A stretch of DNA of 64,000 bases, taken from assembly GCA_003104975.1 (NCBI GenBank), contig PQAM01000010.1:62001-126000 (forward strand), read 5' to 3'. This DNA is from Candidatus Methylomirabilota bacterium (GTDB lineage: Bacteria; Methylomirabilota; Methylomirabilia; Methylomirabilales; Methylomirabilaceae). The position numbers and the translations under genes are program-made. Position 1 is the first letter of the stretch, and every line of letters starts with the position of its first letter. This document shows positions 1 through 64,000 of this stretch, piece by piece. Under the pieces are notes generated by a model. It was not told the DNA's origin. It saw only the letters and a program-made list of their open reading frames with translations, and made no database searches.

Positions 1-122
1 CGATACGAGTGCTGCTCGTGGAGACGCCTCGACAGAGGCGATCAACCCTTGACAAATACGACGGCTGCAGACTATTGTAACGGCCAGTGTTGAGAGTCAG
101 GATTCACGATAGCGGGTTGCGA

Positions 123-1055
123 ATGTTCACGGCGACGCATCCGCAGATCCGCAACTTTCTTGTCTTTTCGCTGCTGGCGCATCTGCTGTTGCTTGGCCTG
201 TTCAGCATATTGCGGCAGTCCGTCCAGCTTCCCGCCGATCGACCGCTTCAGGTCCGGATTGTCGACCAGTCGGTTCGAACGTCGCCGTCGCCCTCGACTG
301 ATCGCAGAACGCTCGGGAAGGTCACCGCGCGCGCACACCGGCGTGCGAAAAAGGCCGGCCTACCAAGAACGCCCAGAAGTTCACGTATCCCGCATCTTGC
401 ATCGGCGTCCCCTCGTCGAGCGGTCGCGACCCCACCTGCCGCATCGACTGCGGCAGCGGGACCGGGTACCGCGTCTGCCCATCGCGCTGCCCTCACGCCG
501 TGGACGCCGCCCCCGTTGCGGACGCTGCAAGGGTCGGCCGTCCCTACCGGGCCGAAGACCGTCCAGGTAGAGCCGCTTGAGGGTGAGGGTACCGGAGGAT
601 CCGGCCGCTCGTCGAATCTCAGGGGCCAACTGGCCACACTCTGGAAAAGCCTCGATGTCGGTCAATATCCTGGTCAGGGGGCCGATACGGGCGAGGAGGG
701 CGATACCGGCTCAAACGGGGGACCGACGGTCTCGTTGGACAGCCAGGATTCTCGGTTTGCCTCCTATCTGCTTGGGGTGAAACGGCGAATTGAAAGTGTG
801 TGGAGCTATCCTCGGGAGGCGCGAGGCCTCACCGGGAACCTGATCGTGACCTTCGGGATTACCCGCGATGGACGCTTGGGTGATCTGCGGCTTACCCAGA
901 CGTCCGGTATCGCCCCGCTGGACAATGAGGCGATTCGAGCGATTCGAGAGGCCAACCCCTTTATGCCCTTTCCTGAGCAGATGCGCTTCGAGCGACTCAA
1001 TATCCGAGCAGCATTCTACTACCATGTCAGTCGGACCACCCTCAGAAATCAATAG
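123..1055 (+). CDS. TonB-family energy-transducing protein
   Basis: A 310-residue protein that probably links the inner-membrane proton motive force to outer-membrane receptors. One membrane helix lies at about residues 11-28, followed by a Pro/Ala/Thr-rich periplasmic linker and a C-terminal TonB domain at about 212-300. That domain shows the usual VKRRIESVWSYP opening, a GNLIVTFGITRDG strand and a conserved NEAIRAI helix. The start is uncertain: an in-frame GTG at 87 would add 12 residues, and neither start has a clear ribosome binding site. ATG at 123 puts the helix close to the N-terminus as in other TonB proteins. No exbB or exbD lies nearby. The copper receptor at 54.7-57.0 kb in this window is a possible partner, but that is inference. 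Confidence 0.8.
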   Translation: MFTATHPQIRNFLVFSLLAHLLLLGLFSILRQSVQLPADRPLQVRIVDQSVRTSPSPSTDRRTLGKVTARAHRRAKKAGLPRTPRSSRIPHLASASPRRAVATPPAASTAAAGPGTASAHRAALTPWTPPPLRTLQGSAVPTGPKTVQVEPLEGEGTGGSGRSSNLRGQLATLWKSLDVGQYPGQGADTGEEGDTGSNGGPTVSLDSQDSRFASYLLGVKRRIESVWSYPREARGLTGNLIVTFGITRDGRLGDLRLTQTSGIAPLDNEAIRAIREANPFMPFPEQMRFERLNIRAAFYYHVSRTTLRNQ

Positions 1056-1124
1056 TACGTACGCCTATCGCAGCATGACCGATCTACCCGCGGTGGCGTA
1101 GTATCCGACCCTCTGGAGCGGGCA

Positions 1125-2258
1125 ATGGAAGGTTTTGACGGCTCACCGGCTCCATGGTATAAAAAAGACATGGCAAGCTGGCTCGATCCGGAAGAGGAAG
1201 TGCTCTTTTTCCTTGAGCGGGAGATGGCAGGTGTGTTTGCCATCAGCGAGGGACGCCTGTTTGACGGAACCGTCCGTTTCCAGGGAAAACTACTGATCGA
1301 CCCCGGCCAGGCGGTGGCCGAGTTGACGCAGCGACTGGCGCCCCACGGCTATTATCCCCTGCTCCGAAGCGAGGAGGACCTGACAATCCTCCGAACGAGG
1401 CCCGTGACGCGTCTGTTTCGAACGGGTCCGTGGGTCAACGTCGTCCTGCTGTTGACGACCCTTGTCACGACGGTGTTTGTAGGGGCGGTCAATCGCGGCG
1501 TCGATCCCTTTACGGATCCGTGGTCGCTGATGCGGGGACTGCCTTTTGCGATCAGCCTGCTGTTGATCCTTGGCGTACATGAACTGGGACACTACTTCAC
1601 CGCTCGACGCTACGGGATTACCGTCACACTTCCCTATTTTATCCCCGCTCCGGTCGGACTCGGGACCTTCGGGGCCTTCATCAAGATGAAGTCGCCGGTG
1701 ACCGATCGTCGGGCCCTTTTTGACGTCGGGATTGCGGGACCGCTGGCAGGGCTGTGTGTGGCGCTGCCGGCCATCGTTGTGGGACTGCACTGGTCTGAGC
1801 TGATTACGACCGATTCGACGGGACATGTCGGCATTGCGCTGGGGTCGCCGCTTCTGTTTTCGCTTCTCCAGTGGTTGACGCTGGGGCCGATACCGGAAGG
1901 AGGCGACGTCCTGTTGCACCCGGTGGCGTTTGCCGGCTGGATCGGCCTGTTCGTGACGGCGCTGAATCTGCTTCCTATCGGTCAATTGGATGGCGGCCAT
2001 ATCGCATATGCATTGGTCGGCAGGCATCATCGGAAGGTGGCGATCGTCGCCCTGCTTGCGCTCTGTATCATGGGGATTGTGTATTGGCCTGGGTGGCTGT
2101 TCTGGGCGTCGCTCTCTCTGATCCTTGGGCTGAGGCATCCGCCGCCGCTTGATGATGTGACCAGGCTGGACGACCGCCGGAGGCTGGTGGGCCTTGCGGC
2201 GCTCCTGCTGTTGGTGAGCGTGATCACCCCATCCCCCTTCAATTTCTCAGAGTCGTAG
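1125..2258 (+). CDS. Site-2 protease family (M50) membrane metalloprotease
   Basis: A 377-residue polytopic protease that should cut substrates within the membrane. The zinc motif HELGH is at residues 152-156 in a transmembrane helix, and the third ligand is in the motif NLLPIGQLDGG with Asp about 289. About six to seven helices are predicted by eye. The roughly 95-residue soluble N-terminal region resembles the extension found in plant EGY-type and some bacterial M50 proteins. There is no PDZ domain, so it is not a classical RseP. The chosen ATG follows a GGAG at good spacing; an ATG 15 codons later is possible. The next gene, uppS, begins 7 bases after the stop, so the two are probably cotranscribed. 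Confidence 0.88.
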   Translation: MEGFDGSPAPWYKKDMASWLDPEEEVLFFLEREMAGVFAISEGRLFDGTVRFQGKLLIDPGQAVAELTQRLAPHGYYPLLRSEEDLTILRTRPVTRLFRTGPWVNVVLLLTTLVTTVFVGAVNRGVDPFTDPWSLMRGLPFAISLLLILGVHELGHYFTARRYGITVTLPYFIPAPVGLGTFGAFIKMKSPVTDRRALFDVGIAGPLAGLCVALPAIVVGLHWSELITTDSTGHVGIALGSPLLFSLLQWLTLGPIPEGGDVLLHPVAFAGWIGLFVTALNLLPIGQLDGGHIAYALVGRHHRKVAIVALLALCIMGIVYWPGWLFWASLSLILGLRHPPPLDDVTRLDDRRRLVGLAALLLLVSVITPSPFNFSES

Positions 2259-2265
2259 ACCCCTC

Positions 2266-3042
2266 ATGTTGAAGCATCTGCTGTATCGTCTGTACGAAGG
2301 GCGGCTGTTGCAGGAGGTTCGAGACGGGGAGTTGCCCCGGCACATCGGTCTGATCCTCGACGGCAACCGGCGATACGCGCGCGAGAGAGGCTATTCGACG
2401 CTTCTTGAGGGCCACCGAAGAGGGGCGGAGAAGTTGGAGGAGGTGCTGAACTGGTGCGAAGAACTTGCGATCAGTATGGTCACGGTGTGGATCTTTTCCA
2501 CCGAGAATGTGTCCAGGAGTCAGGAGGAGGTGGACGACCTCCTCGCACTGATCGAGAAAAAGATGCGCGACATTGCTCGGGACCCCAAGGTGCACCGGAA
2601 GCGGATGCGGATCAGGGCTATCGGTAAGATGGATCTTCTGCCTCAGTCCACGGTGCAGGCGATCCAGGAGGCCGAGGATGCGACGCGGGACTATGACGCC
2701 TTCTACCTGAATGTCGCCGTGGGGTACGGCGGACGACAGGAGATCGCGGATGCCGTCGCGACCATGCTCCGCGACAAATCGGCAAGAAGAATCCCGATAG
2801 AGACGATCATCGATGAGATCTCTATCGATGAAATCGGCAAATACCTGTATACTTATGACCTCCCCGATCCGGATCTCATCATCCGGACCAGCGGCGAGGT
2901 ACGGCTGAGTGGGTTTCTGCTCTGGCAGAGCGCGTACAGCGAGTATTACTTTTGTGATGCCTACTGGCCGGTCTTCAGAAAGATCGACTTTCTCCGAGCC
3001 ATTCGAAGTTTTCAGCAGCGCGAACGCCGGTTTGGGGTATGA
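2266..3042 (+). CDS. uppS: Isoprenyl transferase (cis-prenyl, undecaprenyl diphosphate synthase family)
   Basis: A 258-residue cis-prenyltransferase that elongates farnesyl diphosphate with isopentenyl diphosphate to make the polyprenyl carrier for peptidoglycan. The active-site motif is ILDGNRRYARERG (Asp 32), the central motif is STENVSRS, and the C-terminal block DLIIRTSGEVRLSGFLLWQSAYSE is intact. The usual MDGNGRWA is replaced by LDGNRRYA. That variant is known from actinobacterial and archaeal relatives, so chain length cannot be assigned from sequence alone. The gene lies directly after the M50 protease. No other cis-prenyltransferase is seen in the window. Confidence 0.88.
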   Translation: MLKHLLYRLYEGRLLQEVRDGELPRHIGLILDGNRRYARERGYSTLLEGHRRGAEKLEEVLNWCEELAISMVTVWIFSTENVSRSQEEVDDLLALIEKKMRDIARDPKVHRKRMRIRAIGKMDLLPQSTVQAIQEAEDATRDYDAFYLNVAVGYGGRQEIADAVATMLRDKSARRIPIETIIDEISIDEIGKYLYTYDLPDPDLIIRTSGEVRLSGFLLWQSAYSEYYFCDAYWPVFRKIDFLRAIRSFQQRERRFGV

Positions 3043-3107
3043 GGAAAGAGTCGTTCCACGTTTGAGCTTCGAGGTTCGGATGGCGTCGGCGTCAGGAGGA
3101 TACCAGC

Positions 3108-3446
3108 ATGAAAACTATCAGACGAACGTCAGCACTCCTTGCGCTGTGCCTCTTGGTGCAGACGGCGGCGGCGTCCTGGGCAAGGGCTGAGGAGACGACG
3201 ATAGGGGCGGATCTGTCCGCCGGCGCGATCAGCGTGATTGCCACCGTGATCACGGTACCGCTCAAGCTGGTCACGTGCGCGCTGACTGTGGCCCTTGGCG
3301 GAACGGCCTATGGGATTACCATGGGGACCAGCGAGACCATTCGGGAAGAGCTGGTGGCCGGGACCAACTACACCTGCGGGGGGCGATACTATGTGTCGCC
3401 GCAGCAGGTCAAGCAACTTGCGACAGAGTCAGAACTATACAGGTAG
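3108..3446 (+). CDS. Small exported protein of unknown function
   Basis: A 112-residue protein with a clear Sec signal peptide: a basic n-region, a hydrophobic stretch and a likely cleavage after WARAEE at about residue 27. The mature part has a glycine-rich hydrophobic stretch (about residues 35-65) that could be a membrane or hairpin segment, plus two cysteines and a C-terminal YYVSPQQVKQL. An AGGAGG-like site lies 8-10 bases before the ATG. It sits just ahead of a TIGR04073-type exported protein of similar size and layout, so the two probably act in the same envelope process. I do not recognise the family. Confidence 0.65.
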   Translation: MKTIRRTSALLALCLLVQTAAASWARAEETTIGADLSAGAISVIATVITVPLKLVTCALTVALGGTAYGITMGTSETIREELVAGTNYTCGGRYYVSPQQVKQLATESELYR

Positions 3447-3528
3447 TCGTCATCAATAATCTATGGGGCAGCCGTGCAACGCGCTTTCGAGGTGGCAGAG
3501 CGGCTCCCCGAACCTGTTGGAGGCGCCA

Positions 3529-3915
3529 ATGAAAATGTCCTTACGAGCTGTTGCGCTTGCGTTGGTGATATCGACGGCCCTCACCACCCAGGCTGTGGCG
3601 GGAGAACTCGCCGCGTCCTCGCCGGGTCAGAAGGCGTTACGGGGGACGGCAAATCTCTTCCTTGGGTTGATCACGGAATGGCCCAAGGCGATCTGCTATG
3701 AGGCGCGAGAGCAGGGTCCATTACTCGGGATTCCGACCGGTTTCCTGGCAGGTTTTGGTCTTGGATTGATGCGGACAGGTGCCGGGATATGGGAACTCGC
3801 GACCTTTCCGATCCCGATCCCGGCCGACTACAAGCCGCTCTTGAGCCCGCGCTATCCCTTTGAGCCGGGGCGGACGGTGGTATCGCCCGCGCTCATCGCG
3901 CGACCGCAACAGTAG
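3529..3915 (+). CDS. TIGR04073-type exosortase-associated exported protein
   Basis: A 128-residue exported protein. After a signal peptide (cleavage near AVAGE, about residue 25) comes the pattern RGTANLFLGLITEWPKAI, a central glycine-rich GIPTGFLAGFGLG and ELATFPIPIPADYKPLL. This fits the TIGR04073 family of small proteins linked to exosortase-containing genomes; their function is not known. The ATG at 3529 follows GGAGGCGCC; an upstream in-frame ATG at 3463 would put 22 residues before the signal peptide and has no site. The stop codon TAG is itself the start of a 28-base palindromic repeat. No exosortase is in the window. Confidence 0.7.
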   Translation: MKMSLRAVALALVISTALTTQAVAGELAASSPGQKALRGTANLFLGLITEWPKAICYEAREQGPLLGIPTGFLAGFGLGLMRTGAGIWELATFPIPIPADYKPLLSPRYPFEPGRTVVSPALIARPQQ

Positions 3916-3939
3916 GGGCGATTCGTGAATCGCCCCTAC
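3912..3939. repeat. Palindromic repeat unit (GTAGGGGCGATTC type)
   Basis: A perfect inverted repeat, GTAGGGGCGATTC, two bases (GT), then the reverse complement. It covers the stop codon of the gene on the + strand and lies about 30 bases from the end of msrB on the other strand, so it can fold in both transcripts and may act as a bidirectional terminator. Very similar units occur in many bacterial genomes as dispersed repeats. Confidence 0.75.
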
Positions 3940-3967
3940 ACGCCTCCAGGGTCTACGGAACGCGACG

Positions 3968-4363
3968 CTATCTCTTAACCAGCCTCAACGCGATCGAATT
4001 GATGCAGTAGCGCAGATATGTGGGCGGCGGTCCGTCCGGAAACACATGACCCAAGTGTGCCCCGCACCGTCGACATCGGACCTCGGTGCGTCGCATGGAA
4101 AGACTGGTGTCTTCCTCGGCGCTGATCCGCTCAGGCGCAAGGGGAGCCGCAAAGCTCGGCCACCCGGTCCCTGAGTCGAACTTGGCCTGGGCATCGAACA
4201 GTTCACTGCCGCAGCAGACGCACTGATAGATCCCGTCTTCCGTACAGTCGTAGTATTCCCCAGAAAACGGTCGTTCCGTCCCCTTCTGCCGACAGACATA
4301 AAACTGCTCCGGCGTCAGCCGCGCCTTCCACTCCTCGTCACTCTTTGGCAGCGTGTCATTCAT
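3968..4363 (-). CDS. msrB: Peptide-methionine (R)-S-oxide reductase
   Basis: A 131-residue enzyme that reduces methionine-R-sulfoxide in damaged proteins. The catalytic cysteine is Cys120 in [10 protein letters not shown]. Two CxxC zinc motifs, at 48/51 and 97/100, identify the zinc-binding form, and the family blocks GTGWPSF and HLGHVFPDG are complete. The open frame runs far upstream, but the protein fits MsrB only from the ATG at 4363 ([12 protein letters not shown]). No signal peptide is present, so it is cytoplasmic. It is followed by the palindromic repeat at 3912-3939. Upstream on the same strand is a small exported protein. Confidence 0.93.
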
Positions 4364-4376
4364 CGGTACATGTCGT

Positions 4377-4823
4377 TTATGTCGGGTGACGCAGACCGGA
4401 GAGATCAACGCGCCACTGCTCCTCTTCGAGGTAGAAGTGAAGGTTGATCCGATACGACTGCTCCGTGGCGGATCCGGGGAGGCTCTTGGTCTCGAAAAGT
4501 AGTGTAGCCGACACGACGACGTGACCGGACGATACCGGTCTGATCTCGACATGACGAAGCCGCTTATCGCAGCATGCAAGCTGCCACCGACTGCCAGCCA
4601 TCTTCTGAGCGAATTCGTCCTTCGAGATGACGGAGCGGCTCTGACGTGTGCCCTGTTCCCACATCGACCACCATTCCCGATAACCCCACTGATCAAGGAG
4701 CTGCTGAAAGCGGGCCTGAACGATGTCGACGTGAGTCGCACTCTCAGTAGCGAAGGTGTAGACCGTTGGAAGCACCAGAAACCACAATGAGAGCGTTATG
4801 ACGATTATGGTCCCGGCTTTCAT
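4377..4823 (-). CDS. Small exported protein, possibly NTF2-like
   Basis: A 148-residue protein with an N-terminal signal peptide or anchor (residues 3-22, ending PTVYTFA). The mature part has alternating helices and strands ([22 protein letters not shown]... and paired strands [14 protein letters not shown] / [18 protein letters not shown]). That order resembles NTF2/SnoaL-like folds, but I see no diagnostic motif. The ATG at 4823 puts the signal at the N-terminus. It ends 14 bases before msrB on the same strand, which suggests cotranscription and a link to envelope redox repair; that is inference. Confidence 0.6.
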
Positions 4824-4854
4824 AAAGGATGGGGGGCCTCCCTGTGATATGATG

Positions 4855-4941
4855 TGGTGCCGAAGCGGGGACTCGAACCCCGATGAGCGAACGCTCACTG
4901 CGCCCTGAACGCAGCGCGTCTACCAATTCCGCCACTTCGGC
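4855..4941 (-). tRNA. tRNA-Leu (CAG), 3' CCA encoded
   Basis: Read on the minus strand this is an 87-base class II tRNA. The acceptor stem is GCCGAAG/CTTCGGC, the D-loop is GGCGGAATTGGTAGACGC, and the anticodon arm is CTGCG-TTCAGGG-CGCAG with anticodon CAG. A long variable arm GAGCG-TTCG-CTC is followed by the T-arm GGTTCGAGTCCC. The discriminator A and CCA are genomically encoded. Confidence 0.95.
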
Positions 4942-5023
4942 ACGGCCTGCGGCATACGGCCCACGCCCAATACTTGTAAAGGCTCAACCCGGAAAAGTCA
5001 ACGGAAAAGCGTAGGACGCGTCC

Positions 5024-5416
5024 ATGAATTACGAAGACGATCAGATGTGTTTTGTCTGCGGCAAGCGCAATCCCGACGGCCTCCATCTCCACTTTGAGCT
5101 GATCGGTGAGGATCGGATCCGGACGGAGTTTACCCCTCCCAAGCGGTTTCAAGGCTGGAAAGATATCCTGCATGGGGGGATCATCGCCACGATTCTGGAC
5201 GAGGTGATGGTCAACAACGCCTACCTGCGACAGATCATGGCCGTCACGACAAAGATTGAGATGCGGCTGAGGCGTCCCGCCGCCATCGGCGCGCGCCTGA
5301 TCTTCTACGGGCAGATCGTGAAGCAGGATCGCAGGACGGTTACGACAAGGGCCTGGGCCGAGCAGGAGGACGGGACCATTGTCGCCGAGGCCAACGGTCT
5401 GCTGATGAAGATCTGA
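5024..5416 (+). CDS. PaaI-family hotdog-fold thioesterase
   Basis: A 130-residue single-domain hotdog protein. The helix motif WKDILHGGIIATILDEVM carries the HGG and Asp/Glu positions used by PaaI-type acyl-CoA thioesterases. An N-terminal CFVCGKRNPDGLHL segment with a CxxC is typical of one subgroup of these enzymes. The substrate cannot be told from sequence. The next gene (SAM hydrolase) starts 8 bases after its stop and is probably cotranscribed. Confidence 0.8.
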   Translation: MNYEDDQMCFVCGKRNPDGLHLHFELIGEDRIRTEFTPPKRFQGWKDILHGGIIATILDEVMVNNAYLRQIMAVTTKIEMRLRRPAAIGARLIFYGQIVKQDRRTVTTRAWAEQEDGTIVAEANGLLMKI

Positions 5417-5424
5417 GGGATCGC

Positions 5425-6252
5425 ATGGGAGAGAATGTGCGCCGGGTCATTACGCTGCTGACCGATTTCGGGTTGAGCGACCCGTTTGTCGGGATTATGA
5501 AGGGGGTCATCCTTGGGATCAGTCCTCATGTGGCGCTTGTTGATCTATGCCATACCGGCAAGACGTATGACGCTAGTGAGGCTGCGTTTCTGCTCCTCAC
5601 GTCGTACCGCTATTTCCCCATCGGCTCCATCCACGTTGCGGTGGTTGACCCAGGGGTCGGCGGGTCTCGTCGGCCGATCCTGGTGAGCTGTGATGGCCGT
5701 CTGTTCATCGGTCCGGACAACGGACTCCTGGCCCCACTGGCCGAAAAGACCGGGTCGACGGTCAGGATCATGACGGCGACGCGATATTTCCTCCAACCGG
5801 TCAGCACCACCTTTCACGGACGCGACATCTTTGCGCCCGTCGCGGGCTATCTTGCGCGCGGGGTCGATCCCGCCGAGTTGGGCGAACTCATCGATGATTA
5901 TGTCCGCCTGGTACTGCCGCGCGCGACCCTGTGCGGGACCTCATCAATCAAGGGGACCATCCTGCATGTCGATCGGTTCGGCAACCTGGTGACAAACATC
6001 GCTCGGGCTGATTTGGAGCGCCTAGCGAAGCGCGGTTCGTCGACCGACTACGCGGTGTATGTCGCCGGTATGAGGATCCCGATTGTCTCGTTCTACGGTC
6101 AGGTCGCCCCCGCTGCACCCGGCGCCATCATTGGCAGCGCCGACTATCTGGAAATCTTTGTGAATCAGGGCGACGCGTCCAGGCGCTTCGGCATTGAGCG
6201 TGGATCCGAAGTGGTGGTCGACAGGCAGGACACTGAACCGCCGCGTCTTTGA
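5425..6252 (+). CDS. S-adenosyl-L-methionine hydrolase (adenosine-forming), DUF62 family
   Basis: A 275-residue protein of the DUF62/SAM hydroxide adenosyltransferase family, which splits SAM to adenosine and methionine and is related to fluorinase. Family motifs are visible in order: LLTDFGLSDPFVGIMKG at the N-terminus, VVDPGVGGSRRPI and GPDNGLL, then FHGRDIFAPVAGYLARG, and IDR/VDRFGNLVTN in the C-terminal barrel. The Asp-Arg-His set of the hydrolases is present, and the long loop of the halogenases is not seen. A GAGGGA site precedes the ATG by 6 bases. It sits between a thioesterase and the sigma factor gene. Confidence 0.86.
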   Translation: MGENVRRVITLLTDFGLSDPFVGIMKGVILGISPHVALVDLCHTGKTYDASEAAFLLLTSYRYFPIGSIHVAVVDPGVGGSRRPILVSCDGRLFIGPDNGLLAPLAEKTGSTVRIMTATRYFLQPVSTTFHGRDIFAPVAGYLARGVDPAELGELIDDYVRLVLPRATLCGTSSIKGTILHVDRFGNLVTNIARADLERLAKRGSSTDYAVYVAGMRIPIVSFYGQVAPAAPGAIIGSADYLEIFVNQGDASRRFGIERGSEVVVDRQDTEPPRL

Positions 6253-6344
6253 CAATGTATAAAACAGTGTGTTACCCTGAAATGCTATTGCGCGACGTAT
6301 CCATCGCATCGGCGGTCATCGACTTGACGGACGAGTGAAACAGC

Positions 6345-7205
6345 GTGTCGAAGGGATCGTTTGCAAATTTTTATAAAGGGGTCTCCGACGACGCCCTTGG
6401 CGCCTATCTGAAGCGGATTGCCCAGGTTCCCCTTCTGAAGAAGGAGGAGGAGCTCAGGCTGGGAAGGGCGAGTCAACGGGGGGATGAGAAGGCCCTCAAG
6501 CAACTGGTCGAGGCCAACCTCCGCTTCGTTGTCAAGGTGGCGCTCCGCTATCGCGGGTGCGGTCTGTCGCTGCCGGACCTGATCAACGAAGGCAACATCG
6601 GCCTGCTGGAGGCCGCACGTCGCTACTCCCCGGACTATAATGTCAAATTCATTACCTATGCGGTCTGGTGGATCCGGCAAGCCATTATGCAGGCCTTGGC
6701 TGCCGGTGGTGGGGCGGTGCGGCTGCCGCTTCGAAAGGCTCGCCTCGCCTCGCAACTTGACGACATCCGCGCCGATCTCTCCCAGCAGTTGCAGGCGACA
6801 CCGACGGACGCTGAGGTCACGGAGGAGCTGGACCTGAGCGCAAGCGACCTGGAGGGGGCGTTGCACCGGGCGGGTCAGTTGGCGTTTCTGAGCGATGACA
6901 TCGGTCTTGAACAACGGATCGGGATGGAGCTGTATGACGCGAAGCAGCTTCCCCCCGCCGATTACGAACTGATTCGCCGATCGCTCCGTGAAGAGGTGGA
7001 GCGGATGCTCGGCAGCCTCACCTCCCGAGAGCGGCTCATTGTGGAACTGCGCTTCGGTTTGGGGAGGGAAGAGGCGATGACCCTGAAAGAGGTGGGCAAG
7101 CGACTCAAGCTCTCGCGAGAGCGGGTTCGACAGATCGAGGAACGCGCCAAGGCGAAATTGCGCGTATGGGCCAAGTCCAGACACCTGAAAGACTATTTGA
7201 ATTAA
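6345..7205 (+). CDS. RNA polymerase sigma-70 family factor, group 2 type
   Basis: A 286-residue primary-like sigma factor. Region 1.2 (DALGAYLKRIAQVPLL), region 2 (LRFVVKVALRYRGCGLSLPDLINEGNIGLLEAARRY, then FITYAVWWIRQAIMQAL), region 3 and region 4 with the HTH LKEVGKRLKLSRERVRQIEERA are all present. Region 1.1 and the long non-conserved insert of housekeeping RpoD are absent. It therefore looks like an alternative group 2 factor, comparable to RpoS. The start is GTG with no strong binding site. A TTGACA at 6249 with a weak -10 lies about 70-95 bases upstream. The downstream neighbour is pcm, as next to rpoS in proteobacteria. Confidence 0.88.
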   Translation: MSKGSFANFYKGVSDDALGAYLKRIAQVPLLKKEEELRLGRASQRGDEKALKQLVEANLRFVVKVALRYRGCGLSLPDLINEGNIGLLEAARRYSPDYNVKFITYAVWWIRQAIMQALAAGGGAVRLPLRKARLASQLDDIRADLSQQLQATPTDAEVTEELDLSASDLEGALHRAGQLAFLSDDIGLEQRIGMELYDAKQLPPADYELIRRSLREEVERMLGSLTSRERLIVELRFGLGREEAMTLKEVGKRLKLSRERVRQIEERAKAKLRVWAKSRHLKDYLN

Positions 7206-7284
7206 GCCGCTTGCCCTCCCGCATCGGTGTGCATGACAACACGGGCGGACAGCCGGTCGCCTGCTGATGATGGTCGAATCAGTA

Positions 7285-7330
7285 AGCCCTGATCTGTGGC
7301 CGGAGATCAGGGCTGTTGTTTTTGTTCTGT
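7285..7330 (+). terminator. Rho-independent terminator after the sigma factor gene
   Basis: An 11-base perfect stem, AGCCCTGATCT (7285-7295) and AGATCAGGGCT (7304-7314), with an 8-base loop, is followed by a T-rich run GTTGTTTTTGTT. It lies about 80 bases after the sigma factor stop and before pcm. Confidence 0.85.
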
Positions 7331-7453
7331 ATAGCTCACGCCTCATGGCTCGGTCGTGAATAGCGAGATCGTGTGAGCTTCTCCATCATCACGTCATTGT
7401 TACGTTGCCGTGCCTTCGCGTGGCTCCAGAGACAGATCGGATCAGGAGGCGAC

Positions 7454-8140
7454 GTGGCCGACTTACAACACGAAGATGAAAGTGCGCGGATAGCGCGATG
7501 GCGCATGATAGAGGAGCAGCTCCGAGCCCGGGATATCATCGATGAGCGGGTGCTTACTGCTATGGAGAGGGTTCCGCGTCATCTGTTCGTCGAGCCGACC
7601 CTGCAATATTATGCGTATGAAGACCGTCCGCTTTCCATCGGCGCCGGTCAAACGATCTCTCAGCCGTACATTGTTGCGCTCATGGTCCAACTCCTCCGGG
7701 TACTGCCGTCATATCGAGTCCTTGAGGTAGGGACCGGTTCGGGCTACCAGGCCGCGATCCTGGCCGAGTTGGCGGCCGAGGTCTATACCGTGGAGATCAT
7801 CCCGTCGCTGGCCGAGAGCGCCGGCGCGCGACTCGAGGCGCTCGGATACCGGAATGTGCGTACCCGTCAGGGAGACGGGTACGAGGGCTGGCTGGAGGCC
7901 GCTCCCTTCGACGGGATTGTTGTCGCAGCCGGCGCTCCCGAGATCCCCCTTCCCCTGATCCAACAGCTATGCGAAGGGGGGCGAATCGCGATCCCGGTTG
8001 GGATTGCCGGGGCAACGCAAGATCTGATCCTCGGGGAGAAGCGTAGCGGAAAGTTGCAGATCCGTTCCATTGCGCCCGTCCTCTTCGTGCCGCTGACGGG
8101 TAAGGGGGGCGCCGACTCATGGCGGAAGGCTGATTGGTGA
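7454..8140 (+). CDS. pcm: Protein-L-isoaspartate O-methyltransferase
   Basis: A 228-residue SAM-dependent enzyme that repairs isoaspartyl residues in aged proteins. The N-terminal MIEEQLRARDIIDERVLTAMERVPRHLF, the GQTISQPYIVALM substrate motif and the SAM motif VLEVGTGSGYQAAILAEL are complete. The GTG at 7454 follows AGGAGG at ideal spacing; an upstream in-frame GTG at 7373 has no site and would add 27 unrelated residues. The pairing with a group 2 sigma factor recalls the surE-pcm-nlpD-rpoS order of proteobacteria. A terminator separates the two here. Confidence 0.92.
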   Translation: MADLQHEDESARIARWRMIEEQLRARDIIDERVLTAMERVPRHLFVEPTLQYYAYEDRPLSIGAGQTISQPYIVALMVQLLRVLPSYRVLEVGTGSGYQAAILAELAAEVYTVEIIPSLAESAGARLEALGYRNVRTRQGDGYEGWLEAAPFDGIVVAAGAPEIPLPLIQQLCEGGRIAIPVGIAGATQDLILGEKRSGKLQIRSIAPVLFVPLTGKGGADSWRKADW

Positions 8141-8165
8141 GGTTGAAGAACTTCCGTGAGCCTGC

Positions 8166-8861
8166 ATGATTCCGCTCAAAGATAACATCCCGTCCTCTCG
8201 CGCCCCGGTGGTGACGCTTGCGCTTATCGGTGCGAATATCCTTGTATACATCAATCAGATGATGCGTACGCCACAGGAGGTAGTCGCGTTTATCCGCCTC
8301 TATGGTCTCACCCCATTGGAGATCAGCAGCGGCGATTCGTTGGCCTCGCATCCGGTCCCCCTGTATGCCACCATCGTGACGTCGATGTTTGTGCACGGTG
8401 GCCTGTTCCATCTTGGCGGCAATATGCTCTATCTGTGGATCTTCGGCGATAACGTCGAAGACAGGATGGGGCGGCTCAAATTTATCATGTTTTATCTGCT
8501 CTCCGGCCTTGGGGCCGCCGCTGCCCAGGTCTGGGCCGATCCCGGATCTAAAATTCCGATGATCGGCGCCAGCGGGGCGATCTCCGGTGTTCTTGCGGCC
8601 TATCTCTTCCTCTTTCCCCGCGCCCGGGTGCTCACGCTGATTCCGCTCGGCTTGTTCTTGCAGGTTGCCGAGATCCCGGCGTTGGTGGTCCTGGGATTCT
8701 GGATCGTCATCCAGGTGCTGAACGGTCTCATGACGCTGGGGGGGCAGGCGGGAGGTGTGGCGTGGCTTGCCCACGTCGGTGGGTTTGTGGCGGGTCTTGT
8801 CATGGTGATCCCCTTTGCCGGATGGCGCCGACGGCCCCAGTGGAGGGATCAGCTTTTGTGA
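8166..8861 (+). CDS. Rhomboid-family intramembrane serine protease
   Basis: A 231-residue protein with about six membrane helices. The catalytic serine is in GASGAISGVLAAY and the catalytic histidine in AHVGGFVAGL. The HGGLFHLGGNMLYLWIFG block, with the rhomboid His/Asn positions, is also present. Substrate unknown. Its stop codon overlaps a GTG that begins the next gene (GTGA), so the two are translationally coupled. Confidence 0.9.
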   Translation: MIPLKDNIPSSRAPVVTLALIGANILVYINQMMRTPQEVVAFIRLYGLTPLEISSGDSLASHPVPLYATIVTSMFVHGGLFHLGGNMLYLWIFGDNVEDRMGRLKFIMFYLLSGLGAAAAQVWADPGSKIPMIGASGAISGVLAAYLFLFPRARVLTLIPLGLFLQVAEIPALVVLGFWIVIQVLNGLMTLGGQAGGVAWLAHVGGFVAGLVMVIPFAGWRRRPQWRDQLL

Positions 8862-9253
8862 GCGGGACAAAGCGGATAGCACCTCTGAGTCGCGAGGAGT
8901 TCCGTCAATTGGTGGCGCAGGCGATCGCCTCTCTGCCGTCGGGTGTGGGGGAGCGCCTCACAAACGTGGAGATCGTGGTGGAGGACCGCCCGACGTCTCG
9001 GGATCTGGCGTTGGCCGGAACCGATCCGGCGCACACCCTCTTGGGTCTGTACACCGGCATCCCGCTCACCGAGCGGAGCAGTTCGTACGGGATGGTTCTC
9101 CCCGACAGGATTGTCCTGTACCAGCGATCGATTGAGGAGGGATGCCGAACCAAACAGGAGATCCAGGCGCAGATCCGCACCACCTTGCTGCATGAGATCG
9201 GTCATCATTTCGGTCTGTCTGAGGACGAGTTGGGAGAGGCCGGATACACATAG
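8858..9253 (+). CDS. Small zincin-like metallopeptidase family protein
   Basis: A 131-residue single-domain protein ending in LLHEIGHHFGLSEDELGE, the HExxHxxG zinc motif of the PF06262-type small metallopeptidases. A preceding LLGLYTGIPLTERSSSYGMVLPDRIVLY block matches that family. The GTG at 8858 overlaps the rhomboid stop and follows GGAGGG; an ATG at 8822 in the same frame is less likely. Cytoplasmic, with no signal peptide. The natural substrate of this family is not established. Coupling to a rhomboid gene suggests a shared proteolytic role, which is inference. Confidence 0.75.
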   Translation: MSGTKRIAPLSREEFRQLVAQAIASLPSGVGERLTNVEIVVEDRPTSRDLALAGTDPAHTLLGLYTGIPLTERSSSYGMVLPDRIVLYQRSIEEGCRTKQEIQAQIRTTLLHEIGHHFGLSEDELGEAGYT

Positions 9254-9274
9254 TGCCGGGAAGAGCCAAAACGC

Positions 9275-9304
9275 TTGACAGGCTGGGGTAAATCCCGCTA
9301 GATT
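9275..9304 (+). promoter_or_regulatory. Sigma-70-type promoter for the threonine synthase gene
   Basis: TTGACA (9275-9280), an 18-base spacer, then TAGATT (9299-9304, 4 of 6 matches). The start would lie about 30-35 bases before the start codon, and AGGAGG falls between them. Confidence 0.5.
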
Positions 9305-9344
9305 GATCGGGTTTTGCGTTGAGTCACAACGTTCAGGAGGAGCA

Positions 9345-11204
9345 ATGGCCCCGAGGGGACGACGGCGGTCGGAGACCAGATTTTACGAGCTGTACTGTGT
9401 CGTATGCGGCGCCACCTGCACCGAGCAGGAGAGCAGTTCGCGTTGCGTCAGTTGCGGTAAGCCGCTGGGCGTCCGCTATGACTACGCCTACATCCGGGCC
9501 CGCCTGAATCGTTACTCGCTCAAGACCTCTCCGATCAAGGCGCTGAAATACCTCGATTTCTATCCCATCCTAAACCTCGATCTGGTGGTCTCGCTGGATG
9601 AGGGCGGAACGCCGCTGTACCGGTGTCATCGGTTGGCCGAGGAGCTGGGGATCAAGCAGCTCTATATCAAGAACGAGGGGATGAATCCGACCGGGGTCTT
9701 TAAGGATCGCGGCACACTCGTCGAGATCACCAAGGCCAAAGAGCAGGGCGCGAAGGCGATCTGCGTGGCCTCCACCGGCAACATGGCCGGCTCCGTCGCG
9801 GCCTATGCCTCGATTGCCAATCTCCCCTGCTATGTGGCGGTACCGGAGGGGACTCCGATCGGCAAGATGGCTCAGTCGCTGTCGTATGGCGCCCGGGTCC
9901 TTCAGATTCGAGGGACGTATAACGACGCGGCCTCCATCGCGGAGCAGATGAGCCGGCGTTACGGGTATTATCTGGCGGGGGATTACGCCTTTCGCGTCGA
10001 GGGCCAGAAGTCACAGGCGTTCGAGATCGTAGAGCAGTTGGACTGGCGGGCACCGGCCGTCGTCATTGTCCCGATGGGGTGCGGGACCAACATCGCCGCC
10101 TTATGGAAAGGTTTCAAAGAGTTTTACGAGCTGGGGTTGATCTCGTCCCTGCCGCGCATGATCGGTGTCCAGCCGGTCGGCTGTTCGCCGATCGTGGCCG
10201 CATTCAACCAGGGAAGCGATGAGATCATTCCCGTGAAGAAGCCGGAATCGGTCGCCTCGGCGCTGATGGCGGGCGATCCGCTGGACGGGCTGAAGGCACT
10301 GGCCGCGTTGCGCGAATCGGGCGGATGCGCCCTGTCGCTCAACGATACCGAGATCCTGCAGGCCCAGCAACAGCTCGCGCGCCAGGAGTCGATCTTCGTG
10401 GAGCCGTCCGGGGCGATCCCTGTCGGGGCGCTCTCGCTGTTGCTGACCAGCGCCCGTGTGAGGGCCGATGAAACGGTCGTCTGCCTGGCCACGGGGAATG
10501 GGCTGAAGGACCCCAAGGCGGCATTACGGGTCCTCCCGTCGCCGGCGACGATCGATCCCTCGTTGCAGGAGGTTGAGAAGTTCCTGAAGCTGCGCCTCTA
10601 CGAGATCCGGGCCGCCGGGGCCAAGAACGGCGACAAGAATCTGTTTGAGCAGGTTCCGTCCGTCGCCGACGTCACCGCGCGAGTGCGGCAGGAACTGGGG
10701 GTCAAGCTGACGACGGAATACGGCAGCAAGGTGCGGGCGTTGATTGAGGAGTTTGTCAAGAAGGGGAAGCCGATCATGAAGGCGGACCTGCAGTACATCG
10801 TAGAGAATGTCCTGAAGGGTCTGTCGGTCCATGAACCGATCCTTACCGTAGAGGACTTCAGGGTCTCGACGTCGCTCCACGGCCAGGCAGAGGCAGCCGT
10901 CCGCGTGCTGTTCGAGGGGGAAAAGGTCGAGGCGACCGCGGTCGGTGTCGGGCCGGTAGATGCGGTCATTAACGCCCTGAAACAGGCCGCCTTGACCCGC
11001 GGGAAGCTCTTCTTTGAGCTGATCGACTACAATGTGGAGATCAGCTCACCCGGGACCGATGCCTCAGTCGAGACGACGATCGTCATGAAGGACGCTGAAG
11101 GCAGCCGGATCGTCGCCATCGGAACCTCCCCCGACATTATCGTTGCCTCGGTGAACGCCTTCGTCGAAGGCTACAACCTGCTGTGGGCGCGGCAGAAGGG
11201 GTGA
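9345..11204 (+). CDS. thrC: Threonine synthase with a C-terminal LeuA-type allosteric domain
   Basis: A 619-residue protein; ordinary threonine synthases have about 350-490. Residues 1-40 form a zinc ribbon with CxxC pairs at 18/21 and 34/37. Residues about 75-410 are the PLP fold type II catalytic domain, with Lys120 in NPTGVFKDRGT and the phosphate loop VASTGNMAGS. A helical linker follows (about 420-495). Residues about 497-615 resemble the regulatory dimer domain of 2-isopropylmalate and citramalate synthases: GVGPVDAVINAL, a GTDASVET strand pair and GTSPDIIVASVNAF. In LeuA this module binds the end-product amino acid. The enzyme makes threonine from O-phosphohomoserine, so isoleucine or leucine feedback is plausible but inferred. 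The ATG follows AGGAGG at good spacing. Confidence 0.85.
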   Translation: MAPRGRRRSETRFYELYCVVCGATCTEQESSSRCVSCGKPLGVRYDYAYIRARLNRYSLKTSPIKALKYLDFYPILNLDLVVSLDEGGTPLYRCHRLAEELGIKQLYIKNEGMNPTGVFKDRGTLVEITKAKEQGAKAICVASTGNMAGSVAAYASIANLPCYVAVPEGTPIGKMAQSLSYGARVLQIRGTYNDAASIAEQMSRRYGYYLAGDYAFRVEGQKSQAFEIVEQLDWRAPAVVIVPMGCGTNIAALWKGFKEFYELGLISSLPRMIGVQPVGCSPIVAAFNQGSDEIIPVKKPESVASALMAGDPLDGLKALAALRESGGCALSLNDTEILQAQQQLARQESIFVEPSGAIPVGALSLLLTSARVRADETVVCLATGNGLKDPKAALRVLPSPATIDPSLQEVEKFLKLRLYEIRAAGAKNGDKNLFEQVPSVADVTARVRQELGVKLTTEYGSKVRALIEEFVKKGKPIMKADLQYIVENVLKGLSVHEPILTVEDFRVSTSLHGQAEAAVRVLFEGEKVEATAVGVGPVDAVINALKQAALTRGKLFFELIDYNVEISSPGTDASVETTIVMKDAEGSRIVAIGTSPDIIVASVNAFVEGYNLLWARQKG

Positions 11205-11864
11205 TCCGTCCGGCAGGTCGTCGCGGAGGGGGCAAGCCTCGCAGCGCGGTATTTTCCGACAGTAGGTTTTCCCGACGGCGACCAGCAGGGCGTGATACTC
11301 GTTGAAAAGCGCCGGATCGGTCGGCAGGTGGGTCATGAAGAGGCGCTGGATCTCACCATAGGAAAGCTTCGCCGCAATCAGCTCGTGCCGTTCCAGCACT
11401 CGACGGGTGTAGGCATCCACGACAAAGATCGGTCGTCCGCCGGCATACAGCAGGATCGAGTCGGCCGTCTCCTCGCCGATCCCTGAAATCCCCAGCAGCT
11501 CTTCGCGTAATCCATCCCGCGCCCCTCGAAACATCCGCCGGATGCTCCCGCCATACCGTGTCAACACGAAGTGTGTTAGATGCTTCAGCCGTTCGGCCTT
11601 CATGTTATAATATCCTGCCGGGCGGATCATCTGGGCGAGCCGCTCATGCGGCTCGCCATCAATCGCGCGGGGGCTGAGCAGTCGCGCGGCTCGCAACGCC
11701 GTGATCGCCTTTTCAACATTGGTCCAGGCGGTATTCTGGGTCAGGATGGCGCCGACCATCACCTCGAATGGGGAGCGGGCCGGCCACCAGTGCTGCGGTC
11801 CGAAATATCGGAAAAGCTGCCGGTAAAGGGAGAGAAGTCGTCGTCCGGTTGGTGTCTGCGGCAT
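11064..11864 (-). CDS. EndoIII/MagIII-like DNA glycosylase, C-terminus probably frameshifted
   Basis: A helix-hairpin-helix base-excision DNA glycosylase of the EndoIII superfamily. The N-terminal WWPARSPFEVMVGAILTQNTAW and the HhH LLGISGIGEETADSILLYAGGRPIFVVDAYTRR are intact. The catalytic Asp is in VVDAYTRR. The Lys of bifunctional EndoIII is a Glu here, so it is likely monofunctional, like MagIII/MutY types. Three cluster cysteines are present in YCRKIPRCEACPLRDD, but the fourth is Leu. A one-base shift there gives Cys at the canonical x5 spacing and a stop at 11171. In the present frame the protein instead reads on antisense through the last 141 bases of thrC. The start ATG at 11864 is the first that fits the family. 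Confidence 0.75.
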   Translation of the reverse strand: MPQTPTGRRLLSLYRQLFRYFGPQHWWPARSPFEVMVGAILTQNTAWTNVEKAITALRAARLLSPRAIDGEPHERLAQMIRPAGYYNMKAERLKHLTHFVLTRYGGSIRRMFRGARDGLREELLGISGIGEETADSILLYAGGRPIFVVDAYTRRVLERHELIAAKLSYGEIQRLFMTHLPTDPALFNEYHALLVAVGKTYCRKIPRCEACPLRDDLPDGSPLLPRPQQVVAFDEGVHRGNDNVGGGSDGDDPAAFSVLHDDRRLD

Positions 11865-11918
11865 AGTATAGTATTGTGACCGGTTTTTCTCAAAGGTCAA
11901 GAGGAGAGTCGACGGACT

Positions 11919-12353
11919 GTGGTGCGATACCTGGGAATCGATTACGGGACGAGGCGGATCGGTGTGGCCGTCAGTGACGAGCTGGGCCTGACAGCCCAGT
12001 CGCTGCCGTCGCTGGAACCGTCGTCGGAAGAGGAGGCGCTCAGCGCCATTCGAGCCTTCATCGAACAGTATGGTGTGCTCGAGGTTGTTGTGGGCCTGCC
12101 GAAGAATATGAACGGCACGCTCGGGCCAGCGGCAGAGCAGGCCATGGCGTTTGCCGGACGGCTGGAGGAGCACGCGGCCGTGAAGGTAACCATGTGGGAC
12201 GAGCGGCTGACCAGCAGGGCGGCCGAACGCCTGTTGATTGAGGCCGATCTGTCACGGGCCAAGCGGAAGGGGCGCGTTGATCGGATGGCCGCCGCACTCA
12301 TCCTGCAGGGCTTTCTTGATCGTCGCCATCGTCAGCAGGAGCAACGTTCGTGA
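11919..12353 (+). CDS. ruvX: RuvX/YqgF-family nuclease (putative pre-16S rRNA processing)
   Basis: A 144-residue RNase H-fold protein. The YLGIDYGTRRIGVAVSDELG opening carries the first catalytic Asp, VVGLPKNMNGTLGP is the second block, and WDERLTSRAAERLL then RVDRMAAALILQGFLD complete the active site. The family matures the 5' end of 16S rRNA in E. coli. Start is GTG (a second GTG follows immediately), 10-17 bases after GAGGAGAG. Its stop overlaps the GTG start of mltG (GTGA). Confidence 0.9.
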   Translation: MVRYLGIDYGTRRIGVAVSDELGLTAQSLPSLEPSSEEEALSAIRAFIEQYGVLEVVVGLPKNMNGTLGPAAEQAMAFAGRLEEHAAVKVTMWDERLTSRAAERLLIEADLSRAKRKGRVDRMAAALILQGFLDRRHRQQEQRS

Positions 12354-13369
12354 GCATGGCGCCCTCTGTTCTATCACTGCCACACCGGGCGCTTGTCCTG
12401 GCCTGCGGTCTGTTGGTCGGGGTTGGTCTCATGTGGTACGGGCTGACCGGCCCCGCGCCATCCGCGAATGAGGCCGCACGGGCGGTCGTCATCAGGCCTC
12501 AGACGGGGGCCCTGGATATCGCGCGGACACTTCAGGAGGCGCGCGTCATCCGCAGCCGTCTCGCCTTTCTGGTCGTTGCCGTCGCCCGGGGGACGCAACG
12601 GCGCCTGCTGGCCGGGGAGTACGAGTTCGCCCCCGGCCTCAGTCTGCTGGAGGTGATCCGCCGGATCGAGCAGGGAAAGGGGTTCGTCCATCAGGTAACG
12701 ATCCCCGAGGGATATGCTGCGCGGCAGATCGCCGAACTCCTCGAGGAAAAGGGACTGATCGATCAGAAGCGGTTTATGGCGCTCTTGCAGGATCGACAAG
12801 TGGTCCGGCAGTACGGTGTGGACGGTCCGTCGCTCGAGGGCTACCTGTTTCCTGATACCTATCGCCTGGTCAAGGGGCTGCGCGAGGAGGCGATTATCGG
12901 GTTAATGACCGAACGATTTACCGAGGTGTTCGGTTCCGCGGAGCGGGCGCGCGCCAAAGAGTTGAAGATGTCGATTGATGACGTCGTCACGATCGCGTCG
13001 CTGATCGAGCGGGAAGCGATGGCGGACGAAGAACGACCGCTCATCTCGTCGGTCTTCCATAACAGGCTCCGATTGGGTATGCCGCTGCAATCCGATCCTA
13101 CGGTCCTCTATGGCCTCTCTCGGTTCAGCGGCAAGCTCACCAGGGCGAATCTGCAGGCGCCCTCGCCATACAACACTTATCTGCACCGAGGGTTACCACC
13201 GGGTCCGATTGCGAGCCCCGGACGGGCATCTCTCATGGCCGCCCTGTATCCCGCCACCTCCCGGTATCTGTACTTTGTCTCAAAAAATGACGGGACGCAT
13301 GTCTTCTCGGTCACGTTACGGGAGCACGATGCGATGGTCAGGCGCTATCAGATCGGGAGGGCCGGGTGA
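12350..13369 (+). CDS. mltG: Endolytic murein transglycosylase
   Basis: A 339-residue inner-membrane enzyme that cuts nascent glycan strands. One N-terminal helix (about residues 10-31) is followed by a LysM-like subdomain and the YceG catalytic domain. The motif EGYLFPDTYRL and the catalytic Glu in VTIASLIEREAM are intact, as are SDPTVLYGL and PSPYNTYLHRGLPPGPIASPG. The start is GTG, overlapping ruvX, and the stop overlaps the GTG of the TPR lipoprotein gene, so ruvX-mltG-TPR form a tightly coupled unit. Confidence 0.93.
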   Translation: MSMAPSVLSLPHRALVLACGLLVGVGLMWYGLTGPAPSANEAARAVVIRPQTGALDIARTLQEARVIRSRLAFLVVAVARGTQRRLLAGEYEFAPGLSLLEVIRRIEQGKGFVHQVTIPEGYAARQIAELLEEKGLIDQKRFMALLQDRQVVRQYGVDGPSLEGYLFPDTYRLVKGLREEAIIGLMTERFTEVFGSAERARAKELKMSIDDVVTIASLIEREAMADEERPLISSVFHNRLRLGMPLQSDPTVLYGLSRFSGKLTRANLQAPSPYNTYLHRGLPPGPIASPGRASLMAALYPATSRYLYFVSKNDGTHVFSVTLREHDAMVRRYQIGRAG

Positions 13370-14118
13370 CGCGCGGCCGGGTTGTCGTCGTTGTGCTGGG
13401 CTGGATGCTGACCGCCTGTGCCACCGAACAGATGGCGATCCAGGCGGAAAGGGCCGACGCCCATTACAATATGGGTGTCGCGCATCTGGCCGGCGGAGAC
13501 GCCAAGCAGGCGATTGCGGAGCTCAATCAGGCGATCGCGGATGTCTCGGACAAACCGACCTATTACAACGCGTTGGGACTCGCCTACCTGTTGGATCGCC
13601 GGCCCGATCTGGCCATCACCTCGTTTCAGAAGGCCGTTCACCTCGACCCGCACTTTTCTGATGCCTACAACAATCTTGGTTCGGCCTATGTCCAGCAGGC
13701 CAAGTATGACAAGGCCGTGAAGGCCTTCAGGCAAGCGCTTTCCAACCCAGCCTATCTCTCCCCGGAACAGGCCTACCTCAATCTGGGAAATGTGTATATG
13801 GTCCAGGGACGGACGGCCGACGCGATAGCGGAGTTCAAACGCACTCTGGACATTGCCCCTGATTTCACCGAGGTCCACAACCGACTCGGCTACGCCTACC
13901 TGGTGCAAGGGCAGTGGGAGCTCGCTATCGCCGAACTGACGCTGGCCGTGAAACAGGCGCCAGACCTCGCCACTGCCCATCAGAGCCTCGGTTTTGCCTA
14001 CCTGTCGATCAATGAGAAAGACCGGGCCAGACAGGCATTCCAGAAGGTCGTGGAATTGAGCCCTGCCAGCGAGATGGCGGCCGAGGCGATGCGCCAACTC
14101 AAACGGCTCAACCAGTAG
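13366..14118 (+). CDS. TPR-repeat lipoprotein
   Basis: A 250-residue lipoprotein. A short signal peptide ends in the lipobox LTAC (Cys 18), so the mature protein should be lipid-anchored. It consists of about six tetratricopeptide repeats, with signature pieces such as YYNALGLAYLLDRRPDLAI, AYNNLGSAYVQQAKYDKAV, AYLNLGNVYMVQGRTADAI and VHNRLGYAYLVQGQWELAI. The layout resembles PilW/PilF-type pilotins, but no pilus genes are nearby. The GTG start overlaps mltG. It probably acts as an envelope scaffold. Confidence 0.82.
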   Translation: MTRGRVVVVVLGWMLTACATEQMAIQAERADAHYNMGVAHLAGGDAKQAIAELNQAIADVSDKPTYYNALGLAYLLDRRPDLAITSFQKAVHLDPHFSDAYNNLGSAYVQQAKYDKAVKAFRQALSNPAYLSPEQAYLNLGNVYMVQGRTADAIAEFKRTLDIAPDFTEVHNRLGYAYLVQGQWELAIAELTLAVKQAPDLATAHQSLGFAYLSINEKDRARQAFQKVVELSPASEMAAEAMRQLKRLNQ

Positions 14119-14149
14119 CCTCTGTCCCGCCCTATCCGTTATCGATAAC

Positions 14150-15217
14150 ATGCTTACCGGGATCGACCTGAAGGGGCTGAGCCTCGAGGAGATGGAACAA
14201 TTGGCCGCCGATCAGGGCGAGCCGACCTACCGTGGCCGCCAGCTCTTCCACTGGATCTACGGACGGGGCGCACGTACCTTCACGGCGATGACCGATCTGC
14301 CGACCGCGTTTCGGACGAGGCTGGCCGAGCACACGTCGGTCGGCGCCCTCGCGTTGCTCGCGAGAGAGGTCGCCCGCGACGGTACACGGAAATACCTGTT
14401 CGGCTGCGCGGATGGGCGAGCGATCGAGACGGTACTGATCCCCGATGAGGAGCGGCTGACGGTCTGTCTCTCTACCCAGGTCGGGTGCGCGCTGGCCTGC
14501 GCGTTCTGTCTCACGGGGAAGATGGGGTTCGTCAGACACTTGCAGTCTGGTGAGATCGTCGATCAGGTGCTCGCCATTCAGCACGATCTGCATCCGGGGG
14601 AGCGGATCGGCAATCTGGTGTTGATGGGGATGGGCGAGCCGCTGCACAACTACGAGGCCACCGTCAAGGCGCTTGCTATCCTCACCCATCCATTGGGCCT
14701 CGCCTATCCGACGCGCCGGATTACCCTCTCGACCGTCGGCCTGGTTCCGGAGATTATCCGACTCGGCCAGAGCGGACTTGGGGTCAACCTGGCCGTATCG
14801 CTCCACGCCGCCACCGATGAACTGCGCGACCGCCTGGTTCCGATCAACCGCCGCTATCCAGTGAAGGAGCTGATGGCTGCGCTCAGGGCCTATCCGCTTC
14901 CACCTCGGCGGCGGATCACATTCGAGTACGTGCTGATCGACAGGGTCAACGACCGGCCGGAGGACGCTCGGGAACTGGTTCGGCTGCTGCGCGGCCTTCA
15001 CTGTAAGGTCAATCTCCTCCCCTTAAACGAGGCCTCCGCCATTCCGTTTCGGCGACCCTCGCGGGAGCGCGTCGAAACATTCCAACACATCCTGAGGTCG
15101 GCCGGTATCCTCACTACCATCCGCGAGAGCCGCGGCCTGGACATCTCGGCCGCTTGCGGCTTGCTGGCGACAGAAACCAACCAGAAAAGCCTTGACACTA
15201 CAGCGTGTCTTGCCTAA
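14150..15217 (+). CDS. rlmN: 23S rRNA (adenine-C2)-methyltransferase RlmN
   Basis: A 355-residue radical SAM enzyme that methylates A2503 of 23S rRNA and A37 of some tRNAs. The cluster motif is CALACAFC in QVGCALACAFCLTGKMGF. The methyl-carrying cysteine is in DISAACGLLA near the C-terminus. GNLVLMGMGEPLHNY and VNLAVSLHAAT are typical. It begins 31 bases after the TPR gene without a clear binding site. The end of its coding sequence contains the -35 and -10 boxes of the downstream tRNA-fMet promoter; the -10 box overlaps the TAA stop. Confidence 0.94.
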   Translation: MLTGIDLKGLSLEEMEQLAADQGEPTYRGRQLFHWIYGRGARTFTAMTDLPTAFRTRLAEHTSVGALALLAREVARDGTRKYLFGCADGRAIETVLIPDEERLTVCLSTQVGCALACAFCLTGKMGFVRHLQSGEIVDQVLAIQHDLHPGERIGNLVLMGMGEPLHNYEATVKALAILTHPLGLAYPTRRITLSTVGLVPEIIRLGQSGLGVNLAVSLHAATDELRDRLVPINRRYPVKELMAALRAYPLPPRRRITFEYVLIDRVNDRPEDARELVRLLRGLHCKVNLLPLNEASAIPFRRPSRERVETFQHILRSAGILTTIRESRGLDISAACGLLATETNQKSLDTTACLA

Positions 15218-15220
15218 GAT
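15192..15220 (+). promoter_or_regulatory. Consensus promoter for tRNA-fMet, inside the end of rlmN
   Basis: TTGACA (15192-15197), exactly 17 bases, then TAAGAT (15215-15220). Transcription would begin within a few bases of the mature tRNA 5' end at 15226. The -35 lies in the last codons of rlmN and the -10 covers its stop. Confidence 0.85.
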
Positions 15221-15225
15221 ACATT

Positions 15226-15304
<79 letters not shown>

Positions 15305-15318
15305 AAGATAATCAATAG

Positions 15319-15348
15319 GCCAGGCGATTTAGCCTGGCTTTGCTATTT
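15319..15348 (+). terminator. Terminator after tRNA-fMet
   Basis: The stem GCCAGGC (15319-15325), six-base loop GATTTA, GCCTGGC (15332-15338), followed by TTTGCTATTT. It lies 17 bases after the tRNA and next to the end of the convergent small exported protein gene. Confidence 0.7.
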
Positions 15349-15651
15349 GTCCCTCGTCCTTATCCGCACCGCGCTAATCCTGTCGATGCTGACCACCGCA
15401 TCGTAGAACTCCCTGCCCGACAACCTTGAGAGATGCAGCAGGGCGTTGCCGACCATCGTCACGGTCCCCTCGATCTCATCGCCGGACTGGAGTCTCAGCG
15501 CGACCTTCTTCCCGGTCTGCTCGGCAAGGACCTCCCTCATTGTTGCGCCCGCTTTGAGCGTAAAAGCCGCTTCCTCCGCCCGGAGCTCAAATGCCGGGAC
15601 CGTTGCGCCTAATACGAATAGCGCTGCTACGGCGAAGAATCTCTTCTTCAT
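15343..15651 (-). CDS. Small exported protein with an Sm-like core
   Basis: A 102-residue exported protein: signal peptide MKKRFFAVAALFVLGATVPA with cleavage near LRAEE. The mature part (VALRLQSGDEIEGTVTMVGNALLHLS.. and AVVSIDRISAVRIR) has the strand order and glycine/asparagine spacing of an Sm/LSm-type barrel, which is unusual outside the cytoplasm. The ATG at 15651 follows AAGGAG at good spacing; an upstream ATG at 15669 overlaps that site. Function unknown. It is convergent with tRNA-fMet and shares the hairpin at 15319-15338. Confidence 0.65.
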   Translation of the reverse strand: MKKRFFAVAALFVLGATVPAFELRAEEAAFTLKAGATMREVLAEQTGKKVALRLQSGDEIEGTVTMVGNALLHLSRLSGREFYDAVVSIDRISAVRIRTRDK

Positions 15652-15803
15652 CCTAATCTCCTTCCTCATGGAACTGTGTCATCCGGACCGTCGTATGATT
15701 CGTATCGAAGGGCAAGGTCGGTATTGTGATGAAACCGCGACCATCGTGGAGAGCGATCCTTAAAGGCTGTTGGGATAGCGCAAGATAGCGATTGACAAGT
15801 AGT

Positions 15804-15890
15804 TGGTGCCGGGGGCGGGAGTCGAACCCGCATGAGCCGAAGCCCGCAAGATTTTAAGTCTCGTGCGTCTCCCTGTTCCGCCACCCCGGC
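15804..15890 (-). tRNA. tRNA-Leu (UAA), 3' CCA encoded
   Basis: An 87-base class II tRNA on the minus strand. The acceptor stem is GCCGGGG/CCCCGGC, the D-loop is GGCGGAACAGGGAGACGC, the anticodon loop CTTAAAA gives anticodon TAA, the variable arm is GGGC-TTCG-GCTC, and the T-arm is GGGTTCGACTCCC. Discriminator A and CCA are encoded. Confidence 0.95.
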
Positions 15891-15903
15891 AGGGCTCTTG
15901 CTG

Positions 15904-16350
15904 CTAAAGACCGCCGCGAACCAGCGGCTGAAGCTTTCGCCACTGCTCCGGTGTCAGGGTTGCCTTACCTTGTTCGATGGTCCTGATTCGACTCATGCGG
16001 AGGTCGGTTCGGAGCGCTTCTATCTTCCGCAACCCGGTCTCCACCTGTGCAAGGTCGATCTTCTCCGCACTCAACAGACGCCGCAGGTCCAGTTCCCGTC
16101 GCTGCAGTTCGGCGGCCTGCAACTCGGTTTGTCGCTGGAAATCGCCGCGAAGGCGGTCAAGTGCCTGGATCTGCGCCGGAGCGAGCGAGAGGTCTTTTGC
16201 GTGCCACAGCATCAACGTAATGAGGGGCACCTGCTCCATGGCGAGTGGACCCGATGGCTGGTCATCGAATGGAGCAGAAGACTGAATCGCCGTACAGCCG
16301 ACGGCCATTGTCAATGACAGACCGACAAGCCACAACCTGTGTCGGTTCAT
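15904..16350 (-). CDS. Spy/CpxP-like periplasmic lipoprotein
   Basis: A 148-residue lipoprotein. The signal peptide ends in a lipobox, MAVGC (Cys 19). The mature part is a long helix-rich domain with the signature LTPEQWRKLQPL near the C-terminus and paired helices LAPAQIQALDRLRGDFQRQTELQ, as in the Spy/CpxP/ZraP group of periplasmic chaperones and metal sensors. The ATG at 16350 directly precedes the signal peptide; an ATG 25 codons upstream is in frame but adds non-signal sequence. It is divergent from egtD and has no two-component partner next to it. Confidence 0.7.
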   Translation of the reverse strand: MNRHRLWLVGLSLTMAVGCTAIQSSAPFDDQPSGPLAMEQVPLITLMLWHAKDLSLAPAQIQALDRLRGDFQRQTELQAAELQRRELDLRRLLSAEKIDLAQVETGLRKIEALRTDLRMSRIRTIEQGKATLTPEQWRKLQPLVRGGL

Positions 16351-16558
16351 GGACTCGTACCCCCTGATCAGGGCGTGACAGATCTTATGCATGGGACACT
16401 CCCTACCGGATCGAACAGCCGACAACGCAGACGACTATCCCACCTATACATTGAAGCCCACCCTTACCGGAGCTGATTCTATCTTGTTCAGCATCGTAGT
16501 TGTAGCATAAAAGCTGCATGATCACCATAGCGTTCTCTTGCCGTTCCTTTCTTTCCTC

Positions 16559-16587
16559 TTGACAGTGGGACGAAAGAACGGTATCAC
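16559..16587 (+). promoter_or_regulatory. Promoter for the egtD transport locus
   Basis: TTGACA (16559-16564), a 17-base spacer, TATCAC (16582-16587). The expected start lies about 20 bases before the ATG, and GAGGGAG lies between as the ribosome binding site. Confidence 0.7.
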
Positions 16588-16613
16588 CCGAGCAGCAGCA
16601 ACGAGGGAGTGCG

Positions 16614-17585
16614 ATGGCTACAGAACGATATACAGGCATTGTGCTGAGGCATGCACAGAATACGCTGGCCGAAGACGTTCGGCAGGGACTGACCGCCTCC
16701 CAAAAGTGGCTTCCATGCAAATACTTCTATGATCCTGAAGGCAGCGAGCTGTTTGAGCGGATCAGTGAGCTGCCGGAGTATTACCTGACGCGAACCGAGA
16801 CGGCTATTCTCCAGCGCTACGCCGCGACCATTATCGAGCGCTGCCCTTTGGACCTGGCATTGGTAGAACTTGGCAGCGGCAGCTCCACGAAGGTTCGATA
16901 TCTGATTGATGCCTGTCTGGCTCGCCAGCGAGAACTTACTTACTATGCTGTCGATATCTCACCGACCGGATTGGAGAACGGGACCCGCCAGCTCTTGTAT
17001 GACTACCCTCGCTTGCAGGTCCGGGGGGTTGTCGCCGAATTTGGAGACGGGTTGCGCTACCTGGTGAGCAGGGGCGGCGAACCTCGATTGGTGGTGTTTC
17101 TCGGCTCGACCATCGGTAACTTCACGGAAGACGAGATCGGCCGATTTTTTACGATGTTGCGTGATCAGCTTCGCCCAACGGACCGATTCCTGCTTGGTGT
17201 TGACCTGATCAAAGATCAAGCCGCCCTTGAAGCCGCCTATGATGATGCCCAAGGCGTTACCGCTCAGTTCAACCTCAACATTCTAGCGCGGCTGAACCGA
17301 GAGCTGTCCGCGAATTTCGAACCCTCGGCGTTTCGACATCAGGCGGTATGGAATAGTGAAAGGAGCCGGATCGAAATGCACCTGGTCAGCCTGCGTCCTC
17401 AGCGCGTACGGATCGCGGCGCTTGACCTCGATATCGAGTGTCGTCGGGGTGAGACTATCCACACGGAAAACTGTCACAAGTACTCTCTGGAGCATATGGA
17501 ATCGTTATTGACCGACCATGGATTTCGGGTACGTGGTTGCTTTACCGATCCTCAGGATCAATTTTGCCTCTTTTTGGTCTCCTGA
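16614..17585 (+). CDS. egtD: L-histidine N-alpha-methyltransferase (EgtD type)
   Basis: A 323-residue SAM-dependent enzyme that trimethylates histidine to hercynine, the first step of ergothioneine synthesis. The SAM site is ELGSGSSTK (85-93). Substrate-site residues known from mycobacterial EgtD are found: the YYLTRTE motif (57-62), Asn169 in LGSTIGNFTEDE, Tyr209 in YDDAQGVTAQFN and Glu285 in HTEN. The serine that usually follows (S284 in M. smegmatis) is Cys287 here. No egtB, egtC or egtE is in the window. The next two genes, 50 bases downstream, encode an EgtUV/OpuB-type importer, which supports a histidine-betaine role for the locus. Confidence 0.88.
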   Translation: MATERYTGIVLRHAQNTLAEDVRQGLTASQKWLPCKYFYDPEGSELFERISELPEYYLTRTETAILQRYAATIIERCPLDLALVELGSGSSTKVRYLIDACLARQRELTYYAVDISPTGLENGTRQLLYDYPRLQVRGVVAEFGDGLRYLVSRGGEPRLVVFLGSTIGNFTEDEIGRFFTMLRDQLRPTDRFLLGVDLIKDQAALEAAYDDAQGVTAQFNLNILARLNRELSANFEPSAFRHQAVWNSERSRIEMHLVSLRPQRVRIAALDLDIECRRGETIHTENCHKYSLEHMESLLTDHGFRVRGCFTDPQDQFCLFLVS

Positions 17586-17635
17586 TCATGTGATCATTCC
17601 GCCTGGGATGATCCGGATCGCCTTGTCCTTCAATC

Positions 17636-18412
17636 ATGTCACTCATGGATGAATCGGCTGCGATTGAGTTTGAGCGCGTACACTACCATACCCCTGGTGG
17701 TGCGGTCATTCTCGATGATGTCAGCTTTGTCATAGAGCGCGGTACGATACTCGTCCTTGTAGGCCGCAGCGGTGTCGGCAAGACGACCATCCTGCGGTTG
17801 ATTAATCATCTGCTTGTTCCGACCGCCGGTGAGGTCCGAGTCGAGGGGCGGGCGACCTGCGAGTGGGACCCGATCGCCTTGCGTCGCCGCATCGGCTATG
17901 TCCTGCAGGAGGTCGGCCTGTTTCCGCATATGACGATCGGCCGCAACGTCGGGATCGTCCCGCGCCTCAACGGGTGGCCGGAGCCCCGTATCGAGGCGCG
18001 TTGCCGGGAGTTGCTCGAGCTGGTCGGGCTGGATCCATCGACCTTTGAGGAACGATTCCCCCACCAGCTCTCAGGTGGGCAACGGCAACGCGTCGGATTC
18101 GCCAGGGCGCTGGCCGCCGATCCCCCCGTCATTCTGATGGATGAGCCGTTCGGCGCGCTCGATCCGCTGACGCGAGCCGAGTTGCACCGGGAATTCCGCC
18201 GTATTCAGGAACAGCTCCATAAGACCGTGGTCATGGTGTCGCACGATATGGGCGAGGCGTTTGCGCTCGCCACCCGGATTGGCGTCCTGGATCAGGGACG
18301 CCTCGTCGCCCTCGACACGCCGGAGATGGTTGCCCGTACGCGCGATCCAAGGATCCGGATGTTTCTGGACGCCATGCCGCCGGTACCGGCCATTGCCCGT
18401 GACGCTGATTAA
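17636..18412 (+). CDS. ABC transporter ATPase, osmoprotectant/ergothioneine type (EgtV/OpuBA-like)
   Basis: A 258-residue ATPase. Walker A is GRSGVGKTT, the Q-loop is YVLQEVGLFPHMT, the signature is HQLSGGQRQRVGFARAL, Walker B is VILMDEPFGALDP, and the switch is MVSHDMGEA. The sequence fits the quaternary-amine importers. It is shorter than OpuCA and lacks C-terminal CBS domains. The permease/binding-protein gene starts with a GTG 14 bases before its stop. It lies downstream of egtD on the same strand with no terminator visible. Confidence 0.87.
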   Translation: MSLMDESAAIEFERVHYHTPGGAVILDDVSFVIERGTILVLVGRSGVGKTTILRLINHLLVPTAGEVRVEGRATCEWDPIALRRRIGYVLQEVGLFPHMTIGRNVGIVPRLNGWPEPRIEARCRELLELVGLDPSTFEERFPHQLSGGQRQRVGFARALAADPPVILMDEPFGALDPLTRAELHREFRRIQEQLHKTVVMVSHDMGEAFALATRIGVLDQGRLVALDTPEMVARTRDPRIRMFLDAMPPVPAIARDAD

Positions 18413-19943
18413 CTTCTGGATTGCCCATGGCGCCGACATGCTGGGCGCCGTCGCTCAGCATCTGCTGCTGACGCTGGTCGCGACCGTCGCGGCCATCGTC
18501 ATCGGGGTACCGCTCGGGATCGTCGCAGCGCGCCGGCCCCGACTCGGCGCCGCACTGCTGGCCTTCGCCAACATCGCGCAGACAGTGCCCAGCCTCGCCA
18601 TGTTCGGGTTTCTGGTGGCGCTGCCGCTGATTGGGGGGGTCGGCGCCAGAAGCGCGCTGCTTGTGCTGATCCTCTACGCGCTCCTGCCGGTCATGCGCAA
18701 TACGGTTGCCGGGATTCAGGGGATCGACCGGGCTGCGCGGGATGCCGGTGTGGCGCTGGGGATGACGCCGCGACAGTTGCTGCTGCAGGTCGAGCTGCCG
18801 CTGGCGATGCCGACGATGGTGGCGGGGGTGCGGGTGGCGGCGGTCGTCGGTGTGGGGGCGGCCACGATTGCGGCCGCCATCGGAGCCGGAGGGCTCGGCG
18901 ACTATATCTTCCGAGGCCTCTCGATGACCGAGCCGACCCTGATTCTGGCGGGCGCCGTGCCGGCTGCCCTCCTGGCTCTGACGGTGGATGCGTCGCTCGG
19001 CCGGCTGGAGCGCGTCATGACGCCGGGAGCCGCACGAGCGGGGCGAGTGACGGCCCGCGTGCTGGCGGCTGCCGGCATCGCGCTGATGCTGATTCTCATG
19101 GGCAGCTTCGCGGTCTCAGGGCGCTGGGGTGTTCGGGTGATCATCGGCTCGAAGAATTTTTCGGAGCAGGTCATCCTCGGCGAACTGCTGGCCCAGACGA
19201 TCGAACGGACGACCGATCTCAGGGTCGAGCGCCGTCTCAATCTCGGCGGGACGTTCATCAGCGATCAGGCGCTTCGCTCGGGCGCCATCGACGCCTACGT
19301 CGAGTATACGGGAACGGCCCTCACCGCGATCTTTCATCAGCCGGTGCCGCGTGATCATGCGGACGTGCTGTCGCGTGTGACTGCCGCGTACGCGGCGACC
19401 GGTCGTACCGTCCTGCCGTCCCTTGGCTTCAATAACACCTTCGCGATCCTCATTCGAGGTGACAAGGCGCGCCGACTCAACCTCAAAACGATCAGCGATG
19501 CGGCGCCGCACGCGCCGAGATGGAAGGCCGCCTTCGGATACGAATTCCTGGAACGCGAGGACGGCTATAAAGGACTGGTGCGGACCTACGGACTGCGATT
19601 TGCCGAGACGCCGCATGTGATGGATCTGACATTAAGCTATCGGGCGCTCGCGGGCGGCTCCGTCGATCTGATCGCCGGCGAGGCGACCAATGGGTTGATC
19701 AAGGGACTCGATCTGTTCATGCTCGAGGATGATCGGCACTATTTCCCGCCCTATCACGCCATTCCTGTTATACGAACAGAGACATTGGCCGCCCACCCAC
19801 AGCTTCGAACGGCCATCGAGCGGCTTGCCGGACGGATCTCGGAGGAGGCGATGCGACAGATGAATTACGATGTGGATGTGAGCCACCGCGATGTCGCGGT
19901 CGTCGCGCGGGAGTTCCTCGATACACTTCTTCAAACGCCTTAG
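18399..19943 (+). CDS. Fused permease and substrate-binding protein of a betaine/ergothioneine ABC importer (EgtU/OpuB-like)
   Basis: A 514-residue fusion. Residues 1 to about 210 are the ABC permease (FWIAHGADMLGAVAQHLLLTLVATVAAIVIG..., EAA-like loop AARDAGVALGMTPRQLLLQVELPLAMPTMVAGVR). A single helix at about 225-243 (IALMLILMGSFAVSG) leads to a periplasmic OpuAC-type binding domain from about 246, with GSKNFSEQVILGELLAQ, AYVEYTGTAL and LGFNNTFAI. EgtU of the EgtUV ergothioneine importer has this same architecture; choline and glycine-betaine systems also use it. The open frame extends upstream, but the protein fits only from the GTG at 18399, which overlaps the ATPase gene. The adjacent egtD favours hercynine or ergothioneine as ligand. 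Confidence 0.85.
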   Translation: MTLINFWIAHGADMLGAVAQHLLLTLVATVAAIVIGVPLGIVAARRPRLGAALLAFANIAQTVPSLAMFGFLVALPLIGGVGARSALLVLILYALLPVMRNTVAGIQGIDRAARDAGVALGMTPRQLLLQVELPLAMPTMVAGVRVAAVVGVGAATIAAAIGAGGLGDYIFRGLSMTEPTLILAGAVPAALLALTVDASLGRLERVMTPGAARAGRVTARVLAAAGIALMLILMGSFAVSGRWGVRVIIGSKNFSEQVILGELLAQTIERTTDLRVERRLNLGGTFISDQALRSGAIDAYVEYTGTALTAIFHQPVPRDHADVLSRVTAAYAATGRTVLPSLGFNNTFAILIRGDKARRLNLKTISDAAPHAPRWKAAFGYEFLEREDGYKGLVRTYGLRFAETPHVMDLTLSYRALAGGSVDLIAGEATNGLIKGLDLFMLEDDRHYFPPYHAIPVIRTETLAAHPQLRTAIERLAGRISEEAMRQMNYDVDVSHRDVAVVAREFLDTLLQTP

Positions 19944-20090
19944 ATGAGCAGTCTGCCGGGTAAGGCGGTTGTCTTGCCGGAGGTTGACCTTCGTTCATTC
20001 CTGCAGTCTGATGATGTGGTCCGGGTGATCGTTGACCTGATCACCGGCAGACGCCGCGTGGAAAACGGCTCTGCCGTGAATATTGACTAA
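19944..20090 (+). CDS. Possible 48-residue small protein directly after the importer
   Basis: An ATG immediately follows the TAG of the importer gene and opens a 48-codon frame ending at TAA 20088-20090. The predicted peptide begins MSSLPGKAVVLPEVDL and contains DDVVRVIVDLITGRRRVENG. It has no signal peptide or known motif. Zero spacing could allow reinitiation. It could equally be chance, as no binding site of its own is evident. Confidence 0.3.
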   Translation: MSSLPGKAVVLPEVDLRSFLQSDDVVRVIVDLITGRRRVENGSAVNID

Positions 20091-20198
20091 GGCGGCTCCG
20101 AATGTGGCGGGTCAGGTCTGATGTTCCGTCAATCGCCCCGTCAGCCGTCAGACACGCGAGGTCTCGTGAAGAATATCCGTCCGTTACTGCGGTACCGT

Positions 20199-22466
20199 TT
20201 ATCGAGCGCCGGATTTCGAGGTCAATTGACGGAGTGGGGACCTTAGAGCCAGATCGGTTGCCCCTCTGCCGATACGCCTGCGAGATGCCGATGGAATTGA
20301 AGCCGCGGCGAGATTATTCCCCTCGTCCGACTCGATCACAAGGTTGCTTGAGTCGATGACGGCCAACAGATATTGTCCTTCACCGGGCGACGGGAGCATA
20401 ATCCGACCACTCAGACTTGTCCCCCTTCCCGGCGCCAGGCTCCGGGACCGCACGGTTTGCGTTGTGAGAAGGCGATCTGTACCATCAAGCCCACTATCGG
20501 CCGAAAGATAGAAGGCGACCCTGAAACGTCCGACAGCCGTCTGATTCCCGAGATTCTGAACTGTGAGACCGAAATTGACCCGTTCTTGCCCCTTGGAGAT
20601 CGTGGTTGATAGCGACGTAAATTGACCGGTCAGATCAGGCCCACTGGTAAAAATTGCCGTACAGGTAAGATCTCGGGTCATTGTGACGTGTCCGTCAGTA
20701 CAGTCCGCTTCTCCGCCCCATCCGGCGAAGAGCCACCCGGTATCCGCAACTGCGGTCAGGTTCACAACGGTCCCACTCTCGTAGTGTTCTTCGCAGTCAG
20801 GCCCGCAGTCGATTCCCGGCAGATCGGTCCTTACAGTGCCATTTCCGCTTTTCGTTACCGAAAGCGTGTGCTGCAGATTTGACCCGCCGTAGTTGATGGC
20901 CACAAGAAAGCCGCTGGTAGTGGTCGATAGCACCGACACCGTGATCCCGTTCGCCGTATCGGCGAAGGTATCGCCGGGCAACCACATCGCCCCGGCATCA
21001 TTCGGATTGCCGTTGTTGTCGGTGTCAACGACCTGCGCATCCCGGTCCCACCTGGTTGTATCGACAAAATGGATCACGACGGCGCTATCCGGGAGCGGGC
21101 CGTCATACCCGACCTTCTGTCGCGCCTCGACAGTGTAGAACTGTGTCGCTGAGCCTCCGAGCGGAATCTTGGCCATCAGGTATCCCGTAGTCGAGGGTTG
21201 ACCCAGTCGCTCAAGTTCAATGGTCGTATTGGAGCCGGGAAGGGCTACGTATCGCCGAACAGAGGGGACCCATCCTAAGAAGTCCTTATGATACGCGATG
21301 GTATGGACCCCGATACATCCGTATTCGGGGTGCTCCGGCCAGCAGTTATCCCATACGTCACTCATCACATCCCAACGGGAGTCGTAGGTTGCGCTGTATG
21401 GCCCGGAGGAGTGCGGTAGCCCGAACCCGTGGCCCATCTCGTGGCCGATCACACCATGGTTCTCGTACCCCCATGGCGGGAGCCAGGTGACATTGTAGCT
21501 CTTCGTTTGCCCGTCCAATGTGAGGGTCAGGCTTCCACCCCAGGCGCAGCAGTCCAGATTCTGGTTGAAGACAAGATTAACCCCAATGAGATCGGGGAAG
21601 TAGAGGTCGTCGTTGGCGACCGTGGTGCAATCTCGAGCCGCCCTCCCGTGATCTAATTCGACCGATCCATTGCCGTCTCTGTCATAGATGTAGTAGGACC
21701 GCGGTTGTGGGAGGTTATACCAGCCGACGACCAGGCTACCGCCCAGGTTAATCTGGCCGTACGACAGTTCCTGCCAGTAGTGCTCCATTCCCGGATAGGT
21801 CCCTCCCAGCATCAGCGTTTCGAACCACGTCTTGGGATGGGGAGTGATTCCAGTGGAATCGGCGAAACGACAAAGGATGGTTGCCCACCGTTGCGACCCG
21901 CTGACAGCCGCCTCTTCCAGAACGGCCGATTCATCCGCTTGAGTTGAAAATTTCGACAGCCGCCGAATCGCCCCGACTCGGAATCCGGGTTGCCCGCCCT
22001 CTCGGGAGGGATCCGATGTCGCAAACAGACGCTGCCAGGTACCCTCAAGTACTACCGGTCGGCGGTTAAGAGCCAAAAGCCCCCCTGAGAGCCGTTGAGT
22101 TGTTTCATCCATCGCAAGATCGGTCCATTCACCGTTATGATCAACCAATCCGTAGCGCACCTGCGTCGCAGATGATTCCGGTTCATTTACCTGAGGCGGG
22201 CGGTCGCCCCAGATAGTATGGAACCAACCCGACAGTGACGAAATTTGTCCATCAAGCGGCTGAGAAGCAGCCGTTTGTGTCAGTCCACCCAACAATATAA
22301 ACGATAGCAGGGCTACGATCCATCCCTTTCCCGCTGCCCCTTGCACAGCCTGGGGTCCGATGCGACGACGAGGGTAGAGACGTGTTTGTGCCTCAGTCAG
22401 CCTGGACCGCGGCACCTGGAACCTGGACATCAGACTACAATAAGCATTGCCCGGTGTGTCTCTCAT
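20199..22466 (-). CDS. Secreted M6-type metalloprotease with InlB-like and CARDB domains
   Basis: A 755-residue secreted protein. A signal helix lies at about 48-65 after an unusually long N-terminal region. Residues about 70-165 form a beta domain (SGWFHTIWG..., YGLVDHNGEW) also found in the partner upstream. The peptidase domain has the zinc motif HEMGHGFGLPH near residue 350, together with WDVMSD. A beta-sandwich follows, then a cysteine-containing repeat (CGPDCEEHYESGTVVNLTAVADTG, WGGEADC) of the divergent InlB/Flg_new type. The C-terminal CARDB domain ends DSSNLVIESDEGNNL. Family M6 includes immune inhibitor A. The ATG overlaps the upstream gene's stop (TAATG). The substrate is unknown; it is probably extracellular. 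Confidence 0.82.
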   Translation of the reverse strand: MRDTPGNAYCSLMSRFQVPRSRLTEAQTRLYPRRRIGPQAVQGAAGKGWIVALLSFILLGGLTQTAASQPLDGQISSLSGWFHTIWGDRPPQVNEPESSATQVRYGLVDHNGEWTDLAMDETTQRLSGGLLALNRRPVVLEGTWQRLFATSDPSREGGQPGFRVGAIRRLSKFSTQADESAVLEEAAVSGSQRWATILCRFADSTGITPHPKTWFETLMLGGTYPGMEHYWQELSYGQINLGGSLVVGWYNLPQPRSYYIYDRDGNGSVELDHGRAARDCTTVANDDLYFPDLIGVNLVFNQNLDCCAWGGSLTLTLDGQTKSYNVTWLPPWGYENHGVIGHEMGHGFGLPHSSGPYSATYDSRWDVMSDVWDNCWPEHPEYGCIGVHTIAYHKDFLGWVPSVRRYVALPGSNTTIELERLGQPSTTGYLMAKIPLGGSATQFYTVEARQKVGYDGPLPDSAVVIHFVDTTRWDRDAQVVDTDNNGNPNDAGAMWLPGDTFADTANGITVSVLSTTTSGFLVAINYGGSNLQHTLSVTKSGNGTVRTDLPGIDCGPDCEEHYESGTVVNLTAVADTGWLFAGWGGEADCTDGHVTMTRDLTCTAIFTSGPDLTGQFTSLSTTISKGQERVNFGLTVQNLGNQTAVGRFRVAFYLSADSGLDGTDRLLTTQTVRSRSLAPGRGTSLSGRIMLPSPGEGQYLLAVIDSSNLVIESDEGNNLAAASIPSASRRRIGRGATDLALRSPLRQLTSKSGAR

Positions 22467-22951
22467 TATTCGCCCCTTTTGTCCTCCGGGTTGATCGTAA
22501 TGACTTGAATTACTTCAGGTCTTGTCTCCAACGGGAAGCCTGAGACGCGGACGCGCTTCCGATCCAGAAAACGCGGTCCACCGGTATTACGCAACACCTG
22601 CTCGTCGATGAGAAGCTCTATCCACTCTCCATCGTCGTCCACCAGTGTATAGCGCGGCTCACCGTTCCAAATAATGTGGAACCATCCCGAGATGTTTAAC
22701 GGCGCATCCGGATACGATAAGGTTTCAGCAAGTAACGAGCCAGCCATTGCGGACGGCGATGATCCGATACGGACACCGATCCGTTTTGGAAACGGAACTG
22801 CCCGCGTGGCCGTATCTGCAGCACTTCCTGCTATGGCGATTCGGCAGGACAGCAATACGATGGCAAGCATCACCCCCGCTATGCGGTTCGGAAATCGCTT
22901 GCGCCATCCGGATAACCTCCAGCAAGCAAACCGATCCTGGGCGTTGATCAT
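22466..22951 (-). CDS. Exported partner protein sharing the N-terminal domain of the M6 protease
   Basis: A 161-residue exported protein. A basic n-region and a hydrophobic segment (GVMLAIVLLSCRIAIAG) are followed by a domain SGWFHIIWNGEPRYTLVDDDGEWIELLIDEQVL... that parallels residues about 80-160 of the protease encoded just downstream. The stop TAA overlaps the protease ATG by one base, so their translation is coupled. Start choice: the ATG at 22951 has GGGAGA before it and puts the signal near the N-terminus; the frame extends to 23230 but that sequence has no protein-like features. It may be a chaperone, inhibitor or anchor for the protease (inference). Confidence 0.65.
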   Translation of the reverse strand: MINAQDRFACWRLSGWRKRFPNRIAGVMLAIVLLSCRIAIAGSAADTATRAVPFPKRIGVRIGSSPSAMAGSLLAETLSYPDAPLNISGWFHIIWNGEPRYTLVDDDGEWIELLIDEQVLRNTGGPRFLDRKRVRVSGFPLETRPEVIQVITINPEDKRGE

Positions 22952-23376
22952 GATAGATCTCCCGGCATCGATATCACATCTTATGCTGCGATTGACAGCG
23001 AAAAGTACCATACAGCATATTAGTGTACATGACAATAAAATACGACTATGTGGATGAATGAATATCTGGCTCATAACGGCGAACATCGGGATATTTTGTG
23101 GTTCCACATTGACGATAGTGGGGAGCCGATATACGGCACGTTCGCCGATCTCCCTTTTGCGTGCCGAACGCTGTGGCTGAACGCTATGGCTTGACACCCC
23201 CCGGCGTTCGTGGTAGCGTGCGCCTGTCAAGAGCCGGAAGTTCTTCGTACGTCCTCTCTCTGCACGGGTCAGACATAATCATCTGTTCGTAACACTTGCG
23301 GGGGCGGGGCCTGTTGCGCCTGTTCATAAGAGAGGCCGACAGGCGGGAAGAGATTTGGGTGAAGGAGATATTGAGA
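22952..23376. other. Divergent intergenic region between the protease pair and icd
   Basis: About 425 bases with no convincing gene. It is locally AT-richer around 22980-23100. On the + strand TTGACA (23191-23196) with TAGCGT 17 bases later (23214-23219) is a possible promoter for icd, with a leader of about 150 bases. No riboswitch or terminator was recognised. Confidence 0.4.
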
Positions 23377-24786
23377 ATGGAGCGGCGTGAAGGGCTGGAG
23401 CAAGCGGGCTGCGCGATCACCGTGCAAGACGGTCGGTTGGTCGTCCCGGATCATCCGATCATCCCCTTTATTGAAGGTGACGGGACCGGGCGGGATATCT
23501 GGCGCGCCTCGGTCCGCGTATTCGATGCGGCGGTGAAGCGCGCCTATGGCGGGCAGCGCCGCATCGCCTGGTTGGAGGTCTACGCGGGCGAGAAGGCATT
23601 CAACACCCTCAAGACCTGGCTGCCGGATGAGACGATTCAGGCCTTCCGTATCTATGTAGTCGGAATCAAGGGACCGCTCACGACGCCGATCGGCGGCGGG
23701 ATCCGCAGCCTGAACGTGGCGCTCCGTCAGCTTCTGGACCTGTACGTCTGCCTGAGACCGGTCCGGTACATCCGGGGTGTTCCCAGCCCCGTCAAGCGCC
23801 CCGAGCAGGTCGATACGGTGATCTTCCGAGAGAACACCGAAGATATCTACGCCGGGATCGAGTGGGAGGCGCGATCGCCCGAGGTCGATAAGGTCATCCG
23901 CTTCCTGCAGGATGAGATGGGGGTCAAGAAGATCCGTTTCCCCGAGAGCTCGGCCATCGGGATCAAACCGGTCAGTCGGGAAGGGAGCGAGCGGTTGATC
24001 GAGGCGGCCATTCAGTACGCCCTCCGGCATAAGCGCAGGTCTGTGACGCTGGTCCACAAAGGGAACATCATGAAGTTCACGGAGGGCGCGTTTCGGGACT
24101 GGGGTTACGCACTGGCGGCCGGCAAGTACCGCCACGAGACGGTCAGCCTGCGGGAGAGCTGGATCCTCGAGAACAGGGAAAAGACGCCGAGCCTGACGGT
24201 TGAGGAAAATGCATTGGCCGTCGATCCGGGCTACAAGGATATGACGCCTGACCGGCAGACCAAGGTTCGTCAGGAGGTTGAGACGGCCCTTGCGCTGTGG
24301 CCCACGCACGGGGACGGGCAGTGGAGACGCAAGCTGTTGATCAAGGATACGATTGCGGACATCACGCTGCAGCAGACCCTGACCCGGGCCGATGAGTTCG
24401 ACGTGATTGCAACGCTCAACCTGAACGGTGACTACCTGTCGGACGCCCTTGCCGCCCAGATCGGCGGAATCGGGATTGCGCCGGGCGGGAATATCAACTA
24501 TCAGACCGGTCATGCCATCTTTGAGGCGACCCACGGGACGGCGCCGAAATACGCCGACATGGATCGGGTCAATCCGGGCTCGGTGATCCTCTCAGGTGAG
24601 ATGATGCTGCGACACCTCGGCTGGAATGAGGCGGCGGATCTGGTGATCCGTGGGCTGGAGGAGACGATTGCCCGGAGGCAGGTCACCTACGACTTTGCCA
24701 GGCTGCTACGTGCCGAGGGCGCCACGGACGTCACGGAGCTGAAGTGCTCCGAATTTGCCTCGGCCGTCATTGAGAACATGGGCTAG
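23377..24786 (+). CDS. icd: Isocitrate dehydrogenase (NADP+)
   Basis: A 469-residue TCA-cycle enzyme that converts isocitrate to 2-oxoglutarate and CO2. The substrate loop [26 protein letters not shown] contains the serine that is phosphorylated in E. coli. [14 protein letters not shown] and [15 protein letters not shown] are typical. The cofactor segment [19 protein letters not shown] has the Lys-Tyr pair, and TYDFARLL has Tyr and Arg, which together indicate NADP. It is slightly longer than the E. coli enzyme, with an extra segment near 215-260. The ATG at 23377 follows AAGGAG; an in-frame GTG at 23359 is possible. mdh begins 21 bases after the stop. Confidence 0.92.
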
Positions 24787-24806
24787 ACGGGTCGGGATGT
24801 GAACGC

Positions 24807-25748
24807 ATGGTAAGATCGATGCGGCCAAAGGTCACCGTTGTCGGCGGCGCGGGGAATGTCGGCGCCACCGTCGGCCAATATCTCATTGCGAAAGGGTTGG
24901 CCGATGTCGTGTTGATCGATATCCTGGAGGGTGCCCAACATGGGCGGGCGCTGGACCTGCTTCAGACGGGTCCGTTGCTGGGATCCGACAGCCGGATCGT
25001 CGGGACAAAGGATTACCGGGACACGGCAGACTCCGACATCGTGGTGGTAACGGCCGGGATCCCGAGAAAGCCGGGGATGAGTCGGGATGACCTGCTCCAC
25101 ACGAACGCCCGGATCGTCGGCGAGGTGATCGGGCAGATCGCCGTCCATTCGCCGAGCTGTATCCTGATCATCGTCAGCAACCCGCTTGATGCGATGACCC
25201 AACTGGCGCTCAAGCGAAGCGGCTTTGCCAGGGAGCGGGTGATCGGCATGGCGGGCGTCCTGGATGCGGCGCGATTTCGAACCTTTATTGCGCAAGAGCT
25301 GCAGGTGTCGGTGGAGAATGTTCACGCTTGCGTGCTCGGCGGCCACGGCGATACGATGGTTCCGTTGCCGCGGTATTCTACGGTAGCCGGCATCCCCATC
25401 ACCGAGTTGCTGACCCCGGAGCGGGTGGAGGCGTTGGTGAAGCGAACCGCCGGGGGCGGAGGCGAGATCCTCGCGCTACTTGGAACGGGAAGCGCCTACT
25501 ACGCGCCAGGCGCCTCCGTCGCAGAGATGGTGGAGGCGATACTGAAGGATAAGAAGAAGATCCTGCCGTGCTGTGTCTATCTGGACGAGGAATACGGGAT
25601 ACACGGGTTGTGCGTCGGTGTCCCGGTGAAGTTGGGCGCGGCCGGTGTTGAGCAGATCGTAGAAATCCCACTGACGCCTGATGAGACGGCCGCCTTGAAC
25701 CGATCGGCTGCCGCCGTCAAAGAGCTGGTCGACATCCTGAAGCTCTGA
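24807..25748 (+). CDS. mdh: Malate dehydrogenase (LDH-like type)
   Basis: A 313-residue NAD-dependent dehydrogenase that interconverts malate and oxaloacetate. The Rossmann motif is [15 protein letters not shown]. The substrate loop [21 protein letters not shown] carries the arginines that favour dicarboxylic substrates, and [11 protein letters not shown] and the active-site His in [16 protein letters not shown] are present. It is of the tetrameric LDH-like MDH group found in many non-proteobacteria. It is cotranscribed with icd, and a lipoprotein gene follows after 45 bases. Confidence 0.93.
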
Positions 25749-25793
25749 ATTGTAGACGCCCACTGCAAACGCTTAACAGAAGGAGGACACATC

Positions 25794-26066
25794 GTGAAGC
25801 ATCTGAGAAGCAAATATCTGGGTTCCTTGGTGCTGGCCGTGGGGTTGTTGGTCGCCGGCTGCGGTCAGGAGATGAAGAAGGAAAATGAGCAATTGAAAAC
25901 GCAGGTAGCCAACCTGCAAAAGGAAAACACCGATCTTAAGGCTGAGACGGTGACGCTGAAGGGTGAGAATGAGGCTATGAAGAGTGAACTGGAGGAGATA
26001 AAGGCCAAGATGGAGCAGATGGAACAGCAGATGAAGGCCAAGGGCCGACCCGCAAAGAAGAAATAG
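25794..26066 (+). CDS. Small coiled-coil lipoprotein
   Basis: A 90-residue lipoprotein. The signal peptide ends in the lipobox LLVAGC (Cys 23). The mature part is one continuous heptad-repeat coiled coil (KKENEQLKTQVANLQKENTDLKAE...) and ends in a basic KAKGRPAKKK. The GTG start follows AGGAGGACAC. It may be an Lpp-like structural lipoprotein or a scaffold. Its place between mdh and the SDH genes is unexpected; a physical link to the SDH complex would be pure inference. Confidence 0.75.
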   Translation: MKHLRSKYLGSLVLAVGLLVAGCGQEMKKENEQLKTQVANLQKENTDLKAETVTLKGENEAMKSELEEIKAKMEQMEQQMKAKGRPAKKK

Positions 26067-26108
26067 TCGGTCCGGTCGACCATCCAACCGTTGGTTCCTG
26101 ACAAACGC

Positions 26109-26852
26109 ATGACCGAAGAGCGGTTGAGCAACCGATCCGGACAGGCCGCAGCACCGGTCTTGGAAAGAGAGATCTGGTGGCTGCAGCCGGTGTTGATCGT
26201 CCTGGCGCTGGTCGGGTTCATGGCCTATACGGCCTGGGCGGCCCTGCAGGGAACCCACTATGAGTACAAGAACTACTTCTCGCCGTTCTATCCTGCGTTC
26301 GCCAAACCCGAATGGTGGCCGCTCTCACCAGCCTTTCTGGTCCTCTGGGCCCCGGCGGGCTTTCGGTTTAGCTGCTACTACTTTCGAAAGACATTCTATC
26401 GTTCGTTCCTGCTGTCTCCGCCGGCCTGCGCGGTAGCCGACGCGCGGGCCGGCTATACGGGCGAATCCCGATTCCCCCTGATCTTCATGAACCTTCACCG
26501 CTACTTTCTCTACCTGGCCACGGTCGAGTTAGTGATCTTGTGGTATCACGCCGCCCGCAGCCTGGTCTTCGACGGGCGCCTCGGCGCCGGGATGGGTTCG
26601 GTGGTGATGGTGGCCAACGTTGCCCTCCTCAGTCTCTACCTGACCTCCTGTCACTCCTTTCGACATCTCATCGGCGGACGGCTTGACTGTTTCTCAGGCT
26701 GCCCCACCCGACATGCCCTCTGGGGACAGGTCAGTCGTCTTAACGAGCGTCACGGGCTCTGGTTCTGGCTCAGCCTCTTGTCCGTCGGACTGACCGATCT
26801 GTATATCCGTCTCCTCTCGATGGGCCTCATCAACGACATGAGACTGTTCTGA
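26109..26852 (+). CDS. Membrane-anchor subunit of succinate dehydrogenase/fumarate reductase
   Basis: A 247-residue membrane protein with about five helices. Several histidines in or near helices (LHRYFLYLATVE, ILWYHAARS, TSCHSFRHLIGG) could ligate heme. A cytoplasmic-looking HSFRHLIGGRLDCFSGC segment is distinctive. It resembles the single large anchors next to sdhA and sdhB in actinobacteria and several other phyla. Its identity rests mainly on position: its stop overlaps the sdhA start (TGATG). The ATG at 26109 is preferred over an upstream TTG at 26091. Confidence 0.72.
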   Translation: MTEERLSNRSGQAAAPVLEREIWWLQPVLIVLALVGFMAYTAWAALQGTHYEYKNYFSPFYPAFAKPEWWPLSPAFLVLWAPAGFRFSCYYFRKTFYRSFLLSPPACAVADARAGYTGESRFPLIFMNLHRYFLYLATVELVILWYHAARSLVFDGRLGAGMGSVVMVANVALLSLYLTSCHSFRHLIGGRLDCFSGCPTRHALWGQVSRLNERHGLWFWLSLLSVGLTDLYIRLLSMGLINDMRLF

Positions 26853-28654
26853 TGGCGCGCGAGTCCTACGAGACCTATGAGCACGATGTGCTGATCATCG
26901 GCGCCGGCGGCGCAGGACTGCGAGCCGCCATCGAAGCGCGGGCGCTGGGTGTCTCCGTCGGTCTCATCACGAAGTCGCTCCTCGGGAAGGCCCACACGGT
27001 CATGGCCGAGGGCGGGATCGCCGCCGCGTTGGGGAACGTCTATCCGGACGACAACTGGCGGGTACATTTCCGCGACACTATGCGGGGCGGCAAGATGCTG
27101 AACAACTGGCGGATGGCCCAACTGCACGCCCAGGAGGCGCCCGAGCGGGTCTTGGAACTGGAGCGGTGGGGCGCGGTGTTCGACCGGACCGGGGACGGGC
27201 TGATCCTGCAGCGCGACTTCGGCGGCCACCGCTACGCGCGTCTGGCTCACGTCGGCGACCGGACGGGCCTGGAGATGATCCGGACGCTGCAGCACCACGC
27301 AGTGGCCCAGGGGATTGAAGTACACATGGAGTATACCGTCACGCGCCTGCTCAAAGAGGGCGACCGTATCGTCGGCGCATTCGGCTATCGACGCGGCACC
27401 GGTCAGTTCGTCGTCTTCAGGGCAAAGGCGGTCATCCTGGCGACCGGCGGGGTCGGCAAACTGTGGAAATTCACGTCCAACTCCTGGGAGTGCACCGGCA
27501 ACGGCGTCATGTTGGCGCTGGAGGCGGGCGCCGACCTGATCGACATGGAGTCATACCAGTTTCACCCGACCGGGATGGTCTGGCCGCCTTCGGTGCGGGG
27601 GACCCTGGTGACCGAGGGGGTGCGCGGCGACGGCGGGACCCTGCGCAACAACACAGGCGAGCGCTTCATGTTCCGCTACATCCCTGAGTTCTTCAGGGCC
27701 GAGACCGCCGACAATGAGGCCGAGGCCGACCGGTGGTATACCGACAAGAAGAATAACCGGCGCACACCCGATCTGCTGCCGCGCGACGAGGTGGCGCGCG
27801 CGATCAACGCCGAGGTAAAGGCCGGGCGCGGGAGTCCGCATGGCGGGGTCTTTCTCGATATTGCGTCGCGGCGGTCGGCCGACTATATCACGCGGCGTCT
27901 GCCGTCAATGTACCATCAATTCAAGGAACTGGCCGGCGTGGATATTACGAAAGAGCCGATGGAGGTCGGCCCGACCGCCCACTACATGAACGGGGGGATT
28001 CGGGTCGATGCCGATACCACCGCGACAACGGTGCCCGGCTTGCACGCGGCCGGCGAGGTCGCGGGCGGACTGCACGGCAGCAACCGCCTTGGCGGCAATG
28101 CGCTCTCCGATCTCCTGGTCTTTGGCCGACGCGCCGGTGAGCATGCGGCACTTTACGCGAAGGGTCTCTCCGGGGCGCCGTCGGTCGATCCGGGTTATCT
28201 TGACGCCTGTGCGCGCGAGGCGCTGCTGCCGTTTGAGAGCACGGGCGCTGAGAATCCCCATGCCTTTCAATCTGAGTTGCAGGAGACCATGCAGTCCCTG
28301 GTCGGGATCATCCGGACGGAAAGCGAGCTGCAAGAGGCGCTGGCGCGCCTCGGCGCGTATCGACAGCGCCTGCCGCAGGTACGCGTCGAGGGCGGCCGCG
28401 CCTATAATCCCGCGTGGCATACGGCCCTGGACCTGCGCGCGCTGCTGACGGTGGCGGAATGTGTCACGCGATCGGCGCTGGAACGCAAGGAGAGTCGCGG
28501 CGGGCATGCGCGGGGGGACTACCCGTCGGCGGACCCGCGATTCGCCTCGGTAAACGTGGTCATCCGCAAACGGGACGGAGCGATTACCCCTACCCTGGAG
28601 CCGATCCGCGAGATGCCCACGGAGCTGAAGCAGCTCTTCGAGGAGAAGCGATAA
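26852..28654 (+). CDS. sdhA: Succinate dehydrogenase/fumarate reductase flavoprotein subunit
   Basis: A 600-residue catalytic subunit that oxidises succinate to fumarate (or the reverse). The FAD site is VLIIGAGGAGLRAAIEA. The histidine for covalent FAD is in GKAHTVMAEGGIAAALG. The catalytic region DLIDMESYQFHPTGMVWP, the HPTG and RGEG-like blocks, and GSNRLGGNALSDLLVFG are all present. The start overlaps the anchor gene by one base and the stop overlaps sdhB by one base, which should fix the stoichiometry of the three subunits. Direction of catalysis cannot be set from sequence; next to icd and mdh a TCA role is likely. Confidence 0.93.
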   Translation: MARESYETYEHDVLIIGAGGAGLRAAIEARALGVSVGLITKSLLGKAHTVMAEGGIAAALGNVYPDDNWRVHFRDTMRGGKMLNNWRMAQLHAQEAPERVLELERWGAVFDRTGDGLILQRDFGGHRYARLAHVGDRTGLEMIRTLQHHAVAQGIEVHMEYTVTRLLKEGDRIVGAFGYRRGTGQFVVFRAKAVILATGGVGKLWKFTSNSWECTGNGVMLALEAGADLIDMESYQFHPTGMVWPPSVRGTLVTEGVRGDGGTLRNNTGERFMFRYIPEFFRAETADNEAEADRWYTDKKNNRRTPDLLPRDEVARAINAEVKAGRGSPHGGVFLDIASRRSADYITRRLPSMYHQFKELAGVDITKEPMEVGPTAHYMNGGIRVDADTTATTVPGLHAAGEVAGGLHGSNRLGGNALSDLLVFGRRAGEHAALYAKGLSGAPSVDPGYLDACAREALLPFESTGAENPHAFQSELQETMQSLVGIIRTESELQEALARLGAYRQRLPQVRVEGGRAYNPAWHTALDLRALLTVAECVTRSALERKESRGGHARGDYPSADPRFASVNVVIRKRDGAITPTLEPIREMPTELKQLFEEKR

Positions 28655-29397
28655 TGGCGGTGTGTACACTGCGGCTCTTCCGGGGCGACGGGAGAGAGGG
28701 CGATTTCAGGGAATACCGGGTTGAGGCCGAGGAGGGGATGGTGCTCCTCGATGTGCTCCATCGGCTGCAAGCAACCCAGACGCCCGACCTGGCGGTTCGC
28801 TGGAACTGTAAGGCCGGCAAATGCGGGTCGTGCAGCGCCGAGGTCAACGGCCGGCCGCGGCTCTTATGCATGACCCAGATGAGCCTCTTTCCTGCAGGCA
28901 AACCGATTACGGTTGCTCCCGTCAAGACCTTTCCGACCGTTCGTGACCTGGTCAGCGACGTCTCCTTCAACTACGAGGTCGCCAAGACCATTCCTGCCTT
29001 CAGACCGCGACCGCCCGAGACCGACGGTACCTATCGGATGATGCAGGCGGAAGTCGAACGGATTCAGGAATTCCACAAGTGCATCGAGTGCTTCCTGTGC
29101 CAGAACGTGTGTCACGTGATCCGTGACCACGAAGAGAACAAGCCGCACTACGCGGGACCGCGCTTCTTCGTTCGATTTGCGGAGCTCGAGATGCATCCTT
29201 TGGACACCGGCTCGCGCATCGAGTTGCTCCGGACTGAGGCCGGGATCGGCTACTGCAACATCACCAAGTGTTGCACCGAGGTCTGCCCGGAGCAGATCCG
29301 GATCACCGACAACGCCATCATCCCGCTGAAGGAGCGGGTCATGGACGACTGTTACGACCCCATCATGAGGTTACTCCGCAAGCTCACCGGCAGGTAA
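28654..29397 (+). CDS. sdhB: Succinate dehydrogenase/fumarate reductase iron-sulfur subunit
   Basis: A 247-residue electron-transfer subunit. The [2Fe-2S] ligands are in CKAGKCGSCSAEVNGRPRLLC, the [4Fe-4S] ligands in CIECFLCQNVC, and the [3Fe-4S] ligands in CNITKCCTEVCPEQI. The ATG overlaps the sdhA stop (TAATG). The frame stays open upstream inside sdhA, but the family similarity begins only at 28654. It is last in the icd-mdh-lipoprotein-anchor-sdhA-sdhB block and is convergent with glmS. Confidence 0.93.
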   Translation: MAVCTLRLFRGDGREGDFREYRVEAEEGMVLLDVLHRLQATQTPDLAVRWNCKAGKCGSCSAEVNGRPRLLCMTQMSLFPAGKPITVAPVKTFPTVRDLVSDVSFNYEVAKTIPAFRPRPPETDGTYRMMQAEVERIQEFHKCIECFLCQNVCHVIRDHEENKPHYAGPRFFVRFAELEMHPLDTGSRIELLRTEAGIGYCNITKCCTEVCPEQIRITDNAIIPLKERVMDDCYDPIMRLLRKLTGR

Positions 29398-29452
29398 TCG
29401 TTACCCACTCAGCATCGTTCAGTTATTCGTATTTGCCGATACGAGCTATCAC

Positions 29453-31288
29453 CTACTCGACCGTAACGCTCTTGGCGAGGTTGCGGGGCTGGTCAACGTC
29501 GCATCCATTCCGTACGGCGATATGGTAGGCGAGAAGCTGGAGTGGAACAACGAGGAGCAGGGGCATCAGATGGGGAGAGGTATGCGGGACACCGACCAGA
29601 TGATCGGCCTTGGCCAATAAGCGGGAGTCGGTCTCGTCGGAGATGGCGATGACGATCCCGTTGCGTGTCTTGACCTCCTCGATATTGCTGACGACCTTTT
29701 CGATAGTCTTGTCGTTGGGGGCCAGAAAGACGACCGGCATCTCTTCCGTAATCAGCGCGATCGGTCCATGTTTCATCTCGCCGGCCGGATACCCCTCGGC
29801 GTGGATGTAGGAGATCTCCTTCAGCTTCAGCGCCCCCTCCAGTGCAATGGGATAGTTGATCCCGCGTCCCAGGTAGAGGAAATTCGAGGCCGCGTGAAAG
29901 CGAGTCGCCAGCTCTTCTATGGTGGGTCCGAGCGAGAGCGCCTGCTCCATCCGTTGCGGCAGGCGGATCAATTCGCTGAGCAATTCCTGCGTTCTCGAGC
30001 CGTCAAGGCGTCCTCTCGCCCGACCCAGGGCTAATGCCAGCAGGTAGAGGGCGGCCAGTTGGGTGGTGAAGGCCTTCGTCGAGGCGACACCGATCTCCGG
30101 GCCGGCGTGGGTGTACAGTACGCCGTCACTTTCTCGGCTGAGCGTGGAGCCGACCACGTTACAGATGGCCAGGGACTTGCAGCCGCGGCGTCGGGCCTCA
30201 CGCAGCGAAACCAGGGTGTCCAGCGTCTCACCGGATTGACTGATGGTGATGACCAGCGTTCGCTCATTCAGAATGGGGTCGCGGTACCGGAATTCCGAGC
30301 CGTAGTCAACCTCGACCGGAATCCGTGCCAGATCCTCAATGAGAAACTTCCCGACCAGCCCGGCGTGCCAGGAGGTCCCGCAGGCGACGACGACGATCCG
30401 ATCGATCGTCTGCAGGGCGTCATGAACCGCCTCGAGTCCCTCCAGGTAGAGCTGGCCGCTCTCCAGCGAAAATCGACCGCGAATGGTATCGCGGATCGCG
30501 CGCGGTTGCTCATAGATTTCCTTCAGCATAAAGTGCTTATAGCCGCTCTTCTCCGCCATAAGCGGCGTCCAGAGGATCTTCTGGACCTTCTTCTCCACCG
30601 GTTCTCCGACCAGGGTGGTGACGTTGACGCCGTCGTGAGAAAGAACGACCACCTCCTCGTCGTCTAAGAACAGGACATCGCGTGTGTGGGAGAGGATGGC
30701 GGGGAGGTCGGAGGCGATAAGGAACTCCCCATCACCCAGCCCCACCACGAGGGGACTGCCGTTTCTGGCCGCTATCAGCCGGTGCGGATCACCGCGCCAG
30801 AGGATGCCCAGGGCATAGGTTCCAACGATGCCCGCCAGGGCCCGGCGTACGGCCAGCTCCAGGTCCCCCGTCTCTTTCAGGTGCGTCTCGATCAGGTGGG
30901 CGATGACCTCGGTGTCGGTGTCGGACTTGAAATGGTGTCCCTCCTGCCGGAGCTGCTCTTTAAGCGCCAGATAGTTCTCGATGATCCCGTTGTGGACGAC
31001 CACAAGATCGCCGGTGCAGTCGCTGTGGGGATGCGCATTGTTTTCAGTAGGCCGACCGTGCGTGGCCCAGCGCGTATGGCCGAGTCCGATCTCGCCGGCG
31101 AGATCGCGCCCCCACAGCGCATTCTCCAACTCTTTGATCTTTCCGACGCTGCGATGGACGACGACCCGGTCCTGTTGGAGGATCGCGAGCCCCGCCGAGT
31201 CATAGCCTCGATACTCCAGTCGCTTCAATCCCTCGAGGAGGACCGGAACGACCTTCTTGTGTCCGACGTACCCGACGATTCCGCACAT
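29453..31288 (-). CDS. glmS: Glutamine-fructose-6-phosphate aminotransferase (isomerizing)
   Basis: A 611-residue enzyme that makes glucosamine-6-phosphate for cell-wall and lipid A precursors. The N-terminal MCGIVGYVG supplies the catalytic Cys2 of the glutaminase domain (about 1-240). Two SIS domains follow ([21 protein letters not shown]; then [28 protein letters not shown]). The start is fixed by Cys2, so the longer upstream frame is not used; AAGGGG precedes it. It lies 4 bases after glmU, so glmU-glmS form an operon. No glmS ribozyme was seen, nor would there be room for one in the intergenic gap. Confidence 0.95.
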
Positions 31289-31292
31289 CGCA

Positions 31293-32681
31293 TTACCCCT
31301 TTCGGCGTGTGGACCGAAATGCCTCAGCGGAGCCGCTCTTGTTGACCTGCCGTGCCCGGCCGAACGCCAGCGCATCGGGCGGCACGTCCTCGGTGATCGT
31401 CGATCCGGCGGCGATGATGGCGCCACGGCCTACCGAGACCGGCGCGACCAGGATCGCATTGCTGCCCACAAAGACGTCGTCTTCGATTACCGTCCGATGC
31501 TTGGCAAACCCGTCGTAGTTACAGGTAATCGTCCCGGCGCCGACGTTGACCCGTTCCCCGATGGTGGTGTCGCCGATGTAACTGAGGTGCGGGACCTTGG
31601 AGCCTTCGCCGACCACCGACTTCTTGACCTCGACGAAATTCCCGACCTTGGCATGCTGTTGAAGCCGGGCCTCGGGTCTCAGGTGCGCGTAGGGTCCAAC
31701 CTGACATCCGTCGCCGATCTGACTCTCTTGGATGATACACCCATCCAGAATCACGGTATCGTCGCCGATGATCGAATTGCGTATCCGACAGCCCGCATAG
31801 ATCGTGGTCCCCTCCCCGATCTGCGTCTGCCCTTCAAGAATCACGTTCGGGTAGAGGATCGAATCGGGACCGATGCGGGCGAGCGGTCCGATATAGGTCC
31901 GCTCTGGGTCGAGGAGGGTGACCCCTTCGGCCAGCAGACGCTGCGCGGCCCTTCGCCAGAGGAGTCGATGGACCTCCGCCAATTCGGCGCGGGTGTTGAC
32001 CCCCCGGACCTCGTCGGGATCGGCCGTTCGGCAGGCCCGTACGCCGCCGGCGCGATCGCGCAGCAGCTCGATGGCGTCGGGGAGATACAGTTCGCGCTTG
32101 ACGGCGGAAGGGCGGATCGCCTGGAGCGCCTCAAAGAGCGGCTGTGCGGCAAAACAGTAAACCCCTGCGTTGATCTCGTGGATCTGCCGCTCCTGCGGCG
32201 TCGCCTCCAACTCCTCCACGATTCGCAGAAGGCCGCCTGTCGCGGATCGTACCACCCGCCCATAGCCGGTCGGGTCGGACAGGTCGGTCGTGAGCACGGT
32301 CGCCAGCGCGCGAGCCTCGCGGTGCGCCCGCAGCAGAACATCGAGGGTCTGGGTGGCAAGCAGGGGCGTATCCCCGGACACAACCAAAAGATCGCCGTTG
32401 AAGCCGGCGAGGGCGTCCTGCGTGTGCAGCAGCGCGTGGGCCGTCCCGCGCTGCTCCGGTTGATAGACGAATTCGACCGCCTCGCCGGCCAGCGCCTGTT
32501 TGACCCGCTCGGCCTGGTGGCCGCCGATGACGAGGGTTCGTTTCGCCTGGAGGGGGCGGCAGGCTTCGATCACATAGGCGATCATCGGCAGACCGGCCAC
32601 CGGATGCAAGACCTTCGGCAGCTTCGAGCGCATCCTGGTTCCCTGGCCTGCCGCCAGGATCACGGTACAGAGATCGTTCAT
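31293..32681 (-). CDS. glmU: Bifunctional N-acetylglucosamine-1-phosphate uridyltransferase/glucosamine-1-phosphate acetyltransferase
   Basis: A 462-residue two-domain enzyme that makes UDP-GlcNAc. The uridyltransferase domain begins [21 protein letters not shown]. The C-terminal left-handed beta-helix (hexapeptide repeats [16 protein letters not shown]...) carries the acetyltransferase residues around [23 protein letters not shown]. The ATG at 32681 gives the standard N-terminus. It is cotranscribed with glmS. Confidence 0.95.
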
Positions 32682-32768
32682 GTGCGGATACCCATCTTCA
32701 GACGATGGACCATATCCCCTCCGGAGCATCAGCCATCGCTCGCCTCATGGCGATGCTACCATACCTCC

Positions 32769-34166
32769 TTACGGCCGTACAATCGATTGCGCAGACGAGT
32801 CGTCTCCGGTTCGAACTTCTTGAGTCCCGAGCGCGCGCAGGGCTGCCGAGACGACGAAAAGCGATCCGGTGACGACAACGGCCTCCTCCGGATCGGTGAC
32901 GGCCCTGGCCAGCGAGATCGCCTCGGCGACATCCTCCACAATCTCCAGCTTTGAGCAGATGCGTTCAGCCTCCTGCAGATGACGCGGGTCGGCGGCGCGT
33001 TCGCTCTCCGGTCTGGTGAGAACAACCCGTGTTGCCAGCGGCGCCAGCTCTTGCAGCATCGCGGTCCAGTTTTTGTCCTGCAGGACGCCGAATACCAGGG
33101 TCAGACGACCGATGAACTGTTGCTCCTCCAGAAATGCCCGCAGCGCCCTCGCGCCCGCCGGGTTGTGGGCGCCGTCCAGGATCACGAGGGGTCGGCCCGG
33201 CAGGAGTTGGAGACGGCCGGGCCATCGTGTCCGGCTCAAGCCGTCGTGAATTGAACGCTCGGAAATCGCGGCACCGGCGCTCCGGAGGAGCCGGGACGCT
33301 GCAAGGGCAACAACCGCATTGACGACCTGATGTCGGCCGAGCAGGGGGATGTCGAAGCGTTCGGCGGGCTGCCCCTTTTCGCCCGCGCTGAATTGCTGAC
33401 CGAACAGATCCGACCGGTGAATCCGCCAGTCGTATGCGCTCCGGACATCGACCAGGGCGACGCCGCGCTTGCGGCATGCGTCGCTGATGACGGGCAGAGC
33501 CTCGGGGGCATCGACGGCGGTGACGACACGTGTTGTCGTCTCCTTGATGATTCCTGCCTTCTCTGCGGCGATTGCCCCTAGCGTCTTTCCCAGATAGTCC
33601 TCATGCTCCAAAGCGATATTGGTGATCACTGCCACCTGGGGGGTGAGGACATTGGTCGCGTCGAACCGACCCCCAAGTCCGACCTCCACCACCGCGTAGT
33701 CTACGTCGCTCCGAACGAAGTGGAGAAAGGCCATGGCGGTCGTGACTTCAAAAAACGTCGGGTGCGTGGCGTGAAATCCCCCCACCCCCCCTTTACAAAA
33801 GGGGGGTACGGGGGGATTTGGCGTGCCGGGTGTAGGGAACAGATAGGCAATAACGGGACGAAGTTCGTCGACGATGGCAGCAACCTCGGTTTCGGCGATG
33901 GGTCGGCCGTCCACCTGGATCCGCTCGGTAAACCCAAGCAGATGCGGCGAGGTGTATAATCCGATCCGATAGCCGGCCGCTTTCAGGATCGATGACAGAA
34001 ACGCAGCGGTAGACCCCTTCCCGTTCGTTCCGCCTATCAGAATAGACGGAAACCGTTGGTGCGGATCACCCACTGCTGCAAGCAGCCGTCGGATATTGTC
34101 GAGACCCAGCTTTATGCCGTATCGCTGGAGCCCGTACAGATAGGCAATTGCCTGAGAATAGGTCAT
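32769..34166 (-). CDS. folC: Bifunctional folylpolyglutamate/dihydrofolate synthase with an in-frame repeat insertion
   Basis: A 465-residue Mur-ligase-type enzyme that adds glutamate to folates. The ATP loop IGGTNGKGSTAAFL, TSPHLLGFTERIQVDG, the VEVGLGGRFDATNV block and ILDGAHNPAGARAL are all intact. Between AYLFPTPG and ATHPTFFEVTT (about residues 112-137) there is an extra segment reading NPPVPPFCKGGVGGF. It is encoded by the palindromic repeat at 33774-33819 and contains no stop. The rest aligns with the normal family pattern, so the protein probably still folds with the loop bulging out. It lies upstream of glmU on the same strand with an 87-base gap. Confidence 0.9.
   Translation of the reverse strand: MTYSQAIAYLYGLQRYGIKLGLDNIRRLLAAVGDPHQRFPSILIGGTNGKGSTAAFLSSILKAAGYRIGLYTSPHLLGFTERIQVDGRPIAETEVAAIVDELRPVIAYLFPTPGTPNPPVPPFCKGGVGGFHATHPTFFEVTTAMAFLHFVRSDVDYAVVEVGLGGRFDATNVLTPQVAVITNIALEHEDYLGKTLGAIAAEKAGIIKETTTRVVTAVDAPEALPVISDACRKRGVALVDVRSAYDWRIHRSDLFGQQFSAGEKGQPAERFDIPLLGRHQVVNAVVALAASRLLRSAGAAISERSIHDGLSRTRWPGRLQLLPGRPLVILDGAHNPAGARALRAFLEEQQFIGRLTLVFGVLQDKNWTAMLQELAPLATRVVLTRPESERAADPRHLQEAERICSKLEIVEDVAEAISLARAVTDPEEAVVVTGSLFVVSAALRALGTQEVRTGDDSSAQSIVRP
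33774..33819. repeat. Palindromic repeat inserted inside folC
   Basis: A 46-base near-perfect inverted repeat. The arms are AAATCCCCCC-ACCCCCCCTTT and AAAGGGGGGTACGGGGGGATTT around a short ACA-type loop. Units of this pattern are dispersed in many bacterial genomes, often translated as PPxPPxxKGGxGG-like peptides. Here it lies within a coding region and is read through without a stop. Confidence 0.85.
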
Positions 34167-34241
34167 ACACCGCCCTTAGGGAAGGATACGTCAGGATGCG
34201 CTAATGTCTGATTGTAAAAGTCAGCGATACAACACAAAGCC

Positions 34242-34309
34242 GTCACCCCGGCGAAAGCCGGGGTCCAGAAGCTTATGACAACTGGATTCCGGCTTTCGCC
34301 GAAATGACG
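34242..34309. repeat. Dispersed palindromic repeat (GTCACCCCGGCGAAAGCC type)
   Basis: Two stem-loops in mirror order: CCCCGGC-GAAA-GCCGGGG at the left and TTCCGGC-TTTC-GCCGAAA at the right. The outer GTCA and TGAC and the inner TCCAG and CTGGA also pair. This is a common intergenic repeat family. It lies between folC and the DoxX gene. Confidence 0.75.
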
Positions 34310-34361
34310 ATAGCGTTGTTGGAATATGATGAGTACTTACTCAAGTAGATGCCCGGATGTG

Positions 34362-34844
34362 CTACCAGAGCGGGGAGCCTGGATAGCGTCGAGCCAGCCA
34401 ACTGTCGAGCCCGATCGAGCGTCCGGCGCGTGTCAAGAAGACGACCAGCAGGCCGGCCATAAATGCCTGGTCCGAGGTCGTCGCGGGTGACCCGCCCCCT
34501 TTGGCCAGATAGAAATTCAACGCCATGAAGATCCCCGCCAGCGCTGCCGGACGCGTCAGAAATCCGGCCAGCAGTGCGAGCCCGGCCAGGATCATCCCCC
34601 AGGTGACCAGTCCGGCGAAGAGCTGATGATGCGGCATCACCACATCCGTCAGAAACGGCGTATACCAACCGAACGCATCGGCGGTTTTGGTCGTCAGCCA
34701 CTTTTCCAACACACCCGGACCGGTAAATCCGCCGGTCAGTTTGCCGAGACCATCCTGGAAAAAGTAATAGCCGAAAAAGATGCGCAGGATTGCGACCTGC
34801 CAAAGCTTCGTATGTATCTGCCAGTTACGCGTTGACCTGGCCAC
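34362..34844 (-). CDS. DoxX-family membrane protein
   Basis: A 160-residue protein with four membrane helices. The opening LRIFFGYYFFQDGLGKLTGGF and the blocks HHQLFAGLVTWGMILAGLALLAGFLTRPAAL and SDQAFMAGLLVVFLTRAGRSIGLDSWL match the DoxX/DoxD family, some members of which are parts of thiosulfate:quinone oxidoreductase or electron-transfer complexes. The start is GTG. The first 20 bases overlap the end of the small upstream gene on the same strand. A link to the nearby peroxiredoxin in redox defence is possible but inferred. Confidence 0.78.
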   Translation of the reverse strand: MARSTRNWQIHTKLWQVAILRIFFGYYFFQDGLGKLTGGFTGPGVLEKWLTTKTADAFGWYTPFLTDVVMPHHQLFAGLVTWGMILAGLALLAGFLTRPAALAGIFMALNFYLAKGGGSPATTSDQAFMAGLLVVFLTRAGRSIGLDSWLARRYPGSPLW

Positions 34845-35112
34845 CGATGCTCCCGCTTACGTGTTCACCCGGCAACCTTTCGACCTCAAAAATCCGGATA
34901 CCGTCCTCCTCGCGTTTGGAGACGAGGGCCAGACCGACGCCGGCCAGCAACGATTCGAAGATCGCATCGGCAAATGGAAACTTCTCCGCGTCGAAGGCGA
35001 GCGCTACCTGCTCACCGGGTTGAAGTTCCTCGGCATGCAGTCGGAGCGTCCCCCTCAAATAGGCGATGACATCCGCGCTACACGTCAGCGCGCGGATTAC
35101 GATACGCCGCAT
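34825..35112 (-). CDS. Small protein of unknown function upstream of DoxX
   Basis: A 95-residue soluble protein, MRRIVIRALTCSADVIAYLRG..., with an alternating beta/alpha pattern and one Cys. The central AEKFPFADAIFESLLAGVGLALVSKREEDGIRIFEVERL has the size and secondary structure of TusA/DUF2249-like folds, but I cannot assign a family. Its end overlaps the DoxX start by 20 bases and the peroxiredoxin gene ends 40 bases downstream of its start region's 5' side, so all three may be one transcript. Confidence 0.5.
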   Translation of the reverse strand: MRRIVIRALTCSADVIAYLRGTLRLHAEELQPGEQVALAFDAEKFPFADAIFESLLAGVGLALVSKREEDGIRIFEVERLPGEHVSGSIGGQVNA

Positions 35113-35151
35113 CGACCTGTCCTCACTTCGATTCCGACTTAGAGATGTACG

Positions 35152-35760
35152 CTAGATCTTCTTCCGCATCATGTACCAGCGGTCGGCGCCCGCCTTGGCG
35201 CGCTTGTCGGCCTCATCAATGGTCTGGGGCGGCGGCACAATGACCTCCTGACCGGGCTGCCAGTCGACCGGGCAGGCGACCCCGTACTTGTCTACGGTCT
35301 GCAGCGCCTTGAGGCTCCGCAGGATCTCGTCGATGTTGCGCCCGAACGGGATCGGATAGTACATGGCGAAACGGACGACCCCCTCCGGGTCGATAAAGAA
35401 GACGCCACGGACGGTGAGCTGGACATCGGGATTGATCAGATCGAAGAGGTTGGCCACGGTCTTCTCCGGGTCGGCGATCACCGGGAAATCCATCTTCACC
35501 TTGGCGCTCTCCTCCATGTGGCGGAGCCATTCGATATGCGAGTAGATACTGTCGACGCTCAGACCGATCACCTCGCAGTTCAGGTCCTTGAACTCCTTGT
35601 GTCGTCGGGCAAACTCAACAAACTCCGTCGTACAGACCGGTGTGAAGTCGGCTGGATGGGCGAAGAGCAGGACCCATTTACCGCGGAACTGTGACAGCGT
35701 AATGGGGCCCTTGGTGGTATTGGCCGTAAAATCCGGCGCCTTTGAGCCAATCTTGACCAT
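35152..35760 (-). CDS. 1-Cys peroxiredoxin (Prx6 type)
   Basis: A 202-residue thiol peroxidase. The peroxidatic cysteine is in HPADFTPVCTTEFVEFARRH. The long C-terminal arm (GVACPVDWQPGQEVIVPPPQT...) is typical of Prx6 and archaeal peroxiredoxins and carries a possible resolving Cys in VACPVDW. The ATG at 35760 follows AGGAGG at ideal spacing; the open frame runs 27 codons further upstream without protein character. It reduces H2O2 and organic peroxides in the cytoplasm. Confidence 0.93.
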   Translation of the reverse strand: MVKIGSKAPDFTANTTKGPITLSQFRGKWVLLFAHPADFTPVCTTEFVEFARRHKEFKDLNCEVIGLSVDSIYSHIEWLRHMEESAKVKMDFPVIADPEKTVANLFDLINPDVQLTVRGVFFIDPEGVVRFAMYYPIPFGRNIDEILRSLKALQTVDKYGVACPVDWQPGQEVIVPPPQTIDEADKRAKAGADRWYMMRKKI

Positions 35761-35919
35761 GGTAACCTCCTGTGAAGCGACGTTGACGGTATTATCGGGG
35801 TCAAGCCTTCCGGTCTTGGTGTCGGGAAGCCCCTGGATCATATCTCCAGACGCCCATGTATTACCACTACTATTGTAATCTATAGTCTGTCCCCAGCGAA
35901 CAAGGATTTTTCAGGCCGA

Positions 35920-36786
35920 TCAGAACATGCCGTTCGTCCGGCGTAGCCGCCGGAACAGCCACGCGAGGGTGAGCAGCAGGCTCAACAGCGCAACCGTCAT
36001 CGGCGCCGGGGGATAATCGTAATGGTTCGCAAGTACAAATGTGATGATGCTTGTAAGGATCGCGACGAGGGGGGCGACCAGAAACATGGGGCCGACCTCG
36101 CGGCAGAGGTTCTTTGCGATCAGGGCGGGAAGCACCAGGCATCCGAACGTATACAACATCCCGGACGATCGGATGGATAACCCCACGGCGAGACCAAGCA
36201 GGGTGGAGATGATCGCAGCCCATCGACCGGTATGCATTCCCACGGCAGCGGCCATGGCGGGGTCCATCAGGAAGAGTAAGGTGCGCCGATGGGCGGCCGT
36301 CAGGAAGAGTGCGGTCAGACCGGCGAGCGCGCTGAAAGCCCAGACGTCGGCGCGAGTGGCGCCGATGATGCTCGAGGCAAGCAGCCGATGGATCTCTTCC
36401 AGACCGTGCGGGCTGTGGGAGACGATGAGGATAGAGAGGCTGGCCGACAGCAGAAATACCCATCCGGTGATCGCCTCGTGGCTCTCCCGATCGGTTTCCG
36501 CCCAGCCGCCTGTCATGAGCGCGGCGACCAGTGAGAACGCCACGGCCATGGCGGACAGGAATTCATCCGAGTGGAACCAGGGAAGCGTCGTCGGGGCGAC
36601 CCACGCCCCGATCCACATCGCCAAGGCGATGCCCAGCGCCCCAGCCTGCGACATGGCCGCGCCGATGAATATCTGATCGCGGGCAACCGCCAGCACCCCC
36701 ACCAGCGAGAGCAGGAGGGCGATCGACCAACCGACGAGGTAGGTATTCTGGAATAGCGGCCATGACGAGAGGAACTCCTCGATCAC
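35920..36786 (-). CDS. Metal ABC transporter permease (ZnuB-like)
   Basis: A 288-residue inner-membrane permease with about eight to nine helices, of the zinc/manganese importer class. The block AVARDQIFIGAAMSQAGALGIALAMW and the late SGMLYTFGCLVLPALIAKNLC are typical. The GTG start overlaps the stop of the ATPase gene (GTGA). It is the last gene of a four-gene minus-strand unit: porin, binding protein, ATPase, permease. Confidence 0.88.
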   Translation of the reverse strand: MIEEFLSSWPLFQNTYLVGWSIALLLSLVGVLAVARDQIFIGAAMSQAGALGIALAMWIGAWVAPTTLPWFHSDEFLSAMAVAFSLVAALMTGGWAETDRESHEAITGWVFLLSASLSILIVSHSPHGLEEIHRLLASSIIGATRADVWAFSALAGLTALFLTAAHRRTLLFLMDPAMAAAVGMHTGRWAAIISTLLGLAVGLSIRSSGMLYTFGCLVLPALIAKNLCREVGPMFLVAPLVAILTSIITFVLANHYDYPPAPMTVALLSLLLTLAWLFRRLRRTNGMF

Positions 36787-37553
36787 GGGCGTGCTCCAGA
36801 GGGACAGACCCGGACTGCGACAGCGCCTGAGGGATCGCGTGTGACCTCTACGTCCACCCCATACACCCGTTCAAGGACGGCTCGGGTGAGCAGTTGCTCG
36901 CGCGGTCCGGACTCGACGCCGCCCGACCGGAAGAACGCCAGGTGTGTGGCATATCGGGCGGCGATAGCGATTTCGTGGGTGACGAAGACGAGCGTCAGGT
37001 GTTCCGTCCGATTCAGGTCGGCGAGCAGTCGCAGGAAGGCGTCTTCCGTCGAGAGGTCCAGGCCGTTCGTCGGTTCGTCGAGGATCAGCAGATCGGGTCG
37101 TCGTATCAGCGCTCGAGCCACCAGCGCCCGTTGCCGTTGCCCGCCGGAAAGGGACCAGTAGTCGCGCCCCGCCATCCCTCCCAGATCAACCTTGTCAAGC
37201 GTCCATTGAAGCCGCTCTGTTTCTTCGGTTTTACTCAGTCGAATGCCCACAAGCCCGAGTATGACAAATTCTCGGACCGTCGTGGGGAGGGCCGGATTCA
37301 GATCGCACCGCTGCGGAACAAATCCGATCCCTTCCCGTCGAGCGAGATTAGGATGAAGCCATAGTTGGCCGTCCCATGGACGCACAATCCCAAGTATGGC
37401 GCGAATCAGCGTCGTCTTGCCGGAGCCGTTCGGTCCGATGAAGAACCAGAACTCGCCTTTTCGGCACTCGACGGTGACGCGGTCCAGCACAGTCCGGCGC
37501 GCGTAGCCCACGGTCAGCCCCGTCGCTTTCAGAACGACGTCATCCTGTTCCAT
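36783..37553 (-). CDS. Metal ABC transporter ATPase (ZnuC-like)
   Basis: A 256-residue ATPase. Walker A is IGPNGSGKTTLI, the Q-loop is IGFVPQRCDLN, the signature is YWSLSGGQRQRALVARAL, Walker B is LLILDEPTNGLD, and the switch is FVTHEI. The sequence fits the ABC-type zinc/manganese importers. It lies 7 bases after the binding-protein gene and overlaps the permease gene by 4 bases. Confidence 0.9.
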   Translation of the reverse strand: MEQDDVVLKATGLTVGYARRTVLDRVTVECRKGEFWFFIGPNGSGKTTLIRAILGIVRPWDGQLWLHPNLARREGIGFVPQRCDLNPALPTTVREFVILGLVGIRLSKTEETERLQWTLDKVDLGGMAGRDYWSLSGGQRQRALVARALIRRPDLLILDEPTNGLDLSTEDAFLRLLADLNRTEHLTLVFVTHEIAIAARYATHLAFFRSGGVESGPREQLLTRAVLERVYGVDVEVTRDPSGAVAVRVCPSGARP

Positions 37554-37560
37554 CTCGTAC

Positions 37561-38628
37561 CTATGGGCCTCCTAAGGTCGCGGCTATCTCTCTCACATTA
37601 TAGTCAATCATTGTAAGGTAGTCATCGGTCCCGTCGCGACCTCCTACCTGGTGGGTCAGGTTCACGACCCGGGCGCCCGTGTGTTGTGCAATGAACTGGG
37701 CGTGGCGCAGGTTGTAATACGGTGCGGCAAGGACGATCTGTACCTTTTCAGCTTTCATCCGATCCACCAGCTCGCTCAGGTGTCTGGTCGTCGGAGGGAT
37801 ACCTGGTTTCGGTTCCATGAAGCCGATGACTGTGATCCCAAACCGACGAGCGAAGTAAGGCCACAGGTTGTGATCGGCAACGATCTTCGTTCCGAAATGG
37901 GGAAGCATCTTCCCCAACCATCCTCCAAGCAGGGGTGCCTCGCCCTGCCCCTTCAGAAAGGGAGCAAGCTTACCGTGTTCGTACAGCAGCGCGAGCTTTT
38001 CAATATCGTACTTTCTGGCGAGCGCCTCACCCACCAGAGCGGTGCCCAGTCTCAGGTGGAAGGCGGCGTAACGATTGTCGAAATAGGGCTTGCTGTCCGG
38101 TCGCAGTTCTCCAAGCTTATCGCGGATCAGTCCGGCGACCTTGAGGCCATTCAACGGATCCAGCAGATAGTGGGGGTTACCAAGGGGATGCACGTCGCCC
38201 ATCGAACGATCGACCGGACCGGTGGGCACCTCCAGGCGCTGGATAGCCATGGAGGCATCAAGATACCCGCGACCGCCGGGCAGGACTGCCGCATTCCGCG
38301 CGTTCTGCAGGAGAGCCGGGGCCCAACCGATCTCCAGGTCCATTCCCGCCTGGAGGTAGAGATCGCACTGGCTCAACGCCTTGATGAAGCTGGGCTTGGC
38401 CTCAATGAAATGCGCATCTTCCGTTCCCTTGGCGAACACGGTGACCGAGACCCGGTCCCCGCCCACCTCACGGGTAAGACTCCCCAAGTCCGGCACCGTG
38501 GCGCACACAGCAATCGACTTCGCATCCTCTTGTCGCGCAAAAGAGGCACGCGAATCGGTCAGGACGAAAGCGCCTAAAGCACAACCTAACACGCACAGCG
38601 TAGACAGGTTTGAAAGTGTTTTCAGCAT
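37561..38628 (-). CDS. Metal ABC transporter substrate-binding protein (ZnuA/MntC family)
   Basis: A 355-residue exported cluster A-I binding protein. Signal peptide to about residue 33. Probable metal ligands are His in EDAHFIEAKPS, His in GDVHPLGNPHYLLDP, and His in VADHNLWPYFARRFG, with an acidic residue near the C-terminus. The His-rich loop of classical ZnuA is missing. The metal (zinc or manganese) cannot be set from sequence. The ATG at 38628 is chosen; a TTG two codons earlier is possible. Confidence 0.87.
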   Translation of the reverse strand: MLKTLSNLSTLCVLGCALGAFVLTDSRASFARQEDAKSIAVCATVPDLGSLTREVGGDRVSVTVFAKGTEDAHFIEAKPSFIKALSQCDLYLQAGMDLEIGWAPALLQNARNAAVLPGGRGYLDASMAIQRLEVPTGPVDRSMGDVHPLGNPHYLLDPLNGLKVAGLIRDKLGELRPDSKPYFDNRYAAFHLRLGTALVGEALARKYDIEKLALLYEHGKLAPFLKGQGEAPLLGGWLGKMLPHFGTKIVADHNLWPYFARRFGITVIGFMEPKPGIPPTTRHLSELVDRMKAEKVQIVLAAPYYNLRHAQFIAQHTGARVVNLTHQVGGRDGTDDYLTMIDYNVREIAATLGGP

Positions 38629-38645
38629 ATGCAATGCCCCCGTCG

Positions 38646-40130
38646 TTAGTACCTATGTGCAGGGTGAGCGCCGTAGAGGAATTCCACCCCCAACCAGACC
38701 GAATGTGCGTTCTGGTGTTCCAGATGATCCGCTCGGTCATAGTTATACTGCAGGCGAAGCCGCGAGAACTCAGAGGGATGCCAGACGAGCAGCGGCGAAA
38801 TCCGATGCCGGTCGTCCCGGAATGGGTCGTTCGCTCGACCGTTGTAGGTCAGCACGCTGGCCCCGGTTCCGCTCGCATATTCGTAGCGCAGCCCGGCCGC
38901 CCACCCATAGGTGAACCCATACAGCGCCTGGGTATAGAAGCCCCAGTCCCGCAATGTCTTGCGCGGCAGATCGATCGTTCCGTCAGAGAACCGGTCCGCC
39001 ACATAGTCCCGGCCCATCGCCTCTGACTGCCAGAGAAAGAACGGCCATCCGCGGAAGTGGGTGGCGGGACGCCAGGTCAACTTGAGATCCGTCCCATAGA
39101 TGCGCGTATCGCCGTTGCGGCCCGTCGCATTCGGACCGAACAGGCCTGAAAGGCCGAATTTGGTTGTCACTGTGTTGCTGACGTTCCAGGAGTTTTCCCA
39201 ACGGAGCAGATAGAGCAGGTCGCCAAGGTTTCTTACGTCTCGGTCGACAAACGGTCGTCCGCCGATCGGCCGCTCCTCAAAGAATTCGTCGTTCGACAGG
39301 AAACTGGCCGCGATCTCGCCGGTCGCATTCTGGACGCCGACGTACAGTTGAGAGTACCAGGGAAGCGACGTGAGCCACCCCAACCGAACGCCGGTCTGCC
39401 GCAGGCCATCAGGTCCGAACAGGCGTGTATTGATGACCGGCTGATCCAGCCAGTGCCATTGATGGGGATGCTGGGGATTGATCTGGCCGAACTCGGTGAA
39501 GAAATGCCCGGCCTTCAGTTGCAGTCCATATGGCAGCGCCTGCGTCGTCAGGAACGCCTCCTCCAGCTCGATACGGGTGTCGCCGACTTCAGGATCGATG
39601 AGATAGATGATGTGGGCCTCACCCGTCAGGTACGGGTCAACGGCGCCTGTGAATGACAGCTCAACATTCTGGACCGTGAAGCCGCGCTTGCGCGGATCAT
39701 GATCGCCACCCTCAAGATCCCGAATCGTAGCTTCCCGTTTGGTAGAGGTTCCCGCTGCGAACAAGCCATCCAGCGAGATATCGATCAGGCGGAAGGTACT
39801 CCCGCCGATCTGGCGGGAGAGGAGATCGGTCGTTGCGGGTAGCTGCGTCGGCGCCTCGATCTCCTTTAGCGCCTGCTCAAGCGCCGTTTCAGGGGTTACG
39901 GGTTTCTCCGCTGCCGGCAACTGAGATCGCATCACTTCGATCTGACGCTGAAGCTCCTCCAACTTCTTATCCTTTTCGACGTCGCGCCGCCGAAGCTCTT
40001 GTACCTCCTTCTTGAGGGCCTCCAGCTCCGGGTTCTTGCCCTGTGCCCACGTCACTCCCGTTCCGACAATCAGTGCGGCGAGGCACGTGATCGTCATCAG
40101 GCATAGCTGTGTGATGGAGAGGGTACGCAT
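38646..40130 (-). CDS. Outer-membrane porin of the metal-uptake operon
   Basis: A 494-residue outer-membrane protein. The signal peptide ends near TWAQG. A short coiled coil follows (LEALKKEVQELRRRDVEKDKKLEELQRQIEVMRS), as in trimeric porins of several phyla, and then a long beta-rich barrel with alternating aromatic strands, ending VWLGVEFLYGAHPAHRY with a C-terminal aromatic residue. It is first in the operon and lies 17 bases before the binding-protein gene, so it may be a dedicated outer-membrane path for the metal, without TonB. The ATG follows AGGAGGAACACTCG. Confidence 0.75.
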   Translation of the reverse strand: MRTLSITQLCLMTITCLAALIVGTGVTWAQGKNPELEALKKEVQELRRRDVEKDKKLEELQRQIEVMRSQLPAAEKPVTPETALEQALKEIEAPTQLPATTDLLSRQIGGSTFRLIDISLDGLFAAGTSTKREATIRDLEGGDHDPRKRGFTVQNVELSFTGAVDPYLTGEAHIIYLIDPEVGDTRIELEEAFLTTQALPYGLQLKAGHFFTEFGQINPQHPHQWHWLDQPVINTRLFGPDGLRQTGVRLGWLTSLPWYSQLYVGVQNATGEIAASFLSNDEFFEERPIGGRPFVDRDVRNLGDLLYLLRWENSWNVSNTVTTKFGLSGLFGPNATGRNGDTRIYGTDLKLTWRPATHFRGWPFFLWQSEAMGRDYVADRFSDGTIDLPRKTLRDWGFYTQALYGFTYGWAAGLRYEYASGTGASVLTYNGRANDPFRDDRHRISPLLVWHPSEFSRLRLQYNYDRADHLEHQNAHSVWLGVEFLYGAHPAHRY

Positions 40131-40449
40131 CGAGTGTTCCTCCTCAAAGAGGATAGTCCGACCCGATCGGGACACCCCAACACGCAGGGTCACTCGGGGA
40201 AGCAGAGCTATCCCGACCGATTTGAACGTCAGGGCAACTGACTTACTGACCGAAGGCCAGTGTAGTATCCCAAACACTTCTTGACTTCATTTCCGAGGCC
40301 GTCATTCCCGCAAAAGCGGGAATCCAAAACTCCCGTTATTTCCTGGATTCCGGCTCGCGCCCGCGATGCGGCCCCCGACCTGATCGGGGGCAGAATGACG
40401 TCCGAAAATAGGCAACGAATTTCAGAAACAGGACTCTAGAATGATTTCA
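40131..40449. repeat. Intergenic region with a dispersed palindromic repeat (40300-40399)
   Basis: No gene is seen. GTCATTCCCGCAAAAGCGGGAATCCA begins at 40300, and TGGATTCCGGC begins at 40343 with the closing AGAATGAC at 40392-40399; the outer and inner parts are mirror images. A further hairpin, GCCCCCGACC-TGATC-GGGGGC, is embedded at 40371-40391. It separates the metal-import operon from the His-rich membrane protein gene. No promoter was assigned. Confidence 0.7.
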
Positions 40450-40866
40450 CTATGAGAGGAAAACGGGCGGGGCGCGGCTGTGAGACGATCCGAGATCGGT
40501 GACGTAGAGAAGTGTAACGAATGGAGGATTGTGTGGAAGTGAACCAAAGAAAAACTGTAGTAGAAGTGCAACAAGAAGGCCGGTTGCGGCGACCTGATGC
40601 CAGAAATGGATCGGGCAAGACCCGTTCGCTTCCGGCTGAGGTTCGTCTTCGGAGTGATGAGTATCATGGGTCTGAGTGGAACTGGGCAGCAGCAGCCGAA
40701 GCAGCCCGCCGAGCGAGCCGGCATCCCCATGATCATGGGGATCAGGGGCCAACAGCAGAAAGCCGATGGCCAACACTACAAGGGCCGCCGCCAAACGTTC
40801 GTTTCTGCGCCGCCCCTCGCCCTGCCAGCGTCTTTTCACCTTCCCCCATCCGAGATTGGTTTGCAT
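40450..40866 (-). CDS. His-rich small membrane protein ending in RAPP (DUF2946-like, copy A)
   Basis: A 138-residue protein. A basic n-region is followed by a helix (AAALVVLAIGFLLLAP), a periplasmic His/Asp-rich stretch (DPHDHGD, THDTHHSEDE), a Cys in SCPIHFWHQ, a second helix (GLLVALLLQFFFGSL) and a C-terminal SRAPPVFLS. The order helix, His cluster, Cys-x-aromatic-His, helix, R-(A/S)-P-P recurs in three proteins at 57.6, 58.5 and 61.7 kb. It recalls DUF2946 proteins that accompany copper receptors. Metal binding is inferred. A promoter with an adjacent tandem repeat precedes it. The start could be later than chosen. Confidence 0.6.
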   Translation of the reverse strand: MQTNLGWGKVKRRWQGEGRRRNERLAAALVVLAIGFLLLAPDPHDHGDAGSLGGLLRLLLPSSTQTHDTHHSEDEPQPEANGSCPIHFWHQVAATGLLVALLLQFFFGSLPHNPPFVTLLYVTDLGSSHSRAPPVFLS

Positions 40867-40928
40867 GCCTGCCTGCCGCCACGCATGGCTTAACGGCTTG
40901 CGCCTCCTAGCCTCCAGAATTCGGGCAA

Positions 40929-40957
40929 CTCATACCAAGGCACTTCAGCCCTGTCAA
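40929..40957 (-). promoter_or_regulatory. Promoter for the His-rich membrane protein gene (copy A)
   Basis: On the minus strand TTGACA (40957-40952), a 17-base spacer and TATGAG (40934-40929). Expected start about 55 bases before the ATG. Confidence 0.7.
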
Positions 40958-40982
40958 GGTAAAACTGACAGGTAAAACTGAC
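40958..40982 (-). promoter_or_regulatory. Tandem 12-base direct repeat abutting the -35 box
   Basis: GGTAAAACTGAC occurs at 40958-40969 and again at 40971-40982, one base apart. The period is 13 bases, and the repeat ends directly next to the -35 box of the promoter. The position and identity suggest an operator for a regulator that binds direct repeats. Confidence 0.65.
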
Positions 40983-41092
40983 TCCCACGAAACAGCCGGC
41001 TGCACTTTGGGCTTGACCTCCACCCGATCAGGGCATTACCATCGTGCTGCTTCAACGGTGCCTCCTGTGCTGCGCAAGAGGAGGATACGGAG

Positions 41093-41176
41093 ATGGCGGT
41101 CGGCGGGGTTCCGCATCCGAGCCAGATCAGCGTTCAGGTGAAGGAATACGTATGTACGGCCCTTTGGGGCAAGTGA
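41093..41176 (+). CDS. Possible 27-residue leader peptide
   Basis: ATG at 41093 follows AGAGGAGGATACGG, a strong binding site, and the frame ends at TGA 41174-41176. The peptide is MAVGGVPHPSQISV... and contains one Cys. Its last codons form the left arm of a 14-base-pair hairpin. It could be a leader or attenuator, or the remnant of a decayed gene. Confidence 0.35.
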   Translation: MAVGGVPHPSQISVQVKEYVCTALWGK

Positions 41177-41190
41177 GCCCTGAAGGGCCG
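41157..41190 (+). terminator. Long hairpin upstream of the lipoprotein module
   Basis: CGGCCCTTTGGGGC, six-base loop AAGTGA, GCCCTGAAGGGCCG: 14 pairs including two G-T pairs. It is followed by TCGTATTTTC, only partly T-rich. Either a weak terminator or an attenuator structure. Confidence 0.5.
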
Positions 41191-41319
41191 TCGTATTTTC
41201 AGGAGCTACAGTCTGATCCTTAGAAAGCCCGGAACGTCCGCCTATGCGCAGGAAGTTCAGCAATTCGAATGTACTGATCAGCATACGGAGTTGGGGTTCG
41301 GCTCGAGGGCGATGATCAC

Positions 41320-41742
41320 GTGATAGAAGTGCTATTATCCGCGGGTTCGGTTATAGCGATTGATCAGTCGAGCAAGAAGATGATTGTGAGGCTTCTTGTG
41401 AAAGGGCAGTTCCTCTCGCTAGGACCACTGCTGCGGCTCAGGTGCGTCACAAATTCGAGAGGGAGCGCGGGAATTATAAGAAACCGGCTTGCGTGGTTGC
41501 TGCTGTGGGGACTGACTGCTCTCAGCCTTATGATTCTGGTTCAGTATGGGCCATTCTTCGGGAATCACGTTGCTCGCGTGGGTCTCGGCGCAGCTCTCGG
41601 CGGTGCAACCAGCAACGTCCTTGACAGACTTAGCCGCGGGGCCGTGATTGACTTCATTGACATTGGCTTCCGGCGTGTATTCAACCTGGCGGATATTGCT
41701 ATCGTCTCGGGCGTGACAATCGCCTTCTGGTTCATGCGTTAA
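41320..41742 (+). CDS. LspA-like signal peptidase II paralogue
   Basis: A 140-residue membrane protein with four helices, matching lipoprotein signal peptidase. The N-terminal DQSSKKMIV, VTNSRGSAG and GGATSNVLDRLSRGAVIDFIDIGFRRVFNLADIAI are all present, including the two catalytic aspartates (in VIDF and FNLAD). It is slightly short for LspA (usually 150-170) and diverges in GGAxGN, which is GGATSN here. The start is GTG, preceded by GAGGG. It is followed after 62 bases by an Lgt-like gene and then by two lipoprotein genes, so it is probably dedicated to local substrates rather than the housekeeping enzyme. Confidence 0.83.
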   Translation: MIEVLLSAGSVIAIDQSSKKMIVRLLVKGQFLSLGPLLRLRCVTNSRGSAGIIRNRLAWLLLWGLTALSLMILVQYGPFFGNHVARVGLGAALGGATSNVLDRLSRGAVIDFIDIGFRRVFNLADIAIVSGVTIAFWFMR

Positions 41743-41804
41743 TCGCTTCCCTTAGACTGGTATCGAGGGGTCAATCGCTCTGATGAGGCAATCGGGAGGC
41801 TGGA

Positions 41805-42542
41805 ATGCGACGCGTTCTATGGCGCTGGCGGACAATTACGATTTATAGTTACCCCGCAATGCAGTATCTTGGACTGGTCTTCGGGATTGTTGGGGGAAAT
41901 TATGCGGCTAATCGGGCTGGGTTGAACTCGGCTGCCATCTTTTTGGCGACGTTCTTATTGCTTGTTCCGGCTCTGGTTGGAGCGAGGCTGTGGCATGTGG
42001 CCTTACATTGGAAAACCTACCGTCGGGCACCCGCGCGGATCTGGCGTCGCTCAGAAGGCGGCATGGCGATGTATGGTGGTTTGCCGTTCGCCTTGTTGAC
42101 CTCCGTGCCGCTGCTCAGCTTCCTTCGACTGTCCTTCGGAGCCTTCTGGGACGTGGCGACCTTCACCATTTTGATCGGGATGATCTGTGGCCGCATTGGG
42201 TGTCTATTGAACGGCTGCTGTAGTGGCCGACCGACCGAAGGACGCTTGGCCCTCTATCTCCCCGATCATCGCGGCATATGGAAACGGCGCATCCCAACTC
42301 AAGTGTTGGATGCGGGATGGGCAATGTTGCTCCTGGTCGGGGCCGTTGGGTTATCGAGTCGGCTGCCCTTTCCCGGTGCGCTGTTCCTGTACTGTCTGGC
42401 CGGTTATGGCATCGGGCGCTTAGGTTTGGAGTCTACCCGTGAGCAACAGAATAAAGTGGGGACACTGTCTATCAATCACGTGATCTCGGCGGCCATAGTC
42501 GGACTGGCCGCAACAGCTTTTGTGGTGGTGTGGTACAGATAG
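41805..42542 (+). CDS. Lgt-like prolipoprotein diacylglyceryl transferase paralogue
   Basis: A 245-residue polytopic protein of the Lgt family, with about seven helices. Family motifs are GGMAMYGGLPFALL (normally GG-x-x-HGG) and CGRIGCLLNGCCSGRPTEG (normally GRxGNFxNGExxGxPT). The arginine of GRIG is kept, but the histidine essential in E. coli Lgt (H103) is Tyr here, and Asn/Glu positions are replaced by Cys-Cys. It may therefore use a modified mechanism or lipid. It lies between the LspA-like gene and the two lipoprotein genes on the same strand. Confidence 0.8.
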   Translation: MRRVLWRWRTITIYSYPAMQYLGLVFGIVGGNYAANRAGLNSAAIFLATFLLLVPALVGARLWHVALHWKTYRRAPARIWRRSEGGMAMYGGLPFALLTSVPLLSFLRLSFGAFWDVATFTILIGMICGRIGCLLNGCCSGRPTEGRLALYLPDHRGIWKRRIPTQVLDAGWAMLLLVGAVGLSSRLPFPGALFLYCLAGYGIGRLGLESTREQQNKVGTLSINHVISAAIVGLAATAFVVVWYR

Positions 42543-42610
42543 AAGCGATATCACCTGAAAAGGGAATCATGATGAATTGGTTGCTATTGCAGACATGAGG
42601 AATACACCTA

Positions 42611-43072
42611 ATGGATTGGTTTACAATATTGACACCTCTGCTCGTACTGCCTATCGTGATCCTTTTCGTTTTTATCGGCTGTACCTTAAACGAATCTCCA
42701 CTGCTTGGGGTTCCTCCCGTGCCTGTACCGTATCAAGTCTCTTTCGTCGTCAGATTTCATCCCTCGCTCGCTGAACCGGGCGTCACTGAGTTCATTGTAC
42801 TCATAAACATCACTCCAGAGGATGGAGACGTAATCCCATTGTATAAGGATGGTGCCCCAGACGATACCCAAGAGGATCAATGGTACCTATACGAGCTCGA
42901 GACGGAATTGAGTACTGGAATATACACAGTCCAGTGCACCGTATTACCCGGCAACGCTGTAGGCCAAATCATTGGGTCCGGGCCTTGCACTCTGATGGTT
43001 GACGGCGATCGCCAAGTCTCTTTTGATGCCGCGGCAGGAGCCGAAATGTTGACTGTAACCGGATGCGAGTGA
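42611..43072 (+). CDS. Lipoprotein with an atypical signal, paralogue 1
   Basis: A 153-residue protein. Residues 1-24, MDWFTILTPLLVLPIVILFV then FIGC, form a hydrophobic signal without any Lys or Arg, with an acidic residue near the start, ending in a lipobox-like FIGC (Cys24). Normal lipoboxes have Leu at -3; here it is Phe. The mature part is beta-rich, with cysteines in SGPCTLMVDGDRQVSFD and the final VTGCE, which could form a disulfide. A paralogue follows 19 bases downstream. The binding site TGAGGA lies 11 bases before the ATG. Function unknown. Confidence 0.75.
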   Translation: MDWFTILTPLLVLPIVILFVFIGCTLNESPLLGVPPVPVPYQVSFVVRFHPSLAEPGVTEFIVLINITPEDGDVIPLYKDGAPDDTQEDQWYLYELETELSTGIYTVQCTVLPGNAVGQIIGSGPCTLMVDGDRQVSFDAAAGAEMLTVTGCE

Positions 43073-43091
43073 GTGACAAGGAGCCGAAATA

Positions 43092-43568
43092 ATGATCGAC
43101 TGGTTCGTGCTGCTCACACCATTTTTGTTGGTGCCTATTGTGTTGCTCTTCAGCTTTGTCGGTTGTACGGCCCAATTGGGAGGGGCCGTTAGTCCCCTTC
43201 CAAAGGTGACCATGAATTTCAGATATGAAATTGCGGATATTGCTGAACAACCGCAGGTGGTTTTCAGTTGGACCATTGATGAGGAGGCTGCGGACCCGGT
43301 TCCCCTGATGGACCCAGCACCAGATCCGGAATCAGCGGGAGTGAACCTGTTTCGACACGCTATCGAAGGAGCGAGGCCAGGGGAGTGGGTAGTGCGGTGC
43401 CGTTTTTTGACCCTTGCGCAGGACGGAACTTGGCAAGGGTGGGGAGAAGCGATTTGCCCATTTCCAGTTGAGGGAATCAAAGAGTACAAGGTTTCATTCG
43501 AGCTTGGCCGGCTTGATGATGGTGGATTTGAAGTTCGGTCGAGTGTTGGGGGGTGCCCCGATTCATAA
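43092..43568 (+). CDS. Lipoprotein with an atypical signal, paralogue 2
   Basis: A 158-residue paralogue of the preceding protein. Its N-terminus, MIDWFVLLTPFLLVPIVLLF then SFVGC, shares DWFxxLTPxLxxPIVxLF with it, again without basic residues and with Phe at -3 of the lipobox (Cys25). The mature domain repeats the same plan, including AICPFPVEGIKEYKVSFE and a terminal GGCPDS. Strong binding site AAGGAG before the ATG. The mature domain is probably a beta-sandwich anchored by lipid. Function unknown. Confidence 0.75.
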   Translation: MIDWFVLLTPFLLVPIVLLFSFVGCTAQLGGAVSPLPKVTMNFRYEIADIAEQPQVVFSWTIDEEAADPVPLMDPAPDPESAGVNLFRHAIEGARPGEWVVRCRFLTLAQDGTWQGWGEAICPFPVEGIKEYKVSFELGRLDDGGFEVRSSVGGCPDS

Positions 43569-43652
43569 GCGACTGGCATCAAGACTGCCAGACAAGTCCA
43601 GTGCTGAAAGCGCGACATTAGAAGGGCGGGCACGTGAAAGGGGACGGTTGAG

Positions 43653-46382
43653 ATGGCTAATGCATTAACGGGCGAATTTGATGTCGTTGCCGAGTTCGGC
43701 ATGCAGGCCGTGAATCGTGTCCTTGCCGTTCAGCACCAGGGTCAGGATCCCCAGGTGTATTTCCACACCTTTGCTATAAGAATTGACGATGCTGAAACGG
43801 CGGTGCGGGGGACCGCGCAGATTCAAGTGTCGACTCCCACAGTAACACTCCCGGCGGGCGAGAATGCGTCGAAGATCACGATCCACTGTCAGCTTATGGC
43901 GTACATGGCGGCAAGTCACGACAGTGCTGCCGTGCCAGAATTTGTCCACGGCGAGATAGCGGTGACGCTTGACGTGGTACAGACCACCTCTGAGACGGAG
44001 AACGTCATTGCGATCGATTTTGGCGCTGACGACCTGGAAGTCACATTCACCCCGGATCCTGGTGCCGGCTCGGAAGAGGGTGATGGCGTTGCCTTATCTG
44101 ACGAGGAGACGAATCTCGTCAATCAAATCATCCGTGAGATTGTGAGGACCGGCTTCGAGCCCGTGAATGCCGTTGTGAGGTTGCCGGCACGGGGGGAGCC
44201 GCTCCGCGTTCATCATTGGCGGTTCAGGACGATGCCCGACGATCAGCAACCGGCGGTTGCTGTACTGCTGAATGTGACGGATCAGGCGCCTTCCCCGGAA
44301 GACCTCGCCGGGGTTACCGAGGTGTTTCTACAGGAGGCGGATGACTTCGCCATCGCTATTGGCCGGGATTTCCTCGTCGCAACCCTGCTTGACGTCATGC
44401 GAGACAGGCTGCCGCGCAGCATCATAGGTACCGCAAGGATAGGGTTCTGGATATTTGGTGTAACGGTCAACTACTCTGTGAGCTTAGACCTGGACAGCGT
44501 GCGCGTGGAACTGGGCGAGGGACGAATTCGGCTGAGCGTTGGCGGCGAGCTGACGGTTAACAACCGTGGCGGCACATTTACGGTGACCCAAGATTTCAGG
44601 CTGAACGCGGACGGAGACAACATCAGTCTTGATGCGCCCGACGACCCGCATGTGGACCTGGACCTCAACCTCCCTTTCTTTTTGGAATTCGCTGAGGGAC
44701 GCGTTACTGACGAAATGGTGGGGAGAGTGCGCACGGCACGCGATCAGATCCTTCGGGATGCCGGCCCTTTGGTGGGGGGCCCGCCGGCGGCATTTCGCGA
44801 TATTCTTCCAGGCTTGCGAACCCCCGACCCCACTGTGATCTATATGGCGACTGAGATCCAATCTGAGGGCGTAATCGTGCGGGGCGCGCTGGACTTTGGG
44901 CCGTGGCAGGACGTAGTTGCCACCTTTGAAACGATATCCACCTGGCCCTCTCGGACACCAGTATTGTTGATTCGCATTGGGTTGACGTTCCAGGATGATC
45001 TGGAACAGGGAGTTCTTTCGCAAGAGTTCCGGAGAGTACTAGAGGAACTCCAGGGCTTTCCCCCTTCAGATCACCCTGCCATTATCACAGAGGAGGAAGG
45101 CAATCGATGGCGGATAGATGATCTCGGTAAGACATACCTTGTCATCAGGGCAGGTGAAGCGCTCAACCTATACAATTCAGTTGATCCAAGCGCGATCGAT
45201 TATGAGTTCAACGCCCTTAACAGTTGGATCCCCGGCGGTACCGTCCGGCGATTTCGATGGGTGCATGGGAGTGAGGAGCGAGTTGAACAAGAGATCGTAA
45301 AGGCACACCAGTTCATCGCTCGATTTATCGGTCGCTTAGGTGGAGAGATTGGGGAAAATGGACTCCAGCCGCTACGGTGGTGCCTGGAAGTGTCGGGGGT
45401 TCAAGGCGCTCCGCCAAGGGACGTGTCGGGCTGGTCGTGTGGTATCGGTGCACCGGCGGTGGGCCCTGGACTGCTTGAGGAAGTCGGAGGCGGTGGGTTT
45501 GTCGTCGAGGTCCCGGACTCCGAAGGCGGCGTCGTTGCACACATCGAGGTGTGGCCGCCGAAGTTGCGGCCAGGTGGGCCTCGACCGCGACATCCCTTCG
45601 GAGCACATCTACTCGTGCACTTCTCAGGCTCTCCGTCGACCTCAACCTGGCCGGTATTGCGCGATGCCTTGGTTGCGCGGAGACGGAAGGACTCCGCCGT
45701 GTTTGTGATCGCAGTCGTGCCGCGGGGGCTGCGTGTACAGCCGTTGAGGGCGGATGCCAACGTAGGGTGGGCCAGAACTGAGGATGCTGAGGGGGGTTGG
45801 GCGAAGGCCTTTCGCGTGACGGAGACGCCAGTGACGTTCCTGGTGAATCCCCAGGGCAAGACCGTATGGCAGCAGGTCGGCCCATTAGAGGTCGCTTCTC
45901 TCAAAGCCGTCTTCGACGAACACCTCGTGGCGGGAAGGCCGCTCCGCTGGCAGCAACGTCATTTGAAGGTGCGAGTCGGCCAGCCCGCTCCCGACTTCAT
46001 CTTTGAGTATCTGAAGGGTCAGTGGATCGCGCTTCGTAGGTTACGCCGACGACCCGTGCTCCTGAACTTCTGGAAATCCTGGTCTGAGCCATGCCTGGCC
46101 GAGCTGCGGCATCTTCAGAAACTGTATGATCGATTCGCTCGCGATGGTTGGGTTATTCTGGCCATCAACGATGAAAAAGATTCACACCGCACTCGGGAGC
46201 TGTTGAAGGAAAACGGTTTCACCTTCAATTTTGTTGCGGATACAGACCGGCGCATCGCCCGGTTATTCGGCGTGAATTGTTGGCCCACAACCGTATCGAT
46301 CAATGAGGCAGGATTTGTCCACCGCATCCAATTCGGCGTGACGCCGGGCAAAAGGGGATATCGGGGATCTGTGCATACGTAA
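43653..46382 (+). CDS. Large protein with two degenerate thioredoxin-like domains at its C-terminus
   Basis: A 909-residue protein without a signal peptide. The first 600 residues are beta-rich with amphipathic strands and repeated acidic loops (for example FGVTVNYSVSLDLDSVRVELGEGRIRLSVGG). The overall look recalls TULIP-type lipid-binding proteins, but I cannot support that by a motif. Residues about 645-770 look like a thioredoxin fold that has lost its cysteines (LLVHFSGSPSTS... TPVTFLVNPQGKTVW). Residues 774-909 are a TlpA/AhpC-TSA-type domain (RVGQPAPDFIFEYLKG) with SEPC (Cys814) instead of CxxC and a cis-Pro loop CWPT (876-879). It is the last gene of the lipoprotein module. Confidence 0.7.
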   Translation: MANALTGEFDVVAEFGMQAVNRVLAVQHQGQDPQVYFHTFAIRIDDAETAVRGTAQIQVSTPTVTLPAGENASKITIHCQLMAYMAASHDSAAVPEFVHGEIAVTLDVVQTTSETENVIAIDFGADDLEVTFTPDPGAGSEEGDGVALSDEETNLVNQIIREIVRTGFEPVNAVVRLPARGEPLRVHHWRFRTMPDDQQPAVAVLLNVTDQAPSPEDLAGVTEVFLQEADDFAIAIGRDFLVATLLDVMRDRLPRSIIGTARIGFWIFGVTVNYSVSLDLDSVRVELGEGRIRLSVGGELTVNNRGGTFTVTQDFRLNADGDNISLDAPDDPHVDLDLNLPFFLEFAEGRVTDEMVGRVRTARDQILRDAGPLVGGPPAAFRDILPGLRTPDPTVIYMATEIQSEGVIVRGALDFGPWQDVVATFETISTWPSRTPVLLIRIGLTFQDDLEQGVLSQEFRRVLEELQGFPPSDHPAIITEEEGNRWRIDDLGKTYLVIRAGEALNLYNSVDPSAIDYEFNALNSWIPGGTVRRFRWVHGSEERVEQEIVKAHQFIARFIGRLGGEIGENGLQPLRWCLEVSGVQGAPPRDVSGWSCGIGAPAVGPGLLEEVGGGGFVVEVPDSEGGVVAHIEVWPPKLRPGGPRPRHPFGAHLLVHFSGSPSTSTWPVLRDALVARRRKDSAVFVIAVVPRGLRVQPLRADANVGWARTEDAEGGWAKAFRVTETPVTFLVNPQGKTVWQQVGPLEVASLKAVFDEHLVAGRPLRWQQRHLKVRVGQPAPDFIFEYLKGQWIALRRLRRRPVLLNFWKSWSEPCLAELRHLQKLYDRFARDGWVILAINDEKDSHRTRELLKENGFTFNFVADTDRRIARLFGVNCWPTTVSINEAGFVHRIQFGVTPGKRGYRGSVHT

Positions 46383-46456
46383 GGGGAGCCGCGGTACACC
46401 ACCACCTGACCAACCTGAGTGTGTCGAAAGCTGATCCGCGTACTTTCATGATGGGC

Positions 46457-47983
46457 TTAGAACTGGACTTGCAGTTCGGCGATCCCTTGATGGGCGACAC
46501 CGCCGTCCTCGGCATTGCTCAATCCGACCGCATTGCTGTGCGGGCTGAGGTTGGTGACGATATAGTTGCCCCGCAGGCGGACGTTGTGGTTGATATACCA
46601 GTTCAGACCGATGGTACCGGAGCGCAACTCCATCGGTCGCTCGTTAGCGGCCGTCACCGGCGACGTAAATGTACCCTTGTTATCATCGATGCGGACATGC
46701 TCATAGCGGCCGTTGACCAGCAGGCCCTTCAGCTTGTTGCCGAAGACCCAGTAGCCGATCGACCCATACCCGCCCTGCATGATGAGGTTATCGAGGTTTC
46801 CGTCTCCGGCGCCCAGGCCGTCACGTTCCTGGGAGGCGTAGGCGTACTCGCCCTTGATGACGAACGGGTAGAGGTCGAAGACGATATCGCCGCCGCCGGT
46901 GACCCGATTGCCGTTGATCAAGAAGCCGTTCTGCGTCCCGCCTTCGCCGTTGCCGGCCAGCCTGACATTCGTCGGGCCGACCGGATTGAAGCGGTGAAAC
47001 GGCGAACCGCCCCCGACCGGTCTCGTCACCCCCGCGGGATCGGTGGCGCCATTGCCTCGTACGACCCGAAAGGTGCGGTGATCGGCATTCAGACCGATGG
47101 TGAGCGTCCCAACGGGGACCGGCGGTGCAAAGGTCACGCGGCCGGTGAACTCCTTATCGCCGTCGTTGTCGATGCTGTTGGGGCACTGGTCGACCCGGCC
47201 GCAGCCGTTATAGATCCCCACCCCGTAGTAGACCGGTACGGCAGCAAGCTTCAGGTTGCCCTCGACGGTGGCGCCGACTTGATATTCCGGGGACAATGCC
47301 CGTGAAATCACCGCCCGCTCGGCAAAGTCCAGGTCCCGTGACGAGGTGAGCATCTCGAGGCCGAATCGGGCCTTGTACTGTCCAAGGGTCACCTTCGCCC
47401 ACGGGGCGTATGTATAGTTGGCGTAGGCCTCCTCAAGCCGCGTACCGATGGAGCCGCCCGTAATCTCCGGCTCGATCAGAAAGCCGAAGTCCCTGAAGAC
47501 CTGGCCGCTGATGATCAGCCGGGTGCGGCGGATCCGAAAGGTGCTCGGATCGTGTCGCGCCAGCCCGGCTTTCGTCAGGTCTTGTCCATCGACGACGCCC
47601 GGGAATCCTTCCTCTTTCCGCGCCCCTTCAACGATGAACCAGTTCTGCATGAACCCACGCAGGCTGAGGCTGAACTGGCCATCAGCCGATTTCAGAAAGA
47701 ACCCCTTTCCGGGCACGGGGTCATATCCGGTCTGGAGGGAGGGCGCCGCAGCCTCCGCGGCCTGCTTCTCCACCTCCATCATACGTCGGGTCACCTCGTC
47801 CTGTTGCGTGGTGCGCTCCTGCCGCAGCCGCTGCATCTCCTGCCGTAACTGCTGCAACGACCGCTGCTGCGCCTCAAAGGCCTGCTCCAGCTCGGTGAGC
47901 TTGTCGGCCCACGCCCCTACCGGGGCGAGCAGCAGGGCGCTGCCCAAAACGACACTACGAATCCATCGCCATCTTTGAGCCAT
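46457..47983 (-). CDS. OprO/OprP-type porin
   Basis: A 508-residue outer-membrane protein. The signal peptide ends near GAWAD. A coiled coil follows (ELEQAFEAQQRSLQQLRQEMQRLRQERTTQ), and the barrel matches the phosphate/pyrophosphate porin family: FRIRRTRLIISGQVFRDFGFLIEPEI, EEAYANYTYAPWAKVTLGQYKARFGLE and the C-terminal ELQVQF ending in Phe. The ATG at 47983 follows AGGGGG. It lies downstream of a PhnD-type binding-protein gene on the same strand (gap 216 bases), so both may serve uptake of an oxyanion. Confidence 0.83.
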   Translation of the reverse strand: MAQRWRWIRSVVLGSALLLAPVGAWADKLTELEQAFEAQQRSLQQLRQEMQRLRQERTTQQDEVTRRMMEVEKQAAEAAAPSLQTGYDPVPGKGFFLKSADGQFSLSLRGFMQNWFIVEGARKEEGFPGVVDGQDLTKAGLARHDPSTFRIRRTRLIISGQVFRDFGFLIEPEITGGSIGTRLEEAYANYTYAPWAKVTLGQYKARFGLEMLTSSRDLDFAERAVISRALSPEYQVGATVEGNLKLAAVPVYYGVGIYNGCGRVDQCPNSIDNDGDKEFTGRVTFAPPVPVGTLTIGLNADHRTFRVVRGNGATDPAGVTRPVGGGSPFHRFNPVGPTNVRLAGNGEGGTQNGFLINGNRVTGGGDIVFDLYPFVIKGEYAYASQERDGLGAGDGNLDNLIMQGGYGSIGYWVFGNKLKGLLVNGRYEHVRIDDNKGTFTSPVTAANERPMELRSGTIGLNWYINHNVRLRGNYIVTNLSPHSNAVGLSNAEDGGVAHQGIAELQVQF

Positions 47984-48199
47984 GATTCTTTTCCCCCTAC
48001 TTTTTAGGTGAACCGCTATGCTCCAAGGCGGGAGGTTAGCAGGTGCGCATTGTATCACCGACACTGCCGATCTGCCAAGCTATGACGCGAGACGGTCCGG
48101 CTCGTCTTATTGAATCGTCAGGCCAAACGCTTGTACGGATAGGTTGCGGCGGGCAAAACCTTTCAAGCTCGATCGGGTGAATCGAGCGGTCTGCTCGCG

Positions 48200-49063
48200 C
48201 TACTGCAGAAGTCCCGCAGCAATGGCGGCGTCTTCAGCCGGCTTAAACTGTTCAACGGTGACGCGGACGTATCCCTTGGTTCGCTGTAGGTCCATTAACG
48301 CCCTGTCCGTAGGATTCGTATAGTTCAGCCGGATGAAGGCTGCGGCAATTTTGTCCACCAGCGCACGGTCCAGATCGCCCCGCACGGTCCAGACATAGTC
48401 GATATACGGGGGGGTCGTCCAAAAGACCTTCACTTTGTTGGGATCGACCTTCTTGCGGTCGACCAGCTTATCCCACACCGCCTCATTTAAAGCGCCGGCA
48501 TCCACTTTGCCGCTTTCGACCCATAGGGCCGTCGCATCATGCGCCCCGCTGAAGCTGAATGTCGTAAAGTCCCGCTCCGGATTGATCCCGTTCTGCAGGA
48601 GGAAATAGCGCGGCATCAGATGGCCGGACGTCGAACTGACACTGCCGAACGAAAAGGTCTTGCCTTTTAAGTCGGCCAACGTCTTGATTCCCGTATCCGG
48701 CCTGGTGATGAACTTACTATGGAACTGCAAGTCCTCCTCTCGGCTGACCAGGGGGATCGCGTTGCCTGTCCGCCGTCGAGCCTGAACGAAGGTGAATCCC
48801 CCGTACCAGACCATATCCAGCTTTTTCGCTGCCAGCCCCTCGACGGTGGCCGCGTAGTCTACGACTGGATAAAATTTGACAGGAATGCCGATCTCTCGAC
48901 TCAGATATTCGGCGAAGGGTGTGTAGATCCGCATCAGCTCGGTAGGATTCTCATCCGGGATGGCCGAGATCCGCAGCTCCTTTGGCATCTCAGACCAGGC
49001 TGAGGCGTGAATACTCACCAGGGCGACGGCAACGCACGTCATAACGAATCGAGTCATGTTCAT
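48200..49063 (-). CDS. PhnD/selenate-type periplasmic substrate-binding protein
   Basis: A 287-residue exported binding protein of the PhnD/SsuA superfamily. The signal peptide ends near SAWSE. The opening RISAIPDENPTELMRIYTPFAEYLSREIG and YGGFTFVQARRRTGNAIPLVSREED resemble the subgroup annotated as putative selenate or phosphonate binding. No ABC permease or ATPase is adjacent, so it is an orphan here. The ATG follows GGAGGAG. A porin gene is downstream. The real ligand could be phosphate, phosphite, phosphonate or another oxyanion. Confidence 0.8.
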   Translation of the reverse strand: MNMTRFVMTCVAVALVSIHASAWSEMPKELRISAIPDENPTELMRIYTPFAEYLSREIGIPVKFYPVVDYAATVEGLAAKKLDMVWYGGFTFVQARRRTGNAIPLVSREEDLQFHSKFITRPDTGIKTLADLKGKTFSFGSVSSTSGHLMPRYFLLQNGINPERDFTTFSFSGAHDATALWVESGKVDAGALNEAVWDKLVDRKKVDPNKVKVFWTTPPYIDYVWTVRGDLDRALVDKIAAAFIRLNYTNPTDRALMDLQRTKGYVRVTVEQFKPAEDAAIAAGLLQ

Positions 49064-49437
49064 AACCGCTCCTCCAGCGTAGTTGTGGGACCGGCGGGTG
49101 ACGGGTCAGCCGCAGCGCAGACTTCACGTATGCATTTCAATGTGTGTAAAAGTAGTCGATGATATCCAATAGGTCAAATAGGAAATAACTATGCCGTAAA
49201 CGAGCCGCATCGATGAAGCGTCGCCTGTGCGTCGTCCGCGGGCGACGGTATCGACTGATGCGGTTCGGCGGGCCGAGTATCGGTGGTGTCGGATACCGTT
49301 CCTGTAGTGCTGCACGGTGTTCGTACGTGAACCAGATACGTGGTCGGAGTCACAGGGCGTACCTTGCGAGGACGTGGAGATTCCAGTATAGTGGACAGAG
49401 TGAAATCGCAAGGATGTAGATCGCCATTGGGGGCGGG
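49064..49437. other. Intergenic region upstream of metH
   Basis: About 374 bases between divergent genes. Apart from the metH promoter at 49364-49392 I see nothing to name. I looked for cobalamin, SAM and SAH riboswitch cores and did not find them. Confidence 0.45.
49364..49392 (+). promoter_or_regulatory. Promoter for metH
   Basis: TTGCGA (49364-49369), a 17-base spacer, TATAGT (49387-49392; 5 of 6 matches). The expected leader is about 40 bases. Confidence 0.65.
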
Positions 49438-52400
49438 ATGGGCGACGGAACGCAAAACAGACGCGAGGTACGTGACATCGTAGCTGAAGGGGTGCATCAG
49501 GCGACGGCGCTTGAGCAGATCTTGCAGCGTCGCATTATTGTCCTTGACGGTGCGATGGGCACGATGATCCAGACGTACAACCTTTCGGAGGCCGACTTCC
49601 GTGGGCAGGCGTTCGCCGACCACCCCTGCGATCTGAAAGGGTGCAACGATCTATTGTCGATCACGCAGCCGGCCATTATCGAGGCGATTCATCGCCAGTA
49701 CCTGGACGCCGGGGCTGATATCATCGAGACCAACACCTTCAATTCGACGACGATCTCGATGGCCGATTATCGGCTGCAGTCGCTGGCCTACAACCTGAAC
49801 GTCGCTGGTGCACGGGCCGCGCGCAACGCCGTTGAGGCGGCGATGGTCAACGATCCGAGTCATCCGCGCTTCGTAGCCGGGTCGATCGGCCCAACCAATC
49901 GTACCGCGTCGATTCCCTCCGATATCCATAATCCCGCCAGCCGCGCGATCACCTTCGATCAGTTAGTCGCGGCCTACACCGAGCAGGTCCGCGGGCTGCT
50001 GGACGGCGGCGTGGACCTGCTGCTGGTCGAGACGGTCTTCGATACGCTGAACTGCAAGGCCGCCCTGTTTGCAATCGATCAGTATTTCGAGGTAATCGGA
50101 CGGCGCGTACCGCTCATGGTCTCAGTGACGATTGCGGACAAGAGCGGACGCACGCTATCCGGACAGACGGTAGAAGCCTTTTGGAATTCTGTTGCTCATA
50201 TGCCTTTGTTGAGCGTGGGCATCAACTGCGCGTTCGGGGCCAAACAGATGCGCCCCTACGTTGAGGAGCTCGCGCAGCTTGTTCCGGTACGTCTTAGTTG
50301 CTATCCCAACGCCGGTCTGCCCAACGCCTTCGGGGGCTTCGATGAGACGCCGGCGATGATGGCGGACGATCTCAGCGACTTTGCAAAGAGCGGCTGGCTG
50401 AACATCGTCGGCGGCTGCTGCGGAACAACCCCCGCTCACATTCGGGCGATTGCAAATGCGATGCAGGAGTTCCAACCGCGCGTTCCTCCTCGTCGTCAGC
50501 CACATACCCGATTGAGCGGACTGGAGCCGCTGACGATCTGTCCCGAGGTTGGGTTCGTCAATGTCGGGGAAAGAACCAACATCGCCGGATCGGCGGCGTT
50601 TGCCAAGCTGATCCGGAGCGGCGACTACGAGGCTGCCGTCGCCATCGCACGGCAGCAGGTGGAGGGCGGGGCGCAGATCATCGATATCAACATGGATGAG
50701 GGGATGCTCGACGCGAAGGCGGCGATGGTGCAGTTTTTGAACCTGATAGCCTGCGAGCCCGATATCGCTCGGGTCCCCATCATGATCGACAGCTCCGACT
50801 GGTCGGTGATTGAGGCGGGCCTGAAGTGTGTGCAGGGGAAACCGGTAGTCAACTCCATCAGCCTGAAAGAGGGCGAAGAAATCTTTATCCGACGCGCCAA
50901 GCTCGTCCAACGGTATGGGGCTGCCGTCATCGTGATGGCGTTTGATGAACGCGGGCAGGCCGATACGCTGGAGCGCAAGATCGAGATCTGCGCCCGCGCC
51001 TACCGAATGCTGACCGAGACGGTCGGGTTGCCGCCGCAAGACATTATCTTTGATCCAAACATTCTGACGGTTGGGACCGGGCTCGAGGAGCATAACCGCT
51101 ATGCAGTCGACTTCATCGAGGCGACGCGTTGGATCAAGGCCAATCTACCGCACTGCAAGGTGAGCGGCGGTGTCAGTAACGTCTCGTTCGCGTTCCGTGG
51201 GAATAACCCGGTCCGTGAGGCGATGCACTCGGCGTTCCTCTATCATGCCATCCGGGCCGGTCTGGATATGGGGATCGTCAATGCCGGGCAACTGACGGTC
51301 TACGAGGAGATTCCCAAGGAGTTGCTTGAGCTGGTTGAGGACGTCCTGCTGAACCGGCGCCCTGACGCGACCGACGGCCTGGTGGAATTTTCGAAAGGCG
51401 TGAAGGCGGAGGGGCGAGCGGCCGCAAAAGATGAGGCCTGGCGACAGGGGACAGTCGAGGAGCGGCTCACGCATGCGCTGGTGAAGGGAATCGGCGACTA
51501 TATCGAGTCGGATGTGGAGGAGGCGCGACAGAAGTACGGCAGGCCGCTGACTGTCATTGAGGGCCCGCTGATGGCCGGCATGAATCTGGTCGGTGACCTC
51601 TTTGGATCTGGAAAGATGTTCCTGCCGCAGGTCGTGAAGACCGCGCGCGTGATGAAACGGGCGGTCTCCTACCTCCTGCCCTTTATTGAAGCCGAGCGGC
51701 GGGCATCCGATCGTACGCACGCGCAGCGAAAGGTCCTGCTGGCGACGGTGAAGGGGGATGTGCATGATATCGGCAAGAATATTGTCGGGGTGGTGCTCGG
51801 CTGCAACGACTATGAGGTGATCGACCTGGGGGTGATGGTGCCGTGCGAGACGATCCTGAGGACCGCTCGGGACCGCCAGGTGGACATGATCGGGCTGAGC
51901 GGCCTGATCACGCCGTCGCTCAATGAGATGATGCATGTGGCACGAGAGATGAAGCGCGAAGGACTGCAGATTCCGCTCCTGATCGGCGGTGCGACCACCA
52001 GTCGAACCCACACGGCCGTAAAGATCGCCCCTCTGTATAGCCAGCCGGTGATCCATGTTGCGGATGCCTCACGGGCCGTGGTGGTTGCCGGAAACCTCGT
52101 GAGTCAGGACCAGCGGACGGCATTTGTCGAACGCAATCGATTGGATCAGGAGCGGGTGAGGCTGGCACATGAGGAGCGTGAGCCGAGGGCGCTGCTGACG
52201 CTGCCCGAGGCGCGTCGTCGGCGACTTCAGCTTGATTGGGCGGCGTCGGACCTCCCCGCGCCATCCTTCACCGGTGTCCGCGCGCTGGACGGGTTTCCGC
52301 TCGATGAGATCGTGCCGTATATCGATTGGACCCCGTTCTTCCATGCGTGGGAGATGCGGGGCCGGTATCCTGAGGTCATGCAGAATCCTAAAGCCAAGGA

Positions 52401-53172
52401 ACTGTTCGAGGACGGTCAACATCTGCTGGAGCAGATCGTCAGCCGGCGTTCGCTCATCGCCCGGGCAGTCTATGGGTTCTTCCCGGCGAACAGCGTGGAT
52501 GACGACGTTGAACTGTACACCGATGACTCGCGGTCACAGGTGCTGGCGACCTTTCACACGCTCCGCCAACAATTGCAGAAGGGCGAAGGGCAAGTCAATC
52601 TGGCGCTGGCCGATTTTATTGCGCCCAGATCGACCGGGCGTCCGGACTACCTCGGCGCATTTGCCGTCACGACCGGCCATGGTCTTGACGATCTCTGTCA
52701 ACGATATGAAGCCTCCCATGACGACTATTCCTCGATTATGGCCAAGGCGTTGGCCGATCGTCTGGCCGAGGCCTTTGCCGAATGCCTGCATCGGCGGGTT
52801 CGGGCGGAGTGGGGGTACGGGATCGGAGAACAGCTTACCAATGAGGATCTGATCCGGGAGCGGTATCGCGGGATCCGTCCTGCTCACGGCTATCCGGCCT
52901 GTCCGGATCACTCTGAGAAACGCGCGCTCTTCGATCTGCTGCAGGCGGAGCGCAACGCCGGCATCTCTCTGACGGAGACCTGTATGATGGTGCCGGCCAG
53001 CTCGGTGAGCGGACTCTATTTTGCGCACCCTCAAGCGACCTATTTTGCGGTGGGCACAATCGGACGGGACCAGGTGTCGGATTATGCGCGGCGAAAGGGG
53101 ATGGATGTGCGGATGATAGAGCGGTGGCTTTCGCCCCACCTGAATTATGATCCGGATTCTCCCGGCCGGTAA
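49438..53172 (+). CDS. metH: Cobalamin-dependent methionine synthase
   Basis: A 1244-residue four-module enzyme that methylates homocysteine with 5-methyltetrahydrofolate through cobalamin. The homocysteine domain (about 22-345) has the zinc cysteines in NCAF and [11 protein letters not shown]. The folate domain begins near [19 protein letters not shown]. The B12 domain has [30 protein letters not shown] with the His that ligates cobalt. The C-terminal activation domain has [22 protein letters not shown] for SAM-dependent reactivation. Length and order are standard. It is a single-gene unit bounded by its own promoter and the hairpin at 53178-53208. Confidence 0.96.
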
Positions 53173-53177
53173 AAGAA

Positions 53178-53208
53178 AATGGGCAAGAGGGCCAGCCTCT
53201 TGCCCATT
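53178..53208. terminator. Bidirectional terminator between metH and smbP
   Basis: A perfect 13-base stem, AATGGGCAAGAGG and CCTCTTGCCCATT, with a 5-base loop. On the minus strand it is followed by TTCTTTT, and it ends 19 bases from the smbP-like stop; on the + strand it follows the metH stop by 5 bases. Confidence 0.85.
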
Positions 53209-53226
53209 ACGTATCTTTGATTGCCC

Positions 53227-53565
53227 TTACTTTACGGCCTTGAGGTGTTCGAGGGCTCCGGCCGCAGCCTTACCCGCGACATCGGCGTGCCCGGCCTTCC
53301 CATGCTCGATGGCCTCTTTCAATCCCTTGATGGCCGCCTCCTTATGCGGATCGGCCTTCTCCTTCTGTGCGGCCTCAGTGTGCGCAAGGGCTGCTGTCGC
53401 ATGTTCTACCACGACATTCGCATGTCCAGCCTTACCGTGGTCGACGGCTGCCTGGGTATGCTCGGTCGCCTCGACCATATGCGTCTTCGCTGCCCAAGCC
53501 ATGCCGCTACCGACAAATGTGATCATCCCAAGAGCCAGTACCGTTGCTGCGAGCTTTCGCCTCAT
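53227..53565 (-). CDS. SmbP-like small periplasmic metal-binding protein
   Basis: A 112-residue exported protein. The signal peptide ends near MAWAAK. The mature part is all helical with evenly spaced histidines in two repeats, VDHGKAGHANVVVEHATAAL and IEHGKAGHADVAGKAA, plus EHTQAA and LAHTEAA. This is the pattern of SmbP of Nitrosomonas, which binds copper and other divalent metals. Strong binding site GAGGAGGAAGGAAGG. It has its own promoter and lies downstream of the copper-receptor operon on the same strand. Confidence 0.8.
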   Translation of the reverse strand: MRRKLAATVLALGMITFVGSGMAWAAKTHMVEATEHTQAAVDHGKAGHANVVVEHATAALAHTEAAQKEKADPHKEAAIKGLKEAIEHGKAGHADVAGKAAAGALEHLKAVK

Positions 53566-53659
53566 CCTTCCTTCCTCCTCGTAATAAGTTGCCGACCGTC
53601 CCTCTCTCGACGCGCTGTCCTTCCCTCGAAGCCGCTTTCAGCCTGAGGTAGGGGAAACG

Positions 53660-53689
53660 ACTGTATCACGATTTTTTTTCAGGTGTCAA
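53660..53689 (-). promoter_or_regulatory. Promoter for the smbP-like gene
   Basis: On the minus strand TTGACA (53689-53684), 18 bases including an eight-A run, then TACAGT (53665-53660). The leader would be about 90 bases. Confidence 0.55.
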
Positions 53690-53758
53690 GATAAGGACGA
53701 AGGTGCGTAACAGCGTCAGGTCGGCTGATTCCCTTATGAGAGGCAACGCAACCCGCTC

Positions 53759-54628
53759 TTAATGCACGTGTTCGCCGCCCCCGCTACCACCACTGCTGCT
53801 GCCGGGCGCGTTCCCATCGAGTGGTGGCAGATACATATCTATATCGGCCGCTGTCGGATACAACTCGATTGTTTGCCCTACGCCATTACAGGAGACCGGG
53901 AGCGGATTGGCGGTCAGATTTCTGACGACGGTCAAAGAGGCGACGTAACCTGGGGCAACAATCGTCTCGGTGGGAAACATGGCGGTCGGTTCCTTCATCC
54001 AGACATAGGTCCGATGCAGATCCTTCTTCTTCAGGCGGTCCCGTCTCCACTCGTGATCTTGCTGATGCTTGGAGTCTGCCGAGCAGTACTGCGCCACCGG
54101 GATATCGACGACGATCTTGTTGTAGCATGTATTCGGCAGAAATTTCGGGAAACTGACACTGACGTCCGCATACCCTACGAAGTTATCCGGGATGTAGCCC
54201 CAGCGCCAATGTACCGCGCGGACGTCCGTGGTCTTCACGCCATGGTTGTAATAATGCGGGACATCACCGGTAATCGGTATGATCTCTTTCCAATCGTAAT
54301 CGACGACCGGCTTGATCCCATATACCGCATTACCTTCATAGTTGGTCGTTCCATCGGTGGTATACGCGATACCGCCGAGATCGGGGTCAAGACCGTTGGG
54401 GAAGAGCGCTGTGACCATCCGCGTGGAATACGACTCCCCGGACATGGTACATCCGTGGCCTATGGAAATACTCAAGACAGCACTCGTCCCTTCCTGGTAG
54501 TTCCTGCCGGTATAGGCATCGAGGGTATCTTTGGATTGGACATTGGCATGTGGAAATGCCCATGCCTGGGTGGCGATCAAAGAGGCCGCCAGAAGGGACA
54601 AGAAAAGGACCGTTCTTGCTCGGTGCAT
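53759..54628 (-). CDS. Exported YcnI/DUF1775-like protein with a His-rich tail
   Basis: A 289-residue exported protein; signal peptide to about TQAWAFPH. The start of the mature part (AVLSISIGHGCTMSGESYSTRMVTALFPNGL) resembles the HGC core of DUF1775/YcnI, a copper-linked family with a terminal His ligand. Two internal Cys pairs (NTCYNK, QYCSADS, VSCNGVG) are present. The C-terminus is a Ser/Gly linker ending GGGEHVH, a probable metal site. It follows the copper receptor gene by 65 bases. The ATG at 54628 follows AAGGAG. The family call is tentative; the export signal and the metal context are clear. Confidence 0.6.
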   Translation of the reverse strand: MHRARTVLFLSLLAASLIATQAWAFPHANVQSKDTLDAYTGRNYQEGTSAVLSISIGHGCTMSGESYSTRMVTALFPNGLDPDLGGIAYTTDGTTNYEGNAVYGIKPVVDYDWKEIIPITGDVPHYYNHGVKTTDVRAVHWRWGYIPDNFVGYADVSVSFPKFLPNTCYNKIVVDIPVAQYCSADSKHQQDHEWRRDRLKKKDLHRTYVWMKEPTAMFPTETIVAPGYVASLTVVRNLTANPLPVSCNGVGQTIELYPTAADIDMYLPPLDGNAPGSSSGGSGGGEHVH

Positions 54629-54693
54629 TTGTGTTCTCCTTGTGTGTGGGTCGTGCATGTTCAAAAATTCGCGTTGTGGTGTGAGAATGTGAA

Positions 54694-57006
54694 TTAGAAT
54701 CTGTAGGTCAGTCTGGTATTAAACGACCGCCCCATCCCGGGAACGGCAATCCCCCACGGGATCGAGTTGAGGCCCATGGTCATGCCTTGGCCGGTATAGG
54801 CGCCACCAAGCGGCAACGAGTAGAACTTATCGAACAGGTTGTCGATGCCGAAATCGAGCCGCATCGTCTTCCAGTTGTAGGCCGCATGCAGATTGGCCAG
54901 GATGTAGCCCGATGTCTTGATCTCGTTTCGTACATCGGAGATATTATTTTTTCCCTTTGCCATCACCATCTCGACGCTGCTGTCGAAGCTGCCGAGTCGG
55001 TGTCGCAGCGCTACCTTGCCGTTCAGCGGCATGATGTTGTACAGATCATCGCCGGTGGCGCGGTTCTTTCCGTTCGTGTAGTTGAAGAGGCCGGCGAGGT
55101 TGAATTCACCCACACGATCGATCCTGGCGAGCGGCATATGGGTCGACACGTCAACGCCCCAGAGCCTGGCCGTCTGGTTCACGTACTGCAGAAGTACGAA
55201 TTGATTGGTCGGGGTGTTGCTGACCGGCACCCCACAGATGACATTCGCTCCGCTTTGCAGGCACCGTCGGGCATCGATATAGTCGGTGACGTGGGTATAG
55301 TACGGCGTCACTTTGAATTCCCATGTCCGGTCGGCGGCGTGCACGTCAACGGTACCGCTGATGGTATGCGCTTTTTCCGGATCCAGATCCAGATTGCCGA
55401 CATAGCCGTTGCCGTCGCCCTTGAAGTTGTTCATGACCATGGCCATGGAATTGGTCGACCAAGTGTATCGCTCATACAGGTTCGGCGAGCGCGTCTTGTG
55501 CGCGTAGCCGAATTCGAGGCTCAGCATCGGGGTCGGCGTGAAACGGGTGAGCGCCGTGAGGTCCCAGTTATGGTCGGTGCGGTCGTGATCGCGGGCATTG
55601 AAGACATCGGCCGCAAACTCAAATCCCTGGGCCACGTTGTTGTAACCCTGTACGTCGCCGGTGTCCATCTTGACCCGCTCGTAACGGGCGCCGAGCAGCG
55701 TCAGCCACTGCGGATGCAGACGCGTTTCCCATTCGGTGAACAGCGCCTGTCGCACGCACGTACCGTCGTTGATATTCAGAAACGTGTTCGGCGCCATGCC
55801 TCCGAACGTAAAGCCTGGCGGTAAGGTACGGGGGGACGGCGGCCAAAAGTCGTGCAGCCGGTAATACTGATATTCACCTCCAAGACGGAGGGTGTGCTGC
55901 CTGGTCAGATCGATGCTGGTCTTGAGGGCGCCGCCAAGATTCCGGCTGTCGGCATTCATCGGCATACCCGGCGAGACGATGCCGGGAGGCGCCCCGTAGA
56001 TGAACTGTTTGTCATCGCCGAAATCCATATCGTGCCGTACGGTCTCATGGTAGGCGCGGGCCTCCAGCGAGCCCCAGTCGAACTGGCCGAGATAGCGCAG
56101 GTTCTGCCGCCACTGGGTGTTGCTGATGATGTCCATGCGCTGGTTGGGGAAGCCCTGCTCCGGAATATACTGATAGCCTAATTTCACTTCGAACAGATGG
56201 TTGGCCTGTCTCAACGCAAAGGCCAGATTGTGGTTTTCGGCCTTATACGAGCTGGAGCCGACCTCATCGCCGTCGAGAATATTTCCGGGTTTATCGACCG
56301 CAGCCGGTCCTGCCGGCTTGAAGGTGCCGCTCGCCGTGTAGTTATCGGCGTGGACGACCGACCCGCTGTAGGTGGCGCTGAAGATCTCTGTGGCAAAGGA
56401 CGCCGAATAGTCGCCGCCGCGGGCCTTATTGTTGCTGCGATAAAACGAACTCAGATGACCGCTCAGCCTGTAGGTCTCGCCGGGGGCCGCAAAGATCGGC
56501 ATCGGGGAATCCAGCAGGATCGTGCCGCCGATGCTGTCGCCGCCGACGCTCACCGGCGTGATACCCGCGAATACCTTGAGGCTGCCGATGTCGGAAGGAT
56601 CGACGTACGAAAGCGGCGGGGTCATGTGGTTCGGACAGGCTGAAATCAGGTCCATGCCGTCAACTTTGATGCGCAGACGATCGTCGGCGAGACCGTGCAC
56701 GACCGGCAGGCTGGAGATCCCGCCTGCGCCGTAGAGGCTGACGCCAGGGAGCTCTTTCAGCAGGCTGGCCGTATCGTTGGTGGCGGACGACAGGGACTGT
56801 AGCTTTGGCCCGTCGACAATGGATGCGTTCAGCGGCACAAAGACACTGTCGATAGCGGTGGAAGTAACAACCACCTCCTTGAGTGTTGTCACCTCTTCCT
56901 TTTTTTCCTCTTCTGCTGTTGCGCGGGCGCCCCATGTCAGGAGCGTGATCAGGCCGACAAGGGCTGCTACACGCTTGTACGTACGGTTACATTTGCGTCG
57001 TCCCAT
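54694..57006 (-). CDS. TonB-dependent copper receptor (OprC/NosA type)
   Basis: A 770-residue outer-membrane receptor. The signal peptide ends near ATAEE. The TonB box region is LKEVVVTS, and the plug (about 45-180) contains SACPNHMTPPLSYVDPSDIG. In OprC the CxxxM of this loop ligates copper; here they are Cys124 and Met128. The 22-strand barrel follows, with Met/His-containing loops such as STNSMAMVMNNF and VHADNYTASG, and ends GRSFNTRLTYRF with the C-terminal Phe. It imports copper in a TonB-driven way. GGAG precedes the ATG. A small gene of unknown function lies 32 bases upstream. Confidence 0.92.
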   Translation of the reverse strand: MGRRKCNRTYKRVAALVGLITLLTWGARATAEEEKKEEVTTLKEVVVTSTAIDSVFVPLNASIVDGPKLQSLSSATNDTASLLKELPGVSLYGAGGISSLPVVHGLADDRLRIKVDGMDLISACPNHMTPPLSYVDPSDIGSLKVFAGITPVSVGGDSIGGTILLDSPMPIFAAPGETYRLSGHLSSFYRSNNKARGGDYSASFATEIFSATYSGSVVHADNYTASGTFKPAGPAAVDKPGNILDGDEVGSSSYKAENHNLAFALRQANHLFEVKLGYQYIPEQGFPNQRMDIISNTQWRQNLRYLGQFDWGSLEARAYHETVRHDMDFGDDKQFIYGAPPGIVSPGMPMNADSRNLGGALKTSIDLTRQHTLRLGGEYQYYRLHDFWPPSPRTLPPGFTFGGMAPNTFLNINDGTCVRQALFTEWETRLHPQWLTLLGARYERVKMDTGDVQGYNNVAQGFEFAADVFNARDHDRTDHNWDLTALTRFTPTPMLSLEFGYAHKTRSPNLYERYTWSTNSMAMVMNNFKGDGNGYVGNLDLDPEKAHTISGTVDVHAADRTWEFKVTPYYTHVTDYIDARRCLQSGANVICGVPVSNTPTNQFVLLQYVNQTARLWGVDVSTHMPLARIDRVGEFNLAGLFNYTNGKNRATGDDLYNIMPLNGKVALRHRLGSFDSSVEMVMAKGKNNISDVRNEIKTSGYILANLHAAYNWKTMRLDFGIDNLFDKFYSLPLGGAYTGQGMTMGLNSIPWGIAVPGMGRSFNTRLTYRF

Positions 57007-57037
57007 CGTTTTCTCCAGTACGAATGTGCAGGATGAC

Positions 57038-57340
57038 CTATTTGCAGTGATTCCCGTTACGCCTCACAACGCTCGCGTCTCGCTCTGCCACGGGTATCTC
57101 TGATATAGCAGGAGACTGATAATCCCGGTATTCGACCAGGGTCTGCGTCAGCCTGCGCGTCAGGCCGACCACCAACCCCCAAAGTGCCGCCAGATGCTCG
57201 CGTTGAGGCACGATTGTCAAATCGTTGTCGAGGATACGGAGCGCTTCACCGAAGTAGTCACGCGACGAGTAGGCTTGCTTTTCTCCGGATAGGCGTCGGC
57301 TCGTGACTCGACGCGGTCTTCCCACGTGTGTGATGTTCAC
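57038..57340 (-). CDS. Small protein of unknown function upstream of the copper receptor
   Basis: A 100-residue basic, soluble protein, MNITHVGRPRRVTSRR..., with a helical centre (REHLAALWGLVVGLTRRLTQTLVEYRDY) and a C-terminal GNHCK. The GTG at 57340 follows GGAGGTGCCATC; the frame extends to 57421 without a better start. It precedes the receptor gene by 32 bases and is probably in its operon. I do not recognise a family. Confidence 0.5.
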   Translation of the reverse strand: MNITHVGRPRRVTSRRLSGEKQAYSSRDYFGEALRILDNDLTIVPQREHLAALWGLVVGLTRRLTQTLVEYRDYQSPAISEIPVAERDASVVRRNGNHCK

Positions 57341-57559
57341 GATGGCACCTCCAATGTTCGTTATCCTTAAGCCCAATGCAGGAGGATAGCGAGTAAGAGC
57401 TGTTGCGACGCTGGGGCGCACACGCGGGCCGAAGCCCGATGGCTGCCTACACAGCGTTCATCGTTCGCAGGACCCGCCTCAGCCCTGGAGCGGACTCAGA
57501 GGTCGAAGCGCAACGAGATGATCGTGGTGTCTGCTGCTTGAGTGCGTGATTGGAAAGAG

Positions 57560-57892
57560 TTATGCGAGGACGAGCAGGGGAGGAGAGCGGCCGGTCAGCC
57601 TGATAAGGCAGCTCTCGGGAATGCGCTGCAACAACGGTCGGAGGACGAGCGGCGTAGCCGCGATCAGGGGTAGGACAATCCCTGACGATGGGACATGAGA
57701 GGCGACGGTTTTGTGAACCCAGTTACAGACAGAGACGGGATGACTATCCGCCTGCCCTTGAAGGTGGGTATTGTGGGGGTGGACCAGACACAGGATAAGG
57801 AACGCATGAACCAGCAGATACAGCCCGAGCGCCGATACCGCAAGGGGTCTGAGAGGCCGAGGTTCGTGGAAAGGTCTCCTTACGAGCGCCAT
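57560..57892 (-). CDS. Small membrane protein ending in GRSPP (DUF2946-like, copy B)
   Basis: A 110-residue protein: helix 1 (LAVSALGLYLLVHAFLILCLV), then HPHNTHLQGQADSHPVSVCNWVHK, helix 2 (GIVLPLIAATPLVLRPLL) and the tail LTGRSPPLLVLA. It is clearly a paralogue of copy C at 61.7 kb: both have AFLILCL(V/I)HPHN, C-x-W-(V/I)-HKTVA, and GRSPP. The His/Cys cluster faces the periplasm by the positive-inside rule. It lies upstream of the copper receptor operon. The start is uncertain between ATG 57892 and ATG 57913. Function unknown. Confidence 0.6.
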   Translation of the reverse strand: MALVRRPFHEPRPLRPLAVSALGLYLLVHAFLILCLVHPHNTHLQGQADSHPVSVCNWVHKTVASHVPSSGIVLPLIAATPLVLRPLLQRIPESCLIRLTGRSPPLLVLA

Positions 57893-58074
57893 GGCAAATA
57901 CCGAACTCCTCATAGTCTTATATGCCGAAGTCGCAATCCTCATTCAATAACCTTCTACGTGCTTCGTACGGGGATGTCTACAGACGCCTGCTCACGATTG
58001 CTACAAAATATTTCTCACTCACGCCCATCCCCCTCCTCTGGCGAGGAAAACCGTCCGTGACAACCTTTCCTACG

Positions 58075-58293
58075 CTAGCGCACCGGAAGGTTCAGTCGGT
58101 CTTCGCTGAGTGTGGCGTCCCAGATCCGGTTCTGCTCGATCAGTTCAGCCACAGAGGTCTGAAAGATACGGAGACTGCCTTTTCCAACTTTCGTCGCTTC
58201 CAGGCGGCCTTCCTGCACCCACCGATAAATGGTCCAACGACTGACGCTCAGCAGCGTTGCCGCTTCATCGACGCGCAACAAACACTTGTTCAT
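58075..58293 (-). CDS. HTH excisionase-family DNA-binding protein
   Basis: A 72-residue MerR-like single-domain HTH protein. LRVDEAATLLSVSRWTIYRWVQEGRLEATKVGKGSLRIFQTSVAELI is the classic excisionase/HTH_17 pattern with the winged segment. The ATG at 58293 follows GGGAGGAG. No integrase or other phage gene is nearby, so it is more likely a local regulator of the copper region than a true excisionase; that is inference. Confidence 0.78.
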   Translation of the reverse strand: MNKCLLRVDEAATLLSVSRWTIYRWVQEGRLEATKVGKGSLRIFQTSVAELIEQNRIWDATLSEDRLNLPVR

Positions 58294-58375
58294 AGCGGTG
58301 ACTCCTCCCAAGATTCGTTGCAGGTTGCCATCCCCCTTCGGCTCACTCATGCATCATGGAATGTCGGGCCTCGTG

Positions 58376-58462
58376 CCCCCTCACCTTCATCCTCTCCCCC
58401 AGTGGAGGAGAGGAGATGTGTACGTGTCCCTCGCCCTTTGGGGAGAGGGCGCGGGTGAGGGG
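58376..58462. repeat. Dispersed palindromic repeat (CCCTCACC...CTCTCCCC type)
   Basis: CCCCCTCACC (58376-58385) and GGGTGAGGGG (58453-58462) are the outer arms; CCTCTCCCC and GGGGAGAGGG form inner arms. Variants of this unit are widespread intergenic repeats. It lies between the CopCD operon and the HTH gene. Confidence 0.7.
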
Positions 58463-58486
58463 AGTTGCGAACTAATGGCGTGAGGT

Positions 58487-58792
58487 TCAGGCAGCGAAAG
58501 GAGGAGGAGGAGCGCGTCCTTTGGCAGGACCGAGAGAGGTGGTAGAAGGATCAGTCGATCGGGCTTCTGAGATGATTTCACAGAGTACACCAGGTTGCTC
58601 GACGGCCACGGACTCGACGACGGTGCCGGCTAAGTGTGCGGCGGCTGAGGCAACCGCACACTGGTTCGGCCGGTTCAGATGACCGAGGTGGTGAGCCGAG
58701 TACCGCACCGTCTCGAATGTAAGTAACGACAGGACCAGGGCCAGGGCCGGCACTGTGGCATATCGTATGCGGGACCAGTCGACTGTCTTCAT
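58487..58792 (-). CDS. Small His/Cys membrane protein ending in GRAPP (DUF2946-like, copy D)
   Basis: A 101-residue protein: one N-terminal helix (TVPALALVLSLLTFETV), a SAHHLGHLNRPNQCAVASAAAHL stretch, another Cys in VLCEII, and the tail KGRAPPPPFAA. It is the most diverged of four proteins in this window that share a helix, a His/Cys segment and a terminal R-(A/S)-P-P. It starts 6 bases after the copD stop, so it is cotranscribed with copC and copD. A periplasmic copper-binding role is likely by context only. Confidence 0.6.
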   Translation of the reverse strand: MKTVDWSRIRYATVPALALVLSLLTFETVRYSAHHLGHLNRPNQCAVASAAAHLAGTVVESVAVEQPGVLCEIISEARSTDPSTTSLGPAKGRAPPPPFAA

Positions 58793-58798
58793 GCTCGC

Positions 58799-59995
58799 CT
58801 ACCTTTGCGCTAACGGCGGTATCGCCGCATCCTGGTCGTGCGTCGGGGAATGGCTGCTATGATGCTGATGCAGTTTGAGATGTTCAAGGTGACGTACATG
58901 GCGGCCCGGCATCAGTTGGGTGAGGAAGGCCGAACAGGCCAGCGTGATCATCACCATGACCCACTCCAATCGGACAAACCGGGAGAATCGGTAACGCATA
59001 CGCCGGTCGTCCCCAACTTCATTGACCGCTTGTGGATTGCTCTCGGCATGACGAACCGCTCTGAGGACCGGTCGGCCGTGCCTGGTTGTGCTCGGTCCCA
59101 ACCGGGTGAGAAAGTAGACCCGATTGACCATGGCGATCATCAGGATGAGCGCCACGACCGAGAGTTTCGCCAGCAGGGTCCACCCGTATGGACTGGTGAC
59201 GAGAGAGGAGAGGGAGCCGACCTGCAGCCAGGAGCTGTAAAAACCGGTCGTCAGAAAGACGGCAACGCAGCCGGCTGCTATTCTCGAAAAGAGCCTGGCA
59301 ATGGACGACAGCACGCGCACCATCTCCTCCATACCCGGCGCTGCCAGAGAACGCTTGAGGACGAACCCGAAGGCGAACAACCCGCCGATCCAGATCGAAA
59401 TGGCGATGAGATGGACCCAGTCGACCAGTACGGGCACTGCCACGATACCCCAGTCGGCCGCATGGCCTGAGAGGGTCGTGGTCAGCGCGACGCAGCAGGC
59501 GCCGAAGAAGGACACCCACGCGAAACTCTGGCCGGCTGTCGTCCCCAGCAGTCTGAGCCACCACGTCATGCCTGACAGTCCCACGCGGGGGACCGCGGCG
59601 ATCCAGGCGAACCGCGAGGGAGCGGATGCCCCCTGCATGCGGAGCCACCAGGCTGCGGCCAGCAACGCCAGCAGTGCTATCCTGACCATCCATATGGTCC
59701 CGAAGTGGGTGTGCCGAAGAACCATCGGAAGGGTGACGCCCAATGTGGACAGGCTCCCGCCGCTCATCGTCAAGGTTCTGAGAATCAAGTCCGCCACGCT
59801 CGTCAGCGCCAGCAATATAATTGAGCCGGCTTGAACCCGTCCAAGATGTCGATCCAGGATCTGATAGCCCTCGCGCGATAACAGACCAGGCGGAAGGATC
59901 AGACATACAAAGCCGAAGCCGCCGACCAGCATCGTGAGGCTGACAAACCCCAGGTAGCGGACAATGATCGGTGGAAGGAGCTGCAGATCGATCAT
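58799..59995 (-). CDS. copD: CopD-family copper-handling membrane protein
   Basis: A 398-residue protein with about eight helices. The family core VDWVHLIAISIWIGGLFAFGFVLKR carries the conserved His-Trp-x-Gly residues of CopD. The C-terminal region ends RHVRHLEHLKLHQHHSSHSPTH, a His-rich tail that is unusual and could bind copper. The ATG overlaps the copC stop (ATGA). CopD is thought to move copper from the periplasmic CopC across the inner membrane. Confidence 0.9.
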   Translation of the reverse strand: MIDLQLLPPIIVRYLGFVSLTMLVGGFGFVCLILPPGLLSREGYQILDRHLGRVQAGSIILLALTSVADLILRTLTMSGGSLSTLGVTLPMVLRHTHFGTIWMVRIALLALLAAAWWLRMQGASAPSRFAWIAAVPRVGLSGMTWWLRLLGTTAGQSFAWVSFFGACCVALTTTLSGHAADWGIVAVPVLVDWVHLIAISIWIGGLFAFGFVLKRSLAAPGMEEMVRVLSSIARLFSRIAAGCVAVFLTTGFYSSWLQVGSLSSLVTSPYGWTLLAKLSVVALILMIAMVNRVYFLTRLGPSTTRHGRPVLRAVRHAESNPQAVNEVGDDRRMRYRFSRFVRLEWVMVMITLACSAFLTQLMPGRHVRHLEHLKLHQHHSSHSPTHDQDAAIPPLAQR

Positions 59996-60405
59996 GGCTT
60001 CGGCCTGATGGTGAACGGATAGTCGCCTTCGGTGCGGTGCGTGTCGATGGAGATCACGTTCCAGAATACTCGATATCGTCCCGGCGGCAGCGTCGGGAGA
60101 CTCACCTCCAGGAGCGTGTGGTCCGCCGGATTGACGCGTCCGTCGAGTTTATCCACCTGTTGCCCGTTGGCATCGACCACCTTGATGGTGCTGAAGATCG
60201 ACTCGATAGGAACGTCAAACCAGATCCTGACCTGAGCCGGGGGCGTGTCTACCGCCCAGCCCACGCGAGGCTCCGAGTGGTCGGGAAACGAATGACCCCA
60301 GGACGATACGGCCGTCAGAATCAGCCCTATCGCAAGCGCTGTCGCGCTGCACCATGATCCCCACGAACGGTTATCGTGGAAGTGTTTGCGGTCCCAGTAC
60401 GCCAT
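59992..60405 (-). CDS. copC: CopC-family periplasmic copper-binding protein
   Basis: A 137-residue exported beta-barrel protein. After the signal peptide (cleavage near SSWG) the mature N-terminus would be GHSFPDHSEPRVG, giving the His1 copper(II) site of CopC. The domain PPAQVRIWFDVPIESIFSTIKVVDANGQQV... and the C-terminal FWNVISIDTHRTEGDYPFTI, with a further Asp/His pair, complete it. The Met-rich Cu(I) site is absent. The chosen ATG overlaps the end of the upstream gene by 35 bases; an ATG at 60438 is possible. Confidence 0.9.
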   Translation of the reverse strand: MAYWDRKHFHDNRSWGSWCSATALAIGLILTAVSSWGHSFPDHSEPRVGWAVDTPPAQVRIWFDVPIESIFSTIKVVDANGQQVDKLDGRVNPADHTLLEVSLPTLPPGRYRVFWNVISIDTHRTEGDYPFTIRPKP

Positions 60406-61348
60406 GGAACGGTGTCCAGGTAAAGATATCAGGCGCAATATCGTCGAGGAAGAAGTGCACCATCCCTAAGATTCCGACGCTCTTGCCCGATGTACTGTTG
60501 AGGGGAATTCTGGCCTCGACGCCCAGTTGCATATATCGCCCGGCCCAGATCAGGCCGGGGTTCGCAAAGGCGGTGTGGCTGCCTTTCTCATGCCCGCTGA
60601 CCAGGGTTTCCCCATCGAACTCCACGATGGGGAATAAGCGGTTAAACGGCCATGGGAGCCCCACGTCTCTTACAAACGACTGCAGATACGGCACACTGTA
60701 CATCACGGTTGCTCCCCAGGCGAAAGCATGCTGGGCGTCTTCTTCTCTATTATTCCGGTTGGTGCGCAGGTCAAAGCCGAGCGACGTTGTGACCGCTACC
60801 GGTTTAAACCAGTCGGCCCAGTCTGGGAGATCGCCGAACCCCTTACCGATCTGTACAACCGGGCTGACGGTCGTCCCGGAGAGCCTGCCGACCGACCTGT
60901 TGCCGACGCCGCCCGGCGAAACGTTCAGGGCGGCAGTCGCGGCGATTTCGCGCTTCGGATCGCGAATAAACTGATAACGGAGCATAAACTCCGGATTTTG
61001 CCAGCCGTGGGCCGTGCCGGTCGCCTCACCATGGTTGTGTTCTTCGCCCTCTTCACCGCGAGGCCTGATGATGCTGCGCGTCCCGCCCACCCCGATGGCC
61101 AGGTTCGGGGTCAACCGCTTGGTCAGCTCCATCTCGATCTCGGTCTCTAAAGCTTCTGGCTCCCTGATGTGCTCGACCACCGTACTCAACTCGTCGGAGA
61201 CGAACGGGTCTTCAACCGCCAATGTCGATGGAAACCACCGCTTACCCACGACGCCGTGGGTCCAGCCGGTGGTCGGTAACGCGATCACCACAGCCATGCC
61301 CAACAGCAATGAGCGAATACTGAGCCAACCGGTCAGTTGATGCATCAT
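60371..61348 (-). CDS. Exported beta-barrel protein of the copper operon
   Basis: A 325-residue exported protein; signal peptide MMHQLTGWLSIRSLLLGMAVV..., cleavage near GWTHG. The mature part has many amphipathic strands (LTPNLAIGVGGTRSI, EFMLRYQFIRDPKREIAATAALNVS, YMQLGVEARIPLN) and looks like a small outer-membrane barrel. An external-looking loop GEEGEEHNHGEATGTAHGW is His/Glu-rich. The ATG follows GGAGGGAAG. It overlaps copC and leads the copC-copD-copy D unit. I know no family name for it; copper passage or sensing at the outer membrane is inferred. Confidence 0.65.
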   Translation of the reverse strand: MMHQLTGWLSIRSLLLGMAVVIALPTTGWTHGVVGKRWFPSTLAVEDPFVSDELSTVVEHIREPEALETEIEMELTKRLTPNLAIGVGGTRSIIRPRGEEGEEHNHGEATGTAHGWQNPEFMLRYQFIRDPKREIAATAALNVSPGGVGNRSVGRLSGTTVSPVVQIGKGFGDLPDWADWFKPVAVTTSLGFDLRTNRNNREEDAQHAFAWGATVMYSVPYLQSFVRDVGLPWPFNRLFPIVEFDGETLVSGHEKGSHTAFANPGLIWAGRYMQLGVEARIPLNSTSGKSVGILGMVHFFLDDIAPDIFTWTPFHGVLGPQTLPR

Positions 61349-61655
61349 CTTCCCTCCTGAAAATAGACTTGCGATACCCCATGCGCCGATGGCGCGCCCA
61401 TGAGCATGGGCGTGTGTCGCGAGACCACGCCAACCACTGGCTCGTCATTGCGAGCGTCCAGCGCGAGCGTGGTAATCTCACCGTCGTTGTCCTCAAGGAC
61501 TATGAGATTGCTTCGGCTTCGCCTCGCAATGGCACGGGGGACTTTCCAACCAATTAAGAAAACGGACTTGCGTGACAAACGCATTCACGCGCCGCCCGCA
61601 AAGCATGTTCTACTGTTATCAGTAGTTGGTGGATGCCGAAACTGTCGAGTTACAA
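61349..61655. repeat. Intergenic region with a dispersed repeat (GTCATTGCGAG type)
   Basis: No gene is supported in these 307 bases. GTCATTGCGAGCG (from 61444) and its mirror TCGCCTCGCAATGGC (ending about 61532), with AATCTCA and TGAGATT inside, form a common dispersed palindromic repeat. A separate hairpin CGCCCATG-AG-CATGGGCG lies at about 61396-61413. Confidence 0.65.
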
Positions 61656-61988
61656 TCAGGCGAGACAGAGTTGGGGTGGGGAACGTCCGGTGCACCGAAT
61701 AATCCGGATTTGGGAAAAGCGCGGGAGAAGCGGTATCAGGATCAGTAGTGTTGCCGCAACGACAGGGAGCATCACTCCCGTTGATGGCGCGTGAGGGGCA
61801 ACGGTCTTATGAATCCATGCACAGATCGAGGCGAGGTGACCATTGGCCTGGTGTTGCACGTGCCTGTTGTGCGGATGGATGAGACAGAGAATGAGGAACG
61901 CGTTGAGGAGCAGGTACAGGCTGATAGATGCCGCCACAAAAGATGTAAGGCGTAAGCGAACCGGGGACCTTTGATCTGATCTTTGCAT
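61656..61988 (-). CDS. Small membrane protein ending in GRSPP (DUF2946-like, copy C)
   Basis: A 110-residue paralogue of copy B: helix 1 (FVAASISLYLLLNAFLILCLI), HPHNRHVQHQANGHLASICAWIHKTVAPHAP, helix 2 (GVMLPVVAATLLILIPLL) and the tail RCTGRSPPQLCLA. His, Cys and the tail motif are kept between B and C while the rest drifts, which points to function. A near-consensus promoter precedes it and overlaps the stop of the RND pump gene. The copCD operon lies downstream. Confidence 0.65.
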   Translation of the reverse strand: MQRSDQRSPVRLRLTSFVAASISLYLLLNAFLILCLIHPHNRHVQHQANGHLASICAWIHKTVAPHAPSTGVMLPVVAATLLILIPLLPRFSQIRIIRCTGRSPPQLCLA

Positions 61989-62047
61989 GAAAACTCTACT
62001 TCCGGTTGCCGTGCGGTCTCGAAATTCTCTTTACTAGGTGCAACTAA

Positions 62048-62075
62048 ATTATCGAAGCCGGATTACCGCTGTCAA
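62048..62075 (-). promoter_or_regulatory. Near-consensus promoter for copy C, overlapping the pump stop codon
   Basis: On the minus strand TTGACA (62075-62070), 16 bases, GATAAT (62053-62048; 5 of 6). The -35 box overlaps the TGA stop of the RND gene. Confidence 0.75.
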
Positions 62076-64000
62076 GCAGAAAACGACACGTCGTTTCCGG
62101 GCTCACGCTCGAACCAGTAGTAGAGGCTCGGGAGGACGAGGAGTGTCAGTAGTGTCGAGGTAATAAGGCCGCCGATGACGACCGTGGCCAGCGGACGCTG
62201 CACTTCGGCGCCGACGCCGTGGGACAGCGCCATCGGGATGAAGCCGAGACCGGCTACCAAAGCCGTCATCAGGACCGGTCGCAGACGGATCTCAGCGGCC
62301 CTCAACGCCGCATCACGCGCGGATAGCCCCTCTTCGCGAAGGTGCAGGATATAACTCATCAACACCACGCCGTTCAGGACGGCCACGCCAAATAGCGCAA
62401 TAAAGCCGACCCCTGCCGAGATGCTGAACGGTAAACTGCGAACGGCCAACGCAAGTACTCCACCGGTTACCGCCAGCGGAACGTTCAGAAAGATCAACAG
62501 CGCAGGTCGGACCGCATTGAAAGTGGTATACAGCAGGACAAAGATCAGGCACAGCGAGAGCGGAACGACGATGGCCAGGCGACTTGTTGCCCGCGCCAGG
62601 TTTTCAAATTGTCCGCCCCACTTGACATGATAGCCCGGCGGCAATGTGAGCTCTTTGGCGATTCGGTCCTGCGCTTCGCGCACGAACGAGCTGAGGTCGC
62701 GGCCCCTCACATTGGCTTCCACGACAATCCGCCGGCTGATATCCTCCCGGCTGACCTGGGCGGGACCCTCTTCGATACTGACAGAGGCCAGTTGGGCCAG
62801 GGGGATGAGGGCGCCGTTCGGCGCCGCGACCGGTAAGTTCTGAAAGGAGGGGAGATCGGTCGGACTGCCGCCGACCGCTCGGACAACCAGGGCAAACCGT
62901 CGCTGCCCTTCAAAGACCGTTCCCACCACCCGCCCGGCGCCGGCAGCCTCCACAGCGGCCAGGACATCGGCTGTGTTGATCCCGTATCTGGCGATCCGTC
63001 GTCGGTCTACCTGGATCCGCAGCGCCGGGAGACCGGCCACCTGCTCGGCCCGGACATCCTCGCCCCCACGGATCTGTCGCAGAATGTGGGCCGCCTGGTC
63101 CCCTTTTGCCTTGAGAATCTTGAGATCGTCCCCGAAAATCTTGAGCCCAATGTCGGATTTGATGCCGGCGATCAATTCATTGAAACGCATCTCGATCGGC
63201 TGGGTAAAGCTGATCCCCACGCCGGGAACCTCAGACGCGAGGGCTGCGGCAAGCTGGTCGATCAACTGCTCTTTGGTCATGCCGGTCTTCCACTCCCGCG
63301 GCGGTCGGAGGGCCACGAAGACATCGGACATGTCCATTCCCATGACGTCGGTCGCGATTTCCGGCGACCCGATCCTCGACACGACCTGCCGCACCTCAGG
63401 GAAGCGGAGGAGGGCACGTTCAATTTCAAGAGAGTCCTTGATGGATTGGTTCAATGCAGTGCTCGGTAGACGCCAGGTCTGCAACACCAGGTCACCCTCA
63501 TCGAGCTGCGGGATAAACTCCCCGCCGAGGAAGGGCACCAATATCAGGCTGAGCGCGAAGGCCGATCCCGCGATGAGGGCCGTCATCTTCGGGTGATGGA
63601 CGCTCCACGCGAGTCGCGGCAGGTACAGGATCTTGACGCGGCGCAGCACCCACGAATCGCCCTCGCTGATTGTCCCCCGCAGAAAGAGAGACGCCAGGAC
63701 CGGCATCAGGGTAAACGATAAGATGAGCGATCCGAGAAGGGCGAAAATGACCGTGAACGCCATCGGCTTGAACATCTTCCCCTCGACGCCCTGTAATGTG
63801 AGGATCGGCAGGTAGACGATGACGATAATGCTGACCGCGAAGAAGATTGGCCGCAGGACCTCCCGCCCGGCTCGGAGGATAATGAGGGGACGCTCCGCTT
63901 TCCGCACCCCTCGCGCTTCCGCCAGATGCCGGACGATATTTTCAATCATCACGACGGCGCCGTCCACGATCAGTCCGAAATCGATCGCGCCCAGGCTCAT
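62072..64000 (-). CDS. CzcA/CusA-type heavy-metal efflux RND pump, C-terminal part
   Basis: The last 642 residues of a tripartite efflux pump; the gene continues past the window end. The fragment begins in the fourth helix with LGAIDFGLIVDGAVVMIEN, whose Asp-Asp-Glu pattern marks the divalent-cation (CzcA-like) branches rather than CusA. The second periplasmic loop (about 180-440) and the last six helices are complete, ending FEREPGNDVSFSA. The proton-relay and docking regions look normal. The membrane-fusion and outer-membrane partners are expected beyond 64 kb. The Met at the window edge is internal, not a start. Confidence 0.92.
   Translation of the reverse strand: MSLGAIDFGLIVDGAVVMIENIVRHLAEARGVRKAERPLIILRAGREVLRPIFFAVSIIVIVYLPILTLQGVEGKMFKPMAFTVIFALLGSLILSFTLMPVLASLFLRGTISEGDSWVLRRVKILYLPRLAWSVHHPKMTALIAGSAFALSLILVPFLGGEFIPQLDEGDLVLQTWRLPSTALNQSIKDSLEIERALLRFPEVRQVVSRIGSPEIATDVMGMDMSDVFVALRPPREWKTGMTKEQLIDQLAAALASEVPGVGISFTQPIEMRFNELIAGIKSDIGLKIFGDDLKILKAKGDQAAHILRQIRGGEDVRAEQVAGLPALRIQVDRRRIARYGINTADVLAAVEAAGAGRVVGTVFEGQRRFALVVRAVGGSPTDLPSFQNLPVAAPNGALIPLAQLASVSIEEGPAQVSREDISRRIVVEANVRGRDLSSFVREAQDRIAKELTLPPGYHVKWGGQFENLARATSRLAIVVPLSLCLIFVLLYTTFNAVRPALLIFLNVPLAVTGGVLALAVRSLPFSISAGVGFIALFGVAVLNGVVLMSYILHLREEGLSARDAALRAAEIRLRPVLMTALVAGLGFIPMALSHGVGAEVQRPLATVVIGGLITSTLLTLLVLPSLYYWFEREPGNDVSFSA

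Follow-up and report, generated by a model that had tools for sequence, protein, structure and literature searches.

Lipoproteins acquire their membrane anchor through Lgt, which attaches diacylglycerol to the lipobox Cys, and LspA, which cleaves before that Cys; His103 of Lgt is the proposed catalytic base, a role that is disputed. Second Lgts are common on plasmids. Accessory lgt2 and lit2 genes travel with copper resistance on mobile elements of Listeria and Enterococcus (PMC8275575; PMC4511184), and the extra peptidases LspA3 and LspA4 are tied to the myxovirescin cluster, where they are linked to antibiotic production and self-protection (PMC8689077). In the GlyGly-CTERM/rhombosortase system, a homologous sorting signal is found on dissimilar cargo with the processing enzyme encoded adjacently (PMC3237569). 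Within the Lgt family, the replacements H103→Y/W/F and N146→C (E. coli numbering throughout) have been recorded, and a group of distant Lgts with N146C/E151C, including M. smegmatis MSMEG_5408, has already been noted (PMC13251419). For a second Lgt of mycobacteria, which carries N146C, weak activity is presumed (PMC13251419), and the E. coli enzyme is inactivated by H103Y and N146A (PMC4728403, PMC13251419). The locus described here resembles each of these systems in part. Like the lgt2/lit2 elements it appears to be an acquired element with second lipoprotein-modifying enzymes, but their lgt2 is canonical (His103, Asn146, and Glu151 in L077) and a matched private signal is not reported for them. 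Like the myxovirescin cluster it ties an extra LspA to one gene cluster, although no biosynthetic genes lie at the block. The likeness to GlyGly-CTERM/rhombosortase lies in a shared signal on dissimilar cargo beside its putative processing enzymes, whereas the signal here is N-terminal, would use Lgt/LspA chemistry, and is known from two substrates in one genome.

An inserted five-gene block with accessory Lgt and LspA

All coordinates refer to a 64,000-nt window of a Candidatus Methylomirabilota genome (contig PQAM01000010.1, assembly GCA_003104975.1, forward strand). Five ORFs were read on the plus strand between positions 41320 and 46382, with successive gaps of 62, 68, 19, and 84 bp, encoding an LspA-like protein (LspA2), an Lgt-like protein (Lgt2), two predicted lipoproteins (LP1 and LP2), and a 909-aa protein; these are the five successive same-strand genes listed in an initial annotation of the sequence. 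The genes lie in a block of ~5.48 kb (40969–46447, unstranded) whose limits were set by flank matches to same-genus genomes. One of these genomes (G010) is nearly empty at the site, with ~99 bp, and the contents of the site vary in two others (G013 and G006). The Lgt-like gene, the lipoprotein signal, and the 909-aa protein are absent from 14 same-genus genomes. The five-gene block is an insertion that is absent from sister species; it is found in one bacterial species, and the full module is known from a single locus. No copper genes are present in the block. A phage origin and a defence system were considered and rejected, as there was no meaningful PHROG match, the orphan parts have no phage, plasmid, or viral relatives, and PADLOC gave no match.

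LspA2 (140 aa, GTG start; 41320–41742, plus strand) passes the family cut-off for Peptidase_A8/LspA (PF01252; 79.5 bits versus 25) and falls below the NCBIfam equivalog cut-off (63.9 versus 73.95). Alignment to the housekeeping LspA and to PDB 6ryo places both catalytic-Asp motifs in LspA2 as VIDFID and FNLAD, in line with the initial annotation of an LspA-like peptidase with both aspartates. That annotation had left room for the pair to be the only such enzymes of the genome; a full canonical lgt (276 bits) and lspA (149 bits) are encoded elsewhere, and the pair in the block is therefore accessory, not housekeeping.

The 909-aa protein (43653–46382, plus strand) has no signal peptide. Its orphan N-terminal ~650 residues found no match in the other genomes of the class, in plasmids, or in phages, and the C-terminus (residues 775–890) is a ResA/TlpA-like domain with 79.4 bits to AhpC-TSA and matches to ResA in the PDB. 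WSEPC at residue 810 replaces WCEPC, so that the WCxPC active site of ResA/TlpA lacks its nucleophilic Cys; the domain is probably redox-inactive. Two further ideas for this protein were dropped: a second thioredoxin-like domain (600–770) was unsupported (z = 0.4), and a TULIP-like N-terminus gained no support from searches.

Residue class of the second Lgt

Lgt2 (245 aa; 41805–42542, plus strand) matches the LGT family (PF01790) with 122.3 bits against a cut-off of 24.9, covering profile positions 2–239 of 240, and reaches 77.3 bits against the canonical Lgt equivalog TIGR00544, below the cut-off of 118.9. It is ~29% identical to the canonical Lgt of its own genome. Aligned with E. coli Lgt (PDB 5azb/5azc), Lgt2 retains Y26, R143, N149, G154, Y235, R239, E243, and R246, whereas the canonical His103, Asn146, and Glu151 are Tyr, Cys, and Cys, and position 152 is also Cys. 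The alignment thus upholds what had been read from the sequence earlier, namely Tyr in place of the essential His and a GRIGC...NGCC block. We define a CCC class of Lgt (GRxGCxxxGCC) by Cys at 146, 151, and 152 and a non-His residue at 103, the latter being present in 46 of 47 CCC proteins; Lgt2, as Tyr-Cys-Cys-Cys, is a member. The same coupled replacements at 103, 146, 151, and 152, within GRxGCxxxGCCxGxPT, are found in the distant N146C/E151C Lgts (PMC13251419) and in a Planctomycetota CCC class found here. The Tyr103/Cys146/Cys151/Cys152 class is common in Planctomycetota. A CCC protein is the sole detected Lgt in 15 of 40 such genomes, nine of the 15 having Tyr103, and the class is therefore probably active. 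The CCC class is a naturally used and widespread class of Lgt to which Lgt2 belongs, and Lgt2 itself is probably active as an Lgt, judging from relatives at ~30% identity. Because the class is widespread, and with the same substitutions known elsewhere (PMC13251419), the use of the Tyr/GCC Lgt in the initial annotation as evidence in itself for a specialised route is not supported. Lgt2 differs from the CCC proteins of the 15 Planctomycetota genomes with no other detected Lgt in being a second Lgt, adjoining lspA and two lipoprotein genes.

The nearest neighbors of Lgt2 in the tree, which has long branches, are six actinobacterial plasmid proteins (99/94) annotated as 'prolipoprotein diacylglyceryl transferase family protein' (for example WP_125911706.1, WP_303684606.1 neighbourhood). 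They share the CCC motif, carry an N-terminal ectodomain on the same protein, and differ in H103→Q, Y26→W, and E243→F and in that no LspA partner was seen. Their genes lie among those for CopY, an M56 peptidase, a multicopper oxidase, CopC, TlpA, CcdA, and Lnt, with TlpA and Lnt close by in one case. Homology of LP1 or LP2 with the actinobacterial ectodomain was examined and was not significant.

Signals of the two predicted lipoproteins

LP1 (153 aa; 42611–43072, plus strand) is predicted to be a lipoprotein with an orphan beta-rich domain and three Cys after the lipobox; LP2 (158 aa; 43092–43568, plus strand) is likewise a predicted lipoprotein, with a mature domain weakly similar to that of LP1 and three aligned Cys. 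Their signals, MDWFTILTPLLVLPIVILFVFIGC (42611–42682, plus strand; Cys24) and MIDWFVLLTPFLLVPIVLLFSFVGC (43092–43166, plus strand; Cys25), contain no Lys or Arg. The first such residue is at position 48 in LP1 and 38 in LP2, neither gene has an upstream start, and the positively charged n-region of lipoproteins is lacking from both. Compared with the lipobox [LVI][ASTVI][GAS]C, the endings F-I-G-C and F-V-G-C fit at −2, −1, and Cys and depart at −3, where both have Phe; the Gly and Cys are invariant. Host lipoboxes for comparison were drawn from 400 kb of the genome, sampled in stretches. The two signals share 15 of 23 residues and align with a score of 97, versus 26.2 ± 5.1 for 2000 shuffles (z = 14), none of which reaches 97. 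Eight of the 15 identical residues use different codons, which points to old constraint and not to recent copying. For the mature parts z is 2.2, with 79 of 2000 shuffles reaching the score, and these domains are at best weakly paralogous. The signal DWFxxLTPxLxxPIV, ending in F-(I/V)-G-C and free of Lys and Arg, was thus correctly recognized in the initial annotation as shared, while its description of two paralogous lipoproteins holds for the near-identical signals and hardly for the mature parts. Signals normally diverge faster than cargo, and a host lipoprotein pair used for comparison shows the reverse of LP1 and LP2 (signal z = 12, mature z = 105). Predicted structures were poor (pLDDT 49 and 36), and a fold search with the models was uninformative.

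With three or fewer mismatches allowed, the 3.0 Mb genome contains exactly two copies of the signal motif; zero chance matches are expected in the window. None of the 94 other class genomes and none of 392 Planctomycetota genomes contained the motif, so the widespread occurrence apart from the enzymes that had been envisaged as a counter-indication was not seen there, and in viral contigs the matches were confined to the antisense strand of phage portal genes and are put down to chance. A protein search with LP2 in ~85,000 genomes, which reaches close relatives only, returned none. Within its genome the signal is private to LP1 and LP2, and it is much better conserved than the cargo, as would be expected of a cognate recognition signal.

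Proposed processing of LP1 and LP2

We favour, at roughly even confidence, the reading that the block is an accessory lipoprotein cassette, acquired horizontally, whose enzymes act by preference on the two lipoproteins encoded beside them. LP1 and LP2 would insert in the membrane through the charge-free N-terminal helix, Lgt2, as an active CCC-class Lgt, would lipidate the F-[IV]-G-C cysteine with diacylglycerol, and LspA2 would cut ahead of the lipidated Cys, so that two small lipoproteins, each with a beta-domain that bears Cys residues, remain on the membrane's outer face. Recognition by the local enzymes would account for the retention of DWFxxLTPxLxxPIV, with processing that is preferential and not necessarily exclusive; the 909-aa protein would be a co-encoded partner. 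The specialised lipidation route first proposed thus keeps its accessory pair and its private, conserved signal, and loses the oddity of Lgt2, which is shared with a widespread class. Specialisation is supported by signal conservation, from one locus.

The housekeeping pair may process LP1 and LP2 equally well. The block would then hold a general-purpose second Lgt and LspA, LP1 and LP2 would be ordinary lipoproteins within reach of the housekeeping enzymes, and the shared signal would reflect common descent only. The general housekeeping role of CCC-class Lgts in Planctomycetota and the frequency of second Lgts on plasmids agree with this account, which we nevertheless consider somewhat unlikely given that the signals are more conserved than the cargo, opposite to the host pair, and that no other gene in the genome carries them. 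It is improbable that LP1 and LP2 are not lipoproteins and that the segment is an uncleaved membrane-anchor helix, packing on the other LP, the enzymes, or the partner and conserved for helix–helix contacts: a helix with an early Asp, two Pro, and no Lys or Arg, the atypical Phe at −3, and a poor-quality model in which a helix over residues 4–29 continues past the Cys would suit such an anchor, yet both proteins have an invariant Gly-Cys exactly where a lipobox would place it, and their genes lie beside an Lgt/LspA pair. That Lgt2 is no transferase but a Cys-rich Lgt-fold membrane protein with a thiol or metal function, as its actinobacterial, copper-linked relatives, the redoxin-like 909-aa protein, and the impaired Lgt variants cited above might hint, is very unlikely, since Y26 and E243 are kept as in the Planctomycetota sole Lgts, the ResA-like domain and the block lack the nucleophilic Cys and copper genes, respectively, and the tree joins the relatives through long branches.

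Beyond the favoured preferential cassette, a stricter arrangement can be proposed, and we regard it as doubtful: the charge-free DWFxxLTPxLxxPIVxLFxFxGC signal would be ignored by the housekeeping Lgt and LspA and read only by the co-inherited CCC-class Lgt and short LspA, which would make this an orthogonal lipidation route with its own private signal and enzymes. If this were true, lipoprotein biogenesis, normally a single route for all cargo, could be split by signal sequence, much as exports are sorted by sortases and exosortases. Natural enzymes of the CCC class, in which Tyr or Gln occupies position 103 close to three Cys, offer a direct way to test what His103, whose role is disputed, contributes.

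A five-gene block at a variable insertion site

The five same-strand ORFs described in the initial annotation are present on the forward strand (41320–46382). Profile searches identified ORF1 (LspA2, 41320–41742) as an LspA homologue (Peptidase_A8, 79.5 bits) that retains its catalytic residues, and ORF2 (Lgt2, 41805–42542) as an Lgt homologue (LGT, 122 bits), both scoring under the NCBIfam equivalog cut-offs; ORF3 (LP1, 42611–43072) and ORF4 (LP2, 43092–43568) had no family match in this search. The 909-residue ORF5 product (43653–46382) is without a signal peptide and consists of an orphan N-terminal part of ~650 residues and a ResA/TlpA-like C-terminus with WSEPC where WCEPC is expected. 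Predicted structure models were unusable. Because the genome (3.0 Mb, 99.99% complete) also contains a canonical lgt (C7:39440, 276 bits) and a canonical lspA (C8:234243, 149 bits), the Lgt2/LspA2 pair is accessory; the reading in the initial annotation survives its first refutation check, which was a genome lacking any other lspA or lgt.

The flanks are conserved among 15 same-genus genomes, with znuA and a 138-aa ORF to the left of the site and a porin gene plus metH to its right. The inserted block spans 40969–46447 (~5.48 kb), compared with only ~99 bp at the same place in one congener (G010). Cargo at this site differs by species, with ~1.6 kb including a Fur-like gene in G013, ~10 kb in G006, and almost none in G010. 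Across the genus this site, which lies between 40968 and 46448 and is found also at loci L068 and L072, takes variable insertions. Neither the N-terminal part of the 909-residue protein nor a CCC-type Lgt (Cys at E. coli positions 146, 151, and 152) is present in any of the class's 94 other genomes, and the full module is known from one instance. A phosphate-selective-porin-like gene (46457–48064) is one of a family represented by several divergent copies, both in this genome and in related ones. A dispersed ~140-bp repeat (40298–40439), which folds better than shuffles (z = −2.6), has at least 20 copies in the genome (79–93% identical) and further copies across the genus. A non-coding element (41012–41206), which closes with a strong 15-pair hairpin resembling a terminator, has ~70% identity to sequence at an unrelated location in G013 (L069, G013:C34:39741–39938); it had no Rfam match and is possibly a small RNA or leader.

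Signal sequences of LP1 and LP2

The signals of LP1 (MDWFTILTPLLVLPIVILFVFIGC) and LP2 (MIDWFVLLTPFLLVPIVLLFSFVGC) share 15 of 23 aligned residues (local alignment score 97; shuffles 26.2 ± 5.1). The likeness does not reflect recent duplication, since the codons differ at eight of these 15 residues and the nucleotide sequences are 62% identical. For the mature parts the score is 39 against 28.4 ± 4.8, a value reached by 79 of 2000 shuffles, although three Cys line up, as does a G-[IE]-[YW]-x-V-[QR]-C segment; a comparison pair of host lipoproteins has the usual opposite pattern (signal z = 12, mature z = 105). Neither signal contains Lys or Arg, which occur in the signals of eight of nine host lipoprotein candidates from a small 464-kb sample processed with a crude gene caller. 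With up to three mismatches allowed, the genome contains exactly two copies of the motif, and none was found in 94 class relatives or 392 Planctomycetota genomes. Recognition by a specific partner would predict a signal more strongly conserved than its cargo, and this pattern, new relative to the initial annotation, is the strongest support for the specialised lipidation route proposed there.

Relatives of Lgt2 and a candidate lipoprotein cassette

In the tree, Lgt2 joins six plasmid-encoded actinobacterial proteins (99/94, with long branches), which are CCC-type and carry a fused N-terminal ectodomain of ~110 residues (L075, L079–L083). Most of these homologues adjoin copper-resistance and thiol-redox genes; their neighbourhoods mostly encode CopY-type regulators, M56/M48 peptidases, multicopper oxidases, CopC, and DUF305, and one additionally TlpA, CcdA, and Lnt. 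The combination of CCC-type Lgt, small ectodomain, and TlpA-like protein forms a suggestive parallel with the block in the window, although sequence homology between the ectodomain and LP1/LP2 was not demonstrated (hhalign probability 2.5%). Lgt homologues also occur in unannotated records (H64–H81) filed as phages of Listeria, Enterococcus, Staphylococcus, and faecal samples; they may represent contaminating bacterial sequence or cargo genes.

The most likely explanation of the block is that it was acquired as an accessory lipoprotein cassette, in which Lgt2 would lipidate, and LspA2 would cleave, LP1 and LP2 in preference to other substrates, with LP1/LP2 as putative cargo and the 909-residue protein as a putative partner. 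Accessory enzymes have precedents: copper elements carry lgt2/lit2 (PMC8275575), copper islands of enterococci carry lgt (PMC4511184), and the myxovirescin cluster contains LspA3/4 (review: PMC8689077). A limited search of the open literature turned up no reported case that comes with a matched signal of its own.

Active-site residues of the CCC class

Lgt2 retains Y26, R143, Y235, R239, E243, and R246, and carries Tyr for H103 and Cys for N146 and E151, with Cys also at 152. No E. coli H103A/N/Q/R/Y variant complements (PMC4728403), so by analogy with this one enzyme Lgt2 would look dead or special. This reading of the odd residues is countered by their coupling and by genomes encoding CCC types only. 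Among 89 homologues, 39 have His-Asn-Glu and 46 non-His-Cys-Cys-Cys, with four exceptions. Of 392 Planctomycetota genomes, 48 gave matches to the CCC motif, some of them arising by chance; in 15 of 40 such genomes a CCC protein is the sole PF01790 match, nine of the 15 having Tyr103 as in Lgt2. Several more of the 40 have CCC types only, and eight have a canonical Lgt besides. Planctomycetota CCC loci, including L090, L097, L107, L145, L146, and L150–L154, have Tyr, Gln, or Leu at position 103. Lgt2 falls within a naturally used class. Although the genomes with a CCC protein as sole match may be incomplete, this is unlikely to have caused 15 independent losses of canonical lgt, and the CCC class is therefore most likely a working Lgt. 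H103 to Y/W/F in Lgts, and N146 to C and E151 to C/D in distant Lgts, have been reported independently (PMC13251419). That 15 genomes have a GRxGCxxxGCC Lgt as their sole detected PF01790 protein bears on the standing of His103 as a universal catalytic base.
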